Source of the DNA: Sphingomonas swuensis
GTDB lineage: Bacteria; Pseudomonadota; Alphaproteobacteria; Sphingomonadales; Sphingomonadaceae
Assembly: GCF_039538045.1 (NCBI RefSeq)
Contig: NZ_BAABBQ010000001.1
Span: 1,200,001-1,264,000 of the forward strand
Reading direction: 5' to 3'
DNA length: 64,000 nt
Each line of letters begins with the position of its first letter. Within the stretch, counting starts at the first letter, position 1. The translations under genes were made by a program, and so were the position numbers. Shown piece after piece: positions 1 to 64,000 of the stretch. The notes beneath the pieces were generated by a model. The model searched no databases, was not told where the DNA came from, and saw only the letters and a list, made by a program, of their open reading frames with translations.

Positions 1-1
1 G

Positions 2-112
2 ATCGTGAGCCCTCGCCACAAAGTCATCGCGGCGCTGCTGATGGGCGAGTTGCTGCTGGTCTGCTCGCCGTTCACCGGAATGTTTCAGGCCGAACAGCTT
101 CCTTCGATCTGA
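2..112 (+). CDS. possible C-terminal end of an unknown protein (partial)
   Basis: An open frame enters the window from the left edge and stops with TGA at 110-112. It reads 36 residues with a hydrophobic stretch (AALLMGELLLVCSPF) and a polar tail. A GTG at 5-7 could also start a 35-residue small membrane protein inside the window. It is followed at once by a strong hairpin, which fits the end of a gene. The family cannot be recognised from so little sequence. Confidence 0.3.
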   Translation: MVSPRHKVIAALLMGELLLVCSPFTGMFQAEQLPSI

Positions 113-139
113 AGCGCGCCTGTCTGTCAGGCGCGCTTC
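111..139. terminator. hairpin between convergent genes
   Basis: A perfect 10-bp inverted repeat (GAAGCGCGCC, 9-base loop, GGCGCGCTTC) sits between the TGA of the left-edge frame and the stop codon of the minus-strand cytidine deaminase gene. It lacks a long T-run on either side, so its efficiency as an intrinsic terminator is uncertain, but its position between two converging stops suggests bidirectional termination or 3'-end protection. Confidence 0.6.
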
Positions 140-581
140 AACCCGCGTCGGACAGGTTGTTCGGACCGAAGCCATGAGGAATGAGCGCCGACAGCGTCAG
201 CCGCTCCACCGTCTTTCCGTCGCCGCTGGCGCAGAGGAGCTCGAAGTCGCGGCCGGAGAGATGGCTCGCCTCGAGCAGCGCCTGGCGGCAGCCGCCGCAA
301 GGGGTGACGCTCTGTTCGCCCTTGAGCGCCTCGCCCGAGCCGTCGCCGCCGGCCACCGCGATCCGGGCGATGCGCTGGAGACCGAAGGCATGCTGCGCGG
401 TGGTGAGCGCGCTCTGCTCGGCGCAGAGGCCGAGGCGGTAGCAGGCATTCTCCATGTTCGCCCCGCTGACCAGTTCGCCGTCGACGCTGAGGATCGCGCA
501 GCCGACCGAGAAGCCGGAATAGGGAGCATAGGCCTTGAGCGCCGCGGCGCGGGCGGCGGCGATGAGGTCGTCGTCGGTCAT
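138..581 (-). CDS. cdd: cytidine deaminase
   Basis: Pyrimidine salvage enzyme that deaminates cytidine and deoxycytidine to uridine and deoxyuridine in the cytoplasm. The 147-residue length suits the homotetrameric class. The zinc-site motifs are visible: the substrate-binding segment NMENACYRLGLCAEQSA, with the catalytic Glu next to the first zinc Cys, and PCGGCRQ, which supplies the other two Cys ligands. Most family members have CAER where this one has CAEQ, a small variation next to the active site. The ATG at 581 has no obvious Shine-Dalgarno. The gene converges on the left-edge frame and is divergent from the queuosine-precursor transporter. Confidence 0.95.
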   Translation of the reverse strand: MTDDDLIAAARAAALKAYAPYSGFSVGCAILSVDGELVSGANMENACYRLGLCAEQSALTTAQHAFGLQRIARIAVAGGDGSGEALKGEQSVTPCGGCRQALLEASHLSGRDFELLCASGDGKTVERLTLSALIPHGFGPNNLSDAG

Positions 582-610
582 GGAGGGCTGTTAGCTGCGA
601 CACCTCCCTT

Positions 611-679
611 CGTCACCCCGGGCTTGACCCGGGGTCCCGCTTCTTCTGTCTTGGCGGCGGGCGGAAAGAAGTGATGACG
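611..679. repeat. palindromic intergenic repeat element
   Basis: The outer ends CGTCA (611-615) and TGACG (675-679) are inverted. Inside are a 7-bp stem CCCCGGG/CCCGGGG (616-622 and 628-634) and a second hairpin CTTCTT/AAGAAG (640-645 and 666-671). This 'CCCCGGGCTTGACCCGGGG' type of island recurs between genes of sphingomonads and related bacteria. It lies between cdd and the transporter gene. Confidence 0.75.
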
Positions 680-690
680 GAGGTGGGGGC

Positions 691-1422
691 ATGATGGTCG
701 AGAAGGTCGAGGCCGGCACCCTGCACGGGCGGCCGATGCGCTTCTTCGACCTCGTCATGGCGGCATTCGTCACCATCCTCCTGCTCTCGAACGTGCTCGG
801 CGCGGGCAAGGTCGCGACCGTCGATCTGCCGCTGATCGGCGACTGGCCGTTCGGGGCGGGGATCCTCTTCTTTCCCCTCGGCTATGTCATCGGCGACGTG
901 CTGACCGAGGTCTACGGCTATGCCCGGGCGCGCCGCTGCATCTGGGTCGGGACCGCGGCGCTGCTGTTCATGGCCTTCATGAGCTTTGTCGTGGTCGCGC
1001 TTCCGCCGGCACCGGGCTGGACCGGGCAGGGGGCCTACGAGCAGGTGTTCGGCCAGGTCCCGCGGATCGTCATGGCCTCGATCATCGCCTTCTGGGCGGG
1101 GGAGTTCGTCAATTCGGCGGTACTCGCCCGGATGAAGGTCTGGACGGGCGGTCGGCATTTGTGGATGCGGACCATCGGCAGCACGGTCGCCGGTCAGGGT
1201 GTGGACAGCCTGATCTTCTATCCGCTCGCCTTTCTCGGCGCCGCGGGCTGGAGTAACGACCTCGTCATCAAGGTGCTGTTGACGCAATGGGCGCTGAAGG
1301 TCGCGTGGGAGGTGCTGCTCACCCCGCTGACCTATCTGGTGGTTGGTGCGCTCAAGCGGCGCGAAGGAATGGATGTCTTTGATGAGCGTACCGATTTCAC
1401 GCCTTTTGCTGCTCGCGTCTAG
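691..1422 (+). CDS. yhhQ: queuosine precursor transporter, YhhQ family
   Basis: Inner-membrane protein of 243 residues with about six hydrophobic segments. The conserved signature FFPLGYVIGDVLTEVYGYARAR marks the DUF165/YhhQ family, which imports queuosine precursors (preQ0/preQ1) for tRNA modification. Two ATGs lie in tandem at 691 and 694; the GGAGG at 679-683 is spaced well for the first. Its 3' end overlaps the start of the next gene by 41 bp, so the two are probably co-transcribed, although no functional link is obvious. The family assignment is firm; the exact precursor carried is inferred from the family. Confidence 0.9.
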   Translation: MMVEKVEAGTLHGRPMRFFDLVMAAFVTILLLSNVLGAGKVATVDLPLIGDWPFGAGILFFPLGYVIGDVLTEVYGYARARRCIWVGTAALLFMAFMSFVVVALPPAPGWTGQGAYEQVFGQVPRIVMASIIAFWAGEFVNSAVLARMKVWTGGRHLWMRTIGSTVAGQGVDSLIFYPLAFLGAAGWSNDLVIKVLLTQWALKVAWEVLLTPLTYLVVGALKRREGMDVFDERTDFTPFAARV

Positions 1423-3076
1423 CGCGGGCCTCGCCGCCTGCGCGACGACCCCCCGCGCGGTCGCTCCGCCGCCCGTCGCCGCTGCGGCCGCACCGGTCGA
1501 GGTGCAGCTGCTCGGGATCAACGACTTCCACGGCAATCTCGTCGCGCCCGCCGATCCGGTGCCGCTGCGCAACGCCGACGGGACGACGAGCAAGATCAGG
1601 GCCGGCGGCGCGGCCCAGCTCGCCGCGACCCTGCAGCGGCTTCGCGCCGGACGGCCGAGCGTGACCGTCGCCGCGGGCGACCTGATCGGCGCGACGCCCC
1701 TGGTCTCGGCCTATTTCCTCGACGAACCGACGGTGCGCGCGCTGAGCATGGCCGGGCTCGAACTTGCCGCGGTGGGCAACCATGAATTCGACAAGGGTGG
1801 CGCCGAGCTCAAGCGGATGCAGGATGGCGGCTGCGACAAGCTGACCAGCCGCAAGCCCTGCGCGGTCGAGCCGCACGCGCCCGCCAGCTTCCGCTACCTT
1901 GCCGCCAACGTACTGACTGAGGGCGGCTCGACGCTCTTCCCCGGCACCGCGATCAAGCAGCTCGGCCCGGTCAAGGTCGGCTTCATCGGCATGACCCTCA
2001 AGGAGACCGCGACCCTCGTCACGCCCGCCGGGGTCGCCGGGCTGACCTTCGCCGACGAAGCCGCGACCGCCAACGCGCTGGTGCCCAGGCTCAAGGCCGA
2101 GGGGGCCGATACCATCGTGCTCCTGATCCACCAGGGCGGGCGCGTTCCCCCCACCTATGACGCGCTTGGTTGCGAGGGCCTGTCGGGCGAGATCGTGCCG
2201 ATCCTCGGCAAACTCGACCCCGCGATCCGGGTCGTGGTCAGCGGCCATACCCACCATGCCTATGCCTGCGACGTCGAGGCGGGCGGGACCACTCGGCTGC
2301 TGACCAGCGCGGGCAAGAACGGTTATCTCGTGAGCGACATCCGGCTCGACTTCGATCCCGCCACAAGGACGGTGGTAGCGGCGCGGGCGCAGAACGTGCC
2401 GGTGCTGGCCGAGGGCGATCCCGCGGTGCAGGCGCTGGTCGACCGCTATGTCGCCGCCGCTCGTCCAGCCGCCGAGCGGGTGGTCGGACGGCTGTCGCGC
2501 CCGGCGCTCAAGGATGCCGACGACGGCGACAGCTCGGCGGGCGAGCTCATCGCCGACGCGCAGCTCGCCGCGACCCGTGCCGCAGACCGCGGCGGGGCCG
2601 ACATCGCCTTCATCAATTCGGGCGGGGTCCGCACCGACCTGGTGCCGCGGGCCGACGGGACGATCACCTACGGCCAGGTGTTCGCAACCCAGCCGTTCGG
2701 CAACAGCCTGGTGGTGAAGACGCTGACCGGCGCGCAGCTCGGCGCGCTGCTCGAGCAGGGCTTCCGCGAGGTCAACGGCAAGGTCCAGGCCAGCTCGCTG
2801 CTGATCCCCTCGGCCGGTTTCGCCTACCGCGTCGATGTCTCGCGGCCGGCCGGGCAGCGGATCGTCGCGATGACGCTCGGCGGCCGCCCGATCGACCCGG
2901 CGCGGCGTTACAGGGTGACGGTCAACAACTTCCTCGCCAGCGGCGGCGACGGCTATTCGGTGCTCGCCTCGGGCACCGACCCGTTCGACGCGGGCCTCGA
3001 CCTCGACGCGCTCGAGGCGTGGCTCGCGACGAACCCGGCGGTTCCGACCGGCGCCCGGATCAGCGGGCGGGCTTGA
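1382..3076 (+). CDS. 5'-nucleotidase/2',3'-cyclic phosphodiesterase-like lipoprotein
   Basis: Probable exported metallophosphatase of 564 residues that hydrolyses nucleotides or related phosphoesters in the periplasm (UshA-like). The start at 1382 gives a clean lipoprotein signal ending in LAAC with the lipidated Cys at residue 20; the longer frame from 1343 lacks this logic. The N-terminal calcineurin-like domain shows LGINDFHGN (about 44-52) and GNHEFD (about 131). The C-terminal nucleotidase domain shows NSGGVR (about 412) and NNFLASGGDGY (about 515), the substrate-binding loop. The 3' end overlaps the converging methyltransferase gene by 17 bp. Substrate range cannot be read from the sequence. 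Confidence 0.9.
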   Translation: MSVPISRLLLLASSAGLAACATTPRAVAPPPVAAAAAPVEVQLLGINDFHGNLVAPADPVPLRNADGTTSKIRAGGAAQLAATLQRLRAGRPSVTVAAGDLIGATPLVSAYFLDEPTVRALSMAGLELAAVGNHEFDKGGAELKRMQDGGCDKLTSRKPCAVEPHAPASFRYLAANVLTEGGSTLFPGTAIKQLGPVKVGFIGMTLKETATLVTPAGVAGLTFADEAATANALVPRLKAEGADTIVLLIHQGGRVPPTYDALGCEGLSGEIVPILGKLDPAIRVVVSGHTHHAYACDVEAGGTTRLLTSAGKNGYLVSDIRLDFDPATRTVVAARAQNVPVLAEGDPAVQALVDRYVAAARPAAERVVGRLSRPALKDADDGDSSAGELIADAQLAATRAADRGGADIAFINSGGVRTDLVPRADGTITYGQVFATQPFGNSLVVKTLTGAQLGALLEQGFREVNGKVQASSLLIPSAGFAYRVDVSRPAGQRIVAMTLGGRPIDPARRYRVTVNNFLASGGDGYSVLASGTDPFDAGLDLDALEAWLATNPAVPTGARISGRA

Positions 3077-3863
3077 CGAACTTCAGCGTCATGCGGTCGC
3101 TCTCACCGATCGCGAGGTAGCGGGCGCGGTCCTTGTCCTTGAGGGCGAGGGTCGGCGGAAGCGTCCACACGCCTTCCGGCCAGTCGGCGCTGTCCTTGCG
3201 GTTGGCGTTGATCTCGCTCGATCCGGCGAAGCGGAAGCCCGCCTGCTCGGCAAGCCGGCGGACGGTCGAGACCTTGAGATAGCCGCTCGACTTCTCGCGC
3301 GCGGAATCGGCGCTCTCCGGCAGGCGGTGCTCCTCGATGCCAAGCACGCCGCCGGGCTTGAGCATCGCAAACATCTGCTTGAAGGCGAGGTCGGCGTAGG
3401 GCTCGTCGCCCATCGCCCAATTGTGGACGTTGCGGAAGGTGAGGACGACGTCGGCGCTGCCCGCCGGAACTCCCGTCTCGCTCGCCGAACGGACCGGGAA
3501 GGCGGCGAGGCGAGCTCGTCCGTAGAGCGCCGGGTTCTTCTCGGCCAACCGCCGGAATCCTGTCAGACCGCGATCGGGCGCGGCGACATAATAGGTGCCT
3601 CCGCCGTTCAGTACGTAGGGTGCGAGAATCTCGCTGTACCACCCGCCGCCGGGAAAGATCTCGACCACCGTCTGGCGCGGGCGAACCCCGAAGAAAGCGA
3701 GCGTCGCGGCCGGATTGCGAAAGCGGTCGCGGGCGCGGTTCGCCTCGCTCCGCGCCGAGCTCGCCACCGCCGCGGCGAGCGCGCGCTGTTCGGGCTTGGG
3801 CTGGGCGGCAGGCGCCGCGGCGGCGAGTGAGAGGGCAGGGAGGAGCAAGGCAAGACGGCGCAT
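3060..3863 (-). CDS. exported class I SAM-dependent methyltransferase-like protein
   Basis: 267 residues starting MRRLALLLPALSLAAAAPAAQ, a typical Sec signal peptide, followed by a Rossmann methyltransferase fold. Motif I is VVEIFPGGGWYSEILAPY (from about residue 66), and GGVLGIEEHRLP matches the later strand region. This resembles the predicted methyltransferases of COG4798, which are unusual in carrying a signal peptide although SAM is cytoplasmic. The ATG at 3863 is preceded by GAGGG. The reading frame stays open further upstream, but that extension would destroy the signal peptide. The substrate is unknown. Confidence 0.8.
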   Translation of the reverse strand: MRRLALLLPALSLAAAAPAAQPKPEQRALAAAVASSARSEANRARDRFRNPAATLAFFGVRPRQTVVEIFPGGGWYSEILAPYVLNGGGTYYVAAPDRGLTGFRRLAEKNPALYGRARLAAFPVRSASETGVPAGSADVVLTFRNVHNWAMGDEPYADLAFKQMFAMLKPGGVLGIEEHRLPESADSAREKSSGYLKVSTVRRLAEQAGFRFAGSSEINANRKDSADWPEGVWTLPPTLALKDKDRARYLAIGESDRMTLKFVKPAR

Positions 3864-3971
3864 CGGAAACCCTCGTCGGAAGTAGACCTCGCTTCCTTTG
3901 TTCGCGCCCGACCGGCGAGGCAAGGGACGGGCGTAAAAAGCGACCGGCATGAAACAGAAGTTTAACGCCTC

Positions 3972-5741
3972 GTGGCGCATGGCGTCGTGATGCAGGCCTC
4001 GCCACCGCGCGCTTCCGCTCGCCGAAGCGCTCCGAACGATGCGCCGCCCCTCTGGGCGGACGGCCCCGTGCTGCTCGCCGCCCTGCCGATCGCCGCTGCC
4101 ATCCTCGAGTATGAGGAAGAGCGGATCACCATCGCCGCCTACAATCCGCGGTTCGAGGAAACCGTCACCATCTCGACCGTCGGAACTCTCGAGGGGATGA
4201 ACGCCAGCTGCCTTCAGGGGGACGGGCTGATCGCCTCGCACCTGCGCGACTGGTTCGACGATTGCGCGGTCGGTCCCGACCTCGAGTTTCGTGACAATTC
4301 GGGGGTCGCGGCCCGCTTCTATCGGCTGAAGCTCGCGCCGCTGCCGACCCGTGGCGCCGTCCGGCGTGCGCTCGTGTCGGTGGTCGACCGCACCGCCGAG
4401 GTCCAGGCCGAGCGCACCCTTCGCGCCGAGATGCTGCGCGACAGCCTGACCGGCCTTCCCAATCGCCTTGCCTTCACCGAGATGATCGAGGTGGCCGGCC
4501 GCATGCCCGAGGCGGCCGAGGGCGACCTCGCCACCGAGCACGCCGTGCTCGTGGTCGACATGCTCCGCTTCAGCCGCATCAATGAGAGCATGGGCAGCCT
4601 TGCCGGCGACGAGTTGCTGATCACCTTCGCCCGCCGGCTGATCTCGGCGCTGCGGTCGGGTGACCGCCTGGCACGAACCGGCGGCAACGAGTTCGGGATC
4701 ATCGTCGCGCTTCGCCGCGGAATGGCCGACGCGCTCAAGGCCGCAAGCCGGATTCAGGACGCGATGAGCGCGCCGTTCCGGCTAAGCGAGCTCGAGATCA
4801 AGGTCGAATGCGCGATCGGTCTCGCCATCATGGCCCCTGGTCAGGACGCGGAGGAGCTGTTCCGCAACGCGCAATTCGCGGTCAAGCAGGCCAAGGCGAC
4901 GGGCCGCCCGCAGGTCTACGAGCCCAAGGAAGCCAGCCTCGCTCGCCGCCGCTTCTCGATCGAGACCGAGCTTCGTCGCGCGCTCGACCGGGACGCGCTC
5001 AACCTCTTCTACCAGCCACTGATCGACCTCAAGACCGGCGAGGTGTCGGGCTTCGAGGCGCTCGCCCGATGGACCCACGAGGACCGCGGCGAGATCAGCC
5101 CGAGCGAGTTCATCCCGGTCGCCGAGGAAAGCGGGCTCATCCTGACGCTCGGCCGCTGGGCGATGCACAAGGCCGCCACCACGCTCGCTTCCTGGGACCA
5201 GGAAGCCGGCGAGACCTTGCCCTTCTACGTCGGAGTCAACCTCAGCGCGATTCAGGTTGCGCGCGACGACATCGCGGGAATGGTCGGAGGTGCGCTCCGC
5301 TCGAGTGGTCTGGCGGGCGAGCGGCTGACGCTCGAACTGACCGAAAGCGCGATCGTCCAGGACCCGCGCCGCGCGACCCGCGTGTTCGATGCGCTGAAGG
5401 CGCTCAACGCGACCGTCGCGATGGATGACTTCGGGACCGGCTATTCCAGTCTTGCCTATCTTCAGCGGCTCCCGATCGACGTGCTCAAGATCGACCGCAG
5501 CTTCGTCACGGGCATGATGATCGATCCCGACAGCGTGGCGATTGTCCGCGCGGTGCTGAGCCTCGCCGACGCCCTCGGCATGTCGACCACTGCCGAAGGC
5601 GTCGAGAGCCGCGAACTCGCGACGACACTGGCCGCGCTCGGCTGTGTCGCAGGGCAGGGGTTCTTCTTCGCCAAGCCGCTCGAAGCATCCCACGCGCTAG
5701 ACTTCTGGCGCAGCCGCAAGCGCAAGTCGCGCCGCTCCTGA
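3972..5741 (+). CDS. GGDEF/EAL cyclic-di-GMP signalling protein
   Basis: About 589 residues from GTG 3972; an ATG at 3990 is an equally possible start. No signal peptide or membrane span is seen, so it is likely cytoplasmic. An N-terminal PAS-like sensory region (about 30-145) precedes a diguanylate cyclase domain and an EAL phosphodiesterase domain. The cyclase signature reads RTGGNEF (about 236) instead of GGDEF, so synthesis of c-di-GMP is probably weak or absent. The EAL domain looks intact: GFEALARW near 361, then DDFGTGYSSLAYL near 485 followed by LKIDRSF. The likely net activity is c-di-GMP breakdown controlled by the sensory and degenerate cyclase domains. Confidence 0.93.
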   Translation: MAHGVVMQASPPRASARRSAPNDAPPLWADGPVLLAALPIAAAILEYEEERITIAAYNPRFEETVTISTVGTLEGMNASCLQGDGLIASHLRDWFDDCAVGPDLEFRDNSGVAARFYRLKLAPLPTRGAVRRALVSVVDRTAEVQAERTLRAEMLRDSLTGLPNRLAFTEMIEVAGRMPEAAEGDLATEHAVLVVDMLRFSRINESMGSLAGDELLITFARRLISALRSGDRLARTGGNEFGIIVALRRGMADALKAASRIQDAMSAPFRLSELEIKVECAIGLAIMAPGQDAEELFRNAQFAVKQAKATGRPQVYEPKEASLARRRFSIETELRRALDRDALNLFYQPLIDLKTGEVSGFEALARWTHEDRGEISPSEFIPVAEESGLILTLGRWAMHKAATTLASWDQEAGETLPFYVGVNLSAIQVARDDIAGMVGGALRSSGLAGERLTLELTESAIVQDPRRATRVFDALKALNATVAMDDFGTGYSSLAYLQRLPIDVLKIDRSFVTGMMIDPDSVAIVRAVLSLADALGMSTTAEGVESRELATTLAALGCVAGQGFFFAKPLEASHALDFWRSRKRKSRRS

Positions 5742-5765
5742 CCCGCATTCCCCGTTGCACGGGCT

Positions 5766-5789
5766 CCCGCTTCCGCTAGAGTAAGCGGG
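5766..5789 (+). terminator. hairpin after the GGDEF/EAL gene
   Basis: A 7-bp stem CCCGCTT/AAGCGGG (5766-5772 and 5783-5789) with a 10-base loop lies about 25 bases after the GGDEF/EAL stop and before the recA promoter region. No T-run follows, so it is a weak intrinsic terminator candidate. Confidence 0.4.
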
Positions 5790-5839
5790 CTCGGCTCACT
5801 CTTGCCATGCCCAACTCCCGTTCGCTGCCGGATGGCGCT

Positions 5840-5854
5840 GTTCTCCTCTTGTTC
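5840..5854 (+). promoter_or_regulatory. LexA-binding SOS box of recA
   Basis: The sequence GTTCTCCTCTTGTTC is an exact match to the alphaproteobacterial SOS box GTTC-N7-GTTC. It lies 70 bases upstream of the recA ATG. A possible sigma-70 promoter overlaps it: TTGTTC (5849-5854), 17 bases, TACATA (5872-5877). LexA bound here would block the -35 element. The box is seen directly; the promoter call is inference. Confidence 0.85.
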
Positions 5855-5924
5855 CTCCGGAACGGATAGAGTACATACGCTCCATCGCGGAGGCATCTGG
5901 CCACCGCCGGCGAGAGGGATGGGA

Positions 5925-6998
5925 ATGGCAACGCAGCTGAAGGTCGTCGGTATGGGCGGGGATGTGGTGACTACGGACAGGCAGAAGGCGCTCGACGCCG
6001 CATTGGCGCAGATCGATCGGGCGTTCGGCAAGGGCTCGGCGATGAAGCTGGGCGAAAAGCCCAAGATGGAAGTCGAGGTGATCTCGACCGGAAGCCTCGG
6101 GCTCGACATCGCCCTTGGCGTCGGTGGTCTCCCGCGCGGTCGCGTGATCGAGATCTATGGCCCGGAAAGCTCGGGCAAGACGACGCTCGCGCTCCACACC
6201 ATTGCCGAGGCGCAGAAGACCGGCGGCACCGCGGCCTTCGTCGACGCCGAGCATGCGCTCGATCCGGCCTATGCCAAGAAGCTCGGGGTCAACATCGACG
6301 AGCTGATCGTGTCGCAGCCCGACACGGGTGAGCAGGCACTGGAGATCGTCGACACGCTGGTCCGTTCGAACGCGATCGACGTGCTGGTGGTCGATTCGGT
6401 CGCCGCGCTGGTGCCGAGGGCCGAGATCGAGGGTGAGATGGGCGACAGCCACGTCGGCCTCCAGGCCCGCCTGATGAGCCAGTCGCTGCGCAAGCTGACC
6501 GGCTCGATCAGCCGCTCGCGCTGCATGGTGATCTTCATCAACCAGCTGCGCATGAAGATCGGCGTCATGTACGGCAATCCGGAGACCACGACGGGCGGCA
6601 ACGCGCTCAAGTTCTACGCCTCGGTCCGCCTCGACATTCGCCGCACCGGGCAGATCAAGGACCGCGACGATATCGTCGGCAACACCACCCGCGTGAAGGT
6701 GGTGAAGAACAAGGTCGCGCCGCCGTTCAAGCAGGTCGAGTTCGACATCATGTACGGCGAGGGCGTCAGCAAGATCGGCGAGATCCTCGACCTCGGGGTC
6801 AAGGCCGGGGTGGTCGAGAAGTCGGGTGCCTGGTTCAGCTACGACAGCACCCGCATTGGTCAGGGTCGCGAAAATTCGAAGAACTATCTTCGCGAGAACC
6901 CCGAGATGACCGCCAAGATCGAGATGGCGATCCGCCGCGGCAAGGACGAGATCGGCGACGCGCTGATGGTCGGTCCGGAAGCCGACGACGAGGCCTGA
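5925..6998 (+). CDS. recA: recombinase RecA
   Basis: DNA-dependent ATPase that forms the strand-exchange filament in homologous recombination and triggers LexA self-cleavage. 357 residues from the ATG at 5925, chosen because GAGAGGG at 5912-5918 is six bases upstream; the in-frame ATG at 5919 touches that Shine-Dalgarno. Landmarks are the Walker A motif GPESSGKT (about 79-86), [10 protein letters not shown], the Walker B strand [10 protein letters not shown], and the L2 region after [18 protein letters not shown]. The C-terminus is acidic (PEADDEA), as usual. An SOS box upstream and a strong terminator downstream show a single-gene LexA-controlled unit. Confidence 0.98.
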
Positions 6999-7027
6999 GC
7001 GTCACCGCTCACTGTCGGAACTGAAAG

Positions 7028-7064
7028 GGAGCTCGGCCGCAAGGCCGGGCTCCTTTTCTTTTTC
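7028..7064 (+). terminator. Rho-independent terminator of recA
   Basis: An 11-bp stem (7028-7038 with 7043-7053, one G-U pair) closes a GCAA tetraloop and is followed directly by TTTTCTTTTT. It is the clearest intrinsic terminator in the window and also faces the converging SPFH-protein gene. Confidence 0.92.
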
Positions 7065-7066
7065 GC

Positions 7067-7921
7067 TCAGTCGGCGGTGTCGGGACGAGGAGACGCGCGA
7101 GTAGCCCCGACGTCCGCCATCAGCCCGCCTTGGCCGAGCACGATCGTCTTGGGGCCGGGCGTCTGTTCGAGCGTCTGCAGGAAGCGCAGATTGCCGAGCG
7201 CCGGATTGTCGGCGAGCAGCCTAGCGGCATTGGCCAGCGCTCGCAGCGAAGCCTGCTCGCCGCGCGCCCGCTCGAGCGAAGCCAGTGCTTCCTGCCGCGC
7301 CCGTTCGACGTCGGTGAACATCCGCCGGGTCTCGGGCGGAAGGGTGATCGAGGTGACCAGCACGTCCACCACGTCGACCCCCGGCACGCTGCCCGTCAGG
7401 GCCGTCCGCGCCGCCGCGGCAAGGGTGGCGGGCGCGGCGATGATTTCCTTCAACGGCATGGCCGCAGCCGCCAGGATCGCCGCCGCCGAGAGCTGCGCCT
7501 GCATGTCGGGGGGGCCGCTTACCGTGGTCGGGCGCATGGCAGGCCGAACCGCCTGCACCGTTCCACCGCTCATCGAGTAGGCGGGAGCAATTGGCTGCGC
7601 TTCGTGGAAGGCACGGGCGTCAGTGATCCGGACGGTCGGCGACAAGCCGACCTTGAAGGCGAACTGATCGGCCGAGACGAGCGTGGTCTCGGCCAGCCGC
7701 AGGGTTGTCGGGGCGGCGTTGACCCGAACGATCCGGATGCGCGATCCCGGGTCGAACAACATGTGCCGCCCCGGTCCAAGCTCCCGCACGAACTGGCCGT
7801 CGCGATAGAGCAGGCCGACATCGGGAGCGTAGATCGTCTCCGACCTGCGCGCGCCGAGCAGCCACAGCAGGACGATGCCGCCGATTGCTGCGAGGGTCAG
7901 GTAGGCGAGGGGCAGCGTCAT
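7067..7921 (-). CDS. SPFH/Band 7 (stomatin-like) membrane protein
   Basis: 284 residues. One N-terminal membrane span (LAYLTLAAIGGIVLLWLLGA) is followed by a Band 7 core (about 30-220, including the PPETRRMFTDVERARQEALA helix) and an Ala-rich coiled-coil-like tail. SPFH proteins form oligomeric scaffolds at membranes. The ATG at 7921 is preceded by GGGAGG at good spacing; the frame's upstream GTG at 7939 is less likely. Such genes often sit beside an NfeD partner, which is absent here. A long insertion (about 125-150, rich in Pro, Ser and Met) interrupts the usual core. Specific role unknown. Confidence 0.75.
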   Translation of the reverse strand: MTLPLAYLTLAAIGGIVLLWLLGARRSETIYAPDVGLLYRDGQFVRELGPGRHMLFDPGSRIRIVRVNAAPTTLRLAETTLVSADQFAFKVGLSPTVRITDARAFHEAQPIAPAYSMSGGTVQAVRPAMRPTTVSGPPDMQAQLSAAAILAAAAMPLKEIIAAPATLAAAARTALTGSVPGVDVVDVLVTSITLPPETRRMFTDVERARQEALASLERARGEQASLRALANAARLLADNPALGNLRFLQTLEQTPGPKTIVLGQGGLMADVGATRASPRPDTAD

Positions 7922-8223
7922 GCTACTGACCTCCCGCACGCCACGTCGGCACGGTGGGAGCCCGAAGCTCGCAGGACCGTGCCCGCGCTGTCCCGGGGGA
8001 CCGGCGTGCGGAAGGCGTTCGCTTGTGGTGCGTGGCAGGCACCTGCATACCCGGTGCAGTGGGAAACCGGCAGTCTGGTGCTGACCGCATCGGAAGGATG
8101 TCGCGCTTCATGCTGGTTCCCCGTTGTGAGGATTCGAACCTCGCCGCCGATTGGAGCAGCGGTAAATCAAGCGGTCAACGTCAAAGGGTTAAGCCTCGCT
8201 TCAGCCGGAGTTGTTGAGGAGCC
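7922..8223. other. gene-free stretch with palindromes and a T-arm-like motif
   Basis: No credible coding frame lies between the divergent SPFH and SIMPL genes. The region holds several GC-rich inverted repeats, for example GTCCC/GGGAC near 8000. It also holds, on the minus strand, GAGGTTCGAATCCTC (8129-8143), which looks exactly like a tRNA T-arm followed by a CCA-like end at 8114-8116. No matching 5' acceptor strand was found, so it is not an intact tRNA. It may be a tRNA fragment or an unrecognised structured RNA. Confidence 0.5.
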
Positions 8224-8249
8224 GGAACAGCATCGCGCAAATGCTCGTT
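8224..8249 (+). promoter_or_regulatory. EcfG-type general stress promoter of the SIMPL-domain gene
   Basis: GGAAC (8224-8228), 17 bases, CGTT (8246-8249) matches the consensus GGAAC-N16/17-CGTT used by EcfG sigma factors in alphaproteobacteria. Transcription would begin near 8257, giving a leader of about 20 bases that contains AAGGA before the ATG at 8278. Match seen directly; function inferred. Confidence 0.75.
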
Positions 8250-8277
8250 GCCTGCTTGAACAGTCGAAGGATCTCCG

Positions 8278-9042
8278 ATGCGTCTTGCCGCCCTGCTTCT
8301 GCTTCTCCCGCTTCCCGCCATCGCCGGCGCACAGGTGCTGCCGCAATCGACCATCGCTGAGATGGCGACGACCCCTCTGGTCAAGCTGCAGATCGCGGAG
8401 ACCCTGCGCACGCCGCCCGACGAGGCGAGCATCACCGTCGGGACCCAGTCGCGGGCACCAACCGCGACCGCGGCCGCCGCGGCCAATAAGGAGAAGACCG
8501 AGCGGCTGCTCGCCACCATCCGCCGTGCCGGGCTCCGCGAGCGCGACATCCAGACCCAGGGCATCCAGCTCAGCCCCGAGTATAATTACGTCAACGATCC
8601 CGCGACGGGTCGTGGGCGGCAGGTCTTCAACGGCTATGTCGCGAGCAATTCGATCCAGCTCAAGACGCGCGACATTCCCCGGCTGACCGCGCTGCTCGAC
8701 ACGCTGACCACCGCCGGCGCCGATACCGTCTACGGTCCCAATTTCTCGATCTCCGATCCGCTTCCATTGCGCGCCGAAGCCCGCAAGCGCGCGCTCGCCC
8801 GCGGCCAGTCGGAAGCGCTCGAATATGCCCGCGCGCAGGGCTTCAGCCGGGTGTCATTGCTGTCGATGGAAGAGGGAACCAGCTATCGCGGTACCGACGT
8901 GGTCGTGACGGCCAGCCGGGTCAGCTATTCCGAAGCCGCGCCGCCAGCGCCGCCGCCAGCGCCGCTGCGTGACGGAATAGTCGCGCCTGGACAGCTCGAA
9001 ACCGGCATCTCGCTAAACCTCGTCTACCGAATGGAGCGCTGA
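8278..9042 (+). CDS. SIMPL domain (DUF541) periplasmic protein
   Basis: 254 residues. A Sec signal peptide (MRLAALLLLLPLPAIAGAQ) is followed by a SIMPL/DUF541 domain; recognisable segments are TVGTQSRAPTA, AANKEKTERLLATIRRAGLRERDIQTQGIQLSPEY and GYVASNSIQLKTRDI. A Pro-rich linker (PPAPPPAPL) comes near the C-terminus. Members of the family are periplasmic or outer-membrane-associated, and some relatives (such as E. coli YggE) reduce oxidative damage. The EcfG-type promoter upstream supports a stress role. The biochemical activity is unknown for the family. Confidence 0.85.
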   Translation: MRLAALLLLLPLPAIAGAQVLPQSTIAEMATTPLVKLQIAETLRTPPDEASITVGTQSRAPTATAAAAANKEKTERLLATIRRAGLRERDIQTQGIQLSPEYNYVNDPATGRGRQVFNGYVASNSIQLKTRDIPRLTALLDTLTTAGADTVYGPNFSISDPLPLRAEARKRALARGQSEALEYARAQGFSRVSLLSMEEGTSYRGTDVVVTASRVSYSEAAPPAPPPAPLRDGIVAPGQLETGISLNLVYRMER

Positions 9043-9067
9043 GCCTCCGGCAGGCAAGGGTCTGCGC

Positions 9068-9091
9068 CTAGAGGCAGGCCTAGAGGCAGGC
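9068..9091. repeat. 12-bp tandem duplication at the cpaF stop codon
   Basis: CTAGAGGCAGGC occurs twice in tandem (9068-9079 and 9080-9091). It duplicates the last three codons and the stop of cpaF on the minus strand, leaving a second stop codon just downstream. It does not alter the protein. Confidence 0.8.
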
Positions 9092-10576
9092 CTCGAGGTA
9101 GGGCTGGTCGAAGCCGAACTGCTTGGCCTTGTCGAGCGTGTAGGGGCGGAGGCCCATCGAGCGATATTCGCCGATGATCTTCCCCTCGGCGGTCTCGTCG
9201 AGATATTCGAACTTGAACAGCTCCTGGGTGACGATGACCTCGCCCTCCATCCCGATGACCTCGGTGATGTTGGTCGTGCGGCGCGAACCGTCGCGGAGGC
9301 GCTTCACCTGGACGATGAGGTCGACCGAATCGGCGATCTGCCGGCTGATCGCCTCCTTCGGAATCTTGATGTCGCCCATCATGACCATGTTCTCCATACG
9401 CGCCAGGCACTCGCGCGGGCTGTTGGAGTGGAGGGTGGCCATCGAGCCGTCGTGACCCGTGTTCATCGCGGCCAGGAGGTCGAAACACTCCTGACCACGG
9501 ATTTCGCCGAGGATGATCCGGTCGGGACGCATACGCAGCGCGTTGATGACGAGGTCGCGGATGGTGATCGCGCCCTGGCCCTCGAGATTGGGCGGGCGGG
9601 TCTCGAGCGGCAGCCAGTGCGGCTGCTGAAGCCGGAGTTCGGCCGCGTCCTCGATGGTGATGACGCGCTCGCCCGGGTCGATCATCTTCGACAGGGCATT
9701 GAGCATGGTCGTCTTGCCCGAGCCGGTACCGCCCGAGATGACGATGTTCATCCGCGCCGCGCCCGCGATCTTGAGCACGGTCGCCATCTTCTCGCTCATC
9801 GACCCGAAGCCGCGCATCATGTCGAGCGTGATCGGCTTCTCGGAGAACTTACGGATCGAGATGGCGGTGCCGCGAAGCGAGAGCGGCGGGATGATGACGT
9901 TGACGCGGCTGCCGTCCTGGAGGCGGGCGTCGGCGAGCGGGGTGGTCTGGTCGACGCGGCGGCCGACCTTGTTCACGATCCGCTGGGCGATCTGGAACAG
10001 ATGCTCCTCGTCGCGGAACTGGATCTGGGCGAGTTCGAGCTTGCCTTTGCGTTCGACGAAGGTCTGGTCGGGACCGTTGACCATGATGTCGCTGACCGAC
10101 GGGTCGGCCAGCAGTTCCTCGAGCGGTCCGAGGCCGAGCAATTCGTCGACCAGCACCTTCTCCAGCGCGAACTGCTCGCGCCGGTTGAGGTTGATCTTGA
10201 GCTCGGTCAGCACTTCGGAGATGATCGGGCGGAATTCTTCCGCCAGCTCGTCCTTGCCGAGCGTTGCGGCGGCCTCGGGATCGACCCGCTCGAGCAGGCG
10301 GGGGAGGACCTGTTCCTTGATCCGGTGGACGCTGGCCTCGAAGCCCTCCTGCTTCGACGAGCCTGCCTCGGCCGAGCCGTTCATCCGGATATTGAGGCGG
10401 TCCATTGCGCCCAGCTGCGGGCCGCCCGGTTCGACCGGTTCAGGCTCCGGCGCGACGTCCTCGACGGGCGGGAATTGTTCGCCACCGGCACTGCCGCCGC
10501 CCTTCATCGGACGCGCGACGCCGAAGTTTGGACGACCTCCCCCGGTCATCCCTCCGCGCTTGCCGAATGCGTTCAT
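9080..10576 (-). CDS. cpaF: CpaF-type secretion ATPase (Tad/type II-IV family)
   Basis: Cytoplasmic hexameric ATPase that powers assembly of Tad/Flp pili. 498 residues from ATG 10576; a GTG at 10624 would add 16 residues, but the sequence MNAFGKRGG with the following FGVARPM is the natural N-terminus. A disordered Gly/Pro-rich start is followed by the N-terminal all-helical region (about 85-190) and the RecA-like motor. The Walker A motif GGTGSGKTT lies near 282, and [14 protein letters not shown] and the His-containing segment [16 protein letters not shown] follow. No other tad, cpa or flp gene is nearby, so the gene is separated from the rest of the system or acts alone. Confidence 0.93.
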
Positions 10577-10708
10577 GCCAGTGCCGATCCCGTCCGTGAC
10601 GTTTGTTCGCGTGGTTGATGACACGCAAACTTTGCCAAAAGGCTAACCGGAACTGAGGTTCGTTAACGTTCGCGGGGCTTCAGGGGTGCGAACGGCAGTG
10701 GCGAGGAG

Positions 10709-10969
10709 CTAGGCCTCGGCGCTTTCCGCAAGGATGGTGAGGCCGGCGTCGCCCACCTCGGCAAAGCCGCCCGACACCCGGATGCGCTCGGGGGTAGCGC
10801 CGGCCGAGCGATAGACCGCCAGCTCGCCGTCGCGGAGCGTGGTCATAAAGGGGGCGTGGCCAGCCATCACACCGAACTCGCCCTCGACGCCGGGAACGAC
10901 GACCATGTGGACGTCGTCGCTGATCATCTGGCGCTCGGGGGTGGTGAGGGTGAAGTGAAGGTCTGCCAT
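10709..10969 (-). CDS. atpC: F1 ATP synthase epsilon subunit
   Basis: Last gene of the F1 operon. The 86-residue product carries the N-terminal beta-sandwich domain ([38 protein letters not shown]) but is too short for the C-terminal two-helix domain that inhibits hydrolysis in longer epsilons; short forms are known in alphaproteobacteria. ATG 10969 was chosen because the upstream in-frame sequence lies in the palindromic island. It follows atpD after a repeat-filled gap of about 130 bases, longer than the other gaps in the operon. Confidence 0.93.
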
Positions 10970-10985
10970 CGCTCGAATACCTGCT

Positions 10986-11090
10986 CCCCTCCCGCTTGCG
11001 GGAAGGGTGGGGGGGGGCCTGTCAGTGAAGCCGAGGTGCGGGCGGCCCAATCAGACCCACCCCTCGGTCCCCTCCCGCGAACGGGAGGGG
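10986..11090. repeat. palindromic island inside the atp operon (atpD-atpC)
   Basis: Two hairpins frame this spacer. The first has CCCGC/GCGGG (10991-10995 and 10998-11002) with flanking C- and G-runs. The second is a perfect 9-bp stem CCCCTCCCG/CGGGAGGGG around CGAA (11069-11077 and 11082-11090). An eight-base-plus G-run lies between them. In the transcript this lies between atpD and atpC and may lower atpC expression or protect the upstream mRNA. Confidence 0.75.
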
Positions 11091-11098
11091 AAGAAGAC

Positions 11099-13493
<2,395 letters not shown>

Positions 13494-13505
13494 TTGCTTC
13501 CTTGT

Positions 13506-13570
13506 TCCCCGGCGCTGGCCGGGGCCCAGAACCTACAAAGAACGACCGGACCCCGCGCGGGGCGGGGTCC
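13506..13570. repeat. palindromic island inside the atp operon (atpA-atpG)
   Basis: Two GC-rich hairpins: CCCCGGC/GCCGGGG (13507-13513 and 13518-13524) and a perfect 9-bp stem GGACCCCGC/GCGGGGTCC (13548-13556 and 13562-13570). The island fills most of the 84-base gap between atpA and atpG and is of the same general kind as the islands at 611, 10986, 15739 and 26528. Confidence 0.75.
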
Positions 13571-13577
13571 AGCGTAC

Positions 13578-15110
<1,533 letters not shown>

Positions 15111-15665
15111 TTAGCCTTTCATCGCCTGGGCGAGGGAGTTGAGTTTGGTGCGGATCGACGCGTCGATCATCTGGCTTCCGAGCCGGACGACGATGCCGCC
15201 GAGAATGGAGGGGTCGACGCGGGCGTCGATCCGGATGTCGCGGCCGACGCGGGCTCCGAGCTGAGTGCGGAGCGCAGCGATCTGGTCGTCGGCAAGCGGG
15301 CGGGCGCTGGTCACTTCGGCAGAGGTCTCGCCGCGGTGGTCGGCTGCAAGCCGCTCGAAGATGCGGATCACGTCCGCCAGCTGGCGAAGCCGGCCGTTGC
15401 TCGCGAGGACGCCGACAAAGCGGGTGGTCAGGGGATCGAGCCCCATCGAGGCCGCCGCGGCCGCAAGGGCCTTGCCGGCCGCGTCGCGGCTGACCAGCGG
15501 GCTCGAGACGAGGGCCCGCAGCTCTCGCGATTCCGCCATGTTTGCCTTTAGCCCCTCGAGGCTGCGACCGACCGCGTCGATCTGGCGTTCGTCACGGGCA
15601 AGGTCGAACAGCGCCGACGCGTAGCGTCCCGCTAAGCTGGCCCGAATGCCGCCGGAAGTCTCCAC
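15111..15665 (-). CDS. atpH: F1 ATP synthase delta subunit
   Basis: Stator subunit that links F1 to the peripheral stalk; first gene of atpHAGDC. 184 residues. The OSCP/delta pattern is clear: RYASALFDLARDE near the start, and VRLGSQMIDASIRTKLNSLAQAM at the C-terminus. No ATG is available, and GTG 15665 is used with GGAG about ten bases upstream. The F0 genes are not in this window, which fits the split F0/F1 arrangement typical of alphaproteobacteria. Confidence 0.94.
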   Translation of the reverse strand: METSGGIRASLAGRYASALFDLARDERQIDAVGRSLEGLKANMAESRELRALVSSPLVSRDAAGKALAAAAASMGLDPLTTRFVGVLASNGRLRQLADVIRIFERLAADHRGETSAEVTSARPLADDQIAALRTQLGARVGRDIRIDARVDPSILGGIVVRLGSQMIDASIRTKLNSLAQAMKG

Positions 15666-15738
15666 GCGCCTAAAGCTCCGTCAAATATATGCAAAGCGGG
15701 GCGGTAGCGACCTTACGATCGCTCGCCCCAGCCGGGTT

Positions 15739-15766
15739 GGCCGGGCCCCTAGCAGGGGGTCCCGGG
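15739..15766. repeat. GC-rich hairpin upstream of the atp operon
   Basis: CCGGGCCCCT and AGGGGGTCCCGG pair with one small bulge around an AGC loop. It sits between the atpH start and the acetyltransferase stop, so it may terminate the acetyltransferase transcript before the atp promoter. It also resembles the other palindromic islands. Confidence 0.5.
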
Positions 15767-15780
15767 GGATGCAAGGCGAG

Positions 15781-16242
15781 TCAGAGATCGAGGCGAAGGA
15801 AGCGGGTGAAGTTGCTTTCCGGATAGCCCCCGAAGGAGCCGCATTCGACGAAGCCGGCGCTGTCGTAGAGCGCGTTGGCAGCCGCGAAATCGGCGTTCCG
15901 CCCCGTTTCGAGGAGGAGCGCATGATACCCGCGTCGGCGGGCTTCGGCGACGAGGCGTCCGAGCAACTCGCGTCCGAACCCCTGGCCGGCACGACCCGGG
16001 TCGACGCGCATGGACTTCACTTCCCCGTTTCCGTCGCCAAGTTCCTTAAGGGCGCCAATGGCGACGAGCGCTCCTTCGTCACGCAGGGCAAAGAAGCTGA
16101 TCTCGGGGCGGGAGAGGGAATCGGCGGCCATGACGTGGCAGGCATCGGCAGGCGACTGGCCCCGCATGGCGGCGACGTGCAGGTCGAGCAGCGCCCGCAC
16201 ATCTTCGGCGGAGAGCTGGTCGATGTGGATCGAGAGGGTCAT
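15781..16242 (-). CDS. GNAT family N-acetyltransferase
   Basis: 153 residues, the size of a single GNAT domain. The acetyl-CoA binding motif A is seen as KSMRVDPGRAGQGFGRELLGRLVAEARRRGY (read in parts), followed by LLETGRNADFAAANALYDSAGFVECG, the motif B region. The acceptor substrate cannot be predicted; the end PESNFTRFLRLDL resembles small-molecule or amino-acid acetyltransferases. It points away from the divergent ada gene. Confidence 0.88.
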   Translation of the reverse strand: MTLSIHIDQLSAEDVRALLDLHVAAMRGQSPADACHVMAADSLSRPEISFFALRDEGALVAIGALKELGDGNGEVKSMRVDPGRAGQGFGRELLGRLVAEARRRGYHALLLETGRNADFAAANALYDSAGFVECGSFGGYPESNFTRFLRLDL

Positions 16243-16342
16243 GGAGCGTGGCTTCTAGCGGCCCGACACCGACCGGACGAGGTGAAGGTTTGACCGCAAG
16301 CTTCGGGATGCGCGGGCATCGCACATCGGGCAGAAGACGGCG

Positions 16343-17395
16343 ATGCACGAACCAACCCCCTTCAGCGACGACCAGGCCTGGGCGGCCTTCGAGGCGCGCG
16401 ACCGGTCTTTCGATGGCCGCTTCGTCGGGGCGGTGACGACGACAGGCATCTACTGCCGCCCATCCTGTCCTGCGCGCCGGCCGAAGCGCGAGAACATGCT
16501 CTTCTTCGCCGAGACGGCCGCTGCGGTCGCGGCCGGCTTTCGCGCGTGCCGCCGTTGCCTTCCCGACGACGTTGCTGCCGACGTTGCCGCGGTCGCCGAA
16601 GCGCGGCGCCGGATCGAGGAGACCGGTGGTCCCCTGCCGCTTGCCGGGCTGGGTGCCGCGACCGGATATTCGCCGTCGCATCTGCAGCGAATCTTCACTC
16701 GCCAGATCGGGATGTCGCCCGCCGCCTTCGGCCGGGCGGTGCGGCTCGAGCGGGCGCGGGCCTGCCTGGAGCAGGGCGCGAGCGTGACAGAGGCCATCTA
16801 CGAGGCGGGCTATTCGGGGCCGAGCCGTTTCTACGCCGCGGCCAAGGCGCTCGGCGCTGCCCCATCGGCGATTGTTCGAAAGGGAGCTGGAATGACCATC
16901 CACCATGCGGTCGTGGAAACCGCCTTCGGTCCGATGCTCATCGGGGCCACGGCGCGCGGGGTGTGCCATGTCAGCTTCGATCCTGACCTGGAACGCCTTC
17001 GGGCAGTCTACTCCGAGGCCGAGTTCATCGAGGATGCGGAAGCTCCGATGGTCCAGGCGGCGGTGGCGGCCATTGCCGATCCGTCGCTTGCGCAAGGTCT
17101 CGCGGTCGATGTCCCCGGGACCGCCTTCCAGCAGCGGGTGTGGGCTGAACTGCGCAAGATCCCGCCTGGAGAAACGCGCTCCTATCTCGACATTGCTCGC
17201 GCTCTTGGCGACCCCAAAGCCACGAGGGCAGTCGGCACCGCGAACGGCGCGAACCCGATCGCCGTTATCGTTCCGTGTCACCGCGTAATCCGCAACGACG
17301 GCGCGCTCGGCGGCTATGCTGGAGGACTGGAGCGCAAGCGCGCGCTGCTCGAGGCGGAACGGCTTGCGTCGGCGGGCGAAACCCGCTTGCTGTAG
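16343..17395 (+). CDS. ada: Ada: bifunctional DNA repair methyltransferase and transcriptional activator
   Basis: Adaptive response protein of 350 residues. It moves methyl groups from damaged DNA onto its own cysteines and, once methylated, activates repair genes. Domains in order are: Ada zinc-binding domain with Cys38, Cys42, Cys69 and Cys72 (same numbers as the E. coli protein; methyl acceptor Cys38), an AraC-type helix-turn-helix (about 85-175), and the O6-methylguanine methyltransferase domain with PCHRVIR (acceptor Cys312) and the preceding conserved GTANGANPIAVI. It is a complete full-length Ada. No alkB or alkA follows. Confidence 0.96.
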   Translation: MHEPTPFSDDQAWAAFEARDRSFDGRFVGAVTTTGIYCRPSCPARRPKRENMLFFAETAAAVAAGFRACRRCLPDDVAADVAAVAEARRRIEETGGPLPLAGLGAATGYSPSHLQRIFTRQIGMSPAAFGRAVRLERARACLEQGASVTEAIYEAGYSGPSRFYAAAKALGAAPSAIVRKGAGMTIHHAVVETAFGPMLIGATARGVCHVSFDPDLERLRAVYSEAEFIEDAEAPMVQAAVAAIADPSLAQGLAVDVPGTAFQQRVWAELRKIPPGETRSYLDIARALGDPKATRAVGTANGANPIAVIVPCHRVIRNDGALGGYAGGLERKRALLEAERLASAGETRLL

Positions 17396-17422
17396 CGCGG
17401 GGACGAAAAGGGGGGGGGGCAA

Positions 17423-18349
17423 ATGACGGACATTGCAGGCAAGCCACGGTGGCGGCGGATCGTCGACTTTCCGCTGGTGACGATGGTCATCGCCGCGGCG
17501 ACCTTCGTCTTCGCGCAGGTGCTGGCGCAGGTGATCGGTGGGCTGCTGCCGAAGCTCGCGAGCCCGTGGGAGGAGCTGGTCAGCTTCCTCATCGCACTGA
17601 CACTCGCATTGCTCGCCTACAAGTTCGTCATCGCAAAGATGGGAGAGCGTCCGCGCGACGACCTACCCTGGCGCGGCAGTCTCAAGGGTCTCGGGGCCGG
17701 GACCGCCGTCGGCTTCGTCCTGTTCTCGGCGGTGGTTGGAGTCGCCGCGCTGGTCGGCGTCTATTCGATCGCTGGGGATGGCGATCGCATCGGGATCCTC
17801 GCATCGCTGATCCTGATCGGCCTCGTTCCCGGTTTCTTCGAAGAAGTGCTGATCCGTGGCATCCTCTTTCGCTGGCTGGAGGAATTCGGCGGATCCTGGT
17901 TCGCACTTGTCGCAAGCTCGCTGCTGTTCGGGTTCGCCCATTTCGCAAACCCCAATGCGACGCTGTTCTCGTCGCTGGCGATCGCGGTGGAGGCGGGCAT
18001 CCTGCTCGGCGGCGCCTACATGCTGACCCGCAGCCTGTGGTTCGCGATCGGCATCCACGCGGCGTGGAATTTCACCCAGGGCGAGATCTTCGACGTGCCC
18101 GTCTCGGGTCTCGACCAGCAGGGCCTGGTCACCGCGCGCCTGTCGGGCCCAGAGTGGCTGTCGGGTGGAGCGTTTGGCCTCGAGGCCTCGGTCATCGCAA
18201 TGCTTCTGGCGACGAGCCTCGGGATCTGGTTCGTCGTCCTTGCCGCCCGCCGCGGCCATCTGGTCCAGCCCTGGTGGGTACGACGCCGCCAAATGCCGCA
18301 AGAGGTGGCAACCGGCGGCACGGGGGAGACGTTACCCCCGGTGACTTGA
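17423..18349 (+). CDS. CPBP family intramembrane metalloprotease
   Basis: 308-residue polytopic membrane protein with about eight hydrophobic spans. The three CPBP/Abi motifs are present: FFEEVLIRGILF (EExxxR, catalytic Glu pair), FGFAHFANP (second motif, His) and IGIHAAWNFTQG (third motif, His/Asn). Relatives include type II CAAX proteases and bacteriocin self-immunity proteins; the substrate here is unknown. The start follows a run of G residues serving as a strong Shine-Dalgarno. The stop codon overlaps the TTG of the downstream sulfotransferase. Confidence 0.88.
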   Translation: MTDIAGKPRWRRIVDFPLVTMVIAAATFVFAQVLAQVIGGLLPKLASPWEELVSFLIALTLALLAYKFVIAKMGERPRDDLPWRGSLKGLGAGTAVGFVLFSAVVGVAALVGVYSIAGDGDRIGILASLILIGLVPGFFEEVLIRGILFRWLEEFGGSWFALVASSLLFGFAHFANPNATLFSSLAIAVEAGILLGGAYMLTRSLWFAIGIHAAWNFTQGEIFDVPVSGLDQQGLVTARLSGPEWLSGGAFGLEASVIAMLLATSLGIWFVVLAARRGHLVQPWWVRRRQMPQEVATGGTGETLPPVT

Positions 18350-19569
18350 CCGACGACCTTCGCCTCCTGCGCCTCGCCAACCGCTCGTTGGGGCGCCTTC
18401 CGCCGGTCACGCTCGATCCCGAGCGGATCGAAGCCTATGTGTGCCGGAGACAGGGCCTTTCACGGGTGCCGGGAACGCACTGGCGCCCCGCCTTCGCGGC
18501 GCTGTGCGAGAGCCTCCACCATGAGGCGCGGCTGTCTCCGCTCGGCCGGATCATGGCCAATGGCCAGCTGGTCGGCCTGCTCAAGGCGCGCTGCCGGGCC
18601 GAGCGCCTGCTCGCCCGCCATCCGGAGATCCACGAGCAGCCGATAGCTGCGCCGATCATCATCATGGGTCCGATGCGGTCGGGCTCGACCCGAGTGCAGC
18701 GGCTTCTCGCCTGCGACCCGCGGCTGGCGTGGACGCGGCTCCACGAGACGCTGTTCCCGGTCCCGAGCGGACGGCGCGACCGCAAGCGGATCGCCGCCGC
18801 CGCCACGGTCCATGCGATCCTGCGTACGCTCAACCCGGCGGTGCAGCAGCTCCATCCGTCGGGGCCGATGCAGCCCGACGAGGAATTCGGCTACCTCTCC
18901 TTCGCCTTCCACAGCGGGCAATTCGCGGTGCAGTGGGACCTGCCGGGCTTTCTTGAGCAGGAAGAAAGCCGCGATCTTCTTCCCGTGGCGGCCGAGCTTC
19001 GCACCCTGCTCCGGATCAACGCCTGGGCGCGCGGGGAGAGTGGCCAGCGCCGCTGGGTGCTGAAGTGCCCGGCCTACAGCGGAATGGCCGAAGCGCTGAT
19101 CGCGACCTTCCCCGATGCGCAGCTCGTCTGCCTCAGCCGCGATCCGCTGAAGGTCGTCGCGTCGAGCGCCAGCCTGGTCCACCAGCAGCGGCGCATCCAC
19201 AGCGACGCTGCCGACGCGCGAGCGATCGGACCCGAGTGGCTGGAGCGCACCGCGAGGCGTCAGCGCCAGCTCGCCGCCGTCCGCACCCTTCACCCCGAGG
19301 TGCCCGCCTTCGACCTTCACTACGACACGATGACCGCCGACTGGCGCGGCGCCATGCACCGGCTCTACCGCTTCCTCGGCCTTTCGCTCACCGGCGAGGT
19401 GATGGCGGCGATGGAGCGCTACATCTCAGGCGCGAAAGAGCATCGCGGTCACCGCTACGCTCTCGCGGATTATGGCCTCGATCCGGCCATGGTCGAGGCG
19501 GCCTTCGCTCAGCCGGAGCGGCCGCTCTTTCCTGTCTCCTCCCCGCCGCTCGCCGTCGCTGCGGAATAG
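18346..19569 (+). CDS. sulfotransferase family protein
   Basis: About 407 residues. The PAPS-binding loop is IIIMGPMRSGSTRVQRLL (5'-phosphosulfate motif RSGST) and the 3'-phosphate region is LVCLSRDPLKVVASSASLV. This matches the sulfotransferase_3 type found in many sphingomonads. The best start is TTG 18346, whose bases overlap the CPBP stop (TTGA); the open frame continues far upstream only as a shadow of the CPBP gene. The acceptor molecule is unknown. Its 3' end overlaps the converging photolyase gene by 61 bp, so one of the two C-terminal tails is probably dispensable. Confidence 0.85.
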   Translation: MTDDLRLLRLANRSLGRLPPVTLDPERIEAYVCRRQGLSRVPGTHWRPAFAALCESLHHEARLSPLGRIMANGQLVGLLKARCRAERLLARHPEIHEQPIAAPIIIMGPMRSGSTRVQRLLACDPRLAWTRLHETLFPVPSGRRDRKRIAAAATVHAILRTLNPAVQQLHPSGPMQPDEEFGYLSFAFHSGQFAVQWDLPGFLEQEESRDLLPVAAELRTLLRINAWARGESGQRRWVLKCPAYSGMAEALIATFPDAQLVCLSRDPLKVVASSASLVHQQRRIHSDAADARAIGPEWLERTARRQRQLAAVRTLHPEVPAFDLHYDTMTADWRGAMHRLYRFLGLSLTGEVMAAMERYISGAKEHRGHRYALADYGLDPAMVEAAFAQPERPLFPVSSPPLAVAAE

Positions 19570-21119
19570 GCCCGCGCCCAGCCCGGCGCCGCGCCTTCGA
19601 GCGAGTCGAGAAAGCGCCGGGCCTGGGCGCGGATTTCGGACTTCGTGCTGTCCCCGAAGCGGTTCCAGGTCGCGTAAGGCTGCCACATCCGGCGATTGCC
19701 GCGCAGCTTGGCCTCGTTGCGGTCGAGGAAGTCCCAGTAGAGCGCATTGAACGGGCAGGCGTCCTCGCCGACGCGCTTCTTCACGTCGAAGCGGCAGCCT
19801 TTGCAGTAGTTGCTCATCTTGTTGATGTAGGCGCCCGAACCCGCATAGGGCTTGGTGCCGAGGCGTCCGCCGTCGGCGAACTGGCTCATTCCGAGCACAT
19901 TGGGATGCTCGACCCACTCATAGGCGTCGGCGTAGACGACGAGGTACCAGTCGGCGACCTGAGCCGGGTCGATCCCCGCCAGCATCGCGAAATTGCCGAG
20001 CACCATCAGCCGCTGGATGTGGTGGGCATAGGCATTGTCGCGGGTGTTGCGGACGCTGTCGGCGCAGCAGGCCATGTCGGTCGTGCCGGTCCAGTAGAAG
20101 TCGGGCAGATCGCGGCGGTTGCCGAAGAAGTTGACCTCGGACAGGCCGGGCATCTCGAGCCAGTACATGCCGCGAATATATTCGCGCCAGCCGATCATCT
20201 GGCGGATAAAGCCCTCGACGGCGTTGAGCGGCGCCTCGCCGCGGTGGTACGCGGCCTCGGCGGCCTCGCACACTTCGATCGGGGTTAGCAGGCCGCAGTT
20301 GAGGCTGGTCGACAGCCGCGAATGATAGAGGAAGTCGGCGCCTTCGAGCATCGCATCCTGGTAGGTGCCGAAGCGCGGAAGCCGTTCCTCGACGAAGTCG
20401 GCGAGGAGCGCGCGCGCCTGTTCCGCGGTGACCGGGAGGGCGAAGCTGTCGAGCGTTCCGAAATGGTGCCGGAAGCGCCCCTCCACCAGCGCGATGACCT
20501 CGCGGGTGGTCTCGTCCGGAGCGAAGCGCCTGGGTTCGCGCAAGGGGCGTTGGCGGGGCGGGGGCGCGCGATTGTCCTTGTCGAAGTTCCACTGCCCGCC
20601 GACCGGCGTATCGTCGGACTCCATCAGCAGCCCGGTGCGGCGGCGCTGCTGGCGATAGAAGCTCTCCATCACCAGCTCGCGCCGCGACGCCGCCCAGGCA
20701 AAGAAGTCGGGTAGGGGGCATATGAAGCGGTCGTCCGAAAGGATCTCGACCGGCACCCCGAAGCGGTCGCGCCAGCCGCCGATCGCCTGCTGGACGCGCC
20801 ACTCGCCCGCCTCGACGATCCGGATGCTGCTGCCTTCGTTGCGCCCGATGCAGCGCTCGACCTCGCCGGTGAAGGAGCCGCTGTTGTCGGGATCGTCAAG
20901 CCGCACATAGTCGACCTGCCAGCCCGCACCGCGAAGCTCCTCGGCAAAATGCCGCATGGCGGAAAGGATGAGGACGATCTTGGCCTTGTGGTGGCGGACG
21001 TAGGTCGTCTCCTCGGCCACCTCCATCATCAGCACCACGCTCGAGGCCAGGTCGCTCCCGCGAAGCGAGGCGAGGCCATGGCTCAGCTGGTCGCCGAGGA
21101 TCGGGATGATGGTGGTCAT
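19509..21119 (-). CDS. cryptochrome/photolyase family protein, iron-sulfur (FeS-BCP) type
   Basis: 536 residues, close to the prokaryotic (6-4) photolyases such as Agrobacterium PhrB. The N-terminal alpha/beta antenna domain begins MTTIIPILGDQLSHGLASL. The FAD domain has FIRQMIGWREYIRGMYW and NAYAHHIQRLMVLGNFAML, which carries the His-His pair typical of 6-4 repair, and VVYADAYEWVEHPNVLGMSQ. Cysteines for a 4Fe-4S cluster are seen in MSNYCKGCRFD and DACPFN, with one more in the NCGLL segment. The likely role is light-driven repair of UV photoproducts. ATG 21119 was preferred over an upstream frame extension. Confidence 0.92.
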   Translation of the reverse strand: MTTIIPILGDQLSHGLASLRGSDLASSVVLMMEVAEETTYVRHHKAKIVLILSAMRHFAEELRGAGWQVDYVRLDDPDNSGSFTGEVERCIGRNEGSSIRIVEAGEWRVQQAIGGWRDRFGVPVEILSDDRFICPLPDFFAWAASRRELVMESFYRQQRRRTGLLMESDDTPVGGQWNFDKDNRAPPPRQRPLREPRRFAPDETTREVIALVEGRFRHHFGTLDSFALPVTAEQARALLADFVEERLPRFGTYQDAMLEGADFLYHSRLSTSLNCGLLTPIEVCEAAEAAYHRGEAPLNAVEGFIRQMIGWREYIRGMYWLEMPGLSEVNFFGNRRDLPDFYWTGTTDMACCADSVRNTRDNAYAHHIQRLMVLGNFAMLAGIDPAQVADWYLVVYADAYEWVEHPNVLGMSQFADGGRLGTKPYAGSGAYINKMSNYCKGCRFDVKKRVGEDACPFNALYWDFLDRNEAKLRGNRRMWQPYATWNRFGDSTKSEIRAQARRFLDSLEGAAPGWARAYSAATASGGEETGKSGRSG

Positions 21120-21241
21120 GCGGCCCCGGCGGTTAACGTGATCTGGCGGCGACGCCACACCGCCATGAGGCCAGCGGTTCGCCGTAAACAGCGGTTAACG
21201 TCAGTGGCTTGTTCATTTTCGCTCGGCACATTCAGCGTGTC

Positions 21242-21736
21242 ATGCGTCGCATCGTTCCCTTGCTCGCCCTTCTTCTCGCCGCCAGCCCGGCCGCCGCCCA
21301 GAATTGGTCGGCCGAGCTGCTTCGGCTGCACAATGCCGAGCGCGCCCGGTGGAACGTCGCGCCGATGGCGTGGGACCTCGGTCTCGCGCTTGCCGCCGAC
21401 CGCTGGGCCGCCGAGCTCGCGCGGACCGACCGTTGGGGCCACAGCCCGCGGCAGATCCGAGCCGGGCAGGGCGAAAATCTGTGGATGGGCAGCGTCAACG
21501 CCTATCCGGTCAACGCGATGGTCGGGGCGTGGCTGAACGAGGGCCGCTGGTTCCGGCCGGGCGTGTTCCCGGCGGTGAGCCGCACCGGCAACTGGAGCGA
21601 CGTCGGCCACTACAGCCAGATCGTCTCCCGGCGGAGCGAGCGGGTGGGCTGCGCCATCCGCTCGAACCGCCGCTGGAGCTATCTCGTCTGCCGCTACTCG
21701 CCCTCGGGCAATGTCGACGGGCGCTACCTGCCTTAA
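21242..21736 (+). CDS. CAP-domain (SCP-like) exported protein
   Basis: 164 residues. The signal peptide MRRIVPLLALLLAASPAAAQ is followed by a compact CAP/SCP domain: LLRLHNAERARWN (first conserved His), GHSPRQ, GENLW, and VGHYSQIVSRRSERVGCA (second His region). Two cysteines near the C-terminus (GCAIR, LVCRY) may form a disulfide. CAP proteins are secreted and their biochemical roles vary. ATG 21242 gives the clean signal peptide. The stop overlaps the converging gene by four bases. Confidence 0.88.
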   Translation: MRRIVPLLALLLAASPAAAQNWSAELLRLHNAERARWNVAPMAWDLGLALAADRWAAELARTDRWGHSPRQIRAGQGENLWMGSVNAYPVNAMVGAWLNEGRWFRPGVFPAVSRTGNWSDVGHYSQIVSRRSERVGCAIRSNRRWSYLVCRYSPSGNVDGRYLP

Positions 21737-23262
21737 GCGCGCTTGGCGGCTTCTTCCTTCGCCTTCTTTTCCTCGGCCTCGATCATCGCCAGCGCGGCCT
21801 TGCCGTCGCGGGCGCGGATCAGCGCCATCACCTCGGCCAGCTTGGTCTGCTGGCTCGGTCCGAGGTGGGGATTGAAGGCAATCGCGGCGAACATCGGCTC
21901 GGCCTCGGCGACCTTGTTGTCCTGCAGCAGCTGGCGGACGGCGGCGAGGCGCAGCCCCATGTCCTGCGGGGCAAGAGCCTGGGCGTAGTAGAGGCCTTCC
22001 TTGGCCGATGCGGTCGGCGCCTGCCCGCTGTCGGCGAAGGTCTGGTAGAAAAGGTAGAGGGGCTCGGCGTTTTCGGTATCTGCCCGGTTCGCGCGGATGA
22101 ACCAGCGACGGACTTCCGCCCAGTCGGCCGACGCGCCCTTCTCCTTCGCCATCGCAGCCAGCGTCCGACCCTTGTAGATCATCGCCTGGACATTGTTGGG
22201 ATCGGCGGCGAGCGCGCGGTCCGCTGCGGCCAGTGCCGCCGGATAGTTCTTCGCGTCGAACTCGGCTTCGGCGACGATGCCCTGCACGAGTGGATCGCCG
22301 GGGTAGCGCTGGCCGATCGCGCGGGCACTGCTTGCCACACCCGGCGCGCTGCTCTTGTCGACGCCTCGCTCGGAGCGCATCCGGACCGCCATGATCGCGG
22401 CCTGACCCTCGCTCACCGGACGGACCGTGACCTCGGGCTTGGGCCCGGGAGGGACGTTCAACCCGTTGAACTTGCCTCGGGCATATTTCTCCAGCTCCGC
22501 CTCGAGCTTCTTGAGATCGCCAAAGGCGCCGTTGGCCGCCGCAAGCGGCTTTTCGCCGCGTCCCAGTGCCGTCGTGTAGCGCGTCAACTGGCCGGCCCGC
22601 GCCTTGTCGAAGGCAAGATAGTGGGTGAGGAGCCAGCCCTTGCCGTAGACCGACTCCCGCTCGATCGCGTTTTTCGGAGTTTGCCCCGTCAACAGCTGCT
22701 CGGTGGTGAATCCGACGTCTTCCAGCACCATGTAGCCGCGCACCTGCGGCGGCGCCCCGATCCGGACCGTCCCGTCCTCGTCCACTCCGGCCGTTCCGAA
22801 GAACTCGGCAATGCCCTCGACCATCCAGGACGCGAGCGGCGACTTCTGATCGCTCAGCTGGAGATGGTGCATATACTCATGCTGGAAGACGTGGTCGGCA
22901 TCGATCTCGACGCGGGTACGAGCACCGATCCGGCTCGGGACGAAGGCAACCGACCCTTCCGCACGCCCCAGGTAGAAGCCGAGCACGTTGCTCCCCGAGA
23001 AGCTGTGCAGCCGCTGCACCGCCGCCACGTTGGGAAGCACGAAGATGGTGACCTTGCCTCCGTCGCTGAGCGCGGGATCGTCCATCCCGCGGACAGTGCG
23101 GACGGCGCGGTCGTAGCGCTCGAGCCGCTCGGCGTAGGCGCGCAGGTCCTCGGTCTTCTGCTCGGAATAGATGATGAAATGCTTGGTCCGGGCTTCCTGC
23201 CAGGCTGCTGCCGCTGGAGAAGTGCCGAGAAGCAGGACCGAGGCGAGAAGGAAGCGACGCAT
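21733..23262 (-). CDS. exported gluzincin-type peptidase-like protein with TPR repeats
   Basis: 509 residues starting MRRFLLASVLLLGTSPAAAAW, a Sec signal peptide. A DUF1570-like metallopeptidase segment contains HEYMHHL with a downstream glutamate in WMVEGIAEFFGT, matching a gluzincin HExxH plus EGxAEF arrangement. The C-terminal half is made of TPR-like helices, e.g. AIGQRYPGDPLVQGIVAEAEFDAKNYPAALAAADRALAADPNNVQAM (read in parts), and ends in a charged helix EAEEKKAKEEAAKRA. Probably periplasmic. The substrate is unknown, and catalysis is predicted rather than proven. Confidence 0.78.
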   Translation of the reverse strand: MRRFLLASVLLLGTSPAAAAWQEARTKHFIIYSEQKTEDLRAYAERLERYDRAVRTVRGMDDPALSDGGKVTIFVLPNVAAVQRLHSFSGSNVLGFYLGRAEGSVAFVPSRIGARTRVEIDADHVFQHEYMHHLQLSDQKSPLASWMVEGIAEFFGTAGVDEDGTVRIGAPPQVRGYMVLEDVGFTTEQLLTGQTPKNAIERESVYGKGWLLTHYLAFDKARAGQLTRYTTALGRGEKPLAAANGAFGDLKKLEAELEKYARGKFNGLNVPPGPKPEVTVRPVSEGQAAIMAVRMRSERGVDKSSAPGVASSARAIGQRYPGDPLVQGIVAEAEFDAKNYPAALAAADRALAADPNNVQAMIYKGRTLAAMAKEKGASADWAEVRRWFIRANRADTENAEPLYLFYQTFADSGQAPTASAKEGLYYAQALAPQDMGLRLAAVRQLLQDNKVAEAEPMFAAIAFNPHLGPSQQTKLAEVMALIRARDGKAALAMIEAEEKKAKEEAAKRA

Positions 23263-23294
23263 GGAATCAGGACCCCCCAAGTTCAACCTCCTGA

Positions 23295-25463
23295 TTAAAG
23301 GAAAGAATAGGGGTCCACGTCAACCGAAACTCTAACCTTGCCGCTCCACTCGGTTGCGCCAAGCCAATCGCGGATGACGTCCTGCACGTCGAGGCTCCGG
23401 CGGGCGTGCACCAGCAGCCGGAAGCGGTGCCGTCCGCGGAGCATGGCGAGCGGCGCGGGAGCGGGTCCGTAGACCTCCATTCCCTCGACCCGCGGCGCCG
23501 AGCGGCCAATGCGCCGGGCGACCGCCTCGGCCTCTTCCTTGTCCTCGGCGCTGACCACGATCGCGGCGAGCCGACCGAATGGCGGCATCGCGGCTTCCTG
23601 GCGCGCTTGAGTCTCGGTGGTGACAAATCGCTCGGTGTCGCCGCTGACGAGCGCGGCGATGACCGGCGCGTTGGGCAGGTGGGTCTGGACGAACACCCGC
23701 CCGGGCTTGTCGCCGCGGCCCGCCCGGCCGGCGACCTGCGCGATCTGCTGGAAGGTCCGTTCGGCCGCGCGGAGGTCGCCCCCGGACAGTCCGAGGTCGG
23801 CGTCGATCACCCCGACAAGCGTGAGGTTGGGAAAGTGGTAGCCCTTGGTGACGAGCTGGGTCCCGACCACGATGTCGATCTCGCCCGCTTCCATTTGGCG
23901 CACGAACTCGGCGGCGCGGGCAGGAGACCAGATGGTGTCGGATGTGACGATCGCGGTGCGGGCGTCGGGCATCAAAGCCTGCACCTCGTCGGCGATCCGC
24001 TCGACTCCGGGACCGCAGGCGACCAGCGTGTCCGCCTCGCCGCATTCCGGGCAGGCCTTGGGCGGCGCCATGACATGGCCGCAATGGTGGCAGGCGAGAC
24101 GGTGGAGAAGCCGGTGCTCCACCATCCAGGCGGTGCAATTGGGGCACTGGAAACGATGCCCGCAAGTCCGACACAGCGTCAGCGGGGCGAAGCCGCGGCG
24201 ATTGAGGAACAGCAGGCTCTGCTCGCCCGCCGCGAGATTGGCCTCGAGCTCCTCGACCAGTCGCGGCGCGATCCAGCGCCCGCGCGGCGGCGGATCGGCG
24301 GTGAGATCGAGCGCGGTCAGACTGGGAAGCTGTGCCCCGGCGTGGCGCTCGCGCAGGCGAAGCTCGCGGTAGCGCCCGCTCTCGACCATGTGGCGGGTCT
24401 CGATCGCCGGGGTCGCCGAGGAAAGGATCACCGGAATGTCCTCGAACTTGGCGCGCATCACCGCCACGTCCCGCGCGTGATATTGCACGCCTTCTTCCTG
24501 CTTGAAGCTCGGCTCGTGCGCCTCGTCGACCACGATCAGCCCGAGCCTCGCATAAGGGAGGAAGAGCGCCGAGCGGGCGCCGACCACCACCTTCGCCTCG
24601 CCGCTGGCGATTCCGCGCCACGCCCGCCGTCGCTGCGAGGAGCGGAGGTCCGAATGCCAAGCCACCGGTGCGCAGCCGAACCGCGCGGCGAAGCGCTTGA
24701 GGAACGGCTCGGTCAGCGCGATCTCGGGCAGGAGTACGAGCACCTGGAGATCCTTGAGGAGCGCTTCGGCGACCGCCTCGAAATAGACCTCGGTCTTGCC
24801 CGATCCCGTCACCCCGTCGAGCAGCACCGGATCGAAGCCGTTGCCGACGCTGGCGGCGAGGCTGTCGGCGGCGGCCTGCTGATCCTCGCTGAGCGTGGGC
24901 GGCGCGAAGGCGGGGTCGGGGCAGGCGAGGGCGCTGTCCGCCTCGACCTGGATCCGCTCGAGTGCGCCCGCCGCGACGAGCCCGCGGAGCACCGCGTCGC
25001 TGACCTCGGCGTGCGCGGCAAGCTCACGGATGGTGCCCTGCCGCCCCTCGAGCCGCTCGAGCGCCTGAAGCCGCTGCGGAGTGAGCCTCTCGGGGCGGGC
25101 GCCGGTCGGCCGATATTCGGTGAGCTGCCGCGAGCCCTCGAGCGCCGAGGAGGAGGGAAGCACCATCCGCAGCACCGACGCCAGGGGGCTGAGGTAATAG
25201 TCGGCGGTCCACTCGCACAATCGGCGCAAGGCGGCCGGCACCGGCGGCACGTCGATCAGCCCGGCCAGCGGCCGCAGGCGGTTGTCTCCGACTTCCTCGC
25301 TCGGCAGCCGCTCGGCCTCCCAAGCGACCCCGACCAGCTGGCGTGGCCCGAGCGGTGCGATCACGACGCTTCCGGGCTCGACCTCCATGCCATCGGGAAT
25401 GCGATAGTCGAGCGGGCCGAGCGCGGCATTGAGGGTGACGACACGGGCGCGGGGCAGGGGCAC
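23295..25463 (-). CDS. priA: primosomal replication restart helicase PriA
   Basis: 722 residues. 3'-to-5' helicase that reloads DnaB at stalled forks. After the N-terminal DNA-binding domain come Walker [14 protein letters not shown] and the DEAH box [11 protein letters not shown]. The zinc-binding insert reads [13 protein letters not shown] and [17 protein letters not shown], giving eight cysteines, and the late helicase motif ITQxxGRAGRG is present as [11 protein letters not shown]. It starts with GTG 25463; no ATG is available nearby. It is divergent from paaA, with 62 bases between. Confidence 0.97.
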
Positions 25464-25525
25464 GGTCGCGCTCTAGGCGAAAGGACCGTCTGGAACCAAG
25501 GCCTTGCAATGGCTATCTAGCAGTC

Positions 25526-26521
25526 ATGTACACGACCGATCTCAGCAAGCCCGGGGCCAAGGTCCAGCCGATCGCCACTCAGGAGGATCCCGAACTGCTC
25601 GCGGCGTTCGAGGCGCGGGTCGCGGCGGACGAGTTCATCGAGCCCAAGGACTGGATGCCCGAAGCCTATCGCCGGACGCTCACCCGGCAGATCAGCCAGC
25701 ATGCGCACAGCGAGATCGTCGGGATGCTGCCCGAGGGAAACTGGATCAGCCGCGCGCCCTCGCTCCGGCGCAAGGCCATCCTGCTCGCCAAGGTGCAGGA
25801 CGAGGCTGGCCACGGCCTCTACCTCTACTGCGCCGCCGAGACGCTCGGTACCAGTCGCGAGGAGATGATCGAGGCGCTCCACTCGGGCAAGGCCAAGTAC
25901 AGCACCATCTTCAATTACCCGACGCTGACCTGGGCCGATATCGGCGCGATCGGCTGGCTGGTCGACGGCGCGGCGATCATGAACCAGGTCCCGCTGCAGC
26001 GGACCAGCTACGGCCCCTATGCCCGGGCGATGGTCCGGGTCTGCAAGGAAGAGAGCTTCCACCAGCGCCAGGGCTACGAGATCATGATGCATCTCGCGCA
26101 AGGCACCGAGGCTCAGAAGCGCATGGCGCAGGACGCGCTTAACCGCTGGTGGTGGCCGAGCCTGATGATGTTTGGCCCGCCCGACGACAATTCGCCCAAC
26201 ACCGCGCAGAGCATGCGCTGGCGGATCAAGCGCGATACTAATGACGACCTGCGCCAGAAGTTTGTCGACATCACCGTGCCCCAGGCGGAGTTCATAGGCC
26301 TGACCGTGCCGGACTCCGACCTCAAGTGGAACGAGGAGAAGGGCGGCTACGACTTCGGCGCGGTCGACTGGGACGAGTTCTACGCCGTGGTGAAGGGCGA
26401 GGGTCCGGTGGCCAAGGAGCGGATGACCGCACGCCGCGACGCCTGGGAGAAGAATGCCTGGGTGCGCGAGGCGGCGCAGGCGCACGAAGCGAAGAAGCGG
26501 GCCGCCAAGGCCGCGGCTTGA
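25526..26521 (+). CDS. paaA: 1,2-phenylacetyl-CoA epoxidase, catalytic subunit A
   Basis: 331 residues. Di-iron monooxygenase that epoxidises the ring of phenylacetyl-CoA in aerobic phenylacetate degradation. Ferritin-like iron ligands are seen in [19 protein letters not shown] (ExxH) and [15 protein letters not shown] (ExxH). First gene of a paaA-paaB-paaC-paaE run. No Shine-Dalgarno is evident before ATG 25526. A palindromic island separates it from paaB. Confidence 0.97.
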
Positions 26522-26527
26522 CCAAGT

Positions 26528-26577
26528 CCGTCGTCCCCGCGAAGGCTGGGATCTCAGGCACCGCGCCTGAACGACGG
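26528..26577. repeat. palindromic repeat between paaA and paaB
   Basis: CCGTCGT (26528-26534) and ACGACGG (26571-26577) form the inverted ends; inside, the sequence CCCCGCGAAGGCTGGGATCTC (read as shorter blocks) and CAGGCACCGCGCCTG make further hairpins. Translated, it gives the well-known spurious 'VVPAKAGIS' peptide of mobile intergenic repeats. Its right end supplies the GGAGG Shine-Dalgarno (26576-26580) of paaB. Confidence 0.8.
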
Positions 26578-26585
26578 AGGTTCTT

Positions 26586-26867
26586 TTGTCCGACTGGCCG
26601 CTCTGGGAAGTGTTCGTCCGCACCAAGGGCGGACTGGCGCATCGTCACTTCGGAAGTGTCCACGCGCCCGACGCCGAACTGGCGCTGCGTCACGCCCGCG
26701 ACACTTACACCCGCCGGCAGGAAGGCGTCAGCCTGTGGGTGGTGAAGTCGAGCGACATCGTCGCCTCTGACCCGGCGCAGGCCGGCGAGCTGTTCGAGCC
26801 CGCCGCCGACAAGGTCTACCGGCATCCGACCTTCTACGACATTCCCGACGTGGTGAAGCACATCTGA
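26586..26867 (+). CDS. paaB: 1,2-phenylacetyl-CoA epoxidase, subunit B
   Basis: 93 residues, the normal size. Small subunit of the epoxidase complex. The sequence MSDWPLWEVFVRTKGGLAHRH and the end PTFYDIPDVVKHI are characteristic. Starts with TTG 26586, five bases after GGAGG; no ATG fits. The stop TGA overlaps the paaC ATG by one base. Confidence 0.95.
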   Translation: MSDWPLWEVFVRTKGGLAHRHFGSVHAPDAELALRHARDTYTRRQEGVSLWVVKSSDIVASDPAQAGELFEPAADKVYRHPTFYDIPDVVKHI

Positions 26868-27688
26868 TGCCCAGCCTTCCGCCGATCCGTCCCGAGGACG
26901 AGGCCGTCGCCGAGCGGATCCGCCCAGCCGGTGCCTTCGACGCCCCTGCCGACGTCCACGATCCCGTCCGTGCCGGCTACCTCCTTCGGCTCGGCGACGA
27001 TTCGTTGATCCTCGGCCAGCGCCTCGGCGAATGGTGCGGCCATGCCCCTTCAGTCGAGGTCGACCTCAGCCTTGCCAATCTCGCGCTCGACCTGATCGGA
27101 CAGGCGACCCTGCTGCTCGGTGCGGCCGGCGACGCCGACGAGCTCGCCTTCAAGCGCGACGTGCTCGACTATCGCAACTGCCTGCTGGTCGAGCAGCCCA
27201 ATGGCGACTTCGCCCGCACCATGGTTCGCCAGCTCCTCTTCTCGACCTGGCAGCAGATGCTCTACCAGCGGCTCGAGGGCAGCAGCGACCAGGCCGTCCG
27301 CGAGGTCGCCGCCAAGGCGGTCAAGGAAGTCACCTATCATCGCGAGCTCGCCGCCGACTGGGTCGTCCGCCTCGGCGACGGGACCGAGGAGAGCGCCCGC
27401 CGGACGCAGGACGGGCTCGACTGGTGCTGGCGCTTCGTCCCCGAATTGTTCGAAGTTGACGAGGAGCTGCAGTCGGCCATCGCCTGCGGAATCGCGGTCG
27501 ACCCGCGCCACTTCGAGGCCGACTACCGAAGCGCGATCGCCGCGGTGCTCGGCGAAGCGCGTCTGCCGGTGCCTGCCGACCAGCGGCCGATCCTCGGCGG
27601 CCGTCGAGGCCACCACAGCGAGCATCTCGGCCATCTGCTCGCGGTCATGCAATATCTGCCGCGCACCTACCCGGACGCCGCCTGGTGA
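26867..27688 (+). CDS. paaC: 1,2-phenylacetyl-CoA epoxidase, subunit C
   Basis: 273 residues. Structural partner of PaaA with a ferritin-like fold but without a full di-iron site. Typical segments are LLRLGDDSLILGQRLGEWCGHAP, DLIGQATLLLGAAG and KAVKEVTYHRELAADWVVRLGDGT. Its stop overlaps the paaE start by four bases (GTGA), so paaC leads straight into paaE, where paaD would be expected. Confidence 0.95.
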   Translation: MPSLPPIRPEDEAVAERIRPAGAFDAPADVHDPVRAGYLLRLGDDSLILGQRLGEWCGHAPSVEVDLSLANLALDLIGQATLLLGAAGDADELAFKRDVLDYRNCLLVEQPNGDFARTMVRQLLFSTWQQMLYQRLEGSSDQAVREVAAKAVKEVTYHRELAADWVVRLGDGTEESARRTQDGLDWCWRFVPELFEVDEELQSAIACGIAVDPRHFEADYRSAIAAVLGEARLPVPADQRPILGGRRGHHSEHLGHLLAVMQYLPRTYPDAAW

Positions 27689-28761
27689 GCGAAAAGCATT
27701 TCCACAGCCTCGAGGTAGCGGAGATCGTCGAGGAAACGGCCGAGGCGCGCTCGCTCCGCTTCGCCATTCCGCCCGAGCTCGCGGATGTCTTCCGCTATCG
27801 CGCCGGCCAGCATCTGACGCTGCGCGCGGAGATCGGCGGCGAGGAAGTCCGCCGCAATTACTCGCTGTGCACCGCGCCGGCGGACGGTGCGCTCAAGGTC
27901 ACGGTCAAGCAGATCGCGGGCGGCGCCTTCTCCAATTGGGTCGCGCGCGCGCTTCGTCCCGGCGACCGCCTCGACGTCATGCCCCCGCACGGCTCCTTCA
28001 CTTATCCCTTCGAGGCGGGCCAGCGGCGCCACTTCGTCGCCTTCGCCGGCGGCTCGGGCATCACTCCGATCATGAGCCTCGCGCGGACCGCGCTGAGCGA
28101 GGAGCCGGATAGCCGCTTCACCCTTTTCTACGGCAACCGAGATGCCAGCAGCATCATCTTCCTCGACGCGCTGGCCGAGCTCAAGGACCGCTTCCTCGGC
28201 CGGTTCGAGCTGTTCCACCTGCTCTCGGACGAGGATGGCGATGTCGAGCTGCTGAACGGCATGCTCAACCGCGACACCTGCGTGCAGCTGCTGGAATCCT
28301 TCGTGCCACGAGCGGACGAGGTCGCCGCCTTCTTCATCTGCGGACCGGGACCGATGATGGACTCGGCAGAGGCGGCGCTGCTCGAGCGCGGAGTCGCGCC
28401 CGAGCGGATCCTGATCGAGCGCTTCACCGCCGGTCGGCCCTCGGCGGCGCTGGCGGCGGAGATGGCCGAACTGCAGCAGCAGGCGGCGGGCCAGCAGATC
28501 AGCGTCACCATTGATGGGCGCACCCGGCGGATCGCCTTCGACGGCACCAACATCCTCGATGCCGCACGCGCGTCGGGGCTTCCGGCACCGTTCGCCTGCA
28601 AGGCCGGTGTCTGTGCCACCTGTCGCGCGCGGGTCACCGCCGGCGAGGTCTCGATGGCGGCGCGCTACGGGCTAAGCGACGAGGAGATCGCGGCCGGCTA
28701 CGTCCTCACCTGCCAGGCCGTGCCCAAGGGCGAAGGCGTGGCGGTGGATTACGACGCCTAA
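27685..28761 (+). CDS. paaE: 1,2-phenylacetyl-CoA epoxidase, reductase subunit E
   Basis: 358 residues. Passes electrons from NADPH to the PaaA di-iron site. The FAD-binding segment RNYSLCTAP, the NAD(P) region FAGGSGITPIMSLARTAL and the CGPGPMMDSAE motif are followed by a plant-type 2Fe-2S ferredoxin domain with CKAGVCATCRARV and a later VLTCQAVP. GTG 27685 overlaps the paaC stop. paaD, which assists iron-sulfur assembly, is missing from the run; a general assembly factor or a distant paaD would have to serve. Confidence 0.95.
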   Translation: MSEKHFHSLEVAEIVEETAEARSLRFAIPPELADVFRYRAGQHLTLRAEIGGEEVRRNYSLCTAPADGALKVTVKQIAGGAFSNWVARALRPGDRLDVMPPHGSFTYPFEAGQRRHFVAFAGGSGITPIMSLARTALSEEPDSRFTLFYGNRDASSIIFLDALAELKDRFLGRFELFHLLSDEDGDVELLNGMLNRDTCVQLLESFVPRADEVAAFFICGPGPMMDSAEAALLERGVAPERILIERFTAGRPSAALAAEMAELQQQAAGQQISVTIDGRTRRIAFDGTNILDAARASGLPAPFACKAGVCATCRARVTAGEVSMAARYGLSDEEIAAGYVLTCQAVPKGEGVAVDYDA

Positions 28762-28780
28762 GGTCGCTAGAGCCGCGCTC

Positions 28781-29989
28781 ATGCTGACCCAGCCTGCGCC
28801 CAAGGGCATTGCCGACCTCGACCCCGTCGTCAGCGATTCGCTGCTCGCACTGATCGCGCTGATCGCGGCCGATCCGCGCGACAACAAGATCGACGTGGGG
28901 GTCGGCGTATTCCGCGACGGGGAGGGGCGCACCCCCATTCCGGCGAGCGTCAAGGAAGCCGAACGGCGGCTCGTCGAGAGCCAGGAGACCAAGGCCTATC
29001 TCGGCGGCTGGGGCGACCGCGGCTTTACCGCGGCGCTGCGCCCGATCGTACTCGGACCGCACGCCGGAGACGAGCGGATCGAGGGCGTCCAGACCCCCGG
29101 CGGCTGCGGTGCGCTGTTCCTCGCGGCAAGGTTGATCAAGCTCGCCAAGCCCGAGGCCAAGGTGCTGGTGGGCACGCCGACCTGGCCCAATCATCCGCCG
29201 GTGCTCAAGGGCGCCGGGCTCGAGATCGTCGAATATCGCCATTACGACTTTGCGACCCGGATGGTCGACTTCGGCGCGCTCCGCGAGGCAGCAACGAAGG
29301 CGACGCCCGGTGACGTGCTGCTGCTTCATGGCTGCTGCCACAATCCGACCGGGGGCGACTTCAGCGAAGCCGAGTGGCGCGAGATCGCGGCAATCGCGAA
29401 GGAACGCCGACTCACGCCGCTGATCGATATCGCCTACCAGGGTTTCGGCCGCGGCTTCGAGGAGGACGGCTACGGCGTCCGGGTCATGCTCGACGCCTGC
29501 GAGGAAGTGCTGATCGCGCAGAGCTGCGACAAGAATTTCGGCGTCTATCGCGACCGCGTTGGAAGCTTCTGGCTCAAGACCCGCGACAAGGCGGCGACCG
29601 CCAACGCGATGGCGCATGTCCTCCAGATCGCGCGCGAGGCCTGGTCGATGCCGCCCGACCATGGCGCGGCGGCGGCCCGGATCGTGCTCGAGGACGCGGG
29701 GCTTCGTTCGCAGTGGCAGGGCGAGGTGGCGGCGATGCGCGACCGGATCAACACCGTCCGCCGGCGGATCGCCGACAGCGACCAGCGGCTCGGCTACATC
29801 GCCAACGAATATGGCATGTTCTCGATGATGCCGCTCAGCCCCGATCAGGTCCGCGCGCTGCGCGAGCGCCATGCGGTCTACATGGCCGACAGCGGCCGCT
29901 TCAACGTCGTCGGGATCGCCGACCGCGACATCGACCGCTTCTGCGCCGCGGTGATCGAGGCGATGGACGAAGTTCCCGTCCATGGCTGA
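28781..29989 (+). CDS. aromatic amino acid (aspartate-family, class Ia) aminotransferase
   Basis: 402 residues, PLP-dependent. Seen are VGVGVFRDGEGRTP, QTPGGCGALFLAARLIK, LHGCCHNPTGGD and the PLP lysine in AQSCDKNFGVYRDRVGSFW. This pattern matches TyrB-type aromatic aminotransferases rather than strict aspartate enzymes. Lying between paaE and the 2-oxoacid dehydrogenase genes, it could deaminate phenylalanine toward phenylpyruvate and so toward phenylacetate, but that is inference. The ATG of the next gene overlaps its last eight bases. Confidence 0.9.
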   Translation: MLTQPAPKGIADLDPVVSDSLLALIALIAADPRDNKIDVGVGVFRDGEGRTPIPASVKEAERRLVESQETKAYLGGWGDRGFTAALRPIVLGPHAGDERIEGVQTPGGCGALFLAARLIKLAKPEAKVLVGTPTWPNHPPVLKGAGLEIVEYRHYDFATRMVDFGALREAATKATPGDVLLLHGCCHNPTGGDFSEAEWREIAAIAKERRLTPLIDIAYQGFGRGFEEDGYGVRVMLDACEEVLIAQSCDKNFGVYRDRVGSFWLKTRDKAATANAMAHVLQIAREAWSMPPDHGAAAARIVLEDAGLRSQWQGEVAAMRDRINTVRRRIADSDQRLGYIANEYGMFSMMPLSPDQVRALRERHAVYMADSGRFNVVGIADRDIDRFCAAVIEAMDEVPVHG

Positions 29990-32033
29990 CGCCGACCCTG
30001 CCTTTACCGGCACCGAGACCGACTGGCGCGAGGTTGCCCGGCTGGTCCTCACCAGCCGCGAGATGGACCGCCTCGAGGAAGAAGAGCTCGTCCCGGCTCG
30101 CCAGGTGCTCTACCAGTTCAGTGCCCGCGGCCACGACATGGCGCAGGTGCTGCTCGGGCTGAAGCTGAGGGATGGCGACGCGGCCTGCGGCTATTACCGG
30201 AGCCGTCCGCTCTTGCTCGCGCTCGGCGTTCCACTGGCCGACGCGCTCGGTTCGGGCATGGGGCGGAGCGGAGGCTATTCGGGCGGCCGCGACATCGGGG
30301 TAGTCTTCAACTATCCCAATCCGGGCGGCGCACACGCGCTTCCGATGAGCGGCGGCGTCGGCGCGCAATATACGCCGGCTGCCGGCTGGGCGCAGGCGAT
30401 CCGCTACAAGGCCGAGGTGCTGAAGGAGCAGGCGAGCGGCAATCTCTCGCTGGTGCTCGGCGGCGACGCGAGCTGCGCGACGGGCGGCTTCTGGTCGGCC
30501 CTGACCATCGCGACCACGCAGAAACTGCCAATGCTCTTCTACGTCGAGGATAATGGCTACGGCATCTCGGTGCCCTCGACCTACCAGACCCCGGGCCAGG
30601 ACATCGCCGCAAACCTCGCTTCCTTCCAGGGGCTGGCGATCTTCAACGGTGACGGGACCCAGCCGGTCGAGGCGGCGCGGCTGATCGACCAGGCGGTCCA
30701 GCACGTGCGCTCTGGCGCCGGGCCGGCGCTGCTGCGGCTCACCGTGCCGCGGCTCGAGGGCCATAGCTACCAGGACACGCAGACCTACAAGAGCGAAGAC
30801 GTGATCGCCGCCGAATGGGCCCGCGATCCGCTTCCGAGGCTGAAGGTGCATTGCGCCGGCCGGCAGATCGGCGAGGGCGCGTGGAGCGAACTCGAGCAGC
30901 AGGTCGCGTGGGAAGTCGGGCGCGCCCGAGAGGAGGCCGAGGCTCGACCGGTGCTCGACGTGGCCAATGTCGCCGACGACGTCTTCTTCTCGGGTCGTCA
31001 CTCGGCCGTCGGTGGCCAGGCCGGGCTTGGGCTCGAGCGCACGCACGACGAGCCGCGCCCCGACGGCCAGCGGATCAACATGGTCACCGCCATTCGCCGC
31101 GTGCTCGACCAGGAGCTGGCCGCAAACCCGCGCATGTGCGTGTTTGGCGAGGACGTCGGCCCCAAGGGCGGGGTTCATGCCGTGACCCTCGGGCTGCAGG
31201 ACAAGTTCGGCCACGCCCGCGTGTTCGACACCAGTCTCAACGAGGAGGGCATCGTCGGCCGTGCGGTCGGGATGGCGCTCGCCGGGCTGCTTCCCGTGCC
31301 CGAAATTCAGTTCCGCAAATATGCCGAGCCGGCGACCGAGCAGATCAACGACTGCGGGACGATGCGCTGGCGCACCGCCAATCGCTTCGCCGCGCCGATG
31401 GTGCTCCGCGTGCCCGGCGGCTTCTTCAAGTGCGGCGATCCGTGGCACAGCCAGACCAATGAGGTGCAGTTCGTCCACAATCCGGGCTGGATGGTGGCGG
31501 TGCCGAGCAATGCCGAGGATGCGGTCGGACTCTTGCGGATGAGCCTGCGCGGCAACGACCCCGTCCTCTTCTTCGAGCATCGCGCGATGCTCGACGACAG
31601 CTGGGCCCGGCGTCCGTGGCCGGGTGACGACTATGTGCTTCCCTTCGGCCGGGCGAAGAAGACCCGCGAAGGCGACCGGATCACCATCGTCACTTGGGGC
31701 GCGATGGTCCCGCGCTGCGAAGCCGCGGCCGAGGGCGTCAGCGCCGACGTGCTCGACCTTCGCACGCTGATGCCGTGGGATCGCGAGGCGGTGCTCGAAA
31801 GCGTCCGGCGGACGCGCCGTTGCCTCATCGTCCACGAGGACCTGCGTACCGGCGGGTTCGGGGCGGAGATCGCGGCGGTGGTCGCGGACGAGGCCTTCCT
31901 CGACCTCGATGCGCCGGTCGCGCGCGTGACCATGCCCGACATCCCGAGCCCGCATCATCCCTCGCTGCTCGAGGCGGCGGTCCCGAGCGTCGCCCGAATC
32001 CGGGCCGAGATCGACCGACTGGTGGGGTTCTGA
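29982..32033 (+). CDS. branched-chain 2-oxoacid dehydrogenase E1, fused alpha-beta subunits
   Basis: 683 residues. Thiamine-diphosphate enzyme that decarboxylates branched-chain (or aryl) 2-oxoacids. The N-terminal half is E1 alpha, with the ThDP region GGDASCATGGFWSALTIA followed by FYVEDNGYGISVP. The C-terminal half is E1 beta, with MVTAIRRVLDQELAANPRMCVFGEDVG and FGHARVFDTSLNEEGIVGRA. Normally these are two chains encoded by two genes; here one open frame covers both, joined around residues 345-365. The thiamine motif has GGDAS in place of the more common GDGA. E2 follows after one base. No E3 gene is here. Confidence 0.9.
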   Translation: MADADPAFTGTETDWREVARLVLTSREMDRLEEEELVPARQVLYQFSARGHDMAQVLLGLKLRDGDAACGYYRSRPLLLALGVPLADALGSGMGRSGGYSGGRDIGVVFNYPNPGGAHALPMSGGVGAQYTPAAGWAQAIRYKAEVLKEQASGNLSLVLGGDASCATGGFWSALTIATTQKLPMLFYVEDNGYGISVPSTYQTPGQDIAANLASFQGLAIFNGDGTQPVEAARLIDQAVQHVRSGAGPALLRLTVPRLEGHSYQDTQTYKSEDVIAAEWARDPLPRLKVHCAGRQIGEGAWSELEQQVAWEVGRAREEAEARPVLDVANVADDVFFSGRHSAVGGQAGLGLERTHDEPRPDGQRINMVTAIRRVLDQELAANPRMCVFGEDVGPKGGVHAVTLGLQDKFGHARVFDTSLNEEGIVGRAVGMALAGLLPVPEIQFRKYAEPATEQINDCGTMRWRTANRFAAPMVLRVPGGFFKCGDPWHSQTNEVQFVHNPGWMVAVPSNAEDAVGLLRMSLRGNDPVLFFEHRAMLDDSWARRPWPGDDYVLPFGRAKKTREGDRITIVTWGAMVPRCEAAAEGVSADVLDLRTLMPWDREAVLESVRRTRRCLIVHEDLRTGGFGAEIAAVVADEAFLDLDAPVARVTMPDIPSPHHPSLLEAAVPSVARIRAEIDRLVGF

Positions 32034-32034
32034 C

Positions 32035-33249
32035 GTGATCGATGTCCGCGTTCCCGACGAGCAGGAAGGCACCAAGGCGGTGGTCCGCGCCTGGCTGAAG
32101 AAGCCGGGCGAGGCAGTCGCGCTCAACGATCCCCTGGTCGAGCTCGAGACCGACAAGGTCACGCAGGAAGTGCCTTCGCCCGCGGCGGGGGTACTCGCCG
32201 AAATCCTGCTCGACACCGATGCCGAGGCGGTGCCTGGCGCGCTGCTCGGCCGGATCGACGCGGAGGCGAGCGGCTCTCCTGCTCAGGACGGATCCGAAGT
32301 CCCCTTGCCAGCGCGGGAGAAAGCAGAAGATGCTGGGCCGCGGCTTTCACCGGGGAACGGAGAGGCGGAAAGCCGCCTCTCGCCATCGGTCCGCCGGGCG
32401 CTCCTCCAGCACGACATCGATCCGTCGCGCCTCACCGGCACCGGCCGAAATGGGCGGATCACCCGCGAGGACGTCGACCGCGCGGTCGAGGGGGCGACGG
32501 TCAGCCATGTCGATGGCGGCGAGAAGCCGATCGCCCAGCCGCGCGTCGCGGAGGCGAACTGGCAGGATATTCCGCACGACCGAATGCGGCGTGCGATCGC
32601 CGAGAACATGGTGCGCGCCGTCAGCGACGCGCCGCATGTCACGGCCCTTTTTGAAGCCGACTTCAGCGCCATCACCGCGCACAAGAAGGCGCTTGCGGCG
32701 CGGGGTCGCAAGCTCAGCTACACGGCCTACTTCCTCAAGGCCGCCGCAGAGGCGATGGCGGTCGCCCCTGCCATCAACGGGCGCTGGGCCGAGGACCGGA
32801 TCGTGGTTGCGCCCTCGGTCGATATCGGGGTTGGCACCGCGCTTGGCGAGAAGGGGCTGGTCGTTCCGGTCGTTCGCGACTGCGCCAACCTGTCGGTCGA
32901 GGAGATCGGCGCCCGGCTCGACGACCTCACTGCCAGGGCACGGTCGGGCAAGCTCGAGCGAGCCGACGTTGCTGGCGGAAGCTTCACCATCTCCAACCAT
33001 GGCGTGTCGGGCTCTTTGCTGGCGGCTCCGATCATCCTCCACGGCGGCCAGGCCGCGATTCTCGGAATTGGCAAGCTGCAGAAAAGGGTGGTGGTGCGCG
33101 ACACCGAGGCGGGAGACGTGATCGCCATCCGCCCGATGGCCTATGTCACCCTGACGATCGACCATCGCGTGGTCGACGGTCATCAGACCAACGCCTGGCT
33201 GAGTCGCTTCGTCGACTTGCTCGAAGGCTGGCCCGCGCCGCCCGCGTAA
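32035..33249 (+). CDS. dihydrolipoamide acyltransferase (E2) of 2-oxoacid dehydrogenase
   Basis: 404 residues. The N-terminal lipoyl domain carries the lipoylated lysine in VELETDKVTQEVPSP. An Ala/Gly-rich linker leads to the peripheral subunit-binding domain (SPSVRRALLQHDIDPSRLTGTGRNGRITREDV, read in parts). The catalytic domain ends with the signature DHRVVDGHQTNAWL. GTG 32035 starts one base after the E1 stop. Together with the fused E1 this makes most of a branched-chain complex; the E3 component must be encoded elsewhere. Confidence 0.94.
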   Translation: MIDVRVPDEQEGTKAVVRAWLKKPGEAVALNDPLVELETDKVTQEVPSPAAGVLAEILLDTDAEAVPGALLGRIDAEASGSPAQDGSEVPLPAREKAEDAGPRLSPGNGEAESRLSPSVRRALLQHDIDPSRLTGTGRNGRITREDVDRAVEGATVSHVDGGEKPIAQPRVAEANWQDIPHDRMRRAIAENMVRAVSDAPHVTALFEADFSAITAHKKALAARGRKLSYTAYFLKAAAEAMAVAPAINGRWAEDRIVVAPSVDIGVGTALGEKGLVVPVVRDCANLSVEEIGARLDDLTARARSGKLERADVAGGSFTISNHGVSGSLLAAPIILHGGQAAILGIGKLQKRVVVRDTEAGDVIAIRPMAYVTLTIDHRVVDGHQTNAWLSRFVDLLEGWPAPPA

Positions 33250-33254
33250 CAACC

Positions 33255-33279
33255 GGAACGCCTCAGTGTCCGACCCGTT
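33255..33279 (+). promoter_or_regulatory. EcfG-type general stress promoter of the SRPBCC-ADH-SDR operon
   Basis: GGAAC (33255-33259), 16 bases, CGTT (33276-33279) matches the EcfG consensus. It starts six bases after the E2 stop. Transcription would begin near 33287, giving a leader of about 17 bases with AGGAGG (33293-33298) before TTG 33304. A hairpin GACCCG/CGGGTC (33272-33287) overlaps the -10. Confidence 0.8.
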
Positions 33280-33303
33280 GGCGGGTCAGGACAGGAGGCA
33301 CCA

Positions 33304-34185
33304 TTGGTCCAGGATACACACGATCACGACAAGGTCGACCGGGAGGTCGAACGGCTCAACCGGCAAGCCGTCGCGGATGCCGAGGCGAAGCGCCCAAGTC
33401 CGGCAGGCAAGCGCAAGCTGCCCGAGGTCGACGAGGACGAGCGGGTCCGCATTCGCGGCGCGGCCGAGAAGCGCCGCGACGGCAAGTCCGGCAGGAACAG
33501 TGATGCGGGCACCTCGAACCGAGCGCTGATCGGTCTTGGCCTCGGCCTTGCGACTGCCGGTGCCGCGGCCTTCTTCTTCGCCCGTGCGCGGTCCGAGGAC
33601 GAGGATCACGGTCCGACGATCAGCGACGCACCCGACCATGTGCTGCGCGGCCGCGCCCTTCGCGAGGCCCGCAACCAGGAAGGCGGACGGGCGCTCGTCG
33701 GGCGCACCGTCACCATCGCCAAGCCGGCGAGCGAGCTTTACGCCTTCTGGCGCGCGTTCGAGCGTTTCCCCGAGTTCATGGACAATGTCCGCGAGATCCG
33801 CCGGGTCGACGAGAAGAGCTCGGAGTGGATCATCGAGGCCCCGATGGGCGCGACGGTGAGCGTCCGGACCCGGATCGTCGAGGACGTTCCGAACAAGACG
33901 ATCGCCTGGGTAAGCGAGCCCGACAGCCAGATCGAGCATGAAGGCCGGGTCGAGTTCGCCGACGCGCCTCCGGGCCGCGGCACCTATGTCCGGCTGCTGC
34001 TCCGCTACACGTTCCCGGCAGGCGAGATCGGGCGGCTGTTCGCCAAGCTCCTGCAGCGCGAGCCCAACGTCCAGGCGCGACGCGATCTTCGCCGGTTCAA
34101 GCAGCTCATGGAAACCGGCGAAGTGCCGGTCAATTCGTCCCCGTCGGCCCGCAAGAGCGAGAGCCCGACGCAGCCGCACATCTAG
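33304..34185 (+). CDS. SRPBCC (polyketide cyclase/dehydrase-like) membrane-anchored protein
   Basis: 293 residues. A charged N-terminus (about 1-75) precedes one membrane span ([22 protein letters not shown]), then an SRPBCC lipid/hydrophobic-ligand fold with [35 protein letters not shown] and [17 protein letters not shown] (read in parts). This matches the COG5637 type of cyclase/dehydrase proteins. The start is TTG 33304, five bases after AGGAGG. Ligand unknown. First gene of a likely stress-induced operon with the alcohol dehydrogenase and SDR genes. Confidence 0.82.
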
Positions 34186-34196
34186 GAGATACTCCC

Positions 34197-35423
34197 ATGA
34201 AGGCTCTCACCTGGCACGGCCGCCACGACGTGCGCGTCGACAACGTGCCCGACCCCGAGATCGTCAATCCGCGCGACGCGATCCTCAAGGTCACCTCGAC
34301 CGCAATCTGCGGCTCGGACCTCCACCTCTACGACGGCTATATCCCGACGCTCCGCGCCGGTGACGTGCTCGGCCACGAATTCATGGGCGAAGTGATCGAG
34401 GTCGGCGCCAAGTCGACCCTCAAGAAGGGCCAGCGCGTGGTGGTGCCCTTCACCATCAGCTGCGGCTCCTGCTTCTTCTGCGACAAGCAGCAGTTCTCCG
34501 CCTGCGACAACAGCAACCCCGCCGAGACCTCGGACGCATCCGAGGCCCTGATGGGGCACGCGATGGGTGCCGCCTTCGGCTATGCTCACCTGACCGGCGG
34601 CTATGCTGGCGGCCAGGCGGAATATGTCCGGGTGCCGTTCAGCGATGTCGGCCCGATCGTGGTCCCCGATCATCTCGACGACGACAAGGTGCTGTTCCTG
34701 TCCGACATTCTGCCGACCGGCTGGCACGCGGCGGTCAACGCCGACATCGAGCCGGGCGACACGGTCGCTGTCTGGGGCTGCGGGCCGGTGGGCCTGTTCG
34801 CCATCCAGAGCGCCTTTAAGCTCGGCGCGCACCGGGTCATCGCGATCGACCACTATCCATCGCGACTGGCCCTGGCCAAGAAGATGGGCGCCGACATCCT
34901 CGACTATCGCGAAGTCGAAGTGCTCGAGGCGTTGAAGGAGATGACCGGCGGTATCGGTCCGGATGCGGTCATCGACTGCGTCGGCATGGAGAGCCACGGG
35001 CTGGCGATCGACAACATCGCCGACACGGTGAAGGCGCATCTGATGCTCGGCACCGAGCGTCCGCATGCGCTGCGTCAGATGATCATCGCCTGCCGCAAGG
35101 GCGGGCGCGTCTCGATCCCCGGCGTCTATGGCGGCTTCGCCGACAAGTTCCCGCTTGGACAGCTGATGGAGAAGGGGCTGACCATCAAGTCGGGCCAGAC
35201 CCCGGTCCAGAAGTATACCAAGGACCTGCTCAAGCTGATCGAGGAAGGTGAGCTCGACACCACCTTCATGATCTCGCACCGCGAGCCGCTCACCCAGGCC
35301 GCCGACCTCTACCAGAAGTGGCACGACGAGCAGGACACCTACACCAAGATCGTGCTCAAGCCCGGCATGGACCAGACCGCCAAGGTCGATCTGGCCGCCG
35401 CGCGAGCCGTCGAGCCAGCGTAA
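34197..35423 (+). CDS. zinc-dependent alcohol dehydrogenase (formaldehyde dehydrogenase-like)
   Basis: 408 residues of the medium-chain dehydrogenase family. Catalytic-zinc ligands lie in [13 protein letters not shown] and GHEFMGEV; structural-zinc cysteines in [18 protein letters not shown]. The NAD-binding motif is [17 protein letters not shown]. Overall it resembles glutathione-independent formaldehyde or threonine-type dehydrogenases that are common beside stress genes. AGGAG precedes ATG 34197, 11 bases after the previous stop. Substrate is unproven; detoxifying aldehydes or alcohols under stress is an inference from the promoter and neighbours. Confidence 0.88.
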
Positions 35424-35433
35424 AAGGACAATC

Positions 35434-36198
35434 ATGGCCAACAAACTTGCTGTCATCACCGGAGCCTCGAGCGGCATCGGTCTCGAAATCGCGCGCCTCG
35501 CCTCGGCCGAGGGCTATGACCTCATCGTTGCCTCGGACACGCCGCAGGTCGATGCGTCGGCCGGACTCGACGGCGACGTCTCGACCATCGAGGCCGACCT
35601 CGCGACCGAGCAGGGCGTGCGCCAGCTGCTCACCCAGATCGGCGACCGCGAGGTCGACGTGCTGGTCGCCAATGCCGGCCACGGGCTGGGCGACGGCTTC
35701 CTTGAGCAGAGCGTCGCCGAGTGGCGCCACGTCATCGACACCAACATCACCGGGACCCTGCTGCTGATCCAGCCGCTCGCCCGCAAGATGGTTCGGCGCG
35801 GTGAGGGGCGGATCCTCATCACGGGCTCGATCGCCGGGCACATTCCTGCCGCCTTCCAGGCGGTGTACCACGCCAGCAAGGCGTTCGTGGACAGCTTCGC
35901 CGCGGCGCTCGGCAACGAGCTCAAGGACACGGGCGTCACCGTCACCTGCCTCAAGCCGGGCGCGACCGAGACCGAATTCTTCTCGCGCGCGGGCATGGAG
36001 GACACCAAGGTCGGACAGTCCAAGAAGGACGACCCCGCCGATGTCGCCAAGACCGGCTGGGAGGCGATGAAGAAGGGCGAGCACGCCGTCGTGCATGGCC
36101 TGATGAACAAGGCACAGGTGCTCGCCTCCGGCGTGCTTCCGGAGAGTGTCGTCGCCGAGCAGGGCCGCAAGCTGAACGAGCCCGGCAGCGGAGAGTGA
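35434..36198 (+). CDS. short-chain dehydrogenase/reductase
   Basis: 254 residues, classical SDR. Cofactor motif TGASSGIGLEIARLA, NAG motif VLVANAGHGLGD, catalytic serine in ITGSIAGHIP and YxxxK as YHASKAFVDSF. An Asp after the second strand (VASDTP) hints at NAD use. It follows the alcohol dehydrogenase by 10 bases with AAAGGA as Shine-Dalgarno. Substrate unknown. Confidence 0.92.
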   Translation: MANKLAVITGASSGIGLEIARLASAEGYDLIVASDTPQVDASAGLDGDVSTIEADLATEQGVRQLLTQIGDREVDVLVANAGHGLGDGFLEQSVAEWRHVIDTNITGTLLLIQPLARKMVRRGEGRILITGSIAGHIPAAFQAVYHASKAFVDSFAAALGNELKDTGVTVTCLKPGATETEFFSRAGMEDTKVGQSKKDDPADVAKTGWEAMKKGEHAVVHGLMNKAQVLASGVLPESVVAEQGRKLNEPGSGE

Positions 36199-36211
36199 TC
36201 GTTCGGGCGGC

Positions 36212-36236
36212 GGAACGGACCGCCGCCTGACCCGTT
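36212..36236 (+). promoter_or_regulatory. EcfG-type general stress promoter of the AI-2E permease gene
   Basis: GGAAC (36212-36216), 16 bases, CGTT (36233-36236). The ATG at 36245 lies only nine bases after the -10 element, so the transcript would be leaderless or nearly so. A perfect hairpin TGACCCG-TTCG-CGGGTCA (36228-36245) overlaps the -10 and reaches the start codon. Confidence 0.78.
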
Positions 36237-36244
36237 CGCGGGTC

Positions 36245-37282
36245 ATGACGGACAGCAACGACGACTCGCGCTTCATTCGCCGGACCCTGATCGTCATCGC
36301 CCTGGTGGCGTTGACGATACTTGCGTGGATGCTGCGCGAGGTCGCGCTGATGGTCTTCGGCGCGGTCGTCGTCGCCACGCTCTTCCAGAGCCTGGCGAAG
36401 CAATTCGAGCGCCTTCATATTCCGCAGGGCATCGCGTTGCTCCTCTCGGTGCTGACCGTGATCGCGATCGTCGGCTTGTCCTTCGCCCTGTTCGGGGCGC
36501 AGCTCGTGAGCCAGGCCGAGGGCATTCGCGAGGCGCTTCCCCGCGCCTGGGCCAGCCTCCAGCAGCGGCTTGCCGGCTTCGGCCTGCAGGGACAGCTCGA
36601 GGCGCTGAAAGGGCAGGGGAGCGGCTTCGCGGCCACGGCGGGGCAGTTCGCGATGAGCCTTGGCGGCGGACTTGCCGACGCGCTGCTGATCGTCGTCGGC
36701 GGGGTCTTCATCGCCGCCTCGCCGCGCTTTTACCGCACCGGCATCCTCAAGCTCTTCCCGAGCGGCCGCCGCGAGGTGACGGCGAGCGCGCTGGAGGACA
36801 GCGGCAACGCGCTCCGCCTGTGGCTCAAGGCGCAGCTGCTGACGATGGCCGGAGTGGGGATCGCGACCGGGCTCGGACTGTGGCTGGTCGGCATGGAAAG
36901 CGCGCTCGCCTTCGGGCTGCTCGCCGCCCTGCTCGAGTTCATTCCGTTCGTCGGCCCGATCCTCGCCGCAATCCCGGCGGTGCTGATCGCCGCCTCGACC
37001 GATCCCCAGATGGCGCTGTGGGTGCTCGGCGTGTATCTCGTCGTCCAGCAGATCGAGGGCAATCTCCTCCAGCCGCTGCTCCAGCAATGGGCGGTCGATC
37101 TTCCCGGCGCGGTGCTGCTCTTCTCGCTGCTCGCGATGGGGACCTTGTTCGGTCCGCTCGGGGTCATCTTCGCCGCGCCGCTGACCGTCGTCATCTACGT
37201 GCTGATCAAGCGGCTCTACGTGCGCGAGGCACTCGACACCGAGACCAGCATTCCCGGCGAGGACCAGCGCGACAACGACTAG
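36245..37282 (+). CDS. AI-2E family transporter (PerM-like permease)
   Basis: 345 residues with about eight membrane spans in the PF01594 pattern: two N-terminal spans (TLIVIALVALTILAWML, ALMVFGAVVVATLFQ), a central soluble helix pair (about 95-135), and the conserved ESALAFGLLAALLEFIPFVGPILAAIPAVLIA followed by YLVVQQIEGNLLQPLLQ (read in parts). The family includes AI-2 exporters and Na+/H+ or unknown permeases, so the substrate is open. No Shine-Dalgarno is possible with the predicted short leader. The gene converges on otsA with 15 bases between stops. Confidence 0.88.
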   Translation: MTDSNDDSRFIRRTLIVIALVALTILAWMLREVALMVFGAVVVATLFQSLAKQFERLHIPQGIALLLSVLTVIAIVGLSFALFGAQLVSQAEGIREALPRAWASLQQRLAGFGLQGQLEALKGQGSGFAATAGQFAMSLGGGLADALLIVVGGVFIAASPRFYRTGILKLFPSGRREVTASALEDSGNALRLWLKAQLLTMAGVGIATGLGLWLVGMESALAFGLLAALLEFIPFVGPILAAIPAVLIAASTDPQMALWVLGVYLVVQQIEGNLLQPLLQQWAVDLPGAVLLFSLLAMGTLFGPLGVIFAAPLTVVIYVLIKRLYVREALDTETSIPGEDQRDND

Positions 37283-37297
37283 CGTTGTTTGGGCGGC

Positions 37298-38677
37298 TCA
37301 CACCGGCTGGTGCTGCTCCAGTGCGTCGGTGAACCGGCGGCGCCACCACAGCACGTCCTCGGCACAGACATTCTCGAACATCGCCCGCCAGCGGCGGATA
37401 CGCTCGGCCTTGGGCATCGCCAGCGCGGTGCGGATCGAGTCGGACATCTCCTCGGCGCTGTAGGGATTGATCAGCAGCGCTTCGGTGAGCTGGTCAGCCG
37501 CACCGGCGAAGCGCGACAGGATCAGGACGCCCGGATCCTCGGGGTTCTGCGCGGCGACGAATTCCTTGGCAACGAGGTTCATCCCGTCGCGGATCGGCGT
37601 GACCAGTGCGATCCTCGAGGCGCGATAGATGCCGGCGAGGACCGCCCGCGAATAGCCCTGGTTGACGTAGCGGATCGGCACCCAGTCGTAGTCGGCGTGC
37701 GCGCCGTTGATCCTGCCCGACAGCCCCTCGAGGCTGCTGCGGATGCGCTGGTAGCTTTCCACCGTCCCGCGCGACGGCGGCGCGATCTGGAGCAGGAACA
37801 CTTCCTTTCGTTCCTCGGGGTTCTCGATGAGGAAACGCTCGTAACCGAGGAAGCGCTCTTCCAGGCCTTTGGAATAATCGAGCCGGTCGACCCCGACGAT
37901 CATCGCCCGGCCGTTGGCGCTGTCGCGCATCTGCGCGAAGGTCTGCTGCGCTTCGTCACCCCGCGCGAGCGTCGCGAACTCGTCGCTGTCGATCCCGATC
38001 GGGCAGGTGATCAGCCGGATCTGCCGACCGTCGAGCCGGAGGATGCCGTCGGCATATGCGCCGCCGCTTTCGAGCACCACGAAGTCGACGAAGGACTGCA
38101 GCCACTCGTCGGTGTGGAAGCCGATCACGTCGTAGGCGAACATGGTCGCGACCAGTTCGGTCGCCTCGGGCAGGGTCAGCAGCAGCCGGCGCGGCGGCCA
38201 GGGCGTGTGGAGGAAGAAGCCGATGCGGTTCTTGCAGCCGCGCTTGCGCAGCTCCTGACCGAGCGGGATCATGTGATAGTCCTGAACCCAGACCATGTCG
38301 TCGGGCTCGACCAGCGGGACCACGGTCTCGGCGAAGCGCTCGTTCGCTCGCTGATAGCCGCCGGCAAAGCCGCGCTCATATTCGGCGAGGTCGACGCGGT
38401 AATGGAACAGCGGCCAAAGCGTGCGATTGGCGTAGCCGTTGTAATATTCCTCGACGTCCTGTTCCTCGAGGTCGATCGTGGCGGTGGTCACCCCGTCGTC
38501 GCGGTGAAAGGTAATCTGCCCGCTGAACTCCTCGGTGACCTCGCCCGACCAGCCGAACCACAGCCCTCCGCTTTCGCGCAGCGCCGAGGTCAGCGCGACC
38601 GACAGCCCGCCCTGAGCGCCGGCAGTACCGCCGGTGGCCGCGGACACCCGGTTGGAGATGACGATCAGGCGACTCAT
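37298..38677 (-). CDS. otsA: trehalose-6-phosphate synthase
   Basis: 459 residues, GT20 family. Joins UDP-glucose and glucose-6-phosphate to form trehalose-6-phosphate. Seen are MSRLIVISNRVS, the GG loop region GGLSVALTSALRESGGLWFGWSG, VWVQDYHMIPL, and the donor-binding segment VGVDRLDYSKGLEERFLGYERFL (read in parts). ATG 38677 overlaps the GH15 stop (ATGA). Third gene of the otsB-GH15-otsA operon; the product of this enzyme is the substrate of OtsB. Confidence 0.96.
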   Translation of the reverse strand: MSRLIVISNRVSAATGGTAGAQGGLSVALTSALRESGGLWFGWSGEVTEEFSGQITFHRDDGVTTATIDLEEQDVEEYYNGYANRTLWPLFHYRVDLAEYERGFAGGYQRANERFAETVVPLVEPDDMVWVQDYHMIPLGQELRKRGCKNRIGFFLHTPWPPRRLLLTLPEATELVATMFAYDVIGFHTDEWLQSFVDFVVLESGGAYADGILRLDGRQIRLITCPIGIDSDEFATLARGDEAQQTFAQMRDSANGRAMIVGVDRLDYSKGLEERFLGYERFLIENPEERKEVFLLQIAPPSRGTVESYQRIRSSLEGLSGRINGAHADYDWVPIRYVNQGYSRAVLAGIYRASRIALVTPIRDGMNLVAKEFVAAQNPEDPGVLILSRFAGAADQLTEALLINPYSAEEMSDSIRTALAMPKAERIRRWRAMFENVCAEDVLWWRRRFTDALEQHQPV

Positions 38678-40455
38678 CGGATCGAGCTCCAGGGCTTGCT
38701 GAGCAGGACAGCGCAGTTGATGGTCCCGACCAGCGAATAGGTCTGCGGATAGTTGCCCCACAGCTCGCCCGTCTGCGGATCGATATCCTCGGACAATAGC
38801 CCGGCCCCGGTCCGACGCGACAGCATTTCCTCGAACAGCGCGCGCGCGTCCGCCTCGCGCCCTGTCGCCTGAAGCGCCTCGATGAGCCAGAAGGTGCAGA
38901 CGTTGAAGGCGGTCTCGGGCAGGCCGAAGTCATCCTCGGTGGCATAGCGCAGCATGTGCGAGCCGCGCCTCAGCCCCTGTTCGACCGCCTCCAGCGTCCC
39001 GGTGAAGCGCGGGTCGCCGGGCGTGAAGAAGCGCAGGTCGAGCAGCTGGATCAGGCTGGCGTCGAGGTCGTCGCCCTCGAAGGTGGCGGAGATGCGTCCG
39101 CTGTCCTCGCGCCAGGCGGCCTCCTCGATCCGGCTCCGGACGGTGGCGGCGCGTGTCGCCCAGTGGCGCGCCCGCTCGTCCAGCCCGAGTGCTTCCGCGG
39201 CGTGGGCAAGCCGGTCGCAGGCGGCCCAGCACATGGCGGCCGAATAGGTGTGCACATGGCGCCGCGTCCGCAGCTCCCACAAGCCGGCATCGGGCTTGTC
39301 GAACAGTTCGAAGGCACGGTCGCCGACCCGCTCGAGCGAGGCGAAGTCTTCGGCAGTGGCCATTCGGAACAGCCGGTGGTCGAAGAAGGCCTGGACGTTG
39401 GACAGCACGATCTGGCCATAGGCGTCGTGCTGGACCTGCTCATAGGCCTGGTTGCCGACCCGCACCGGACCCATGCCGCGATAGCCCGGCAGTCCTTCCT
39501 CGATCCGCTCCTCAAGCCGTGCCTCGCCGCTTAGCCCGTAGAGGGGCTGGATGTGGCCGCCCTTGGCATCGTCGACGATGTTGCGGAGATAGCCGAGGTA
39601 AAGCTCGAGCACGTCAAGCGCGCCGAGCCGGTTGAGCGCCTGCACCGTATAATAGGCGTCACGGATCCAGCAGTGGCGATAATCCCAGTTGCGCTGCGAC
39701 CCGGCATGCTCCGGAACCGACGTGGTCAGCGCCGCGACGATCGCTCCCGATTCCTCATGCTGGCAGAGCTTGAGCGTGATCGCCGCGCGGATCACCGCTT
39801 CCTGCCACTCGACCGGCGTGGCGAGCCCGCGCACCCATTCCTTCCACTCCGCGGAGGTCCTGCTCAGCATCTCGCCGGCAGCCCGCGCCAGATCGTCGCT
39901 GAACGGCTCGTCCGGGCCAAGGAAGAAGGTCAGCGGCCGCTCCAGACGGAACAGACGTTCCTCGCGGACAACCGTGACGGGCGCATCGGTGGTCAGCCGC
40001 ATCGGAAGGGTCGGGAGCTGGTAGCGGATATGGTTGGACCCGCCCGGCAGCGGTGCGGCAGCCTCGCCCCAGTTCTGCGTCGGCCGCAGCCTCACCCGGA
40101 TCCGCGGACTTCCGCTGACCGGCCGCACGAGCCGGACGAAGGCGGCAGGGCGGAAGGTCCGCCCGAGGCGCGAGAAGCGCGGGCAGAAATCGATGATCTC
40201 GATCGCGTTGCCGGCGGCATCGGACTTGCGGGTGGAGAGGATCGGCGTGTTGCGAAGATAGGATTGCTCGACCTCGGTCTCGCCGTCGAGGTCGATCGCC
40301 CACATGCCCCGTTCGGGCTGCTCACCCCCGAGCAGGCTGGAGAAGAGCGGATCGCCGTCGACCCGCGGGACGCAGGCCCAGACCATCGCGCCGGCGCGAT
40401 CGATGAGCGCGCTGACCTGGCAGTTGCCGATCGGCCAGAGATCGAGCGAGCTCAT
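38674..40455 (-). CDS. glycoside hydrolase family 15 protein (glucoamylase or trehalase)
   Basis: 593 residues without a signal peptide. The N-terminal beta-sandwich (about 1-220) starts MSSLDLWPIGNCQVSALIDRAG. The (alpha/alpha)6 catalytic domain has RNWDYRHCWIRDAYYT, GYRGMGPVRVGNQAYEQVQHDAYGQ and LPETAFNVCTFWLIEAL, all GH15 signatures. GH15 includes glucoamylases and some bacterial trehalases. Its place between otsB and otsA, with ATGA overlaps on both sides, suggests an intracellular role in trehalose or glycogen turnover. Which substrate it takes cannot be told from sequence alone. Confidence 0.9.
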   Translation of the reverse strand: MSSLDLWPIGNCQVSALIDRAGAMVWACVPRVDGDPLFSSLLGGEQPERGMWAIDLDGETEVEQSYLRNTPILSTRKSDAAGNAIEIIDFCPRFSRLGRTFRPAAFVRLVRPVSGSPRIRVRLRPTQNWGEAAAPLPGGSNHIRYQLPTLPMRLTTDAPVTVVREERLFRLERPLTFFLGPDEPFSDDLARAAGEMLSRTSAEWKEWVRGLATPVEWQEAVIRAAITLKLCQHEESGAIVAALTTSVPEHAGSQRNWDYRHCWIRDAYYTVQALNRLGALDVLELYLGYLRNIVDDAKGGHIQPLYGLSGEARLEERIEEGLPGYRGMGPVRVGNQAYEQVQHDAYGQIVLSNVQAFFDHRLFRMATAEDFASLERVGDRAFELFDKPDAGLWELRTRRHVHTYSAAMCWAACDRLAHAAEALGLDERARHWATRAATVRSRIEEAAWREDSGRISATFEGDDLDASLIQLLDLRFFTPGDPRFTGTLEAVEQGLRRGSHMLRYATEDDFGLPETAFNVCTFWLIEALQATGREADARALFEEMLSRRTGAGLLSEDIDPQTGELWGNYPQTYSLVGTINCAVLLSKPWSSIR

Positions 40456-41177
40456 GCCAGCACCTCGCTTGCCTGGGTCAGCCAGCGGTGCACCTCGGTC
40501 ACGCTCGCCAGCCGGAAAGCCGCCTCCGTTTCGCGTTCCTTCCCGACGAGGATGCCCGCGCCACCGAGCCTGCGGACCACGGCAAAGCCATGCTCGTCGG
40601 TAAGGTCGTCGCCGATGAAGACCGGGCGGGTTCCCGCAAGCCGCGGTTCGGCCATCAGGGCTTCGATCGCGGTGCCCTTGTCGCCGTGCGCGGGCTTGAT
40701 CTCGACCACCATCTTGCCCGGCTGGACCTCCATGCCGAGCCGCTCGGCGACAGCCGCTGCGGCCGCGTGGCACTCCTGTTCGGCGGCGGGAGCCTCGCGG
40801 TAGTGGAGGGCGGCACCCATCGGCTTCTCCTCGACGATCACCCCTTCGTGGCGGGCCAAGACGGCACGCAGGTGGCTGAGCCCTTCGTCAAGCGCTGCGC
40901 TGCGCGCAACCGTAACGCCGTCACGCTCGAGACCGTGGCTCCCGACCACCGACACTTGAAGTGGCGCAAGCCATGCGCGGACGTCGGCCGATGCCCGCCC
41001 ACTGACCAATGTCAGCCGTCCCTGGAGCCGCTCCTCGAGCGTCTGCAGCAGGCCGAGCAGCGCCGGCTCCACCCGGATTGCGTCGGGGCGCTCGGCGATG
41101 TCGACGAGCGTTCCGTCGAAGTCGAGGAACAGGGCAGCGTCGCGCAGCAGGGTTTGCGGCGGCGTCGGAAGGGGCAT
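40452..41177 (-). CDS. otsB: trehalose-6-phosphate phosphatase
   Basis: 241 residues, HAD superfamily. The nucleophile motif LFLDFDGTLVDIAE (Asp19, Asp21) is near the N-terminus; TLVSGRASADV and PVFIGDDLTDEHGFAVV complete the phosphatase site. Makes free trehalose from the OtsA product. First gene of the operon, about 64 bases downstream of the predicted transcription start of an EcfG-type promoter. The stop overlaps the GH15 ATG. Confidence 0.95.
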   Translation of the reverse strand: MPLPTPPQTLLRDAALFLDFDGTLVDIAERPDAIRVEPALLGLLQTLEERLQGRLTLVSGRASADVRAWLAPLQVSVVGSHGLERDGVTVARSAALDEGLSHLRAVLARHEGVIVEEKPMGAALHYREAPAAEQECHAAAAAVAERLGMEVQPGKMVVEIKPAHGDKGTAIEALMAEPRLAGTRPVFIGDDLTDEHGFAVVRRLGGAGILVGKERETEAAFRLASVTEVHRWLTQASEVLA

Positions 41178-41247
41178 GGTCCTCGCGTGGGTTCGATGAT
41201 GGAATGAGAGACAGGCAGCAGAGGGGAGCCCGCCGCTGCATCCGGAG

Positions 41248-41272
41248 AACGACACCGTAACGCCCCTGTTCC
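41248..41272 (-). promoter_or_regulatory. EcfG-type general stress promoter of the trehalose operon
   Basis: On the minus strand GGAAC (41272-41268), 16 bases, CGTT (41251-41248). It lies just after the end of the oxidase gene run and upstream of otsB. Trehalose genes are known members of the general stress response in several alphaproteobacteria, which makes this match functionally sensible. Confidence 0.82.
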
Positions 41273-41299
41273 GAAGTATCGCACTTCGGGCGGCCTGGT

Positions 41300-41590
41300 T
41301 CAGGCGAGGAGCGCTGGCAACCCTTGGTAGAGGATCGCCACGCCGGCGAGGCCATAGAGCACCGCGCCCCCTTCGCTGCTCCAGCGCCGGAGTCCGTCCT
41401 CGTCGGCCTGGCGGCGGCGCAGCGTCGCGGCGAGGAGCAGCATCGCGCCGCCGAATGCCAGCGCCGTGACGATGAGAACGAGCACGGCCGCGAGGCTCGA
41501 CCCCGGAAGAAGGCTGGCAATCCCGTAAGCCGCGAAGAAATGGGCGGTCCACAGCAGCATTCCGCCGAGGAGGTGACGCCAGATACCCAT
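41300..41590 (-). CDS. small membrane protein of the oxidase cluster
   Basis: 96 residues with three hydrophobic segments (LLWTAHFFAAYGIASLL, LAAVLVLIVTALAFGGAMLLLAA, LYGLAGVAILYQGLPALL). Its ATG overlaps the stop of the oxidase I+III gene (TGATG), so it is co-translated. No family is recognised; its size and place suggest an accessory or assembly protein of the oxidase. Confidence 0.7.
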   Translation of the reverse strand: MGIWRHLLGGMLLWTAHFFAAYGIASLLPGSSLAAVLVLIVTALAFGGAMLLLAATLRRRQADEDGLRRWSSEGGAVLYGLAGVAILYQGLPALLA

Positions 41591-44127
41591 CACACGCTCG
41601 TCGGGAACAGCCGCAGAAGCAGCGCGGTCGCCGCTCCCTGCGCGCACGTGTAGAGCAGGAACAGGCTGACCACGTCGAAGGTCACGTTGCGCGGACGGGT
41701 GACGAGGCCGCGCGCGGTCCGGGCAGCGAGATAGGCGCCCATCAGCACGACCACCGCGACCAGCTGGCCCTGCAGCGCCAGCATCGCCGCGGCGAAGGCT
41801 CCCTGCGACGTCGTCTCGGGGTCGACCCCCTGCGCCTGCCAGCTCAGCCCATCCGCGATCAGCGCGCCGGTGATCAGCGCGCAGGCGAACAGCAAAGCGG
41901 CGGTCGGGCTCCAGGTTGTCGAGCCCTCGCGGGTGATCAGCCGGCGGCCATAGAGGACCAGCCCGGCCGCAAGCGCATAGGCGGCGGCGATCGGCGCCGC
42001 CCACCAGCGGTCGGTCGGCACGGTCCAATATTCGGGATGGACGCCGTAGAGGAAGAGATAGCCGAACACCGCCATCAGGAAGATCATCGCGGCGACCACG
42101 ATGACGCAGACGATCGCCCACCAGCTGTGCGCGCTTGGCCCGGTCACATAGGTCGGGAGCATGATCCCGGCGCCGACATCGACCTCCTTTTGAGGAACGG
42201 GCCGATCGGTATCCCACAGCCAGCGCAGGATCGACCAGGTCGCGAGCGGCAGGCAGATGATGGCGAGGACATAGGCCTGCACCGTCAGCAGCAGGAAGAA
42301 TCCCGCGGTGAACACCGCGCCCGACAGCGGCCAGACCGAGGGGCCCATCATGATCTGCAGATATTGCGGCTCGGCCCGGAGAGGGCTCGTGATCAGCGTC
42401 TCGCGAAGGCCCGTCGCCGAGTAGGGCAGGAAGTGGCGGCCTTCCTCCACCTCCCTTGCGAGCCCGGGATTGTCCCACAGCGGCGTCCGGCTGCGCACGA
42501 CCGGGATGCTGCGGGTCGAGTAGAGACCGGTCGGGAGCCACTCGAGCGTGCCGCCGCCATAGGTGTTTCCGGCATCGTCGTCGGTGGTGAAGCGGAAATT
42601 GCGGGCAAGGTCGACGAGGAACAGGACGACGCCCGCGGCCAGCACGAACGCACCGACGGTGGAGATGAGGTTGGTCCACTCCCAGTCCATTCCCGGAAGG
42701 TAGGTGTAGACCCGCCGCGGCATACCCATCAGCCCGGTCAGATGCATCGGCAGGAAGGTGATGTGGACGCCTGCGAAGAACAGCCAGAAGATCCACCTGC
42801 CGAGGCGCTCGGAGAGCGGCCGCTTGCTGGTCATCCCGGCCCAATAATAGAATGCCGCGAACACCGGCATCACCGCTCCGCCGATCAGCACATAGTGGAG
42901 ATGCGCGACGATGAAGTGAGTGTCGTGCGCCTGCCAGTCGAACGGCACCATCGCGACCATGACCCCGGTCAGCCCGCCCATCACGAAGGTCACTAATCCG
43001 CCGATCAGGAACAGGGTCGGGACATTGTGGCTCGGCTTGCCGATCGCGAGCGTGGCGATCCAGCTGAACACCTGGATTCCGGCCGGGATGCTGACCGCCA
43101 TGCTCGCGGCCGAGAAGAAGCCGGTCGACAATGCCGGCATGCCGGTGGCGAACATGTGGTGGGCCCACACGCCGAAGCTGATGAAGCCGGTGCCGAGCAG
43201 GGCGAGGACGATCAGCTGGTATCCGACCAGCTCGGCCTTCGCGAGCGCCGAGACCATCATCGATACGAGGCCCGCGGCGGGCAGGAAGATGATGTACACT
43301 TCCGGGTGGCCGAAGAACCAGAAGAGATGCTGCCAGAGCATCGGGTCGCCGCCACGGGTCGGATCGAAGAAGGGCCAGTTGAGCGCCCGTTCCATCTCCA
43401 GCAGCAGCGTCGAGAGGATGACGGACGGGAAGGCGATCAGAATCATTCCGGCGAACACCAGCATCGCCCAGGCGAACAGCGGCATCCGCGCCAGCGTCAT
43501 TCCCGGCGCACGGGTCTTGAGGATACCGACGAGGATTTCGATGGCGCCGGCGATCGCGCTGATCTCGATGAAGCCGATCCCGAGCAGCCAGAAGTCGGCG
43601 TTGATCCCGGGCGAGTAGGTGGTGCTGGTCAGCGGCGGGTACATGAACCAGCCCCCGTCCGGCGCGAGGCCGGCGAAGATCGACGCGAAGAAGCACAGCC
43701 CGCCGACGAAATAGGCCCAGAAGGCGTAGGCCGACAGCCGCGGGAAGGGCAGGTCGCGCGCCGCCAGCATCTGCGGCAGCAGCATCACCCCGATCGCCTC
43801 CATGATCGGGACGGCGAACAGGAACATCATCACCGTGCCGTGCATGGTGAAGAACTGGTTGTAGGTCTCTTGGGGGAGGATGCCGAGTAGCGGCAGCGAC
43901 AGCTGGGCGCGGATCGCAAGCGCCAGCACGCCCGCCAGCAGGAAGAAGAGGAACGCCGTGGCGACGTACCACAGGCCGACGTAGTTGTTGTTGACGATGG
44001 TCAGGCTGGCCCAGCCGGTCGGTGCCTTCCAAATCCGCTCCAGCTCCTCGCGCTCGCTGTCCGGCCGCGCTTCCGCGATCGGGAAGCGGTCGAACAGCTT
44101 GGGATCGAAGCCTGTCTCCGAGGTCAC
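41590..44127 (-). CDS. ctaD: cytochrome c oxidase subunits I and III, fused
   Basis: 845 residues. The first ~560 residues are subunit I, with heme and copper ligands in FTMHGTVMMFLFAVPIMEA, WFFGHPEVYIIFLPA, and HDTHFIVAHLHYVLIGG. The remaining ~280 residues contain about seven more spans and match subunit III. Such I+III fusions are typical of caa3-like aa3 oxidases. The enzyme reduces oxygen to water and pumps protons. GTG 44127 overlaps the subunit II stop (GTGA), so the two subunits are coupled. Confidence 0.94.
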   Translation of the reverse strand: MTSETGFDPKLFDRFPIAEARPDSEREELERIWKAPTGWASLTIVNNNYVGLWYVATAFLFFLLAGVLALAIRAQLSLPLLGILPQETYNQFFTMHGTVMMFLFAVPIMEAIGVMLLPQMLAARDLPFPRLSAYAFWAYFVGGLCFFASIFAGLAPDGGWFMYPPLTSTTYSPGINADFWLLGIGFIEISAIAGAIEILVGILKTRAPGMTLARMPLFAWAMLVFAGMILIAFPSVILSTLLLEMERALNWPFFDPTRGGDPMLWQHLFWFFGHPEVYIIFLPAAGLVSMMVSALAKAELVGYQLIVLALLGTGFISFGVWAHHMFATGMPALSTGFFSAASMAVSIPAGIQVFSWIATLAIGKPSHNVPTLFLIGGLVTFVMGGLTGVMVAMVPFDWQAHDTHFIVAHLHYVLIGGAVMPVFAAFYYWAGMTSKRPLSERLGRWIFWLFFAGVHITFLPMHLTGLMGMPRRVYTYLPGMDWEWTNLISTVGAFVLAAGVVLFLVDLARNFRFTTDDDAGNTYGGGTLEWLPTGLYSTRSIPVVRSRTPLWDNPGLAREVEEGRHFLPYSATGLRETLITSPLRAEPQYLQIMMGPSVWPLSGAVFTAGFFLLLTVQAYVLAIICLPLATWSILRWLWDTDRPVPQKEVDVGAGIMLPTYVTGPSAHSWWAIVCVIVVAAMIFLMAVFGYLFLYGVHPEYWTVPTDRWWAAPIAAAYALAAGLVLYGRRLITREGSTTWSPTAALLFACALITGALIADGLSWQAQGVDPETTSQGAFAAAMLALQGQLVAVVVLMGAYLAARTARGLVTRPRNVTFDVVSLFLLYTCAQGAATALLLRLFPTSV

Positions 44128-45062
44128 TTCTGCGCCTCGAGATAGATGGCGATGTCGGTCAGCTGCTGCCCGTCGAGATTGGTGTAGGGCGGCATCCGGT
44201 TGTTGGGCTTGATCGCCTGGCTGTTGCCGATCCAGCCCATCAGCGTGCCGCGGTTGTTGGGCAGGATCCCGGCGCCGAGCGTGCGGCGGCTGCCGACATG
44301 GGTAAGGTCGGGCCCGGCGAGCCCATTGGCGCCGGTCCCGGCGATCCGGTGGCACGCCGAGCAGCCGGTCTGCTCGAATAGGCGGGCTCCGGCCGAGCCT
44401 GCGAGCACGGGGCTTGTCGCGCGCTGCCGGCGCGCCTCCATCAGGCGGGCGAAGTCGGCCGGTGCATGGGCGACGACGGTGAAGCCCATCAGCGCATGGG
44501 GTCCGCCGCAATATTCGGCGCACTGCCCGCCGAAGACGCCTGGGCGGTCGGCCTGGATCCGCATCAGGTTGCGCCGTCCGGGAATCATATCGAGCTTGCC
44601 CGACAGGCGCGGTACCCAGAAGCTGTGGATGACGTCGGCCGATTGCAGTTCGAGCACCACTGGCTGGCCTGCCGGGATGTGCAGCTCGTTCGCGTCCTGG
44701 ATGACCTCGCGCCCCTCTGTGTCGAGGTAGGCGACCCGCCACCACCACATCTCGCCGGTGATTCGTACCCGCATCTCGTCGCCTGCGACGGGCGCCGACA
44801 GGTGGCGGGTGAGTGATAGCCCGTAGACGAGGAGCGCGGTCAGCACGACCAGCGGGAAGGCCACTCCGCCGATCCAGATCGTGGTCCGCCCGCCGACCTT
44901 CGCCTGCATCGCGGGCCGCCCGAACAGTGCGAGGTAGAGCGCGACCAGCACGACCAGCAGCACCGCCGCGCCCATCGCGAACAGGATCCAGCTCAGCAGC
45001 GAGACCGAGGACGCATAAGGCCCGGCGGGATCGAGCACGGGGGGCGGCCAACCGTCGAACAT
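44124..45062 (-). CDS. ctaC: cytochrome c oxidase subunit II fused to cytochrome c (caa3 type)
   Basis: 312 residues. Two N-terminal membrane helices (VSLLSWILFAMGAAVLLVVLVALYLAL and a second from about 72, WIGGVAFPLVVLTALLVYGL) anchor the CuA domain. MWWWRVAYLD marks the electron-entry aromatic patch, and the CuA ligands are in GGQCAEYCGGPHALMGF with VIHSFWVPRL before it. The C-terminal ~85 residues are a cytochrome c domain with CSACH and a distal PNNRMPPY methionine. No cleavable signal peptide is seen. It follows the minus-strand cytochrome gene by two bases. Confidence 0.94.
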   Translation of the reverse strand: MFDGWPPPVLDPAGPYASSVSLLSWILFAMGAAVLLVVLVALYLALFGRPAMQAKVGGRTTIWIGGVAFPLVVLTALLVYGLSLTRHLSAPVAGDEMRVRITGEMWWWRVAYLDTEGREVIQDANELHIPAGQPVVLELQSADVIHSFWVPRLSGKLDMIPGRRNLMRIQADRPGVFGGQCAEYCGGPHALMGFTVVAHAPADFARLMEARRQRATSPVLAGSAGARLFEQTGCSACHRIAGTGANGLAGPDLTHVGSRRTLGAGILPNNRGTLMGWIGNSQAIKPNNRMPPYTNLDGQQLTDIAIYLEAQK

Positions 45063-45064
45063 GC

Positions 45065-45430
45065 TTATTTGGCTCCCTGGTCGTAGAGGTAGGCGGCGAT
45101 GTCGCGCGCCTCGGTGTCGCTGACGGGCATCGCCGGCATGGCCGATCCGGGCACCAGCGCGGGCGCGTTGCGGATGTAGGTCGTGAGGACGTCGGGCCGG
45201 TTGGGCAACTGGCCGGCGATCAGCGCGCGCTCGGCAAGGCCGTCGAGGCGTGGCCCGACCTTCCCCTCGGGCCAGCGCAGCCCCGGCACCTGGTGGCAAC
45301 TTCCGCAACCGGCGCGCTTGATCGCCTGAAGGCCGCGGCCGGCATCTCCCTCGGCAAGGAACTGCCGCTGGTCGGGCGGCGGCTTGCAGGCGGCGAGCGC
45401 GAGCAGCGCCAGCGGGAACAAGCGGCGCAA
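45065..45430 (-). CDS. cytochrome c lipoprotein
   Basis: About 121 residues. A short lipoprotein signal LRRLFPLALLALAAC is followed by a single cytochrome c domain with the heme site AGCGSCHQVPG and a distal Met in SAMPAMPVSDTEARDIAAYL. It probably passes electrons to the caa3 oxidase whose genes follow two bases later. The best start is TTG 45430; the frame is open far upstream but without a signal sequence. Only 18 bases separate this start from the divergent cytochrome's GTG. Confidence 0.8.
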   Translation of the reverse strand: MRRLFPLALLALAACKPPPDQRQFLAEGDAGRGLQAIKRAGCGSCHQVPGLRWPEGKVGPRLDGLAERALIAGQLPNRPDVLTTYIRNAPALVPGSAMPAMPVSDTEARDIAAYLYDQGAK

Positions 45431-45448
45431 TCCGGCGGTTGCGCGCGG

Positions 45449-46195
45449 GTGCGCAGATTTCTCCCACTGGCCGCGCTTACGCTGCTGAGCGCTTGCACCG
45501 ACGCCGACACCGCCTCGCTCGATCGCTATTCCGAAACCGGCCGACTGATCGCCTTCAGCGGCGCGGACGCCGGAGCCGCCAACGCCTGCGTCACCTGCCA
45601 CGGACTCGAGGGTCGTGGGAACGGAGCCGGCTCGCCGCGCCTTGCCGGTCTTGATGCCGGCTATCTCGAGCGGCAGCTCGAAGCCTATGCCGACGGCCGC
45701 CGCTATCATGCGCAGATGGGGTGGATCGCCGGCAAGCTCGATCCCGACGAGCGCCGCGCGGTCTCGGCCTATTACGCGGGGCTTCCCGCTGCGGCGGGCG
45801 GCACTGGCCCGCTTGCCCGGCTCACCCTTTACCACGAGGGGGATCCGGGGCGCGGCCTCGTCGCCTGCGCCGCCTGCCACGGCGAGCAAGGGCAGGGGCT
45901 CGGCGCCGCCAATCCGCCGCTCGCCGGTCAGCCGCCCGCCTACCTTGCCGAGCAGCTCCGCCTCTGGCGGATCGGCAAGCGGCGCAACGATCCCGGCGAC
46001 GTGATGCTTCGGATCAGCCAACTTCTGACCCCTTCGGAAGCCCGGGCGCTGGCGGACTATTCGGCGCGCCTGCCGGGTGGCCCTCCCAGTCCGGAACTTC
46101 AGGAAGCATCGCCTGCAGCACGTCCTGTCGATCCCAGAAGTGGTGCTTCAGGGCCGCCCCTGCATGAGCCGGAATCAGCAAGAGCAAGGCAATGA
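45449..46195 (+). CDS. diheme cytochrome c lipoprotein (c4-like)
   Basis: 248 residues. The lipoprotein signal VRRFLPLAALTLLSAC precedes two cytochrome c domains with heme sites NACVTCHGLEGRG and ACAACHGEQGQG, and matching SPRLAG and NPPLAG segments, as in c4 cytochromes. The last ~50 residues after SARLPGG are Pro/Ala/Ser-rich and overlap the converging b561 gene by 182 bp. It is the only plus-strand gene inside the oxidase cluster. Start GTG 45449 is chosen by the signal peptide. Confidence 0.82.
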   Translation: MRRFLPLAALTLLSACTDADTASLDRYSETGRLIAFSGADAGAANACVTCHGLEGRGNGAGSPRLAGLDAGYLERQLEAYADGRRYHAQMGWIAGKLDPDERRAVSAYYAGLPAAAGGTGPLARLTLYHEGDPGRGLVACAACHGEQGQGLGAANPPLAGQPPAYLAEQLRLWRIGKRRNDPGDVMLRISQLLTPSEARALADYSARLPGGPPSPELQEASPAARPVDPRSGASGPPLHEPESARARQ

Positions 46196-46685
46196 CCGAG
46201 GCGGTGTGGACGTCCTCGGCAAGGTCGAGGATGACATAGCGGGTCGCGGGCTCGAGCCCCTCGAGCGGCACTTGCGGCCAGGGCAGGATTCCGCCGAGGT
46301 AGAGCGGCCCCGGACTGGCCAGCGACGACCACATCACCCAGCCCGACAGCGGAAGGGTGAAGAAGGTGACGTAGAACAGCATCGCGGTGACGTGCGCCAC
46401 CGTGGTCTGCCAGCCCAGCTTGTCGGCATCGTTGACCGGGTCGGTGATGAGGATCCGCCAGAGGATCCGCAGGACGACGAGCAGCAACACCGGAAGCCCG
46501 GCGGCGCTGTGCACCTGATAGGCATGCACCTTGTCGCCGCCCGGCATCATCCAGTCGGTCCAGAAGCCCCAGCCGATCTGGAACAGGATCAGGAGCGCCA
46601 TCACCCAGTGGAAGGCGATCCCCACCGGCGAGTAGCGCCCGCGGCGCGTATGGCTGTTGCCCCATTGCCGAAGCCGCTCGATCAT
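46014..46685 (-). CDS. cytochrome b561 family protein
   Basis: 223 residues with four membrane spans. Heme-ligand histidines are expected in VGIAFHWVMALLILFQIGWGFW, HAYQVHSAAGLPVLLLVVLRILWR and HTASVIALLLLIPAHAGAALKHHFWDR (read in parts). It matches the bacterial YodB-type b561 domain that moves electrons across the inner membrane. A Pro-rich C-terminal tail of ~35 residues lies in the overlap with the diheme cytochrome gene. The ATG overlaps the ctaG stop (ATGA). Confidence 0.88.
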   Translation of the reverse strand: MIERLRQWGNSHTRRGRYSPVGIAFHWVMALLILFQIGWGFWTDWMMPGGDKVHAYQVHSAAGLPVLLLVVLRILWRILITDPVNDADKLGWQTTVAHVTAMLFYVTFFTLPLSGWVMWSSLASPGPLYLGGILPWPQVPLEGLEPATRYVILDLAEDVHTASVIALLLLIPAHAGAALKHHFWDRQDVLQAMLPEVPDWEGHPAGAPNSPPAPGLPKGSEVG

Positions 46686-47428
46686 GCCGGCAGTTCGCGG
46701 TCCTGCTCGGCCAGCCAGCGCCGGGTGATCGCCAGTGCCGCCGCGAGGTAGAGGCCGGCCGACGGCGCCCACATGATCAGCCCCGCCATCTGCTGGTCCT
46801 CGAGCGGGGCAAGCCCCCACGGCTCGGTGGTCAGGAAGTGCGGCAGGTAGAGCGGGTTGGAAGCGAAGGTGAGCAAAGCCCCGAGCAGCCCCATCTGCAC
46901 CGTGCTGACGAGCAGCGCCGCAACCGCCCCGAGGCTGCTCGAGCGGCGCGCCGCGGCCCAGAAGCCGACCGCCGTCCCGGTGATCGTCAGCTGCATCGTC
47001 CAGTAGAGGAGGTCGCTCGACAGCGCCTCGGCGTAGAAGGCGGGCGCGTGCCACAGCCAGAAGGTCACCGCCTGGAGCCCGGTCCACAATGCCAGCGAGC
47101 CCGGCCAGCGGATCCGCTCTTCGGGCAAGGCGAAGACCAGCAAGGGGGCGAGCACCGCGGCGAGCAGGACGTGGTGGGTCACCCGCGCGGCGAACAGCGC
47201 CGAGCTCAGCGCGCAGAAGGGGCTGACAAAGAGGAACAGCGCAAGGCTGCCCGCCGCGACCAGCAGCCGGCGCTGGCCGGCACCTTGCGCCTGCCGCCAC
47301 AGCCACCAGCCCGCCAGCGCGAGGACGGCGAGGAGCATGGGATCGAGGTTCCAGCGTCCCATGAGGTCGGCCGGCACCGGCGCTGCGCCGCAATAGGGAA
47401 ACCAGAGTTGCGCCCCCGCTGGGTTCAC
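46682..47428 (-). CDS. ctaG: cytochrome c oxidase assembly protein, caa3-type CtaG
   Basis: 248 residues with about seven spans. Typical caa3_CtaG segments are AQLWFPYCGAAPVPADLMGRWNLDPML, SPFCALSSALFAARVTHHVLLAAVLAPLLVFA and LEDQQMAGLIMWAPSAGLYL (read in parts). It aids insertion of copper or maturation of caa3 oxidase. GTG 47428 overlaps the upstream stop (GTGA). Its presence supports the view that the whole minus-strand run builds one oxidase. Confidence 0.9.
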   Translation of the reverse strand: MNPAGAQLWFPYCGAAPVPADLMGRWNLDPMLLAVLALAGWWLWRQAQGAGQRRLLVAAGSLALFLFVSPFCALSSALFAARVTHHVLLAAVLAPLLVFALPEERIRWPGSLALWTGLQAVTFWLWHAPAFYAEALSSDLLYWTMQLTITGTAVGFWAAARRSSSLGAVAALLVSTVQMGLLGALLTFASNPLYLPHFLTTEPWGLAPLEDQQMAGLIMWAPSAGLYLAAALAITRRWLAEQDRELPA

Positions 47429-48750
47429 CCTGCCGAGGCGACCCGCGCCGGGGCGGCTTGCCGCACTGGAGTCACGCGCCACACGGTGTTGGAAAGGTCG
47501 TCGGCGACGATCAGCGCGCCGCGAGGATCGACGGTGACGCCGACCGGTCGCCCGAACGTTTTTCCATCACCCTGGAAGCCGGCGAGGAAGTCGACCGGCG
47601 GACCTGCCGGGCTGCCGCCGCGGAACGGCACGAACACGACCTTGTAGCCGACCGGCTGTTCGCGGTTCCAGCTTCCGTGGAGGCCGACGAAGGCACCGTC
47701 GGCAAACTGCCCTCCCATCGCCGCCGAGGAGAAGGCGACCCCGAGCGGCGCCATGTGCGACCCCAGCGAATAGTCGGGCCGGACCGTTCGTCCGACCATC
47801 TCCTCGCGGAACGGCTGCACCCGGCGGTCGGGGTTCGCGCCCCAATAGGCGTAGGGCCAGCCGTAGAAGGCGCCCGGACGGACCGACGTCAGATAATCCG
47901 GCACGAGATTGGAGCCGAGCTCGTCGCGCTCGTTGACCACCGCCCACAGCTGGTTGGTGCCCGGCTGGATGGTGAGCGCGGTCGGGTTGCGGATTCCGGT
48001 AGCGAAGCGGCGGGTCGCGCCGGTCTCGGCATCGACCTGCCAGACCATCGCCCGTTCTTCCTCGGCCGCCATTCCGCGTTCGCCGATGTTGCTGTTGGAG
48101 CCGATCCCGACGAACAGGCTGCGCCCGTCGGGGCTCGCGGCGAGCGACTTGGTCCAGTGATGGTTGATCTCGGCCGGAAGCTTGGTCACCAGCACCGGCG
48201 GCCCGCTCGCCCTGGTCTGCCCCGGAGCATAGTCGAACCGCACCAGCGAATCCTGGTTGGCGACGAACAGCCGGTTGCCGACCAGCGCCAGACCGTACGG
48301 CGCGTTGAGCTTCTCGGCGAAGACCGTTCGGCCTTCGTAGGTCCCGTCGCCATTGGCGTCGCGGAGCAGGGTCAGGCGGTCGCCGCCCTTGACCGAGCTC
48401 GTGCCCTTCTTCTTGAAATAGCCGGCGATGAGGTCCTTCGGCCGGACGATCGGCGCGTCGCCGCCGCCCTTGCCCTCGGCGACGAGGATGTCGCCGTTGG
48501 GCAGCACCAGCGATTGCCGCGGGATCTTCATGTCGGTCGCGATCGCCGTCACCTGATAGCCCTGCGGCACCGTCGGGCGGCGGTCGCCCCAGCCGGCCGG
48601 ATCGGCGATGGTCATCGGCGGGATCAGCCCCCGCTCGGGCTTCGGAAGCTCGGGGTTGGGGCCATATTGCTCGGAGCCGGAGGCGCTTCCGCAGGCGCTC
48701 AGCAGGGTCGCGGTGGCGAGCAGGGCGAGGACGGCAGGGCGGCGGCTCAT
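47425..48750 (-). CDS. PQQ-dependent sugar dehydrogenase-like lipoprotein (L-sorbosone dehydrogenase type)
   Basis: 441 residues. The lipoprotein signal LALLATATLLSACGS is followed by a beta-propeller of the GSDH/sorbosone dehydrogenase family: LVLPNGDILVAEGKGGG, LNAPYGLALVGNRLFVAN, PDGRSLFVGIGSNSNIGERG, GIRNPTALTIQPGTNQLWAVVNERDELG and GLHGSWNRE (read in parts). It likely oxidises a sugar or aldehyde with PQQ in the periplasm and feeds electrons to the cytochromes encoded beside it. ATGA overlap with the upstream DUF2231 gene. Confidence 0.87.
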   Translation of the reverse strand: MSRRPAVLALLATATLLSACGSASGSEQYGPNPELPKPERGLIPPMTIADPAGWGDRRPTVPQGYQVTAIATDMKIPRQSLVLPNGDILVAEGKGGGDAPIVRPKDLIAGYFKKKGTSSVKGGDRLTLLRDANGDGTYEGRTVFAEKLNAPYGLALVGNRLFVANQDSLVRFDYAPGQTRASGPPVLVTKLPAEINHHWTKSLAASPDGRSLFVGIGSNSNIGERGMAAEEERAMVWQVDAETGATRRFATGIRNPTALTIQPGTNQLWAVVNERDELGSNLVPDYLTSVRPGAFYGWPYAYWGANPDRRVQPFREEMVGRTVRPDYSLGSHMAPLGVAFSSAAMGGQFADGAFVGLHGSWNREQPVGYKVVFVPFRGGSPAGPPVDFLAGFQGDGKTFGRPVGVTVDPRGALIVADDLSNTVWRVTPVRQAAPARVASAG

Positions 48751-49187
48751 CGTGCGGCTCCATTGCGAAGGGTGGCGAAGCCGAGCCAGACCGAAGCCAG
48801 CGCGAGGACGAAGGTGACGAGCGAGAGGATGAGGGCCGCGGGCATCGACGCCCACGCATCCTTGGCATGGACCAGCGCGCCGATGAAGCCGACGACGAAG
48901 GTCGCGATCAGCGCCAAGAGGTAGAGCGCCGAGCGCGGGTCACGCCGGCGGTCGGCGCGGAAGAAGTCGATCACCGCCCACAGCAGGGCAAAGCCGGCGA
49001 ACACCAGCGCCCCGGCGTTGAGCCAGGCGCCGAAGTTGATCCACTGGACCTGGTAACTCGACGAATAGGCCCAGTCGGCGAGCAGCGCGCCGAGGAACAG
49101 CGGCAGGATCGCGGCGAGCAGCGCGGCGTGAACCGGATGGATCACCCTCGGGGCGGTGGCAGTTCGTTCCAAAGCTGGTCCTTCCAA
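48747..49187 (-). CDS. DUF2231 membrane protein
   Basis: About 146 residues with four membrane spans, starting with the conserved VIHPVHAALLAAILPLFLGALLADWAY segment (read in parts) and ending with FVLALASVWLGFATLR. DUF2231 proteins often sit beside respiratory or PQQ dehydrogenase genes, as here. The start is uncertain: TTG 49187, TTG 49172 (with GGAAGGA just upstream) or GTG 49145 just before the conserved domain. First gene of the oxidase run on the minus strand. Confidence 0.75.
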   Translation of the reverse strand: MEGPALERTATAPRVIHPVHAALLAAILPLFLGALLADWAYSSSYQVQWINFGAWLNAGALVFAGFALLWAVIDFFRADRRRDPRSALYLLALIATFVVGFIGALVHAKDAWASMPAALILSLVTFVLALASVWLGFATLRNGAAR

Positions 49188-49314
49188 GGTCGGTTCCGCA
49201 CCAACGCGTCACGCGGGGTGGAGCGCCCCCACTGCCAAAGCCGCGCCGCCCCGTTCGGTTCCTTCGCTCGCAGATGCAGACGCCATTGGTAGGCGCTGCC
49301 TCTTGCGCCTTGGA

Positions 49315-50493
49315 CTAAACGCAGCGCCTGATCGCCTCGATCACCTCTGCGGCCTGTTCGGGCCCAAGATGAGGTCCAATCGGCAGACTGAGACAGTGGC
49401 GGGCGAGCCTTTCGGTGATCGGCAACGAGCCTCGTTTGAAGCCCAGATCCTGGTAAGCACCCTGCAGATGCGGCGGTGTCGGATAATGGATCAGCGTCTG
49501 CACGCCCTCAGCGAGCAAGCGTTTCTGCAATCCATCACGATCGTCGCAGAGCACCACAAATAGATGCCAAGATGGCTTCGCCCACTCTGGCACGACTGGC
49601 AGAGTAAGGCCGGTGCCCTTCAATCCTTTGAGATAAGCACCCGCGATTGCAGCCCGCCGCTTATTCCACTCCTCCAGATGCGCCAGTTTTACGCTCAGAA
49701 CACTTGCCTGAATGGGATCTAAGCGTGAATTGAAGCCCTGCATCTCATGCGCGTAGCGAACACTCGAACCATAATTTCCAAGTAGCCGCACAGCGTTGGC
49801 GAGTTCGGGCGCGTTGGCTGTCACCGCCCCGCCATCACCCAGCGCACCAAGGTTCTTACCGGGATAAAAGCTCCAACAAGCTGCTGATCCGCGCGCGCCT
49901 ACACGAATACCCTTGTATTCTGCTCCGTGGGCTTGCGCCGCATCCTCAAGAAGCTGCAATCCGTACTCGTCGGCAATTTTTTGAAGGGCGTCGAGGTCTG
50001 CCGGCTGTCCGTAGAGGTGGGTAGGCAGAATGACCTTCGTTTTCTTGGTGATTGCTGCGACGACCATTGCCGGGTCGAGGTTGTAGGTTCGCTCGTCGGG
50101 CTCCACCAAGATGGGCGTTGCGCCCACCATCGTGACCGCAAGTAAGGTGGCGATGAAGGTGTTTGCCGCCACAATAACTTCATCACCAGGGCCAACACCC
50201 ATGGCGCGTAACGCTAGATGCAGCGCATCCAAGCCGTTGCCCGTGCCTACTGTGTGAGCTGCGCCAGTGAAGTCCGAGAAGCCTCGCTCAAATACCGCGC
50301 ACTCTTCCCCTCCTATATACTGACCGGAGCGCACTGACCTGAGAACCGCTGCTTCGATTTCTGTGGAAAGCTCTTCGGTGGCCGCTTTCAGGCTCAAAAA
50401 GGGGATCACGGAACGCTGCAAGCCTTTATCTGTTTGATTTGGGCGGCTTAGCGGGCCGAGCACTCGATGGCGAGACTTGGTTTGCGGCACCAT
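49315..50493 (-). CDS. DegT/DnrJ/EryC1/StrS sugar aminotransferase
   Basis: About 392 residues from ATG 50493; a GTG at 50409, where the conserved IPFLSLKAA begins, is also likely. PLP-dependent enzyme that aminates a nucleotide-linked keto-sugar. Seen are VGTGNGLDALHLALRAMGVGPGDEV, LLEDAAQAHGAEY and the PLP lysine in CWSFYPGKNLGALGDGGAV. The neighbour encoded divergently 23 bases away is a 3,4-ketoisomerase of the FdtA/QdtA type, so the likely pathway makes a 3-amino-3,6-dideoxyhexose on dTDP, as by FdtA/FdtB. GC content is visibly lower than in the surrounding genes. Confidence 0.88.
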   Translation of the reverse strand: MVPQTKSRHRVLGPLSRPNQTDKGLQRSVIPFLSLKAATEELSTEIEAAVLRSVRSGQYIGGEECAVFERGFSDFTGAAHTVGTGNGLDALHLALRAMGVGPGDEVIVAANTFIATLLAVTMVGATPILVEPDERTYNLDPAMVVAAITKKTKVILPTHLYGQPADLDALQKIADEYGLQLLEDAAQAHGAEYKGIRVGARGSAACWSFYPGKNLGALGDGGAVTANAPELANAVRLLGNYGSSVRYAHEMQGFNSRLDPIQASVLSVKLAHLEEWNKRRAAIAGAYLKGLKGTGLTLPVVPEWAKPSWHLFVVLCDDRDGLQKRLLAEGVQTLIHYPTPPHLQGAYQDLGFKRGSLPITERLARHCLSLPIGPHLGPEQAAEVIEAIRRCV

Positions 50494-50516
50494 CCCCCAT
50501 GCTGTAGGCGAAGCGT

Positions 50517-50894
50517 ATGTACCATGATGACGCCGGGCGTATTGTCGGCCCATTTCCGACGTTTGGACCTGTAGAGGTCGACCCTTCAGATGTGCAGCCG
50601 CCTTTCGCGGTGAAGCGTATCTATGTGATTTATGGGACGACCGAAGGAACGGTGCGTGGCCGCCACGCTCACAAGAATCTCCGTCAACTCGCACACTGCG
50701 TTGCGGGCGCTTGCACGATGACGATTGATGGCATTCCTCATCGCCTTGATGCGCCGACCAAGGGAGTAACTCTCGGTCCTGGCCAGTGGCGCGAAATGAG
50801 CGATTTCACTCAAGATTGCGTGCTCGTGGTCTATGCCGACCAGTATTACGATGCTGATGATTACATCTGGGAGAGAGAAACGCTTACTGCCTAA
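50517..50894 (+). CDS. FdtA/QdtA-type dTDP-sugar 3,4-ketoisomerase
   Basis: 125-residue cupin. Recognised by PPFAVKRIYVIYGTTEGTVRGRHAHKNLRQLAHCVAGACTMTIDG (read in parts) with the active-site His in RGRHAHK, and by the end YADQYYDADDYIWERE. Converts dTDP-4-keto-6-deoxyglucose to a 3-keto sugar for amination by the divergent aminotransferase. Relatives usually have about ten more N-terminal residues; an in-frame TAG upstream (50503-50505) rules out a longer start. Whether 3,4-isomerisation gives the galacto or gluco form cannot be told. Confidence 0.82.
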   Translation: MYHDDAGRIVGPFPTFGPVEVDPSDVQPPFAVKRIYVIYGTTEGTVRGRHAHKNLRQLAHCVAGACTMTIDGIPHRLDAPTKGVTLGPGQWREMSDFTQDCVLVVYADQYYDADDYIWERETLTA

Positions 50895-50976
50895 GTTGTG
50901 CAAGTCGGGGCTCTTCGGTTTCGCTGTCGCATGTCTTCCCTAGTTTGCGGAGGCCTTGCCGGGCAATTACGAACTC

Positions 50977-51195
50977 TCAGCCCCCGGGGGGCAAGATCAC
51001 CAGCCGGCCCGCCCGGCCGCCGCATCGGCCGCACTTCAGCCGCGCGCCGAGCCGCTGCAGGTCGCAATTGCCTGCCATCGCGGCAGCCTCGACCCCGGCC
51101 AGCGTCCGCGAGGCTCCGCAGTCCCCGCACTCGACCTTCAGCGACGCCCGGAAGCGGACGAGATCGGCAATGGTCCGAATATGTTTCGTGGACAT
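50977..51195 (-). CDS. small zinc-ribbon protein
   Basis: 72 residues from ATG 51195: MSTKHIRTIADLVRFRASLKVECGDCG, then LKCGRCGGRAGRL. The two CxxC pairs (VECGDCG, LKCGRCG) form a likely zinc ribbon. The central part ASRTLAGVEAAAMAGNCDL is typical of small zinc-ribbon proteins found in sphingomonads. The frame extends upstream to 51333 but the extra residues look non-coding. Function unknown. Confidence 0.65.
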   Translation of the reverse strand: MSTKHIRTIADLVRFRASLKVECGDCGASRTLAGVEAAAMAGNCDLQRLGARLKCGRCGGRAGRLVILPPGG

Positions 51196-51369
51196 CGCTG
51201 CGGCATAGCGAAGCGAGAACATAAGGGGAACGGACTGACTGCCGATTTCTGTGGATCGATCACCGACGCGGTCGCGCGGGTGCCTGAAGGTGCTCTCGCT
51301 GCAATGTCGTTCCGCTTGTCTCGCACGAAACATTGAGCGAAACCCAGAACTGCGCGTTAACTGGGCGTT

Positions 51370-51495
51370 ATGCGCCTACATCGCTTTTTCCGCCGCCGGT
51401 CACCGACCGATTTCCTGTTCTCGATGGCCTGCCTGTTGTTGCTCGTGTTTGTCGCCGTAGTTCTTGTGAGGCCGGACATTCTGGCGCTCGGATGA
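51370..51495 (+). CDS. small single-span membrane protein (41 aa)
   Basis: ATG 51370 to TGA 51493-51495. The peptide has a basic N-terminus (MRLHRFFRRRSPTD) followed by one long hydrophobic helix (FLFSMACLLLLVFVAVVLV) and a short tail (RPDILALG), the ideal layout of a one-span inner-membrane microprotein with the N-terminus inside. No strong Shine-Dalgarno is visible. Function unknown. Confidence 0.45.
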   Translation: MRLHRFFRRRSPTDFLFSMACLLLLVFVAVVLVRPDILALG

Positions 51496-51562
51496 TCAAC
51501 GTCCGCGAAAATGAGCAATGCTGCGCTTGCCCTCGCGCGGTTAACCGTCATAGACGCGATTC

Positions 51563-51778
51563 ATGAGTAACTGCGCCAACGTGCTGCCTTTTCCGGCGGC
51601 GCCCAAGTCCGATCGAATGTCCGCTGGCCTCCTCGCCTCGGAAGCTATGCGCCTCGCGGCGACGGACAATGCGAGCCGGGACGATGGACAGTCAGCGGAT
51701 GACTTCAATCGCGCGCTCGCGCTGGTCGACCAAGCCCGGCTGCTGATCTTGCAGTGGCACACTGCGAACATCGGCTAG
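51563..51778 (+). CDS. small hypothetical protein (71 aa)
   Basis: ATG 51563. A soluble protein with a central amphipathic helix (DDFNRALALVDQARLLILQWHTANI). No family recognised. It ends four bases before the TTG start of the membrane-protein gene, so the two may be co-transcribed. Codon use is like that of the neighbouring real genes. Confidence 0.5.
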   Translation: MSNCANVLPFPAAPKSDRMSAGLLASEAMRLAATDNASRDDGQSADDFNRALALVDQARLLILQWHTANIG

Positions 51779-51782
51779 GTCG

Positions 51783-53114
51783 TTGCGTCTCTATACCCGG
51801 CTGGGCGCCGTCAGCGTTGTCGCGGCAAGTCTCCTCGCGCTCGCGCTGGCACTTGCCTACATCACTGCCGCTTACCCCTATCAGGACGATTTCTGCTTCA
51901 CGCTATGGCAGCGGAGCCCCGCGGAAACCGCCAACTGGTTCTTCACCAACTGGTCCGGGCGCTGGTCAGCCATGTTCCTCTATGCCGCGATGGCATCGGG
52001 GCATGATTACGCGCAGCAGGGGATGGGCGCCCTCGTCTGGTGGTCGCTGCCACTCTGGCTGGCCGGATTCTTCTTCCTCGCTGCTCTCGTCATGCGTGGA
52101 GCCGGCGCTGCCCAGCGGGGTGCAGCGGCGCTGGTCTTGCTCGTTCTGTTCTGGACCTCGACCCCAGGCGCGCTCGACCTCTTCTACTGGACTGCCGGCG
52201 TGTCGGGCTATTCCGTCCCCTTTGCGCTGTCCTGCCTGAGTCTCTTCCTGCTGGCGGTCGACCGGCCTGCCTGGGCAAGCGGCATCGGCGCCATTGTCGC
52301 CGCCGCGGTTCCGACGTTCAACGAACTGGCGGGCATTGTCCTGGTCCCTGTTCTCGCCCTGCTCGCCGTCGATCGGTGGCGGCGCAACCGCTCGTTTATG
52401 CCCCTGCTCGTCGCGCTGGTTCTCACCCTACTCGCGTCCGCCGTGGTCATCTTCGCGGCCGGAACGGCGCAGCGACTCGATGCGCAGGTCGAGACCGAAG
52501 CGAGCCTGCTCGGCTACGCCGCCAAGCTCTTCCGCCCATATGACTCGGCTTTCGCATCGATTGTCGACCCGCGGCTGCTTTGCCTTCTTCTCGTCGCCGC
52601 CTGCTCCACGCGGTTCGGAGCATCGCCCAATCCACGCCGCGCCATCCCGGTCCTTGCTCTCGGGCTGGTCGCTGCCCTGGCCGGCAATGCCGCCTACATC
52701 GCTGCGGCCGGAACAGTCCCCTCGTACCGCGTCCTTGGCTACGGTTTCGCTGTCATGCTTTCCGCCACCGCCGCTGCCGCCTGGCACCTGCGCGGGACGA
52801 TCAGCAACAAGGGTCTTGAGGCCGCATCGCTCATCGCGCTTGCTGCCTTGATCGTCACCGGACCGAACACCACCATGGCCCTGCACGATCTTCCGAAGCT
52901 TGCTGGCTTCAAGGCCGAGCAGAGGGCCTTCTGATCGGGCCTCTCGAAGCAGTCCGGCGAGGTGAGCGCGCCCGACCTGTCCTATTATCCCTCGCTCTTC
53001 TCGCAGCGGCTGATCTCGCTGAAGGCGGAAGAGAACCAGTGCCTGGCCGACGCCTTCAACCTCCGGTCGATCCGCTCCGTCGGGCCTGCCGGCACACGCT
53101 GGAAGACCTACTAG
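51783..53114 (+). pseudogene. polytopic membrane protein (DUF6056-like) with an in-frame TGA
   Basis: TTG 51783 begins a 383-residue frame with about ten membrane spans and the N-terminal signature YPYQDDFCFTLWQRSPAETANWFFTNWSGRW (read in parts) of DUF6056-like glycosyltransferase-fold membrane proteins. It stops at TGA 52932-52934, but the same frame continues without another stop to TAG 53112-53114, giving 59 more protein-like residues (GLSKQSGEVS, LSYYPSLFSQRLISLKAEENQC, DAFNLRSIRSVG). A nonsense mutation in a once 443-residue gene is the simplest reading; readthrough or sequencing error are alternatives. Confidence 0.65.
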
Positions 53115-53298
53115 GCAGCGCCAACACGCGATCGCCGGATCTCGCTATTTTGCATGCGAGGATGGATGTCACCGGATGCTACTTCGCTTGGCGCTGCTGA
53201 AGGAGGAGTGGGACTTGCGGCGCCGCGCATCGCGCGTCGGTGATTGCATCGTTCCGCGCACCGGCGAGTTGGGGCCGTGAACTGAAAAGGGCCGGCCA
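53115..53298. other. 184-base gap without a recognised gene
   Basis: Between the broken membrane-protein gene and the DUF2868 gene. No convincing coding frame, terminator or consensus promoter was seen. The Shine-Dalgarno-like GAAAAGGG (53284-53291) just upstream of TTG 53299 belongs to the next gene. Confidence 0.5.
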
Positions 53299-54801
53299 TT
53301 GCTTCCAGATACGATCCGCATCGGTGAAGCCAGGGCGAGCAGGTTGTTGCTGGTCCGCGCCATCGAGACGGAAGATCGCGAGGCTGCCCTGCTGACGGCG
53401 GACGACCGTCTCTATGCTTCCAGCGCCGCCCTGTCGGGGCTGAAGGGGAGGCCGGGCACCCGCAACGAAGCCGCGCAATTCCTATCGCGCCGGGCCGAGA
53501 TCGCGCTCGAGCGGCTTGGAGGCCGCTATCCCGGTCTGAACAAATATGTCGCTGCCGTTCGCTGGCCGGCCTGGCTGAGCATCGGCATACCGGCAGCGGC
53601 ACTGTTGCTGGCTCTCTCGACGGACGCCTTTGCCGGCAATCGTCTCAACATCGTCGCCTTTCCGCTGCTGGGCCTGATCGCCTGGAATTTGGCGGTCTTC
53701 GTCGTCCTGGCTGTGGAATGGCTCGCCAGGGTGGTGCGGCCCGGAGTCCCGAAGGGCGGCTGGCTCGGCAACGCAATCCGCCGCGTCACCCAGCCGAGGA
53801 GCGACCGCCTCGCCGGCCAGCCGACGCTCGAGCGCGGACTGATCCGCTTCGCCGGCGACTGGGCGGACTCCTCCCGTGAGCTGACCGATGCGCGGCTGCG
53901 CCGGAGCCTGCACCTCGGCGCCGCCCTGTTTGCGGTGGGGGTGATCGCGGCCATGCTTCTTCGCGCCCGCTACATGGCCGATTATGAGGCTGGCTGGTCG
54001 GGCACCTGGGCGGGGGCCGAGCAGGAAATCGCCATTATCCTGCACGTCGTCCTGGGTCCCGCCAGCTTGCTGACGGGGCTTCCTCTCCCCGATGTCGAAC
54101 AACTGAAGGAGCTTCGGGGAAGCGCCCAGAATGCAGGCAACTGGCTGCTCCTGTGGGCGGTCACGGCCTCGTTGTTCGTGATCCTTCCGCGGCTGCTGCT
54201 GGCCCTGCTGAGCGGGCTCAAGGCCGAGATCCTCCGGCGCGGTCTGCCGATCCGGCAGGACTTCTACTTCAGGGGCCTTCTTCGCGACGCCCTGGGCGAA
54301 GCGGGCAAGGCGCGGGTCGTCGCTTACGGCATCGATCTGGCCGGGGAGAGGCGCCAGCGCCTCGGTCGCATGTTGGGGGTCGCCCTTGGCGAAAAGGTCA
54401 GCATCAGCTTCGATGCACCCGTCGCCTATGGCGATGAGGACGAGTGGTTGTCGGACAATGCCGGCACGCTGTCTGACAGCGACTACCTCATCCTCCTGTT
54501 CAATCTCTCTTCGACCCCCGAGGCCGAAAATCACGGCGCCTTCGCTGGCGCTGTCCGAAAACAGCTGGCGGGCGGACCGGCCAGCCTCGTCGTCCTGCTC
54601 GAGGAGGGGGCGATGCGCGCGCGCCTGCCGGCTTCCCGCAGTTCAGACGGTCGCATCGCCGAGCGGGTGCGGGCCTGGAGTGCAGTCCTCGCCGGCGCCG
54701 GGGTCGAGCCCATCCTCACGTCCCTTGAAGCTGCAGCCGAGGACGAAGCGGCGCAGTCGCTGGAGCGCGGGCTTCTTCGCACCCGAACGGCGGCAGGCTG
54801 A
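53299..54801 (+). CDS. DUF2868 domain membrane protein
   Basis: 500 residues starting TTG 53299. After an N-terminal helical part (about 1-85) come membrane spans (WLSIGIPAAALLLALSTDAF, FPLLGLIAWNLAVFVVLAVEWLA, LGAALFAVGVIAAMLL, WLLLWAVTASLFVILPRLLLALLSG). The C-terminal cytosolic part has RVVAYGIDLAGERRQRLGRML and DYLILLFNLSSTPEAENHGAF. This matches DUF2868 proteins, which regularly occur next to DUF3482 GTPases, as here. Function of the pair is unknown. Confidence 0.78.
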   Translation: MLPDTIRIGEARASRLLLVRAIETEDREAALLTADDRLYASSAALSGLKGRPGTRNEAAQFLSRRAEIALERLGGRYPGLNKYVAAVRWPAWLSIGIPAAALLLALSTDAFAGNRLNIVAFPLLGLIAWNLAVFVVLAVEWLARVVRPGVPKGGWLGNAIRRVTQPRSDRLAGQPTLERGLIRFAGDWADSSRELTDARLRRSLHLGAALFAVGVIAAMLLRARYMADYEAGWSGTWAGAEQEIAIILHVVLGPASLLTGLPLPDVEQLKELRGSAQNAGNWLLLWAVTASLFVILPRLLLALLSGLKAEILRRGLPIRQDFYFRGLLRDALGEAGKARVVAYGIDLAGERRQRLGRMLGVALGEKVSISFDAPVAYGDEDEWLSDNAGTLSDSDYLILLFNLSSTPEAENHGAFAGAVRKQLAGGPASLVVLLEEGAMRARLPASRSSDGRIAERVRAWSAVLAGAGVEPILTSLEAAAEDEAAQSLERGLLRTRTAAG

Positions 54802-54802
54802 C

Positions 54803-56275
54803 ATGACCACCGTCAATCTCAGCCTCATCAGCCACACCAACGCCGGAAAGACGACGCTTGCCCGCACCATCCTGCAGCAGGATGTCGGCGAAGTGCGCGA
54901 CGCTGCGCATGTGACCCAGGTCGCGACCGGTTACCTCATGGTCCAGGCGGACGACGATGCGCTGATGCTGTGGGACACGCCCGGGTTCGGCGACACCGCG
55001 CGGCTGGTGCGCCGATTGCGGCTGTCGGGCAATCCGATCGGCTGGCTGCTCGGGCAGGTCTGGGACCGCTACCGCGACAAGCCCCTGTGGTCGAGCCAGC
55101 AGGCGGCTCGCAACGCGCGCGACGAGGCGGATGTCATCCTCTACCTCGTCAACGCCAGCGAGGATCCGATCGGCGCCGCTTACGTGCCACTCGAGATGGA
55201 GGTGCTGTCCTTCATCGGCAAACCGGTCGTGCTCCTGCTCAACCAGGCGGGCCCACCCAACGCTGAGGGAGTTGGCGACGAGGAACGCTGGAAGGAGCAT
55301 CTCGGCTCGACCGGACTGGTTCGTGGCAGCCTGACGCTGGACGCCTTCGCCCGCTGCTGGGTCCAGGAGCTTACCCTCCTCCAGATGGTCGAGCCGCTCC
55401 TCCCGGCGGCCAAGCAGAGTGCCATGCGAGCGCTGATCGACGCTTGGTCGGAACGTAATCTCGACCGCTTCAAGCGATCGATGCAGACGCTTGCCAGGCA
55501 GCTCGCGGACACGGTCGCCGACCGCGAGGAGATTGGCGATCGCAAGTGGCACGACCGGGTGACCGGCGCGATCCTCAATCCGACCGGTGGCGAAATGTCG
55601 GCGGCAGGCAAGCGCGCCATCGGCAAGCTCGGCGAGCGGCTCGACAAGCGCATCCGGACGAGCACCGACGAGCTGATCCGGCTCCACGGCCTCTCGGGTC
55701 GCGCCGGCAACGAGATCCTTGCTCGCCTGCGCAGGGACTACACCGAAAGCGCGCCGGCGCGCGAAGGCATATCAGCGGTCCTCGGCGGCCTTGCCTCGGG
55801 CGCGGCAGGTGGTCTGGCCGCCGACCTGGCGGCAGGCGGGCTGACGCTTGGTGGCGGAATGGTGATCGGGAGCATCCTCGGGGCCCTCGGGGCCGGAAGC
55901 GCCGCCCGGGGCTACAACATGGTCCGGGGCGAGCAGACCAATGCGGCCCGGTGGTCCGAGGAAGCGTTCACCGGCTTCGTTCGCTCCGCCCTGCTTCGCT
56001 ATCTCGCGGTCGCCCACTTCGGTCGTGGACGCGGGGACTGGGAGGAAGCCGAACACCCGACCAGCTGGCAGGCTGCCGTGCAGGAGCAGGTCGCCGACGA
56101 GCGGACCGACATCCGCCGGATCTGGGCCCGTGCCAAGGATACGCCCCTCGAGGAGCTGGCAGCGCAGATCGAGCGGCTGCTCGGTCGCTGCTCCGAGCGG
56201 CTGCTGGAAGCTTTCTATCCCGAGGCAAGGCGCCTGTTTGCGGGCGAACTTCAATCCCCGCCGGTGCCTGCCTGA
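54803..56275 (+). CDS. DUF3482 domain GTPase
   Basis: 490 residues from ATG 54803. The G1 loop is SHTNAGKTTLARTIL (residues 9-23), G3 is WDTPGFGDTARL, and the G4 position reads LLLNQAGPP instead of NKxD, so guanine specificity may be weak. The C-terminal half holds Gly/Ala-rich hydrophobic stretches (GLASGAAGGLAADLAAGGLTLGGGMVIGSILGALGAG, read in parts) that may insert in the membrane. It follows the DUF2868 gene by one base; the pair is probably one operon and one complex. Role unknown. Confidence 0.8.
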   Translation: MTTVNLSLISHTNAGKTTLARTILQQDVGEVRDAAHVTQVATGYLMVQADDDALMLWDTPGFGDTARLVRRLRLSGNPIGWLLGQVWDRYRDKPLWSSQQAARNARDEADVILYLVNASEDPIGAAYVPLEMEVLSFIGKPVVLLLNQAGPPNAEGVGDEERWKEHLGSTGLVRGSLTLDAFARCWVQELTLLQMVEPLLPAAKQSAMRALIDAWSERNLDRFKRSMQTLARQLADTVADREEIGDRKWHDRVTGAILNPTGGEMSAAGKRAIGKLGERLDKRIRTSTDELIRLHGLSGRAGNEILARLRRDYTESAPAREGISAVLGGLASGAAGGLAADLAAGGLTLGGGMVIGSILGALGAGSAARGYNMVRGEQTNAARWSEEAFTGFVRSALLRYLAVAHFGRGRGDWEEAEHPTSWQAAVQEQVADERTDIRRIWARAKDTPLEELAAQIERLLGRCSERLLEAFYPEARRLFAGELQSPPVPA

Positions 56276-56351
56276 CGATCATCGGTCGGTCCTGACGTCG
56301 ATCAATCGGATCGCCGACAGGTTCACGGCGCGCCGTGCTCGCCGAGAGTCC

Positions 56352-57203
56352 TCAGTTCGGACGATTGCCCATCATCTCGCCGAGCCGGACGGGTCGCTCC
56401 GGCGCCCAGTCTGGATTGAAGGCAATTGTGTCTTTTCTGAACAGCAGCACGACGGTCGAGCCGAGGAGGAAGCGACCCATCTCCTCGCCCTTCCTGAGCA
56501 GGATATGCTGGTCGCCATAATCCCATTCGGACACCTTGCCGGTGCGCTTTGGGTTGACGACGCCATGCCACACGGTGGCCATGCTGCCGACGATCGTGGC
56601 ACCGACCAGGACCATCACGAACGAACCGTGCTCTGGCGAGTCAAAGACACAAACGACGCGCTCGTTGCGTGCGAATAGTTTCGGGACGCCGCGGGCGGTC
56701 ACCGGATTCACCGAGAAAAGCGCCCCCGGCACATAGATCATGCGGGTAAGGCGGCCATCGCAAGGCATGTGCAGGCGATGGTAGTCCTTCGGCGACAGGT
56801 AGAGGTTGGCGAAGCTGCCGTGCCGGAAGTCTTCTGCCAGGGCTGCGTCGCCACCGACCAGCTCGGTCGTGGTGAAACCATGCCCCTTGGCCTGAACGAT
56901 GTGATGATCGTCGATCGCTCCGAACTGGCTGATGGCGCCGTCGACGGGGCAGATGAAGTCGGCCGCCGCGAGCGGACGCGCTCCCGCCTTCAGGGGGCGC
57001 GTGAAGAAATCATTGAAGCTTCGGTAGCTGCCGAGGTCCGGATGCTCCGCCTCGGTCATGTCGACCTGATACTTCTCCACGAACCAGCGGATCAGGTGAG
57101 GAGTGAGAGCCGCGTCCCTGGCGCCGGCCACGCGCCCCGCCAAGGCGGTGAGGCGCTGCTTGGGCAGCAGATGTTGAAGCAGCACCTTCAGGCGGTCGGA
57201 CAA
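56352..57203 (-). CDS. psd: phosphatidylserine decarboxylase
   Basis: 283 residues. Membrane-associated enzyme that makes phosphatidylethanolamine. The self-cleavage site is LGST (247-250), which yields the pyruvoyl group from Ser249; the conserved SFNDFFTRPLKAGARP and YLSPKDYHRLHMPCDGRL segments are present (type I full-length form). Start TTG 57203 is the only fitting codon, with no strong Shine-Dalgarno. It converges on the DUF3482 gene. Confidence 0.95.
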   Translation of the reverse strand: MSDRLKVLLQHLLPKQRLTALAGRVAGARDAALTPHLIRWFVEKYQVDMTEAEHPDLGSYRSFNDFFTRPLKAGARPLAAADFICPVDGAISQFGAIDDHHIVQAKGHGFTTTELVGGDAALAEDFRHGSFANLYLSPKDYHRLHMPCDGRLTRMIYVPGALFSVNPVTARGVPKLFARNERVVCVFDSPEHGSFVMVLVGATIVGSMATVWHGVVNPKRTGKVSEWDYGDQHILLRKGEEMGRFLLGSTVVLLFRKDTIAFNPDWAPERPVRLGEMMGNRPN

Positions 57204-57299
57204 TCGCGGTCTTTCGAAAAGGGAAAACAGAAAAAGCAGGTCATGAAGCGCACGATGGCTGACGGGCGTTCCGAAAGGATGGGCCCGACGATGTCGCGG

Positions 57300-58103
57300 T
57301 CAAAGCGTTGGGTATTCGACAAGTGCGTATCGGAGAGCCTGTTCGATGCGGTCACACCAGGCGGCAACACCATCAGCATCGGCAAGCAGGTCCTGGCGGA
57401 CCTCGATCTCGGCGTAAGGCAGCCGGCGTTCGTAGGCGTGGAAGGGAATGGTGTAGTCGATGGTGTCCATCGAATAAGGCTCGTTGTCCCCTGCGGTCAG
57501 CTCCGCGTCCCGGTCGAAGAAGGCCAGCATGGCGCGCGCGAAGCGGCTGTCGCCTGCATCGTGGAGGATGCCGACCTGCCAGGGTCGGTCGAACCCGCGC
57601 ATTGAGGGGGTGAAGCTGTGCAGTGCGATCAGGATCGTCTGCTGACCAGCAGCGAGCCGGCGCTCGATGTCGCTTCCGATCGCTGCCTGATAGGGTGCGT
57701 GGATGGCTGCTGCCCGGGCGGCGGCGCCGGCCTGGTCAAGTCCGGAGTTGGCGGGAACCGCGGTTCCGTCGCTGACCGCCGGGATCGAGTCAGGGGCACC
57801 CGGACGCCGATTGCAGTCGATGACCAGCCGCGAATAGGTCTGGTGGATGAATGTCGCGTCGAGCCGGCTGGACAGCGCGGTCCCAAGGGCGCCGATCCCG
57901 ATATCCACCGCGATGTGCCGTGTGCGCTCCTTCTCGTCGAGGCCGAGATCGGCAAGGAGGCGCGGAATGCGATTTCCGGCATGGTCGCCAAGCAGCAGGA
58001 ACGGAGAAGGTGCCCTGGGGTTCAGCACATTGACGGGTGGCGGCTCATCAACAGCCAAGATAGGAGCGACCGGTGACGCTGCCACGGTGGGCCGATTTTG
58101 CAT
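57300..58103 (-). CDS. N-formylglutamate amidohydrolase family protein
   Basis: About 267 residues from ATG 58103 (ATG 58118 and GTG 58028 are alternatives). Zinc-dependent hydrolase fold: FLLLGDHAGNRIP, DIGIGALGTALSSRLDATFIHQTYSRLVIDCNR and ALHSFTPSMRGFDRPWQVGIL (read in parts). The family cleaves N-formylglutamate in histidine breakdown, but no hut gene is nearby, so another N-acyl amino acid substrate is possible. Its start codon overlaps that of the divergent transglutaminase (CATG at 58101-58104). Confidence 0.85.
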   Translation of the reverse strand: MQNRPTVAASPVAPILAVDEPPPVNVLNPRAPSPFLLLGDHAGNRIPRLLADLGLDEKERTRHIAVDIGIGALGTALSSRLDATFIHQTYSRLVIDCNRRPGAPDSIPAVSDGTAVPANSGLDQAGAAARAAAIHAPYQAAIGSDIERRLAAGQQTILIALHSFTPSMRGFDRPWQVGILHDAGDSRFARAMLAFFDRDAELTAGDNEPYSMDTIDYTIPFHAYERRLPYAEIEVRQDLLADADGVAAWCDRIEQALRYALVEYPTL

Positions 58104-59022
58104 GACGATACTGACCATTTCTCATGTGACGCGCTACACTTACCGGCAGCCCGTGGCGTTCGGGGAGCACCGTATATTTGTCCGTCCGCGCGAAAGCTAT
58201 GACCAGCATCTGCTCGAAGCGCGCTTGGATATCACGCCCGAACCCGCAGAATTGCGCTGGACCCAGGACGTGTTCGGCAATTCGCTTGCGCTTGCCACCT
58301 TTGATCGCCGGGCAAAGGAACTGCGGATCGACAGCTGGATCCGGATGAAGCACGACCCTCTGCTGACCGACGAGGTCGAGATCGAGCCCTACGCGCGGCG
58401 CTATCCCTTCGGTTATTCGCCCGACGAACTGCCAGACCTGCTCCGCTCGATGGAGCGCCAGCACAACGATCCCGAGCGGATCCTCGACCATTGGGCCCGG
58501 GCATTCGTCAAGAAGAGCAGCGAGACCGACACGCTGGCGATGCTGAGCGCGATGACCAACGCGATCCGCCGTGACTTCACCTATCTTCCGCGCGCCGAGA
58601 AGGGCACCCAGTCGCCGATCGAGACGCTCCAGAAGCGCCAGGGCACGTGCCGCGACTTCGCGGTGCTGATGATCGAAGCGTGCCGCGCGCTGGGACTCGC
58701 CGCCCACTTCGTCTCCGGCTATCTGTATAATCCCAAAGGAACTTCGGGGCGTATCGGGGGTGGCAGTACACATGCGTGGGTTCGGATTTTCCTCCCCGGC
58801 TCGGGCTGGGTCGAGTTTGATCCGACCAACGGCATCGTCGGCAATGCGGGCTTGATCCGCGTCGCCGTCGCCCGTGATCCCGCACAGGCGATCCCGATCT
58901 CCGGCACGTGGAGCGGCTTTCCCTCCAGCGACCTGGGAATGGCGGTCACCGTCGACGTCACCCTTGACGATTCCGCCCAATCCGTTTCCCCGGCGATCCG
59001 CGCCACTGCAGTGAGAAAGTAA
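58102..59022 (+). CDS. transglutaminase family protein (first of two)
   Basis: 306 residues. The N-terminal bacterial transglutaminase beta domain starts at once (ILTISHVTRYTYRQPVAFGEHRIFVRPRE, read in parts), supporting ATG 58102. The papain-like core has the catalytic Cys in KRQGTCRDFAVLMIEACR, His in GSTHAWVRIFLPG and Asp in FDPTNG. Members may act as peptidases or amide-forming enzymes rather than true transglutaminases. Six bases upstream of the second transglutaminase gene, in the same run as the ATP-grasp and alpha-E genes. Confidence 0.92.
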   Translation: MTILTISHVTRYTYRQPVAFGEHRIFVRPRESYDQHLLEARLDITPEPAELRWTQDVFGNSLALATFDRRAKELRIDSWIRMKHDPLLTDEVEIEPYARRYPFGYSPDELPDLLRSMERQHNDPERILDHWARAFVKKSSETDTLAMLSAMTNAIRRDFTYLPRAEKGTQSPIETLQKRQGTCRDFAVLMIEACRALGLAAHFVSGYLYNPKGTSGRIGGGSTHAWVRIFLPGSGWVEFDPTNGIVGNAGLIRVAVARDPAQAIPISGTWSGFPSSDLGMAVTVDVTLDDSAQSVSPAIRATAVRK

Positions 59023-59027
59023 TCCGA

Positions 59028-59843
59028 ATGTTGATCCGCGCCGGCTACGATATCCGTTTCACCTGCCGCCAGCCGACGCCGATGATGGCCCTTCTCGGTG
59101 TCCACGAATCGCGCCATCAGGATCTGCGCACCCAACCGAAGCTGGTCAGCGATCCCGCCATCGCCATGCACGACTACACCGACGGTTTCGGAAATGTCGC
59201 GACGCGCTTCGTCCTCCCCGAGGGCGAGACCTTGCTGTCGAACACCTTCGTCATCGAGGACAGCGGCGAACCCGACCGGGTGACCCCCGATGCGATCCAG
59301 CATCCGGTGGAAGACCTTCCGGACGATGTGCTCGTTTATCTCCTCGGCAGCCGCTACTGCGAGACCGACCGGCTGTCCGACACCGCCTGGGGGCTGTTCG
59401 GCCATGTCGCCCCCGGCTGGACCCGGCTCCAGGCCATCCTCGACTTCACCCACAAGCAGATCGAGTTCGGTTACCAGCATGCGCGGTCGACCAAGACCGC
59501 CTGGGATGCGCATCAGGAGCGGCGGGGCGTGTGCCGCGATTATGCCCACCTCGCCATTGCGTTGTGCCGCTGCATGAACATCCCGGCGCGCTACTGCACG
59601 GGCTTCCTCGGTGAGATCGGCGTACCCAAGGCCGACGCCCCGATGGATTTCTCGGCCTGGTTCGAAGCCTATCTCGGCGGCGAGTGGCACACGGTCGATG
59701 CCCGGCACAATTTTCCGCGGATCGGCCGGATCCTCATGGCTCGCGGGCGCGACGCCACCGACTGCGCGCTGACGACCGCCTTCGGTTCGGCGATCCTGAC
59801 CGGCTTCGACGTCCATACCGATCTGGTCGACAGCATTGACTGA
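59028..59843 (+). CDS. transglutaminase family protein (second of two)
   Basis: 271 residues. Different subfamily from its neighbour: starts IRAGYDIRFTCRQPTPMMALLGVHESR. Catalytic residues are expected at Cys in QERRGVCRDYAHLAIALCRCM, His/Trp at MDFSAWFEAYLGGEWHTVDAR (read in parts; the His here is in EWHTVDAR) and the Asp of that segment. It overlaps the M3 peptidase start by eight bases, so the genes are coupled. Confidence 0.9.
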   Translation: MLIRAGYDIRFTCRQPTPMMALLGVHESRHQDLRTQPKLVSDPAIAMHDYTDGFGNVATRFVLPEGETLLSNTFVIEDSGEPDRVTPDAIQHPVEDLPDDVLVYLLGSRYCETDRLSDTAWGLFGHVAPGWTRLQAILDFTHKQIEFGYQHARSTKTAWDAHQERRGVCRDYAHLAIALCRCMNIPARYCTGFLGEIGVPKADAPMDFSAWFEAYLGGEWHTVDARHNFPRIGRILMARGRDATDCALTTAFGSAILTGFDVHTDLVDSID

Positions 59844-61830
59844 TCCCTTGCTCGAGGAGTGGGCCGGACCGGCGGGCTCGCCCGATTTCGCTGCAATCAA
59901 GGCCGATCAGTTCTTGCCGGCGATCGACGCGGCGATCGCGCTCAGCCGAGCCGAACTGACCGCGATTACCGATAATCCCGCGGCACCCGACTTCGCCAAC
60001 ACCGTCGCTGCGCTCGAGCGCTCCGGCGCCGCGCTGGCGCGGGTGCGGCGGATCTTCTGGATGCTCTCCTCGGCGCAGGCCGACGACGGCATTCACGCGA
60101 TCGAGGCCGAGGTGTCGGCGCGATTGACGGCCTGGGGTACGGAAGTCAGCCAGAACGCGGCGCTCTTTGCCCGCATCGCCGCGGTGTGGAAGGGGCGCGA
60201 CAGCCTCGATCCCGAGCAGGCGCGACTGGTCGACAACAGCTACAAGGGGTTCGTGGCCGGCGGCGCGGCGCTGGAGCCGGAGGCCAAGCGCCGGCTGGCC
60301 GAGATCAGCGAGCGCCTTGGAATGCTCGGGGTGACATTCGGCCAGAATGTCCTTGCCGCGACCAATGCGACCGAGGTCCTTGTCGCCGAGGACGAGGCAG
60401 GAGGTATTCCCGACGACCTGCGTGCGGTGGCGGCCGCAGCGGCCGCGGCCAGGGGCCTGACGGGACAGCTGCTGTTCGGGCTCGACCGCGGCACCTACGA
60501 AGGGCTCCTGACCTTCGCCGACACGCGATCGGTGCGAGAGCGGGTTTGGCGTGCGTTCACCGCGCGATGCCAGGCGGGCCCTTACGACAACTATCCGCTG
60601 ATCGCCGAGATCGTCGCGCTTCGGAACGAGAAGGCGCGGCTGCTCGGTTACGACAACTATGCCGATTTCGCGCTGGAAGATGCGATGGCCAGGACTCCGG
60701 CGGCTGCCGCCGGGTTGATGGAAAGGGTCTGGCGGCCTGGCCTCATCCAGGCCGAACGCGAAGCGGCGGCGCTGCAGGAGATCGTCGACCGTGACGGCGG
60801 CGGCTTCACGCTCGCCGCTTGGGACTGGCGCTATTTTTCCGACCGCGTGCGCCGCGAGCGCTACGCCTATGACTCGGGCGCGATCCGGTCGCGCCTGTCG
60901 CTGGGCAAGGTTCGAGCAGCCGCCTTCGCTGCCGCCGGACGTCTATACGGGTTGCGCTTCACCCGCCGCCCCGACGTATCGGTCTACCATCCCGACGTCG
61001 CCGCCTGGTCGGTCGACAATGACGACGGGACACGGGTCGGGCTGCTGTTCACCGACTATCTCGCCCGGCCCGAAAAACATGGCGGGGCGTGGATGGGCAG
61101 CCTCCGAGTCCAGGAGAAGATCGACGGGCCGGTTCGACCGATCGTCTATACGGTCGCCAACTTCACCCGCGCCGAGCCCGAGGATGCCGCTCTGCTCTCG
61201 CTCGACGAGGCGCGAACCCTGTTCCACGAGTTCGGCCACGCGCTTCATGCCCTGCTGTCCGACGTCACCTATCCCAGCCTCGCCGGGACGGCGGTGGCAC
61301 GCGACTTCGTCGAATTCCCGAGCAAGCTGATGGAGCATTGGGTCGCCTCGCCCGAAGCATTGCGCGGCTTCGGCATCCCCGCCGACCTGGCCGACGCCGT
61401 CGCGCGCGCCGAAACCTTCGGTCAGGGGTTCGCGACAATCGAATTCCTCGCCTCGGCGATCGTCGACCTGAAGCTCCACCAGGCGCAGCCGCCGCCAACC
61501 GATATCGAAGCGTTCGAGCGCGACACCCTGGCCGCGCTCGCAATGCCCGCAGCGATCGGGATGCGCCATCGGCTTGCCTACTTCACCCACGTCTTCGACG
61601 GCGGCTATGCGAGCGCCTACTACAGCTACCTGTGGGCGGAAGTCCTGGATGCCGACGTCTTCGAGGCGTTCACCGCGACGGGCAACCTGTTCGATCGCGA
61701 TCTCGCCGACCGGCTCCGGCGCGAGGTCCTGGCGCGGGGTGATGCGCGCGATCCGATGCAGTCCTTCACTGCCTTCCGCGGCCGCCAGCCCGACGAAGCC
61801 GCGCTTCTGCGCGCACGCTGCCTGGCCTGA
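59836..61830 (+). CDS. M3 family metallopeptidase (oligopeptidase A / dipeptidyl carboxypeptidase-like)
   Basis: 664 residues from TTG 59836, which overlaps the previous gene. Zinc site LFHEFGHALHALLSD (HExxH near residue 463), with the third ligand in the following VARDFVEFPSKLMEHW region. No signal peptide, so cytoplasmic. Thimet-type peptidases cleave short peptides. Its place inside the transglutaminase/ATP-grasp run suggests it may process a peptide made or used by this cluster, which is an inference. Confidence 0.92.
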   Translation: MTDPLLEEWAGPAGSPDFAAIKADQFLPAIDAAIALSRAELTAITDNPAAPDFANTVAALERSGAALARVRRIFWMLSSAQADDGIHAIEAEVSARLTAWGTEVSQNAALFARIAAVWKGRDSLDPEQARLVDNSYKGFVAGGAALEPEAKRRLAEISERLGMLGVTFGQNVLAATNATEVLVAEDEAGGIPDDLRAVAAAAAAARGLTGQLLFGLDRGTYEGLLTFADTRSVRERVWRAFTARCQAGPYDNYPLIAEIVALRNEKARLLGYDNYADFALEDAMARTPAAAAGLMERVWRPGLIQAEREAAALQEIVDRDGGGFTLAAWDWRYFSDRVRRERYAYDSGAIRSRLSLGKVRAAAFAAAGRLYGLRFTRRPDVSVYHPDVAAWSVDNDDGTRVGLLFTDYLARPEKHGGAWMGSLRVQEKIDGPVRPIVYTVANFTRAEPEDAALLSLDEARTLFHEFGHALHALLSDVTYPSLAGTAVARDFVEFPSKLMEHWVASPEALRGFGIPADLADAVARAETFGQGFATIEFLASAIVDLKLHQAQPPPTDIEAFERDTLAALAMPAAIGMRHRLAYFTHVFDGGYASAYYSYLWAEVLDADVFEAFTATGNLFDRDLADRLRREVLARGDARDPMQSFTAFRGRQPDEAALLRARCLA

Positions 61831-61832
61831 CG

Positions 61833-63308
61833 ATGGCAAGGCGCAAGGCGTTTGACGAACTGTGGGGGCAGGGCGCCGGCGAAACCGCGCGTCCCGGGTT
61901 CGAGCAACTGGGCGACTGGCTCCGCGAGACTCCGGTGCACGAGCTCGCCCGCCGCCAGGCCATGGCCGAAGCCGCTTTCCGCAGCCTCGGCATCACCTTC
62001 AGCGTCTACGGGGATGAGCAAGCGGGGGAGCGGATCATTCCGTTCGACATCATCCCGCGGCTGTTCACCGCCGCCGAATGGTCGGGATTGTCGCTCGGGC
62101 TCGAGCAGCGGGTGCGTGCCCTCAATGCCTTCGTCGCCGACGTCTATGGCCCGCGGCATATCCTGAAAGACGGAATAGTCCCCGAGGACATCATCCTCGG
62201 CAACCCTCAGTTCTGCATCCCTGCGAACGGTGCCGTGCCGCCGCACGGGATCTACACCCACATCTGCGGGATCGACATTGTCCGCACCGGAGCGGACGAC
62301 TTCTTCGTCCTCGAGGACAATGCGCGAACTCCTTCGGGCGTGTCCTACATGCTCGAGAATCGCGAGGCGATGCTGCGCCTTTGCCCCGAATTGTTCGCGC
62401 AACTCGAGGTGCAGCCGATCGATACCTATCCCGACCTCCTGCGGGACATGCTCTATTCGGTCGCCCCGCGCGGATCGCACTCACCGGTCTGCGTGCTGCT
62501 CACGCCGGGCCATTACAACAGCGCCTTCTACGAACACAGTTTCCTCGCCGACAGCATGGGTATCGAGCTGGTCGAGGGCCGCGATCTCGAGGTTGCGGAC
62601 GACATCGTCTACATGCGGACGATCGAGGGCAAGGTCCGGGTCGACGTCATCTATCGCCGTATCGACGACGCCTTCCTTGATCCGCTGACGTTCAATCCGG
62701 AAAGCGGCCTCGGCGTCCCCGGGTTGATGGCGGCCTATCGCGCGGGGAACGTGACCATCGTCAATGCGCCCGGGACGGGGATCGCCGACGACAAGGCGGT
62801 CTACAGCTTCATGCCGGAAATCGTCCGCTACTACATGGGCGAGGAGGCGCGCATCCCCAACGTCGAGACGTTCCGCTGCCGTGAGCCCGAAGCACTTCGC
62901 TACACGCTCGATCACCTCGAGCAGCTGGTGGTCAAGCTGGTCGACGGATCTGGCGGCTACGGGATGTTGGTCGGCCCGACCGCGTCGAAGCAGCAGATCG
63001 CCGACTTCCGCGCCGCGCTGATCGCCGAGCCGCAGCGCTACATCGCCCAGCCGACCCTTGCGCTGTCGACCGTCCCGACCCTGACCGATGCCGGTGTCGC
63101 CCCGCGCCACGTCGATTTCCGCCCGTTTGTGCTGAGCGGCGCCGAGCGGGTCACCATCGTTCCCGGTGGCCTCACCCGGGTCGCGCTCGAGGATGGTTCG
63201 CTGGTCGTCAATTCGAGCCAGGGCGGGGGCACCAAGGACAGCCTGATCATCGCCGGCCCCGTCCAAGCGGAACAGGAGGAGCAGCATGCTCTCCCGTACA
63301 GCCGCTAA
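61833..63308 (+). CDS. circularly permuted ATP-grasp protein (DUF404/DUF407)
   Basis: 491 residues. Recognised by VYGPRHILKDGIVPEDIILGNPQF, GIDIVRTGADDFFVLEDNARTPSGVSYMLENREAM, LTPGHYNSAFYEHSFLADSMGIELVEGRDL and VVKLVDGSGGYGMLVGP (read in parts), the last being the ATP-binding glycine loop. Such proteins form amide bonds and are predicted peptide ligases. It starts two bases after the M3 stop, and the alpha-E gene begins within its last 23 bases. Confidence 0.94.
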   Translation: MARRKAFDELWGQGAGETARPGFEQLGDWLRETPVHELARRQAMAEAAFRSLGITFSVYGDEQAGERIIPFDIIPRLFTAAEWSGLSLGLEQRVRALNAFVADVYGPRHILKDGIVPEDIILGNPQFCIPANGAVPPHGIYTHICGIDIVRTGADDFFVLEDNARTPSGVSYMLENREAMLRLCPELFAQLEVQPIDTYPDLLRDMLYSVAPRGSHSPVCVLLTPGHYNSAFYEHSFLADSMGIELVEGRDLEVADDIVYMRTIEGKVRVDVIYRRIDDAFLDPLTFNPESGLGVPGLMAAYRAGNVTIVNAPGTGIADDKAVYSFMPEIVRYYMGEEARIPNVETFRCREPEALRYTLDHLEQLVVKLVDGSGGYGMLVGPTASKQQIADFRAALIAEPQRYIAQPTLALSTVPTLTDAGVAPRHVDFRPFVLSGAERVTIVPGGLTRVALEDGSLVVNSSQGGGTKDSLIIAGPVQAEQEEQHALPYSR

Positions 63309-64000
63309 CCTCTACTGGATCGGCCGCTACATGGAGCGCGCCGAGTTCACCACGCGGCTGATCGAGGCGACCTTGCGCCTGTCGTCGCTGTCCTATGGCG
63401 CCGACGCTGCCAGCGCGACCTGGGAAAGTGCCCTTGCAGTGGTCGGCCGCGGTCCGGCTCCCGGGCAGACCGCGGCGCCGGGTGCAACCGCATTCAACGT
63501 CTGCCGGACGCTCGCGCTCGACCTCGACAACCCCAATTCGATCCGCTCCTGCCTGTCGCGGGCGCGCGACAATGCCCGCTCGGCGCGCAATGCGCTTTCC
63601 TCCGAGGTGTGGCAGGCGATCAACCGCGCCTGGCTCGACGTCGGTGACCGCACCAGCCCCGGAAGTGTCCAGCACACCCTCGCCCTGATCGACTCGCTCA
63701 AGGCCAGCAGCCGCGGGTTCGAAGGCGCACTTGCGCGCATGCTGCGCCATGAAGGCTTCTGGTTCATGCGCCTCGGCTCTGCGGTCGAACGCGGGGACAA
63801 CAGCGCGCGGCTGCTCGACGTCAAATATTATCTGCTCCTGCCCAAGGGGCAGAAGGTCGGCGGCGTGCTTGATCGCGATCAGTGGACGGCGATCCTGCAC
63901 ACGGTGTCGGCGCGCAATGCCTACCGCCTCTTCTACCGCGACACGCTCAAGCCGTGGCTGGTTGCGGACCTTTTGCTGTTCCGCAGCGAACTGCCGCGTT
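63286..64000 (+). CDS. alpha-E domain protein (DUF403), partial
   Basis: ATG 63286 after AGGAGGAG, overlapping the ATP-grasp stop; the frame runs off the right edge after 238 codons. Opening MLSRTAANLYWIGRYMERAE, then SLSRARDNARSARNALSSE-type helices (seen as CLSRARDNARSARNALSSE) and GFWFMRLGSAVERGDNSARLLDVKYYLLLP mark the all-helical alpha-E domain (read in parts). It always accompanies this kind of ATP-grasp protein. Complete members are about 310 residues, so roughly the last quarter is missing. Confidence 0.92.
   Translation, partial: MLSRTAANLYWIGRYMERAEFTTRLIEATLRLSSLSYGADAASATWESALAVVGRGPAPGQTAAPGATAFNVCRTLALDLDNPNSIRSCLSRARDNARSARNALSSEVWQAINRAWLDVGDRTSPGSVQHTLALIDSLKASSRGFEGALARMLRHEGFWFMRLGSAVERGDNSARLLDVKYYLLLPKGQKVGGVLDRDQWTAILHTVSARNAYRLFYRDTLKPWLVADLLLFRSELPR

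Follow-up and report, generated by a model that had tools for sequence, protein, structure and literature searches.

In the unstressed cell NepR holds EcfG, the sigma factor of the alphaproteobacterial general stress response (GSR). Once PhyR has been phosphorylated through the action of a HisKA_2/HWE kinase, it takes NepR, and RNA polymerase carrying the freed EcfG starts transcription just downstream of a CGTT element. General stress regulons have usually been defined by transcriptomics, and they include many unknown genes. In Sphingopyxis granuli the motif derived from EcfG-dependent genes is reported as GGAAC-N16-CGTT (PMC7083833), and in Sphingomonas melonis a Zn-dependent alcohol dehydrogenase, #2499, has been reported to be EcfG-dependent (PMC6599016). 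The small RNA GsrN of Caulobacter crescentus is described as activated by SigT (PMC5869019). Selection against accidental promoters inside genes has been described in Escherichia coli (PMC5906472).

Four EcfG-type sites and the genes downstream

The 64-kb stretch of Sphingomonas swuensis DNA analysed here, 'the window', had been said in an earlier note to carry four matches to GGAAC-N16/17-CGTT. The positions and strands given for all four are correct (Table 1), and a search of the whole window gave none beyond these. Also borne out is the claim that the sites are close to start codons and point at them. All four are intergenic, yet 92% of the window is called coding, and the start codon position minus the end of CGTT is within 9–71 nt (29 for the SIMPL-domain gene, 25 for SRPBCC, 9 for AI-2E and 71 for otsB). 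Since only 8 bases separate CGTT from the ATG of the AI-2E gene, its mRNA is predicted to be leaderless or nearly so.

Table 1. Sites and genes considered, with gene starts and boundaries from a home-made codon-model caller
Feature	Position	Strand	Basis
EcfG-type promoter (GGAAC-N17-CGTT) of SIMPL-domain gene, putative	8224..8249	+	motif match and placement
SIMPL-domain (DUF541) protein, 254 aa	8278..9042	+	Pfam PF04402, 5.3e-40
EcfG-type promoter (GGAAC-N16-CGTT) of SRPBCC-ADH-SDR operon, putative	33255..33279	+	motif match and placement
SRPBCC (Polyketide_cyc) protein, TTG start, 293 aa	33304..34185	+	Pfam PF03364
Zinc-dependent alcohol dehydrogenase (ADH), 408 aa	34197..35423	+	Pfam PF08240/PF00107
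Short-chain dehydrogenase (SDR), 254 aa	35434..36198	+	Pfam PF00106
EcfG-type promoter (GGAAC-N16-CGTT) of AI-2E family permease, putative	36212..36236	+	motif match and placement
AI-2E family transporter, 345 aa	36245..37282	+	Pfam PF01594
otsA, trehalose-6-phosphate synthase	37298..38677	-	Pfam PF00982 (run on longer ORF)
GH15 protein, trehalase-like N-terminus	38674..40455	-	Pfam PF00723, PF19291 (run on longer ORF)
otsB, trehalose-phosphatase, 241 aa	40452..41177	-	Pfam PF02358 (run on 251 aa)
EcfG-type promoter (GGAAC-N16-CGTT) of otsB-GH15-otsA operon, putative	41248..41272	-	motif match and placement
EcfG-like sigma factor gene	L018:5819-6511		Sigma70_r2/r4_2 and PhyR_sigma2 domains, position

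The Pfam families found agree with the gene names proposed earlier. The GH15 gene overlaps both otsB and otsA by 4 bases, and the alcohol dehydrogenase is 71–93% identical to its counterparts in seven relatives of the genus. No tRNA was detected in the window by ARAGORN. Near-consensus candidates at most 115 nt from a same-strand start number three besides the four sites, all on the minus strand: 57247-57272, 49237-49262 and 21234-21258, respectively 44, 92 and 115 nt from that start, with the last of them overlapping a gene.

Genes for an EcfG-like sigma factor, PhyR, NepR and a HisKA_2 kinase are all found in one locus of the genome (L018). The presence of this core set, together with the placement and conservation of the sites, supports the general stress regulon that the earlier note had read from the motif. 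The strict motif also occurs inside the GSR locus, before a 46-aa ORF that precedes ecfG and before a small RNA, and a version with GGTT (L018:7664-7688) is within the longest nepR ORF, ahead of the conserved part of nepR. These occurrences bear on which sigma factor is responsible. Sphingomonads can have EcfG paralogues and the −35 AAC is common to ECF factors (PMC7083833), so that the promoters might be read by a second EcfG paralogue, or by another ECF factor of similar specificity, rather than by the EcfG encoded beside PhyR; with the same motif present in the GSR locus itself, this is quite unlikely. It is highly probable that EcfG reads all four sites as promoters. Without stress NepR would keep EcfG bound; on signalling by the HisKA_2/HWE kinase, phosphorylated PhyR would sequester NepR, and EcfG-RNA polymerase would then start just past CGTT at the four sites. 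Binding of EcfG to these sites would make the four units stress-induced, and their products would contribute trehalose synthesis, a redox/lipid-binding operon, a permease and a probably exported SIMPL protein.

Counts, placement and conservation

The number of matches had been offered as an argument that the sites are not accidental. Dinucleotide shuffles of the window gave a mean of 0.63 matches and at least four in 1 of 100, but at the scale of the genome the argument fails. The strict motif is present at 29 sites, while the wrong spacing N13/14 yields 35, and spacings N7 to N28 give 296 matches in total, the 29 strict ones included. Motif count as proof of promoters was thus rejected, the strict spacing being no commoner genome-wide than wrong ones; the evidence for promoters is placement, direction and conservation.

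Not one of the 29 strict sites is in coding sequence, and 24 of them (26 with a more permissive gene caller) are no further than 110 nt from a same-strand start. Sites with wrong spacings, used as controls, are mostly coding: 18 of the 21 targeted ones in this genome and 27 of 30 in relatives. The contrast is smaller in 225 kb of own-genome stretches around strict sites, because the wrong-spacing sites there are coding in just 17 of 31 cases. Were the matches due to chance, with the four genes not jointly stress-regulated, a strict count about equal to the yield of wrong spacings is what would be seen, but so complete an avoidance of genes, and the retention of sites at the same position in relatives, would not; chance is highly improbable.

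Across four genomes of the genus, for which the site lists are complete and on which the near-absence claim rests, 4 of 126 strict sites are coding. One site listed as coding (L282 of genome G011) is that of the small-RNA promoter, which a 69-base ORF, taken as spurious, overlaps. With the strict motif alone in partial sequence of each genome, 4 sites were coding against 6.8 expected (p 0.19), which is not significant because only part of each genome's sequence was covered. A general exclusion of the motif from genes in alphaproteobacteria was considered and rejected: in three genomes of the same class and other families (G115, G048 and G180), which may or may not encode EcfG, 12 of the 21 sites read, a part of each genome's sites, are coding.

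By the earlier note's own criterion, its reading should be abandoned if close relatives had lost the motif; in close species the sites are in fact kept. All four close species, this one counted, have strict sites ahead of both SRPBCC and SIMPL (G000, G011, G017 and G020 for SIMPL), and three of the four have one before otsB, 90–95 bases ahead of the aligned otsB start, the fourth having TGTT at 96. Of this genome's site-gene pairs, sixteen keep the strict motif in every one of the four. With one mismatch allowed, the SRPBCC site is found in all 14 of the genus genomes carrying the gene (0–3 of 14 for wrong spacings), the otsB site in 7 of 9, the AI-2E site in 8 of 12 (wrong spacings, 1–3 of 12) and the SIMPL site in 5 of 9, 4 of them strict; upstream of the more distant SIMPL orthologues in G005, G014, G024 and G004 it is absent. 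Wrong-spacing controls over all four genes gave 0–4 genomes each. The SRPBCC-ADH site is present in 24 of 37 named loci, compared with 3 of 37 for the control, and missing in the other 13; this ties the SRPBCC-ADH-SDR module to the general stress response across many alphaproteobacteria.

AI-2E is the weakest of the four for conservation, and SIMPL is kept only in the close clade. The AI-2E site is strict in this genome alone, and the gene begins 46 bases after the SDR gene, with the same order in four relatives (G009, G011, G017 and G020). It could be, then, that EcfG promoters serve SRPBCC, otsB and SIMPL while the AI-2E site is decayed or incidental, its gene being read through from the SRPBCC-ADH-SDR operon. 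However, one-mismatch sites precede AI-2E in 7 of the 11 relatives scanned, and sites persist where AI-2E is not adjacent to the operon (G004, G007 and G022), which makes read-through as the whole explanation rather unlikely. To return to EcfG promoters at all four sites: because they match a known motif, have a promoter-like position and are kept in relatives, the four are very probably real. On sequence grounds they are part of a putative regulon with some 28 independent strict sites, including one for a small-RNA gene beside the kinase gene. Taken together, promoter motif, placement and conservation define, with little noise, a regulon in a lineage that is uncharacterised.

A predicted small RNA beside the kinase gene

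Outside the window, one EcfG-type promoter that is conserved and adjoins the kinase gene is followed not by an ORF but by a covarying RNA of two hairpins. Each hairpin carries a C-rich loop, and these loops are predicted to be exposed. The covariance model (R1) does not include the promoter. A stricter cut-off dropped the three weakest of its 37 matches (E 1e-4 to 9e-4), each opposite in strand to the main match at its locus, and 34 sequences were aligned. Of 29 pairs, 22 are changed on both sides (105 cells; shuffled mean, 25.5). Matches occur in 52 of 159 family genomes, one copy per genome. Among the best-scoring 30 of the 52 loci, the promoter is present in all 30 (20 strict, 10 with one mismatch); 28 have a homologue of the GSR-locus kinase upstream, and 25 have tatC downstream. 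In this genome the small RNA, with a predicted start at G000:C1:2421623, is 1.6 kb from nepR. Neither phyR nor nepR was found within the 1.5-kb flanks of those best 30 loci. A search of the window with the model gave one weak match, 12085-12190 (-), at 13.9 bits (E 0.14).

Against Rfam, this RNA gives no match at or above the gathering score of a family. Erythrobacter litoralis, the out-group of a 2018 survey, is presumably itself a sphingomonad. That survey is reported to have seen no apparent gsrN-like gene in it (PMC5869019), and the present RNA is found in sphingomonads. It looks GsrN-like, under what is apparently the same EcfG control. It is likely that the sphingomonad GSR has a small-RNA arm of its own (a structured C-rich-loop RNA with an EcfG promoter, between the kinase gene and tatC), whose probable targets, as with GsrN, are G-rich mRNA leaders, and that EcfG promoters of this genus fire so readily, whatever the context, that strict copies have been purged by selection from almost all coding sequence. 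If true, such clearance would allow the regulon to be read off the DNA sequence by itself. The near-absence from genes also offers a way to study what accidental stress promoters cost.

Comparison with described systems

The four promoters are additions to an already known promoter type. Literature searches, with subscription papers poorly covered, gave no title or abstract stating the present results for EcfG with SIMPL, AI-2E or SRPBCC or with ots or ADH, none describing an EcfG small RNA in sphingomonads, and, on the exclusion of promoters of alternative sigma factors, none stating the near-absence result. The three non-trehalose units had been put forward as candidate new members of the regulon; for the alcohol dehydrogenase this may not hold, as it may already be known as an EcfG target from Sphingomonas melonis, where #2499 is a possible orthologue (PMC6599016).

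The core genes, the motif GGAAC-N16/17-CGTT and the closeness of sites to starts are as described for the EcfG regulons of Sphingopyxis granuli TFA and Sphingomonas melonis Fr1 (PMC7083833, PMC6599016). Shared with the latter are a Zn-dependent alcohol dehydrogenase and genes for trehalose, both reported to be EcfG-dependent there (PMC6599016). However, its trehalose cluster is described as of the malto-oligosyltrehalose type, in contrast to otsB-GH15-otsA here, and its alcohol dehydrogenase was treated as a putative indirect target when tested, whereas here, and in those 24 named loci, the motif precedes an SRPBCC gene ahead of the ADH gene. The otsA/otsB pathway, via trehalose-6-phosphate, is reported to be EcfG-controlled in Bradyrhizobium diazoefficiens, where a transporter gene, otsC, adjoins otsB (PMC8092242); here a GH15 gene is between otsB and otsA.

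Like Caulobacter crescentus GsrN as described, the small RNA has an EcfG-type promoter and a C-rich loop and in most species is beside GSR regulators (PMC5869019). Unlike GsrN it has two hairpins, each with such a loop, and the likeness is drawn from these features. As reported for Escherichia coli, promoter-like sequence is rarer than expected in coding DNA (PMC5906472); here, in contrast, an ECF stress sigma factor is concerned, and the exclusion is almost complete in four genomes of the genus and not in three others of the class.

The four sites and their conservation

Exact matches to GGAAC-N16/17-CGTT (strict sites) number exactly four in the window by pattern search, at the places reported in the earlier note and nowhere else. 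Among 100 dinucleotide shuffles of the window, which average 0.63 matches, one reached four. All four are intergenic by a purpose-written codon-model gene caller, with which the CGTT ends 29, 25, 9 and 71 nts before the starts of the SIMPL, SRPBCC, AI-2E and otsB genes respectively. The gene names assigned in that note hold, with matching families found: SIMPL, Polyketide_cyc (SRPBCC), ADH_N/ADH_zinc_N, adh_short and AI-2E_transport 3′ of the sites, and Trehalose_PPase, Glyco_hydro_15 with TREH_N and Glyco_transf_20 in the trehalose operon. [The GH15 protein with a trehalase-like N-terminus is encoded between otsB and otsA, inside a trehalose-synthesis operon.]

In relatives, the stretch beginning 280 bases before the protein match start and ending 30 bases after it was scanned, with at most one mismatch allowed. 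The site is present at 14/14 SRPBCC loci (wrong spacings 0–3; one locus per genome, 14 with a match among 41 searched, excluding a further fragment in genome G010 and a weak additional match in genome G009), at five of the best nine of 39 SIMPL matches in 25 genomes, the ninth being of 37% identity (4 strict; wrong spacings 0–3), at seven of all nine otsB loci (3 strict; wrong spacings 1–4) and at eight of the best twelve AI-2E loci (1 strict; wrong spacings 1–3). None of the four wrong-spacing pairs that served as controls yields more than one strict match. The check proposed earlier, for the motif upstream of orthologues, finds it kept above these controls for all four genes. In the close species G011, G017 and G020, otsB is at another place in the genome, and the site is kept there 90–96 bases before the aligned start. 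Sixteen site–gene pairs are strict in these three and the own genome alike, those of SRPBCC and SIMPL included; the otsB site is strict in three of the four.

The ADH query, whose top named match is a Sphingomonadaceae MAG contig (77%), returned 80 loci, the first 37 of which (L118–L154) were read. Their titles we take to be alphaproteobacterial, one being titled uncultured bacterium only. An SRPBCC match precedes ADH in all 37, and a motif with exact GGAAC and at most one mismatch in CGTT is found 470–1000 bases before ADH in 24/37 (N13/14 3/37, N19/20 3/37, N15 alone 7); those bearing it include titles of Sphingomonas, Sphingobium, Devosia, Jannaschia, Roseovarius and Phenylobacterium. On three Bosea and Bradyrhizobium contigs (L185, L189 and L190), where an SRPBCC gene was not detected, EcfG-like motifs are 52–82 bases before ADH itself.

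Intergenic placement and conservation in relatives support the earlier reading of the sites as promoters. That of SRPBCC is almost certainly of EcfG type, that of otsB is extremely likely to be so and that of SIMPL very likely, while the AI-2E site is probably one; that all four are EcfG promoters of a general stress regulon is, overall, strongly favoured. As promoters, the four belong to an already known kind.

Counts and placement of strict sites

The argument from the number of sites, on which the earlier note also leaned, fails, since the genome (a single contig of 2.79 Mb containing the window) has 29 strict matches versus 35 for the N13/14 control, which preserves codon phase. Spacings N7–N28 together give 296 matches, the 29 included, and so 13.4 per wrong spacing. 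The strict count by itself is no proof; placement is the proof. When all 29 were read in sequence context, none was inside a called gene, and 24 (26 with a more permissive caller) end within 110 nts of a same-strand start. The remaining three are a near-palindrome re-read on the opposite strand, a site before an uncalled small ORF and the promoter of a candidate small RNA. Targeted wrong-spacing sites (N13, 14, 15, 18, 19 and 20, forward strand, among the matches listed) are coding in 18/21 cases (Fisher, p = 7e-11 versus 0/29), or 23/29 when all others in those stretches are added. There is counter-evidence in that, within 225 kb of stretches bearing strict sites, only 17/31 wrong-spacing sites are coding, though this is still far above zero.

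Of the 97 strict sites in the three close species, all of which were read, 90 are intergenic, 3 overlap a gene end and 4 are coding (5 with the permissive caller). Of these four, one is the promoter of the candidate small RNA, overlain by a 69-base ORF, one is in a doubtful 95-codon ORF and two are in clear genes. By contrast, 27/30 N13/14 sites are coding in these species and G009 (30 of 172 counted; Fisher versus 4/97, p = 4e-20); in G009, one of 8 strict sites read of 27 is coding. From the N13/14 totals (35 in the own genome; 37, 46 and 32 in G011, G017 and G020), N16/17 should have about 130 coding sites, and 4/126 are observed.

Near-motifs within genes show a partial gradient. GGAAC with [AGT]GTT (5 in genes versus 14.2 expected, p 0.005) and [ACT]GAAC with CGTT (11 versus 25.4, p 0.001) occur less often than expected in genes and are enriched between them. 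G[ACT]AAC shows intergenic enrichment and is not clearly thinned within genes (8 versus 11.6, p 0.19), and CG[ACG]T (44 versus 59.8, p 0.02) and GGA[CGT]C (27 versus 37.9, p 0.04) are mildly thinned with no intergenic enrichment. GG[CGT]AC, GGAA[AGT] and C[ACT]TT show little effect, and CGT[ACG] goes in the opposite direction (44 versus 33.8).

Totals at N16/17 versus N13/14, hand-added over 44 hand-picked, non-random genomes of 239, are 400 versus 503 in 12 family members, 1203 versus 995 in 15 other genomes of the class and 1320 versus 1336 in 17 of other classes. In L118–L154, with a gene caller trained on the own genome, 0/16 strict sites are coding (about 4.7 predicted from wrong spacings). 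Of 21 sites read in three further genomes of the class, 12 are coding, and the exclusion is therefore at most a lineage trait. The near-absence from genes is unexpected to a specialist; selection against accidental promoters is known in Escherichia coli (PMC5906472).

The putative wider regulon and its regulators

The genome also has the core regulators, with genes for a sigma factor bearing a PhyR_sigma2-type domain, PhyR, NepR and a HisKA_2 kinase grouped at locus L018. Products after strict sites include Pyrid_ox_like, hemerythrin, transglycosylase-associated, DUF2171 and DUF3072 proteins, an iron-containing redox enzyme (Haem_oxygenas_2), an alpha/beta hydrolase, peptidase M48, N-formylglutamate amidohydrolase, a glycine-zipper protein, a TRCF-like helicase and GH43, a list that we take to resemble a typical alphaproteobacterial stress regulon. 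A family scan of 20 regulon proteins left 7 without any family, and one collagen-like match among the 20 was under its cut-off. At several sites, AI-2E among them, the start is 3–12 nts after the site end, and the mRNAs are accordingly predicted to be leaderless or nearly so.

Three further stretches of the genome deserve mention. In L040, three strict sites within 2 kb precede a Pyrid_ox_like gene, a 71-aa ORF and a hemerythrin gene as a small general stress response (GSR) cluster; the third is near-palindromic and matches both strands. The uncalled ORF in L038 starts 8 bases after a strict site, is conserved in four species and its product looks like a membrane protein. The helicase gene (L045) has, in each of the four close species, a strict site that ends 3–10 nts before the called start.

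Coordinates of sites, genes and the candidate small RNA (first five rows, window positions; L018, GSR regulator locus of the own genome; C1, its contig)
Feature	Position	Strand	Remark
SIMPL site	8224-8249	plus	
SRPBCC-ADH-SDR site	33255-33279	plus	
AI-2E site	36212-36236	plus	
otsB-GH15-otsA site	41248-41272	minus	
GH15 gene	38674-40455		
Sigma factor with PhyR_sigma2-type domain	L018 5819-6511	minus	
PhyR	L018 6747-7550	minus	
NepR	C1:2419905; L018, ending 7995	plus	same locus as sigma factor, PhyR and kinase
HisKA_2 kinase	L018 8030-9580	plus	
Candidate small RNA	L018:9624-9730 = G000:C1:2421623-2421729	plus	outside the window; two hairpins, conserved
Three-site cluster	L040:3990-6700		
Small ORF	L038:3979 downwards	minus	
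TRCF/Mfd-like helicase gene	L045:833-3976	minus	

A candidate small RNA beside the kinase gene

A strict promoter is found at C1:2421598, with the kinase gene on one side, convergent tatC on the other and no called ORF after it. The approximately 107 bases 3′ of it have 92% identity per column in five species and fold as two hairpins with C-rich loops; Rfam 15 gave no family at gathering score over this region. A covariance model built without the promoter has one full-length match apiece in 52/159 family genomes and 32/96 genera, under strict filters with which misses are possible. At the best 30 of the 52 loci, own genome included, the EcfG motif is directly upstream in 30/30 (20 strict, 10 with one mismatch, as a raw count), a kinase homologue is upstream in 28/30 and tatC downstream in 25/30. 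With four of the five model sequences added (34 in all), two-sided changes occur in 22/29 pairs, with 105 cells versus a shuffled mean of 25.5, in an alignment fitted to the structure, which favours the count; slid controls give at most 17 cells.

Such an RNA is unexpected to a specialist. Caulobacter GsrN is described (PMC5869019) as SigT-driven, with a C-rich loop and usually adjoining the GSR locus in related species. The candidate shares with it an EcfG-type promoter, a C-rich loop and the GSR-locus neighbourhood, and by analogy it may have a GsrN-like function.
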